DNA from: a virus
Strand: one strand, 5' to 3'
Length of the DNA: 20,815 nt
Virus record (IMG/VR): IMGVR_UViG_3300043543_000674
Span: 1 to 20,815 of that record
Positions 1 through 20,815 of this stretch are shown piece by piece (position 1 is the stretch's first letter; every line of letters starts with the position of its first letter). Both the position numbers and the translations under genes were made by a program. The notes under the pieces were generated by a model that did no database searches, was not told the DNA's origin, and was given only the letters and a program-made list of their open reading frames with translations.

Positions 1-98
1 CGCGGCCGGTCGATCTCGCAGTCGACGGAGCCGCCTTACTCAAGGCGGCGATCATCCCCGTCGTCCTCCACTACGCGACCGCCGACCCGCTTTCCTGA
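1..98 (+). CDS. 3' end of an unidentified phage tail/neck gene (partial)
   Basis: The reading frame is open from the left edge to a TGA at 96-98 and gives about 31 residues ending in HYATADPLS. It has the same strand and spacing (23 bases to the next ATG) as the tail operon that follows. In related siphophages and GTAs the slot before the tail tube gene holds a tail terminator or head-tail joining protein, so that role is inferred from position only. The visible sequence is too short to assign a family. Confidence 0.5.
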   Translation, partial: RPVDLAVDGAALLKAAIIPVVLHYATADPLS

Positions 99-121
99 TC
101 CCTTGAGACGAGGACACCGAC

Positions 122-1060
122 ATGGCACGCGCGCAAGGGGCGCGGGCGCAGATGGCGCTCGCCTTCGAGACCACCTATGGCACGCCGCCGGCGAGCGGCT
201 ACACGCGAATGCCGTTCGCCAGCACGACACTCGGCGCGGAACAACCGCTGTTGAACTCCGAACTGCTTGGATACGGCCGCGATCCCCTGGCGCCGATCAA
301 GGATGCCGTGAAGGTGGATGGCGACGTGGTCGTGCCGATCGACGCCGAGGCCTTCGGCTTCTGGCTGAAGGCTGCCTTCGGAGATCCCAACACGACCGGC
401 GCGGGGCCCTGGACTCATGAGTTCCAGTCCGGCAGTTGGATCTTGCCGAGCCTCTCGATCGAGACCGGCATGCCCGAGGTGCCGCGCTTTGCGATGTATT
501 CGGGCTGTGTGCTCGATCAGCTCACCTGGCAGATGCAGCGCTCGGGGCTGCTGACAGCGACCGCGCGGCTGGTGGCGCAGGGCGAGACGGTCGGCGCCAC
601 GACCGGCGCCGGCACACCCGCCGCGTTGGAGCTCAAGCGCTTCGGCCATTTCAACGGGGCGATCAGCCGCAACGGGTCGGCGCTCGGCAACATCGTCTCC
701 GCCGAGATCACCTATGCCAACAATCTCGACCGGATCGAGACCATTCGCGCGGATGGGCGCATCGATGGCGCGGACCCGTCCATCGCCGCACTCACCAGCC
801 GGATCGAGGTGCGCTTCGCCGATCAGACGCTGGTAAGCCAAGCGATTAATGGCGAGCCCTGCGAGCTGGAGTTCGCCTACAGCCCGCCGTCGGGAGAGAG
901 CTTCACCTTCACAGTTCATGCCGTCTTTCTGCCGCGCCCGCGCATCGAAATCCAGGGACCCCAGGGCGTGCAGGCAACCTTCGACTGGCAGGCCGCCAAG
1001 GACGGCACGCTGGGCCGCATGTGCACCGCCACCCTCGTCAACGACATCGAGAGCTATTGA
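122..1060 (+). CDS. Phage tail tube protein (major tail protein)
   Basis: This 312-residue protein fits the size and sequence style of the large Phage_tube_2 tail tube family: an acidic, beta-rich protein with repeated short Gly/Thr/Ser stretches and no membrane segment. It would stack as rings to form the tail tube through which DNA passes. The ATG at 122 follows a purine-rich GACGAGG about 8 bases upstream. It sits just before the chaperone frameshift pair and the tape measure, the usual place for the major tail protein (GTA g9 position). The family call comes from recognition plus synteny, not a search. The TGA is followed after 3 bases by the next ATG, so the two genes are probably translationally coupled. 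Confidence 0.8.
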   Translation: MARAQGARAQMALAFETTYGTPPASGYTRMPFASTTLGAEQPLLNSELLGYGRDPLAPIKDAVKVDGDVVVPIDAEAFGFWLKAAFGDPNTTGAGPWTHEFQSGSWILPSLSIETGMPEVPRFAMYSGCVLDQLTWQMQRSGLLTATARLVAQGETVGATTGAGTPAALELKRFGHFNGAISRNGSALGNIVSAEITYANNLDRIETIRADGRIDGADPSIAALTSRIEVRFADQTLVSQAINGEPCELEFAYSPPSGESFTFTVHAVFLPRPRIEIQGPQGVQATFDWQAAKDGTLGRMCTATLVNDIESY

Positions 1061-1063
1061 TCC

Positions 1064-1501
1064 ATGATCAGACTGGACCTTTCCCGCGAGCCTAGCTGGC
1101 TCGACCTCGGCCATGGCGTGCGCTTGCGCGCGCTTCCGCTCACCACCGCGCTGATGGTGGCCTCCCGTAGCGATGCCCAGGTGGAGGCGCTGCCCGAGAG
1201 CGCCACCGACGAAGAGCGCGCCGTCGTCTTCGCCAAGGCCATCGCCCGGCGCGCGGTGACGGATTGGGACGGCGTCGGCGATGCGCAAGGTGATCCGGTG
1301 CCAGTGTCGCCCGAGGGCATCGACGCACTGCTCGATGTCTGGCCGATCTTCGAGGCCTTCCAGCTCGCCTATGTGGCCAAGGGCCTGATGCTGGAACAGG
1401 AAAAAAACGCCTCTGCGCTCTCGCCGAGTGGCACTTCGGCGGGGGCGATCGCTACTGCGAGGCCTGTCCGCAAGCGTGCCCGGACTGCCCCGCGCGCCTG
1501 A
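1064..1501 (+). CDS. Tail assembly chaperone, short (gpG-like) product
   Basis: This 145-residue zero-frame product lies between tail tube and tape measure, where lambda-like phages encode gpG and GTAs encode g10. Such proteins bind the tape measure during tail assembly and are absent from the mature tail. Residues 1-113 look like a folded domain (hydrophobic stretch LLDVWPIFEAFQLAYVAKGLML). Residues 115-145 are a low-complexity Ser/Ala/Arg tail, as expected for the part of a gpG-like protein downstream of a frameshift site. A slippery A AAA AAC lies at 1402-1408. The start ATG is 3 bases after the tube stop. The chaperone role is inferred from position and the frameshift architecture. Confidence 0.7.
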   Translation: MIRLDLSREPSWLDLGHGVRLRALPLTTALMVASRSDAQVEALPESATDEERAVVFAKAIARRAVTDWDGVGDAQGDPVPVSPEGIDALLDVWPIFEAFQLAYVAKGLMLEQEKNASALSPSGTSAGAIATARPVRKRARTAPRA

Positions 1502-1731
1502 ACCGCCCCGCAACCTATGAAGGCTGGCAGGTCTGGGATCTGGCGGGCCGGCTCGGCGGGCAGCTCCGCGCGAGCTCCGGCGCGGTGCTCGGGCTCGACA
1601 TGGGCGCGGCACTCGCCATGGCGCAGGCGCTGGGCATCGACACGCTGGTTGCCGCCGAACTGCTGCCGGAGATCGAGGCGGTGATGGTGCGCAAGCTCAA
1701 CGAACGGATCGAGGTGTCGAAGGATGGCTGA
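1064..1731 (+). CDS. Tail assembly chaperone, long (gpGT-like) -1 frameshift product
   Basis: A -1 slip at A AAA AAC (1402-1408) joins residues 1-113 to a second frame that continues from CGC at 1408 to TGA at 1729-1731, giving about 222 residues. The second frame is open from 1294, yet has no ATG, GTG or TTG before 1408, and its first ATG is near 1600, so most of it can only be reached by a frameshift. It encodes a four-cysteine cluster, YCEACPQACPDCP (C-x2-C-x3-C-x2-C, possibly zinc binding), then an ordered stretch beginning TYEGWQVWDLAGRLGG. The stop overlaps the tape measure ATG at 1724. A sequencing error in the run of seven A would also link the frames, but the site type and position fit programmed slippage. 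Confidence 0.7.
1402..1444 (+). promoter_or_regulatory. Programmed -1 frameshift signal
   Basis: The heptamer A AAA AAC is correctly phased: zero-frame codons GAA AAA AAC at 1400-1408. A hairpin follows, with CGCCGA at 1422-1427 pairing with TCGGCG at 1436-1441. The stem can be extended outward by U-G and C-G pairs to about 1419/1444, leaving a spacer of roughly 10 bases after the slippery site. This is the classical layout of a slippery site plus stimulatory stem-loop. Folding energy was not calculated. Confidence 0.65.
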
Positions 1732-3901
1732 GAAGCGCGTGTCGGTCCGGCTCGCGGCCGTCGGGGGCCAACAGGTTCGCGCCGAGCTCGAGGGCGTGGG
1801 CGAGGCCGGCAAGCGCGGGTTCGGTCGTCTCAGCCAGGAGATGGAAGCCGCCAATGCGCGCCTAGGCGCCTTCTCGCGCCGGGTGAAGGTCGCGGCCGCG
1901 GCCGCTGTTGCGGCGGCCGCCGCGGCAGGCGTGGCGATGATCCGCTCAGGCCTGCAGGTCGTGGACGCCCAGACCAAGCTCGCCGCCTCGCTCGGCACCA
2001 CCACGGAAAGCGTGCAGGTGCTTGCCCGCGCCGGCGACCTTGCCGGCGTCTCCATGGGCGAGATCGAGCAGGCCACGCTGCAGCTCACGCGGCGGCTTGC
2101 CCAGGCGGCACAAGGGTCCGGGCCGGCGGTGAAGGCGCTTGAGCGGCTTCGCCTCACGGCAGAGGAGCTGCGCCGTCTGCCGCTCGACCAGCGCATCGCC
2201 GCCATTCAGGAGGCGCTCGCGACCTATGTGCCTGAGGCCGAGCGCGCGGCGGTGGCCTCGCAGCTCTTCGGCGATCGGGCCGGCCTCGTGTTCAGCCGGA
2301 TCGACACGGCCACCCTGCGCCAGGCGGCCGCGGATGTGCGCGACTTCGGTGTTGCGGTCTCCGACCAGGATGCTCGCCAGATCGAGCGCACCAATGACGC
2401 GCTGTCGCGGCTTGGGCTGATCTGGCGTGGGCTGTCGAACCAGCTGGCGGTCGCAGCGGCGCCGGCGCTGGAGGCCGTCGCCAATGCCATGGCGGCACTC
2501 GCCCGCACCACCGGGCCGCTCGGGCTGGCGATCAAGGCGCTGTTCGACAACATCGGCAGGCTGGCAACCTATGCCGCCACCTTCGCCGCCTTCATGGCCG
2601 GGCGCTGGGTGGCGGGGATGGTCGCTGCGGCCGTCTCCGTGCGTGGCCTCGCCACGGCGCTCGTCCTCCTGCGCGGCGCGCTGATCCGCACCGGCATCGG
2701 CGCGCTGATCGTGGCGGCGGGCGAGCTTATCTACCAGTTCGGCCGCCTCGTGCGCGGCGCCGGCGGCTTCGGCGAAGCCATGCGCCTCATGGGCGACGTC
2801 GCGCGCGAGGTCTGGGAGCGTATCGGCATGGGTGGCGAGACTCTCGGGCTCGTGCTGCGCTCGGTCTTCGCCCGGATCGAGGCGCTCTGGCTCACGGTCC
2901 TGTCCACCCTCCAGAAGGGCTGGGCCGATTTTCTGCACCGCGTCGCGGCGGCTGCCCGCCACGTTCCCGGACTCGACGAGACCGCGCTGGCGCTCGGCAA
3001 CAGCGCGATCCGAGCGGGCTCGGCCTACTACGAGCTCGCCGCCGCGGCCGATGCGGCCAGGACCAAGGTGGACGATCTGGCGCAATCGGCGCGCGACACG
3101 GCAACCGCCATGACCGCGCCGCTGTCATCCATCGCCGCCTTGCGGGCCGCGATGCGGGATGCCTCCGATGATTCCGCGGCAGACATGCAGCGCGCCACCG
3201 ACGCGGCCGCGCGCTTCAACGAGGCGATCGAGTCGGCCGGCCACAGCGCCACGGCCGCGAAGCCAAAGGTCAAGGAAGCACCCGAAGCGGCCAAGACGGG
3301 CTGGGAGGCGGCACTCGCCGCGCTGCGGGACTATGCCGACAAGGCGAAGGAGGTCGGCAAGGAGGTTGGCGATGCCCTCACCCGTGCCTTCAAGGGCATG
3401 GAGGACGCCATCGTCAAGTTCGTCACCACCGGCAAGCTCGAGTTCCGGACGCTTGTCGATTCGATCGTTGCCGACCTGATCCGCATTCAGCTACGCAGGC
3501 ACCTTCTGGGCCCGCTCGCGAACTGGCTCGGCGGCCTGTTCGGTGGCTCGGGCGGTGGGCTCTTCGCGGGCCTCTTTCATGAGGGCGGCCTCGTCACCGC
3601 CGCCGGTGGCATGACGCGCCGGCCGATGCCTGCGCTCGCCTTCGCCCATGCCCCGCGCATGCATCGCGGCGGCATGATGCTCCGGCCCGACGAGGTGCCG
3701 GCCATCCTGCAGATCGGCGAGCGCGTGCTGTCGCGGCGCAAGGTGGCCGCGCTTCGTCGGGACCGTGAGGCGCGCCGCGAGCCGCCGCTGGTCCTGAACT
3801 TCAACATCACGACGCCCGACGCCGGCTCGTTCCGCCGCTCGCAGAGCCAGCTCGTGGCGGAGATGGCGTCGGCCATGGAACGGGCGAGGCGCAACCTGTG
3901 A
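1724..3901 (+). CDS. Phage tail tape measure protein
   Basis: This 725-residue, Ala-rich helical protein sets tail length and is threaded through the tube. Residues 1-60 are helical, followed by an extreme Ala run (about 55-75, VAAAAAVAAAAAAGV). Hydrophobic helices occur around 260-350, consistent with the membrane-interacting segment of tape measures. The C-terminal part from about 540, with GWEAALAALRDYADKAKEV and a later IRIQLRRHLLGPLANWLGG stretch, resembles the lambda tape measure C-terminal domain. At about 0.15 nm per residue the tail would be near 110 nm, an estimate from the general ruler rule. The ATG overlaps the chaperone stop by 8 bases and follows GAGGTG at 1711-1716. The 3' end overlaps the next start in GTGA. 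Confidence 0.9.
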   Translation: MAEKRVSVRLAAVGGQQVRAELEGVGEAGKRGFGRLSQEMEAANARLGAFSRRVKVAAAAAVAAAAAAGVAMIRSGLQVVDAQTKLAASLGTTTESVQVLARAGDLAGVSMGEIEQATLQLTRRLAQAAQGSGPAVKALERLRLTAEELRRLPLDQRIAAIQEALATYVPEAERAAVASQLFGDRAGLVFSRIDTATLRQAAADVRDFGVAVSDQDARQIERTNDALSRLGLIWRGLSNQLAVAAAPALEAVANAMAALARTTGPLGLAIKALFDNIGRLATYAATFAAFMAGRWVAGMVAAAVSVRGLATALVLLRGALIRTGIGALIVAAGELIYQFGRLVRGAGGFGEAMRLMGDVAREVWERIGMGGETLGLVLRSVFARIEALWLTVLSTLQKGWADFLHRVAAAARHVPGLDETALALGNSAIRAGSAYYELAAAADAARTKVDDLAQSARDTATAMTAPLSSIAALRAAMRDASDDSAADMQRATDAAARFNEAIESAGHSATAAKPKVKEAPEAAKTGWEAALAALRDYADKAKEVGKEVGDALTRAFKGMEDAIVKFVTTGKLEFRTLVDSIVADLIRIQLRRHLLGPLANWLGGLFGGSGGGLFAGLFHEGGLVTAAGGMTRRPMPALAFAHAPRMHRGGMMLRPDEVPAILQIGERVLSRRKVAALRRDREARREPPLVLNFNITTPDAGSFRRSQSQLVAEMASAMERARRNL

Positions 3902-4506
3902 CCGGATTCCACGACGTGCGGTTCCCGGACGCGGTGGCGCGCGGCGCCACCGGCGGCCCGGAATACTCGACCGACGTGGTCTCGGTCGCCTCCGGCTACA
4001 AGCAGCGCAACCAGAACTGGGACCTCGCCCGTGGCCGCTGGGACATCTCGACCGGCATCCGCACGCGGGAGCAGATGGCCGAGGTGATCGCCTTCTTTCG
4101 CGCCCGCAAGGGCCGTGCCTACGGCTTCCGCTTCAAGGACTGGTCGGACTTCCAGGCGGACGCGGAGCCGCTTGCGCCGACCGCCTCGCCGCTCGTGCCG
4201 ACCGCCTCGCCGCTCGTCTGGCAGCTTGTCAAACGCTATGCCAGCGGCGGCAGCGAGGAGGCGCGCATCGTCACCAAGCCGGTGCCGGGCACGGTGGTGG
4301 TGCGAATCGATGGCAACGTCGTCTCGCCGACGATCGACTATCTCACGGGTCGCGTTACGTTCGACACCGAGCCGGCCGCGCAGCCCTATGCCGATTTCGA
4401 GTTCGACGTGCCGGTGCGCTTCGACAGCGACCATCTCGCCGTCACCATGCGCCACTTCGACTCCGCCATCGTGCCGTCCATCCCACTGATCGAGATCAGG
4501 GGCTGA
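3898..4506 (+). CDS. DUF2460 distal tail protein (GTA g12-like)
   Basis: This 202-residue protein carries the DUF2460 signature: an early FHDVRFPD, then YSTDVVSVASGYKQRNQNW, the WDISTGIRT segment and RKGRAYGFRFKDWSDF. In the Rhodobacter capsulatus GTA the equivalent g12 product forms the distal tail ring joining tube to hub. The start is GTG at 3898, overlapping the tape measure TGA by four bases (GTGA), which implies translational coupling. Residues 94-107 contain a seven-residue tandem repeat (PTASPLV twice) coded by an exact 21-bp duplication. Confidence 0.88.
   Translation: MTGFHDVRFPDAVARGATGGPEYSTDVVSVASGYKQRNQNWDLARGRWDISTGIRTREQMAEVIAFFRARKGRAYGFRFKDWSDFQADAEPLAPTASPLVPTASPLVWQLVKRYASGGSEEARIVTKPVPGTVVVRIDGNVVSPTIDYLTGRVTFDTEPAAQPYADFEFDVPVRFDSDHLAVTMRHFDSAIVPSIPLIEIRG
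4176..4217 (+). repeat. Exact tandem duplication, 2 x 21 bp, in the DUF2460 gene
   Basis: Bases 4176-4196 and 4197-4217 are identical. Because 21 is a multiple of three, the reading frame is kept and PTASPLV is duplicated, probably lengthening a surface loop or linker. It looks like a recent slippage event. Confidence 0.9.
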
Positions 4507-4514
4507 AGCATCCC

Positions 4515-5381
4515 ATGAAGACCATCTCTGCCGCACTTGCCGAGCATCTCGACGGCGAGGTGACGACGCTTGCCACCTGCTGGCGGATGGAGCGCGCCGA
4601 CGGCTGGTTGCGCGGCTTCACCGATCACGACAAGGACTTTGAGTTCGACGGGCTCGTCTACACCGCGGCCACCGGCTTCCTGCCGAGCGCGATTAAGTCG
4701 GGCTCCGACCTCTCGGTCGACAATCTCGACGTCGAGGGCTTCCTCGATGACGAGGCGCTCAGGCCCGAGGACCTGACGGCCGGCCTCTTCGACGGCGCAC
4801 GCATTGAGATCTTCCTCGTCAACTGGGCCGACCTGAGCCAGGGCCGGATCGTCCTCCGCAAGGGCTGGCTCGGGGAGGTGAAGCGCGCCGACAGCCGCTT
4901 CTCGGCCGAGATCCGGGGTCTCGCCAACAAGCTGCAGCAGACACATGGGATTCTCTACTCGCGCCTCTGCCGTGTCGACCTCGGCAGCCCGGAATGCGCC
5001 GTCGATCTCGGTCCGCTCACGGACGAGTACGCGATCGAGACCGTCACCGCCGGCGATGGCTTCACCATCGACACGGTGCGCCCGTCGGGCTTCTTCACCT
5101 TCGGCACATGCACGTTCCTGTCGGGGGCAAACGCGGGCGCCGCCACCGAGATCCTATCGCACGTCAACCAGGCGATCCGGCTGTTCACGCCGATGCCGCG
5201 GCCTCTTGCCGCCGGCGACCAGGTGCGGCTCGTTGCCGGTTGCGACAAGACGCCGGAGACCTGCCACGCCCGCTTCGGCAACATCCTCAATTTCCGCGGC
5301 GAGCCGCACATCCCCGGCAACGACAAGGTCTTCAGCTATCCGACCCAGGGCGGCGGTAACAGCGGCGGGTTCATTGGCTGA
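4515..5381 (+). CDS. DUF2163 / phage BR0599-type tail hub protein (GTA g13-like)
   Basis: This 288-residue protein is recognised by the DUF2163 N-terminal half (residues 1-155, including GFTDHDKDFEFDGLVYTAA) and the BR0599-type C-terminal half ending in FGNILNFRGEPHIPGNDK. It would form the hub at the tail tip, between the DUF2460 ring and the g15-like protein. Four cysteines are paired in the C-terminal half: C-x8-C in LCRVDLGSPEC and C-x6-C in GCDKTPETCH. Lambda gpL, a tail-tip protein, holds an iron-sulfur cluster through cysteines in its C-terminal domain, so a cluster here is plausible but inferred. The gene begins 8 bases after the previous stop and ends overlapping the peptidase ATG by one base (TGATG). 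Confidence 0.88.
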   Translation: MKTISAALAEHLDGEVTTLATCWRMERADGWLRGFTDHDKDFEFDGLVYTAATGFLPSAIKSGSDLSVDNLDVEGFLDDEALRPEDLTAGLFDGARIEIFLVNWADLSQGRIVLRKGWLGEVKRADSRFSAEIRGLANKLQQTHGILYSRLCRVDLGSPECAVDLGPLTDEYAIETVTAGDGFTIDTVRPSGFFTFGTCTFLSGANAGAATEILSHVNQAIRLFTPMPRPLAAGDQVRLVAGCDKTPETCHARFGNILNFRGEPHIPGNDKVFSYPTQGGGNSGGFIG

Positions 5382-5893
5382 TGAACGAACCGGCAGCAAC
5401 GCTTCGCCGCTCGGAGGCGAAGCGCGCCTTCACGCGCGCCGATCTGATCGCGGAAGCTCGTTCGTGGATCGGCACGCCTTGGCGACACCAGGCGGCGATC
5501 AAGGGCGTTGGCGTCGACTGCGTCGGCTTCGTGCGCGGTGTGGCCGAGCCGTTCGTCGGCAAGGTGCCGATCGCCATGGACTACACGACGACTTGGCAGC
5601 TCTACCGCGCCGAGCCGCTCATGTTCCGCGAGTTCGCCGCGCGCTGCGAGGAGGTGCCGCTCGATCGGATCAAGCCGGGCGATATCCTGCTCTTCGGCTT
5701 CGGCAGGGGCCCGGCGCACCACTGCGGGTACGCGTCGCCTGACGGCCGGATCATCCACTGCTACCGGGAAGCCGGCGCCGTGGTCGAGCAGGACCTGACC
5801 GACTGGTGGCGCAGGAAGCTGAGGCATGCGTTCCTCGTGCCAGGGATTTCCGAAGGTACTGATCCAACTGGGGCATTCCTCGCCAACGGCTAA
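5381..5893 (+). CDS. NlpC/P60 family tail-associated peptidase (GTA g14-like)
   Basis: This 170-residue cysteine peptidase probably cuts peptidoglycan peptides during DNA entry. The catalytic Cys is C47 in GVDCVGF, the His is in PAHHCGY (H113/H114), and a third polar residue is H126 in RIIHCY. The start ATG is coupled to the DUF2163 stop in TGATG. The C-terminus is unusual. After WWRRKLRHAFLVPGI (residues 142-156) there are 14 residues, SEGTDPTGAFLANG, absent from a second copy of the gene end at 7589-7648, which reads HWWRRKLTHAFWVPEIADA and then stops. The 3' end has apparently been replaced by the incoming cargo block. All catalytic residues lie upstream of the change. Confidence 0.88.
   Translation: MNEPAATLRRSEAKRAFTRADLIAEARSWIGTPWRHQAAIKGVGVDCVGFVRGVAEPFVGKVPIAMDYTTTWQLYRAEPLMFREFAARCEEVPLDRIKPGDILLFGFGRGPAHHCGYASPDGRIIHCYREAGAVVEQDLTDWWRRKLRHAFLVPGISEGTDPTGAFLANG
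5802..5850 (+). repeat. Left copy of the duplicated peptidase gene end (direct repeat)
   Basis: The core actggtggcgcaggaagct (5802-5820) recurs exactly at 7590-7608. Homology continues imperfectly to about 5850 (matched to about 7638), coding WWRRKLRHAFLVPGI here and WWRRKLTHAFWVPEI there. The two copies bracket the low-G+C HEPN/PD-(D/E)XK block in direct orientation, 1,788 bases apart. Confidence 0.8.
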
Positions 5894-5934
5894 CCGCGTG
5901 TGATCGTTGCACTGAACCAGTGTGGCATTAGCAG

Positions 5935-6627
5935 CTAATCCTTCGGCCAATCATCGTTGTCGAAGTAACGCCACAGCCGGATTGTGCGGATAGGCAGGTT
6001 GATGTCTGAGAACGTTTCGCTCAGGAAATCCAGATAGTAGCGTGCGGTATCGTTCGTGAGCGACGCAACGTGCGCCATCTGTGTGGTGTTCAGCAGTGGC
6101 TTGTATTTGCTGGGTCGCGCCTGAAAGCTCATATGGACGATGCGGTTCCTGAAGATCACGAGCCGGTCGATATCCTTCACAAGTCGTTCCTCAAGGACAT
6201 GTCCACTCGCCCGCTCAATCTGGCCGAGCACGTACGCCCGCTTTTTTGCGAACGAGCCTTTGCGTAGCAGCGCAGCAATGGGCCGAGCACTTCTGCCCCG
6301 GAAGTAACACCACGGAGGTTCGCCTGCGCATTCCGAGGGCATCGTATCCGTCATCAACTCGTAAATTGTAGCCAGCGCATCGTTCGTCACTGCTTCGATC
6401 GTAGCTACACCCATGACGATTGCCGCGCGGGCATAAATTCCGCGGATGGTCTTGTTTGCTTCCGTCGCGGCGCGGCCCTGCAGATACATTACATCGCGGA
6501 GCAAATCGCCTGACTTCGGCTCAAGCCAGGACCGCATTTCTTCCTTGGCTAGTCGCCGCGCGATCTCTGCCAGATCGGGCGGCCATTGCAGGGGTGGGGG
6601 CGACCTCTTCGCTCTGCCATCATCCAT
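5935..6627 (-). CDS. Small protein with HEPN-type R-x4-H motif, candidate RNase/toxin
   Basis: I do not recognise a named family for this 230-residue protein. It is predicted mostly helical, with a hydrophobic helix ARAAIVMGVATIEAVTNDAL at about 66-85 and the motif FRNRIVH at 159-165, giving R160-x4-H165. HEPN-domain RNases in toxin-antitoxin, abortive-infection and CRISPR-associated proteins use this R-x4-6-H pattern at the end of a four-helix bundle, which fits its placement here. The HEPN call and RNase activity are therefore inferred. It lies 29 bases downstream of the PD-(D/E)XK-like gene on the same strand, likely one transcript, opposite to the tail genes. Base composition is lower in G+C than its surroundings (30 of 60 bases in the line at 6361). 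The start is uncertain because the AGGA before the ATG is too close to be a normal ribosome site. Confidence 0.6.
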   Translation of the reverse strand: MDDGRAKRSPPPLQWPPDLAEIARRLAKEEMRSWLEPKSGDLLRDVMYLQGRAATEANKTIRGIYARAAIVMGVATIEAVTNDALATIYELMTDTMPSECAGEPPWCYFRGRSARPIAALLRKGSFAKKRAYVLGQIERASGHVLEERLVKDIDRLVIFRNRIVHMSFQARPSKYKPLLNTTQMAHVASLTNDTARYYLDFLSETFSDINLPIRTIRLWRYFDNDDWPKD

Positions 6628-6656
6628 TCCTGATAGGTCTTCGAGTGCGTGGCGCG

Positions 6657-7535
6657 TCAGACAGGTGTGACGTCGTAACCGCTGTCGACCAGCTTGACAT
6701 CGTAGTATACACCCCTGAGCCGAAAGCCTTCGGGCAAAGGCATGCCGGCGTGCGGGTTAGGAGCGAGCTGGAAATCGCCGCCCATCTCGCCGGGACGGTT
6801 GGCTGCGTCTACGCGAGAGCACAGGAGAGCGCTCAGACCTTTGTACTCCTTGCGCTGGAACACGCCGGTCGTGACCTTCGCGCCTGATGCCTTCGTAACG
6901 GCATCGCGGAAATGATAGCCGGACCCTACCGCCTGTGCAGTCTGGCGATCTATGACAATGTAAGGTGCGCCGACGGTATATCCGGCCTGCAGGATGCGCG
7001 GCGGGTCGGTGTCCGCATGATCGAAGGGGATTTCGCGCGGGTTGAGTGCAATTACAAACGCGTCCTTGTCCGAGACGATGCCTTTCTTCAGCCAGTTCGA
7101 GTATTGACGCTCGTATTTCTCAGAAATGCTGTTCAAGTAGCGCAGGATGATCTTTTCCTGGGGAACCTCGTAGACCTGTCCTGGAGCGGGGGCGGCAATG
7201 TAGTCCGGGGAATCCGGCGCGCCGCAAGTCGGCGATGTGGCCTCAAACCAGATGCGTTGACCCTTGTAAATGATACCGACATCGGGGCCCGGCTTAGGGC
7301 AGGTCACCTCGTATCCGGCTAAGATCAACGAGACGGTCAAATACATTTCCCAATAGCGCGCATCGAAATTGGTGCGCAGCTCCGTGCGGAATTCATCGTC
7401 GGCGTGTCGTTCGAAAAATATCCATAGGTACTCGCAGTGCCAACGCGCGGATTTCAGCGGGCCGCTGACGGCATCCCGTATGTTGACGTAACCTGGATCG
7501 GAAGCGTCACCGTCTGTGAACAAGGGCGTTGCCAT
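6657..7535 (-). CDS. PD-(D/E)XK-like protein of unknown function
   Basis: This 292-residue protein has a region resembling the restriction-endonuclease fold. It shows E63 in RYWEMYLTVSLILAGYEV, then GPDVGII with D85, then RIWFEAT with E98-A-T100. Spacing and hydrophobic pattern fit the helix, D, E-x-K core, but the usual lysine is replaced by threonine, so catalysis is unproven; variants with a displaced lysine exist in the superfamily. No known domain is recognised in residues 110-292. An AGGGG lies about 10 bases before the ATG. It is the upstream gene of a pair with the HEPN-motif protein. Together they look like a horizontally acquired nuclease or toxin cargo, with lower G+C than the tail genes. 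A toxin-antitoxin or abortive-infection role is inference. Confidence 0.5.
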   Translation of the reverse strand: MATPLFTDGDASDPGYVNIRDAVSGPLKSARWHCEYLWIFFERHADDEFRTELRTNFDARYWEMYLTVSLILAGYEVTCPKPGPDVGIIYKGQRIWFEATSPTCGAPDSPDYIAAPAPGQVYEVPQEKIILRYLNSISEKYERQYSNWLKKGIVSDKDAFVIALNPREIPFDHADTDPPRILQAGYTVGAPYIVIDRQTAQAVGSGYHFRDAVTKASGAKVTTGVFQRKEYKGLSALLCSRVDAANRPGEMGGDFQLAPNPHAGMPLPEGFRLRGVYYDVKLVDSGYDVTPV

Positions 7536-7588
7536 TTGAGTTTGGCCCCTTCTACGAACGCAATATGCGAAACGACAAGAAGTTGGTC

Positions 7589-14758: not shown

Positions 14759-15148
14759 ATGAATCCGAAGTGGTACCAGATCGCCATGGCCGAGCTTGGC
14801 CAGCAGGAGATCCCCGGCGCCGAGCACAATCCGCGCATCGTCGAGTATCACCAGGCGACCGGTCTTCGCGCTCAGGACGACGAGACGCCGTGGTGCGGCG
14901 CCTTCGTCGCCTGGTGCCTCGGCGCGGCGGGCATTCGCTACAAGAAGGCATCCGCCGCCTCGGCGCGGTCCTGGCTCAACTGGGGCCGCGAGCTGAAGCG
15001 CCCGACCATCGGCTGCGTGGTTGTGTTCTGGCGCGGGCGCCGCGACGGCTGGCAGGGGCATGTCGGCTTCTATGCCGGACGCGATGCGCAGGGTCGCATC
15101 CTGGTGCTCGGCGGCAATCAGGGCAACGCCGTGAGCGTCCGCCCATAG
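14759..15148 (+). CDS. TIGR02594/CHAP-like endolysin domain, ended by an in-frame TAG
   Basis: Starting at the ATG at 14759 (GGAG 8 bases upstream), 129 residues are read before TAG 15146-15148. The catalytic set of a CHAP-like cysteine peptidase/amidase is visible: C46 in TPWCGAFVAWC, H101 in QGHVGFYAG and N120 in GGNQGN. It would cleave cell-wall peptides or cross-links during lysis. The upstream open frame from 14567 overlaps the DUF6127 gene and terminator and is not used. The same frame runs on after the stop to 15448, so the intact protein would have 229 residues. The truncated product keeps all catalytic residues and may still be active. Confidence 0.8.
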   Translation: MNPKWYQIAMAELGQQEIPGAEHNPRIVEYHQATGLRAQDDETPWCGAFVAWCLGAAGIRYKKASAASARSWLNWGRELKRPTIGCVVVFWRGRRDGWQGHVGFYAGRDAQGRILVLGGNQGNAVSVRP

Positions 15149-15448
15149 TCCGCAGACCAGCTCCTCGGCTATCGCTGGCCGGAGGGGTTGCCGCTGCCGC
15201 CCGATATTCAGCCGCTGCGTGAATCTGGCGTCATTCAGGGCAGCTCGGTCGCTGCCGCGAGCGGCGCCGTTGTTGTCGCCGAGAACCTGCCGGTGGTCGT
15301 CAACCAGTTGGAGCGCGCCGACGGCCATCTCCAAGCCGGCACGATCTTCGGCCTGGTCATTGGCCTGCTGATCATCGCCGGCGCCGGCTGGGCGCTGTGG
15401 CAGCGCATCCGCGCCGCGCGCGAACTGCGCGATGGAGTAGCACGATGA
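15149..15448 (+). pseudogene. Cut-off C-terminal part of the endolysin with membrane helix
   Basis: The frame continues from the TAG as SADQLLGYRWPEGLPLPPDI, the normal end of a CHAP-like fold, then a linker and a membrane helix (GTIFGLVIGLLIIAGAGWAL), ending in TGA 15446-15448. That stop overlaps the next ATG in ATGA, the spacing expected of an intact operon. The only local start is TTG at 15188, with no clear ribosome site. If translated at all, it would be by readthrough of the amber codon. Confidence 0.7.
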
Positions 15449-15690
15449 TCTCCTGGATTCTCTCGCTTCCCTCGGTGCGACGGCTCGGTCTCTGGATCGG
15501 CGCCGTCATCGCTGCCCTGGCGGCCATCGCCGCCATCCGCCGGTCCGGCGAGCGCGCCGGACGCCTCGAGGAACGCCTCAATCAACAGGAGGAAATCGCC
15601 GATGCCGAGCGTCGGATGCTGGATGCCTCGCGCGATCGCCCTCGTGATCGCGACGACCTTGCTCGCCGCATGCGCGACGGCACGTTCTGA
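15445..15690 (+). CDS. Rz-like inner-membrane spanin subunit
   Basis: This 81-residue protein starts at ATG 15445, overlapping the previous stop in ATGA. It has one N-terminal membrane helix (about residues 14-29, LGLWIGAVIAALAAIAA). A charged coiled-coil-like region follows (ERAGRLEERLNQQEEIADAERR), with an Arg/Asp-rich end. This is the form of Rz-type i-spanins, which span the periplasm to an outer-membrane partner and fuse the membranes at lysis. The next gene overlaps it in another frame, as in Rz/Rz1. The call rests on topology and arrangement. Confidence 0.75.
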   Translation: MISWILSLPSVRRLGLWIGAVIAALAAIAAIRRSGERAGRLEERLNQQEEIADAERRMLDASRDRPRDRDDLARRMRDGTF

Positions 15691-15856
15691 GCGGCCGGCG
15701 GGCGTCGTCTGCCCGCCGGTCCCGATCTACAGCGAGCCATTCCTTAAGCGCGCCGCCGATGAGCTCGAACGCCTGCCTGCCGGCTCCGCCATCGAGCAGA
15801 TGCTTTCGGACTATCAGGTCATGCGGGATCAGGCGCGCGCGTGCCAGCGAAAGTGA
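15602..15856 (+). CDS. Rz1-like outer-membrane lipoprotein spanin subunit
   Basis: This frame has 84 residues from ATG 15602; a start at M8 (15623) gives a more compact signal peptide. The signal sequence RAIALVIATTLLAAC ends in a lipobox with the lipidated Cys at residue 24. The mature part begins CATARSERPAG and has VCPPVPIYSEPF and a second Cys near the end. The first 89 bases lie inside the Rz-like gene in a different frame, the nested arrangement typical of spanins. It completes the lysis cassette and is the last phage gene seen. Confidence 0.75.
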   Translation: MPSVGCWMPRAIALVIATTLLAACATARSERPAGVVCPPVPIYSEPFLKRAADELERLPAGSAIEQMLSDYQVMRDQARACQRK

Positions 15857-15896
15857 TTTTGGCGTCCTAGGATCCGGAACCAGAACCGGAGAGGCG
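15857..15896. other. Convergent junction between phage lysis genes and defence operon
   Basis: Only 40 bases separate the Rz1-like stop from the stop of the oppositely oriented DUF499 gene. A weak hairpin, TCCGG-AACCAGAA-CCGGA (about 15873-15890), could act in both directions but has no T-run. It may mark the right boundary of the phage DNA. No attachment repeat is identifiable from this window alone. Confidence 0.35.
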
Positions 15897-18800
15897 CTAC
15901 TCCTTTTCGAAGCCATGTGAGGTGAACTTCAAGGTTCGGCTGTTCTCGGTCACGGTTCTAACGACGTTTTCCGGAACGCCATCTGGGGCAAGAGCCTCGA
16001 TCTCCATTGTCACAGTCACCGTTGCGCCGACGAGACCGGAGAGATGCGCGATCACCTCTTCAGCAATCCGTCCTGCGTCCCTGCCAACGCGGGCTGCGTC
16101 CAGTTTGACCGTTCCATAGTAGCGTCTTGGCTTGGCAGTGACTGCACTGTCGGTGCTGAAAGCATCACTCACTTGTTCGCCTTGCTCGCCAAGACCAGAT
16201 TCGCCCGCTGTACCGGCGGTCGTTGTATCGGCGCCCGCAGCGGCGGAGGCTTGGTCGGCCTCTTGCTGTCGCAACGCGACCTCGGGCCTGACCACGAGGC
16301 CGTCGCTGCCTTCGTGCACTGTGTCGACGCGTTGCCCGCAACGGAGGCCGCGGTAGCGCCCCCTTGCCTCGTCATAGGCATCCGCGTAGGCGAAGGACTC
16401 CTGACGCCAAAGCAGCAACCCCAGCCCATCCTGGATCGCCGCAGCAAGGACCGAGGGGTCACGGAGACGCGGCAGGTACACATACCGTGCGAAATCCTCG
16501 CTCAGCTGCCGAACGGCGACATGGTCGCCGCGCCAAAGCGGAATGCGATCGAGCTCCATCCGCAGGCGAGTGCCGGCAAGCGAAGGCACCAGTAACTCTT
16601 CGGAGCGCAGCTTCTTTGTAACGCGGACAGCGAGACTCTCTTGCCCTGAAAGTCGATAGGCCTGCCACTCAATAGGAGACTGCGGTGTTTTCTGGATCGG
16701 CACGAGGAGCCACTGATAGGCCTCCGGCAAACGCGCGATGACTGCCCCATCTGCCGCCTTCAGTTGCGTCTCTGCTTGACGCACTTGATGCGGGTCGAGG
16801 TTAAGCTCGTTCTTTTCGGCCAGAATTGAAGACCACGCGAGATATCGACGAATGGCTTCGTCGAGGTCCTGCAAGCGCGCTTGGTCGACCGCGAGAAAGA
16901 CGAGGGTGTTCTGAAAGAGACGCGGTGTGTTACCGCGGCTTTGCAGAATTGCCGCTGCCGCCGCTTGCGCCTTGTTGTTTGCTTCCCTGCTGTACGGATG
17001 TTCGGTGCCCAAGATGACCAATCGCGCATCCATGTCATCAGGCACGTCCGCACCTGACTGCGGCATTGGATGGACACGCTTGAAGTCTCCCATCGTCCGA
17101 AGATCGGAACGGACGCGCTGATTGATCTGTTCGACGACCTTGTCGGTGTCGCGCTTGTATTGTTCTGCCCGATCTTCGGCCAGCTTGGTGACGGTCGGCT
17201 GCGTCGAATACCAGTATCGCGGACCATCCTGATAGAGGAAGGTCGCGGAAGCGCTCAACCGCCGCAATGCATCGCCGAAGACGGCGGGCGACTCGCCCGG
17301 CATGACGCAACCAAGCCTGATGCGCCGGTCTTCGATGCCGCGGTTGGCTGCCGAAGCCATCGGGGCCGAACCAAGATAGACAGTGCGTGCCACGCGCCGT
17401 GTCGCGGCGAACTTGCCCAAGTTCGGCACCTCGCCGTCGATTCGCAAAGGCAAGGCATTCGGCCCATCGACATCCTTCTCGATGATGGGCTTCCATTGAT
17501 CCGACAGATACCGCGTGAGCTCGTCGCGCACGCGCGGATCGTCGATCGGGATGTTGGCCGGCATGATGAGCGGGTTGCGATCGCCTTTCTCCCACAAGCT
17601 GTGGATCACTGCCGCCATCAGCCGCAGCACACCGCGCGTGCGCTGGAACTTCGCCAGCGTCGACCAGTCTGTGTAGAGCCGGTCGAAGACTTCTGGGTGG
17701 ATCGGATAAGCCGCGCGCAGTCGACGCTCGTAGTCGGAATCGCTGCATTCCGGCGGAAATTCCTGATGTTGAACTCGGTAGAGATCGGCGAACGCGCGCG
17801 CGACGTTGTCACGCGCGGTGAACTGCTCCCGGTCGATCAAGGGCTCGAAGAGCCGCCGCCGGACAATCTCGAACCCCTCCTCGGTGCTTGCCGGAGCCCA
17901 TGAGGATTCGACGCGCCCGATGACGTTCTTGAGACGCGCTAACGCTGCCCGACCGCGAAGACCTCCCACCTCTTCGTCGTCGGCCTGGGCATGCGGCGAA
18001 GCCGCCGTGTCCGACGCCGGCAAGCTGATCACCAGCAGGCACTGCTTTGCAAGTTTCGCCGACTCGGTGAGGGCCTGCGCAAATGTGAAATGCGTCTCGA
18101 AACTGCCGGCAGGCAGGTCGGCGTCGTCATGCAGTTGGCGAGCGTACGCGACCCATTCGTCGATCAGAATGAGACATGGTCCGTATTCGTTCATCAGCTC
18201 GCGCAGCACGTCGCCCGGGCTTGTCGCGCGCTCATCGTCCTGCCGGACCTTCTCGAAAGCCGCTCTGCCGCCGAGTTGCCAGGCAAGCTCGCCCCAAAGC
18301 GTCTTGACGACCGTGCCATCCGACTTGACCGAAGGATTGCCGGGCGAAATCTTGTTTCCGACCAGAACCACCCGCCTGACGTTCGGTGGAAGCTGCTCGA
18401 TTCCGGCTTCGCCCATCAGCGCATCGACGCCGAGCAGTTCGCCTGGCGCTGCGCCTGAGAACAGATGATAAAGCGCCAGCATCGAGTGGGTCTTGCCGCC
18501 GCCGAAATTGGTCTGAAGCTGAACCACCGGATCGCCGCCTTGACCGGCGAGGCGCCGCATCGCGCCGACAAGCAAGTCCCTGAGGCTTTGAGTGAGAAAG
18601 GTTCGGCGAAAGAATTCGGTCGGTTTGCGATACTCGTCGGTTCCCTCGCCGAGATGGACCTGCCAAAGGTCCGCCGCGAACTCGGCTTGGCTGTAGCGTC
18701 CGCTCGCCACATCCTTGTGCGGCGTCACGACCTCCCGCCAGGGCTTGATGGTCCCAGTGACCTGGCTCTCAATGCTGCCGCCGCCACGTCGGCGCTCGCT

Positions 18801-19244
18801 GCGCGCCTGCTCCTCGAAGATCAGCCGGCGCAGCTCCATCTTCATGCGATTGACGTCGTCTGCCTGCGGCGCGGAGACGGCGGTGAGCAGCCGCGCGATG
18901 GAATCGAGCGCGCGATCGGCATCGTCGCTGGAGAAGGCGCCCTGATGGGCCCAGTTGTTCCGGTGGCCGCGGATCTCGCTCACAAGGCTCCGTTCGGCGT
19001 GCCCGAGCGTCTTGCGGAACACCTCGTTCCACGTCTCCCACATCAGCTTGAGGAGGCCGGCAGTGTCCCATTCCGCAATCGGCTTCTTGGCCAGCATCGG
19101 GTCTTCGGCGAAGCGGCGGACGGTCTCCATGTTGATGGTGCGCGCCCTGACCGCCTCCTGCACCTCCCGCTCGACGAAAGGGGCGAGGCCGGACCGAAGC
19201 AGATCGAGCGCCTTGCCGACACGTTCCTGATTGGTCATCGCCAT
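15897..19244 (-). CDS. HEPN-DUF499 P-loop ATPase, defence-associated
   Basis: This 1,115-residue protein has an N-terminal Swt1-type HEPN domain (residues 1-125) with HRNNWAHQ: R95-N-x3-H100, the R-x4-H RNase pattern. A DUF499-type ATPase follows, with Walker A NFGGGKTH at 246-253 and Walker B CLILIDEW at 357-364 (D362, E363). The C-terminal 450 residues include a low-complexity Ala/Gly/Thr linker (about 1000-1030) and a final beta-rich domain. DUF499 proteins are found next to DUF1156 methyltransferases in defence islands. Nucleic-acid remodelling with an RNase toxin domain is a reasonable inference. The ATG at 19244 follows GAGGTGAG overlapping the methyltransferase stop, 8 bases away, so the two are one operon. 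Confidence 0.88.
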   Translation of the reverse strand: MAMTNQERVGKALDLLRSGLAPFVEREVQEAVRARTINMETVRRFAEDPMLAKKPIAEWDTAGLLKLMWETWNEVFRKTLGHAERSLVSEIRGHRNNWAHQGAFSSDDADRALDSIARLLTAVSAPQADDVNRMKMELRRLIFEEQARSERRRGGGSIESQVTGTIKPWREVVTPHKDVASGRYSQAEFAADLWQVHLGEGTDEYRKPTEFFRRTFLTQSLRDLLVGAMRRLAGQGGDPVVQLQTNFGGGKTHSMLALYHLFSGAAPGELLGVDALMGEAGIEQLPPNVRRVVLVGNKISPGNPSVKSDGTVVKTLWGELAWQLGGRAAFEKVRQDDERATSPGDVLRELMNEYGPCLILIDEWVAYARQLHDDADLPAGSFETHFTFAQALTESAKLAKQCLLVISLPASDTAASPHAQADDEEVGGLRGRAALARLKNVIGRVESSWAPASTEEGFEIVRRRLFEPLIDREQFTARDNVARAFADLYRVQHQEFPPECSDSDYERRLRAAYPIHPEVFDRLYTDWSTLAKFQRTRGVLRLMAAVIHSLWEKGDRNPLIMPANIPIDDPRVRDELTRYLSDQWKPIIEKDVDGPNALPLRIDGEVPNLGKFAATRRVARTVYLGSAPMASAANRGIEDRRIRLGCVMPGESPAVFGDALRRLSASATFLYQDGPRYWYSTQPTVTKLAEDRAEQYKRDTDKVVEQINQRVRSDLRTMGDFKRVHPMPQSGADVPDDMDARLVILGTEHPYSREANNKAQAAAAAILQSRGNTPRLFQNTLVFLAVDQARLQDLDEAIRRYLAWSSILAEKNELNLDPHQVRQAETQLKAADGAVIARLPEAYQWLLVPIQKTPQSPIEWQAYRLSGQESLAVRVTKKLRSEELLVPSLAGTRLRMELDRIPLWRGDHVAVRQLSEDFARYVYLPRLRDPSVLAAAIQDGLGLLLWRQESFAYADAYDEARGRYRGLRCGQRVDTVHEGSDGLVVRPEVALRQQEADQASAAAGADTTTAGTAGESGLGEQGEQVSDAFSTDSAVTAKPRRYYGTVKLDAARVGRDAGRIAEEVIAHLSGLVGATVTVTMEIEALAPDGVPENVVRTVTENSRTLKFTSHGFEKE

Positions 19245-19252
19245 GGCTCACC

Positions 19253-20815
19253 TCACGCAAACATTTCGGCCTGGGCCGGGCTCCCGACGGCGGCGGCTTC
19301 GCGCGCAAGGCGCATGATCTCGGGCCAGCTCTGAACGAGGCCGTTGTAGGACAGCGCTTCGGCCGCGCGCTTCTTGCGCTCGGCGATCACGTATAGGCGG
19401 TAGGCAAGCTCGCGGGCGATCTCGGCCTTCGCGCCGAGCTTCGCCACCAGCGATGCGGCGGCGCTTTCGCCGCCCGCTTCCAGCGCGCGGATCAGGTGAT
19501 GCACGATCTCCCAGACCGTGAGGCGCGGATCGGTGGCAGGGTCCCAATCCGGTTGAAGCTCCTGGGGCTTGAGGAGGCGAACCTTGCCGCCCTTCGAGAC
19601 CGCGATCTTCGCCTCGACGAGACCCGACACCGCCGTGTTCTTGGCGCGGGCGAGCACGTCCGCGACGCCGAACTCGCCGTCGTCGAAGCCGTACTGTTCG
19701 AACCAGGCGATGGCGAAGCGGCTGTCCGCGTCGAAATCGCCTTCCTGCTCGGCCAGCACTTCGTCGAGCACCTGGTTGATGAGCGCGAGCGCTTCGCGCA
19801 CGGAGAGCTGCTTACCCTCTGCATCGACGACCTTCGCGTAGCGCGTGAAAATCGCCATGCCGGGGCCGATGGCGGCTTGCGCGAGATCGACCGGCGCGAT
19901 GTTGCCGCGCTGGAGTTGGGCAAGCGCGGCGGGGAGCTCCGCCTTCAGGGCGTTGAGAAAGTCGCGGCGCGTCGCGGTTGCTGCATTCTCCGCACGTGGG
20001 CGGCAGACGAGGACGATCGAGGATGCGAGGGCGGCTACGTTCTTCTTCAGGTTGCCCGTATACTCCGTACGCATTGGCCAAGTGCCGCTGATGCCGAAGC
20101 CAGCACGGATGACGGCATCGAGGAAGGTCTCCCAACCGGTGCTCGCTGTACCGTTGTTGCCGTCGGTCTCAGACTGCTTGAAGGCGTAGTAGATGGTGGT
20201 CGGGAATCCTGGGTGGGCCTGTTCGGCGAGGCGGTGCATGGCCTCCGTCATACCGTCGAGGAAAAACTTTTCTGCCGCCTCTTTACTGCCGTGCCGATAG
20301 GGCGTCGCAACCAGTTCTTCGGCTTTGGGCACGGCCATGGTGCCGAACAGGTCCGGTAAAACAGGTCGTAACGTCCGGCGCAGCCAGACGTAAAAGAAAT
20401 CGGACAGATCGGCGTAGCCAATGTTGTCGTAGTATGGAGGATCAGTGGAAACAAGTTTGTCAGCGCTCATGTTCTGCGTTGCAGCGTCGGCTGGAACAGC
20501 AAACCCATCTGAGAAAATCCCAAGATCGTTAATCATTTCGGCCGCTTGCTCAATTCCAAGCAAAACGTTGCCCGAGGACGTGCTAAACGGGTTGGCTTCA
20601 GCGAAGTCCCACACCATAGGAAGCGCTTGGCGACCAAATGTGGAAACAATGCCATGTCGAGTCTGATGCCAAGCGCACAGTGAGGACCAATAATTGGCGC
20701 CCTTGTCCACCGCGAACGCCAAGTACACCCCCACCGCCTCCGCATACGCCGTCGCGCCGGTGCCGCCGTCGGCGAGCGGTTTGCCGTCGTCGGGCAGGCC
20801 GGCGGCGATGGCGTC
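19253..20815 (-). CDS. DUF1156-type adenine-specific DNA methyltransferase (partial, N-terminus outside the window)
   Basis: The frame is open from the right edge to TGA at 19253-19255, giving 520 residues. Residues continue upstream of any local start (GATAYAEAVGVYLAFAVDKG runs from the edge), so the gene begins beyond 20815. The catalytic motif IV is DPPYYDNI (coded by 20420-20443), characteristic of N6-adenine methyltransferases, followed by LSDFFYVWLRR, typical of DUF1156 enzymes. The AdoMet-binding motif and the DUF1156 domain were not seen and may lie in the missing part. It would modify host DNA as the self-marking arm of a restriction-like defence. It is translated just ahead of the HEPN-DUF499 gene and probably coupled to it. 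The helicase or nuclease partners often found with such pairs would be outside this window. Confidence 0.85.
   Translation of the reverse strand, partial: DAIAAGLPDDGKPLADGGTGATAYAEAVGVYLAFAVDKGANYWSSLCAWHQTRHGIVSTFGRQALPMVWDFAEANPFSTSSGNVLLGIEQAAEMINDLGIFSDGFAVPADAATQNMSADKLVSTDPPYYDNIGYADLSDFFYVWLRRTLRPVLPDLFGTMAVPKAEELVATPYRHGSKEAAEKFFLDGMTEAMHRLAEQAHPGFPTTIYYAFKQSETDGNNGTASTGWETFLDAVIRAGFGISGTWPMRTEYTGNLKKNVAALASSIVLVCRPRAENAATATRRDFLNALKAELPAALAQLQRGNIAPVDLAQAAIGPGMAIFTRYAKVVDAEGKQLSVREALALINQVLDEVLAEQEGDFDADSRFAIAWFEQYGFDDGEFGVADVLARAKNTAVSGLVEAKIAVSKGGKVRLLKPQELQPDWDPATDPRLTVWEIVHHLIRALEAGGESAAASLVAKLGAKAEIARELAYRLYVIAERKKRAAEALSYNGLVQSWPEIMRLAREAAAVGSPAQAEMFA

Follow-up and report, generated by a model that had tools for sequence, protein, structure and literature searches.

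How is a reading frame without a start codon of its own translated when it lies between two tail genes of a phage? This question is raised by a virus record of 20,815 bases, analysed here at full length (the window). The original prediction held that a programmed -1 frameshift extends a tail assembly chaperone into this second frame, after the manner of gpG and gpGT of phage lambda. Our analysis of the sequence points the same way: we put at about 95% the probability that this phage makes a longer tail chaperone by a -1 slip between its tail tube and tape measure genes. The features on which the argument turns are listed below.

122 to 1060, plus strand: tail tube protein, Phage_tube_2 (PF18906, E 4e-58)
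1064 to 1501, plus strand: G, the zero-frame tail assembly chaperone, 145 aa (phrog_313, E 8e-23)
1402 to 1408, plus strand: slippery heptamer A AAA AAC, in -1 phase, read directly from the sequence
1408 to 1731, plus strand: T, the -1 frame extension (open frame and predicted domain)
1416 to 1447, plus strand: hairpin, 1416-1428 paired with 1435-1447, loop 1429-1434
1456 to 1488, plus strand: Cys4 cluster C-x2-C-x3-C-x2-C (T residues 18, 21, 25 and 28)
1576 to 1719, plus strand: DUF7697 region, T residues 58-105 (PF24752, E 6e-26)
1724 to 3901, plus strand: tail tape measure protein (phrog_8462, E 6e-146; Tape_meas_lam_C)

Two overlapping frames between the tube and tape measure genes

The genes follow one another in the order tube, G, T and tape measure, with the overlapping G and T frames in the middle and the tape measure gene sharing its first 8 nt with the end of T. 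The phrog_313 family that identifies G is also matched by 45 of 46 of its relatives. G matched no Pfam or NCBIfam model, neither G nor T gave a credible match in a sequence search against solved structures, and Rfam had no match at the frameshift site.

A run of seven A residues (1401-1407) is followed by C, and the zero frame of G reads GAA AAA AAC at 1400-1408; the heptamer at 1402-1408 is therefore correctly placed for a slip into the -1 frame. No stop interrupts that frame between 1294 and the TGA that ends at 1731. The first ATG, GTG or TTG in it is the GTG at 1585, the next candidate start being the ATG at 1600, and the base composition typical of codon positions in coding sequence falls in the -1 frame from 1408 on. 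Joining G up to 1408 with T yields a GT fusion of 222 aa. Thus far the window agrees with the original prediction, which had described a correctly phased heptamer followed by a stem-loop and a second frame lacking a usable start. On its own, the heptamer is weak evidence: the window holds one copy against 0.32 expected, and 25 of 100 shuffled windows also contain it. The weight rests on the relatives.

We propose that two tail assembly chaperones would be made from a single start. The majority of ribosomes would produce G and stop at 1501, while a minority, probably stalled by the hairpin, would slip back one base at 1402-1408 and read the -1 frame to 1731, giving GT. In lambda, the partner of gpG is the tape measure protein and that of the T part of gpGT is the tail tube protein, with a ratio near 30 to 1 between the two products (PMC5009743). 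The lambda-like gene arrangement suggests a lambda-like job; the slipping with its rate and product ratio, the chaperone roles and the binding partners are inferred. By analogy, tape measure protein would be coated by G, while a small number of GT molecules would use their T part to recruit tail tube subunits. The T domain would start at the slip and bring with it an invariant, probably metal-binding Cys4 cluster. One published result counts against the proposed mechanism: in E. coli, A_AAA_AAC slips less than A_AAA_AAG (PMC5009743). A weaker site would be compatible with the presence of a hairpin and with a low wanted ratio.

Conservation of the slip site and hairpin among relatives

A scan with the T sequence yielded a first set of 80 loci each from viruses and bacteria, and those bacterial loci that carry a name belong largely to Rhodobacterales. 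AAAAAAC is found at the same place and in the same phase in 156 of these 160 loci, nearly always in the context GAAAAAAACG. This alignment-based scan returned mostly close loci; divergent loci came from using the T sequences of Methylobacterium, a Nostoc phage and RcKemmy as queries. The resulting set comprises 82 distinct rows including the window, of which 55 carry AAAAAAC (counting L252, which has eight A and fused frames), 22 GGGAAAC and 3 AAAAAAA, while one has no heptamer (L286) and one is cut by a contig end (L335). The match begins a few residues late in L271 and L334, and L277 and L318 have an additional chance heptamer upstream. That the same site stays slippery although its letters have changed to G GGA AAC or A AAA AAA argues against both sequencing error and transcriptional slippage.

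Codons were counted in 199 loci that had been picked for having a heptamer. The slip reads GAA AAA AAC in 176 of them, GAG GGA AAC in 20 and GAA AAA AAA in 3, whereas local codon usage predicts that Glu-Lys-Asn would be spelled GAA AAA AAC only 6.6% of the time. As a separate observation, the second slip codon in these heptamer-selected loci is AAC, or AAA in three cases, and never AAG, in contrast to the most efficient site in E. coli; this may reflect differing tRNA behaviour in Alphaproteobacteria.

The frames around the site also carry information. A -1-frame stop stands immediately before the heptamer in L037, L038, L090 and L170 and one codon further upstream in L163, L263 and L265, so that in these seven loci T can be reached only by slipping. 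The zero frame ends almost directly after the slip in L120, L146, L262, L279, L340, L342 and L343, from which it follows that G does not need its C-terminal tail. Among the findings that would speak against it, the original prediction had named homologues with an independent start before the Cys motif and homologues with the two frames already fused. Of the 199 relatives, 186 have no usable T start in the interval that runs from 30 codons upstream of the slip up to the first Cys. Fused frames do occur, in L112 (near 2489) and L252 (near 1501), where eight A make G and T one continuous frame; the two-frame layout is otherwise kept in the 156 first-set loci. These two fusions could be sequencing errors, decayed prophages or a real fusion-only variant. 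Among the remaining exceptions, L100 has six A, L029 reads AGAAAAC, L286 lacks a clear heptamer, L142 contains masked bases and reads as one frame, and L133 differs in its upstream context. Errors, prophage decay or genuine variation could account for the exceptional loci, which are too few to alter the verdict.

The hairpin stem, of 13 pairs, begins 7 nt after the heptamer. Folding of 1409-1468 gives a z of -2.8, and the median over 49 non-redundant relatives is about -2.9 (mononucleotide shuffles). Over 48 non-redundant relatives, 86.9% of stem cells can pair, compared with 43-54% when the partner strand is slid. The covariation score was matched by 6 of 500 shuffles, with double changes at three pairs only, and we regard the apparent covariation of the stem as modest. 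Synonymous variation lends the predicted hairpin support that is independent of covariation: across the slip and the greater part of the stem it falls to 0.23-0.33 of what is expected, stands at 0.46 at the stem end, and is back at 0.64-0.75 just past it. We considered whether dual coding alone could cause this dip and rejected the idea, because about 0.7 is recovered while both frames are still open. A second drop, to 0.35-0.49 of expectation, occurs at 1639-1697, towards the C-terminus of T and a short way upstream of where the tape measure gene begins; we found no cause for it.

The T domain, its cysteines and alternative explanations

AlphaFold2, given 58 divergent sequences, predicts T residues 1-108, from the slip onward, as one confident domain (pLDDT 93.8, pTM 0.85); an earlier run with 26 close sequences had produced a poor model (pLDDT 60). 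The structured domain of the original prediction is borne out to that extent. In a Foldseek search of viral predicted structures, most of the named matches at the top end were chaperones of the tape measure or of tail assembly, with probability up to 1.0, a best E of 0.02 and a TM of about 0.55. Against the PDB, and in a second look with VIA, the best E was 2 or Z 3.3, and no solved structure matches well. The predicted fold of T thus resembles known T-type tape measure chaperones, by matches that are weak in E-value.

Existing family models cover only part of this domain. DUF7697 (residues 58-105) and phrog_11212 (residues 54-107) cover the C-terminal half of T and have no assigned function, DUF1799 matches relatives of T weakly (best E 8e-5), and all three models are without the N-terminal Cys4 half. 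Variovorax phage VarioGold has a DUF1799 gene positioned between those for its tail chaperone and its tape measure protein (PMC9658991). No paper on DUF7697 was found in the literature searched. The present results give DUF7697 and phrog_11212 a likely identity, as the C-terminal half of a tail chaperone domain that is produced by frameshifting, and explain why gene callers lose the best conserved part of T.

That part contains the cysteines. Eight columns of T are invariant in the 58 divergent sequences: K1, W9, G14, Y17 and the four Cys. The spacing between the Cys pairs is variable, as is common to many metal sites, and the second pair is more loosely spaced in a few distant relatives. Zn_ribbon_6 was matched by two relatives only (E 0.018 at best). 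From the pattern of conservation, the cluster is a probable binding site for a metal such as zinc. Whether T is a zinc-binding domain, such that GT would need the metal to fold or to hold tube subunits, we judge an even bet; if so, tail assembly would depend on a metal site present only in the frameshifted molecules. Nothing retrieved from the literature searched looked as though it described a tail chaperone with a zinc site, and both the invariant Cys4 cluster and the identity of DUF7697 seem to be undescribed there.

Three other explanations for the two frames were weighed. T could be a separate gene within the -1 frame, starting at GTG 1585 or ATG 1600. Gene callers choose such starts, as in the annotation of Nostoc phage Nsp-JY21, where the T gene begins downstream of the Cys cluster, and the short DUF7697 and phrog_11212 models imply the same. 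However, the Cys4 cluster lies upstream of every usable T start, so T cannot be made whole alone; either start would halve the domain predicted from residue 1 and leave out its best conserved part, and the slip site is conserved nonetheless. We consider a separate T gene extremely unlikely. Transcriptional slippage, in which the polymerase stutters on the A run and mRNAs with an altered number of A join G and T, fares little better and is very improbable: seven A are long enough for it in principle and are retained in most relatives, but the 20 relatives with GAG GGA AAC, the RcKemmy type included, have no long homopolymer at this site. Moreover, polymerase slippage requires neither a hairpin nor exact zero-frame phase, yet both are kept.

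The apparent frameshift might also be a sequencing error or the mark of a decayed gene, given that homopolymers are error-prone and that the two frames run as one in L112, in L252 and in L142, which is partly masked. This we regard as having almost no chance of being right, since the two-frame layout recurs across separate assemblies and isolates in 156 of 160 loci and is spelled with other letters elsewhere. Ribosomal frameshifting of the lambda gpG/gpGT kind, as originally predicted, is instead supported by the conserved slip and phase, the changed letters, the synonymous constraint and the gene order, and further by the missing start, the predicted T fold and the joined coding sequences of RcKemmy-type phages.

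Comparison with known systems

The cluster had been called GTA-like. This part of the original prediction stands for the tail-tip genes only: the window shares the tail-tip families DUF2460, Phage_BR0599 and GTA_TIM with RcGTA, but the RcGTA_tape model scores 29.8 against a cut-off of 220, head genes lie outside the window, and the sequence, a contig of viral origin, carries genes for phage lysis and for defence. Within the tail-tip module, 5935-9245 holds three minus-strand ORFs, one without a family match, one PD-T7-5-like and one a DEDDh exonuclease with BRCT. The stretch 8613-9245, next to these ORFs, repeats the N-terminal ~200 residues of the GTA_TIM gene (9309-12863) in blocks that are spaced 696 nt apart and are about 70-88% identical at the DNA level; 5935-9245 is possibly a cargo insertion with a diverged partial duplicate. 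Behind the lysis genes, 15897-20815 (minus strand) encodes HmaC (HEPN_Swt1 and DUF499 ATPase) and the C-terminal part of an HmaB methylase, an Hma-type defence system that runs past the window end.

Lambda shares with this locus the gene order, a -1 slip near the end of G, a T without a product of its own and a tape measure gene next in line. It differs in slipping on G GGA AAG and in a T without the Cys4 cluster, and no sequence similarity to gpG or gpT could be detected (hhalign gave probabilities of 0.1-0.8% against the single lambda sequences). Acinetobacter phage Loki (gp12/gp13) has an AAAAAAC slip, a joined coding sequence and a T-type fold match, but its slip lies right at the G stop and its T is without the Cys4 cluster, which is absent from the T of F20 as well.

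The closest counterparts are in the Rhodobacter phages RcKemmy, RcKai and their relatives, where genes 15 and 16 are homologous to G and T and occupy the same position. Their records give a G gene and a joined, frameshifted coding sequence; the Cys4 cluster and hairpin are present, whereas the slip is G GGA AAC and T is about 55% identical. The expectation that annotation would miss the extension therefore holds for Nsp-JY21 and the short family models and fails for these phages, which annotate the joined sequence correctly. In a publication devoted to R. capsulatus phages, the frameshift is described as usual (PMC8601537). The mechanism is already known, and this locus is another G/GT frameshift chaperone of the lambda gpG/gpGT kind. 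Its Cys4 cluster, which is invariant here and which the examined T proteins of lambda, Loki and F20 do not have, makes the idea of a metal-dependent T domain directly testable.
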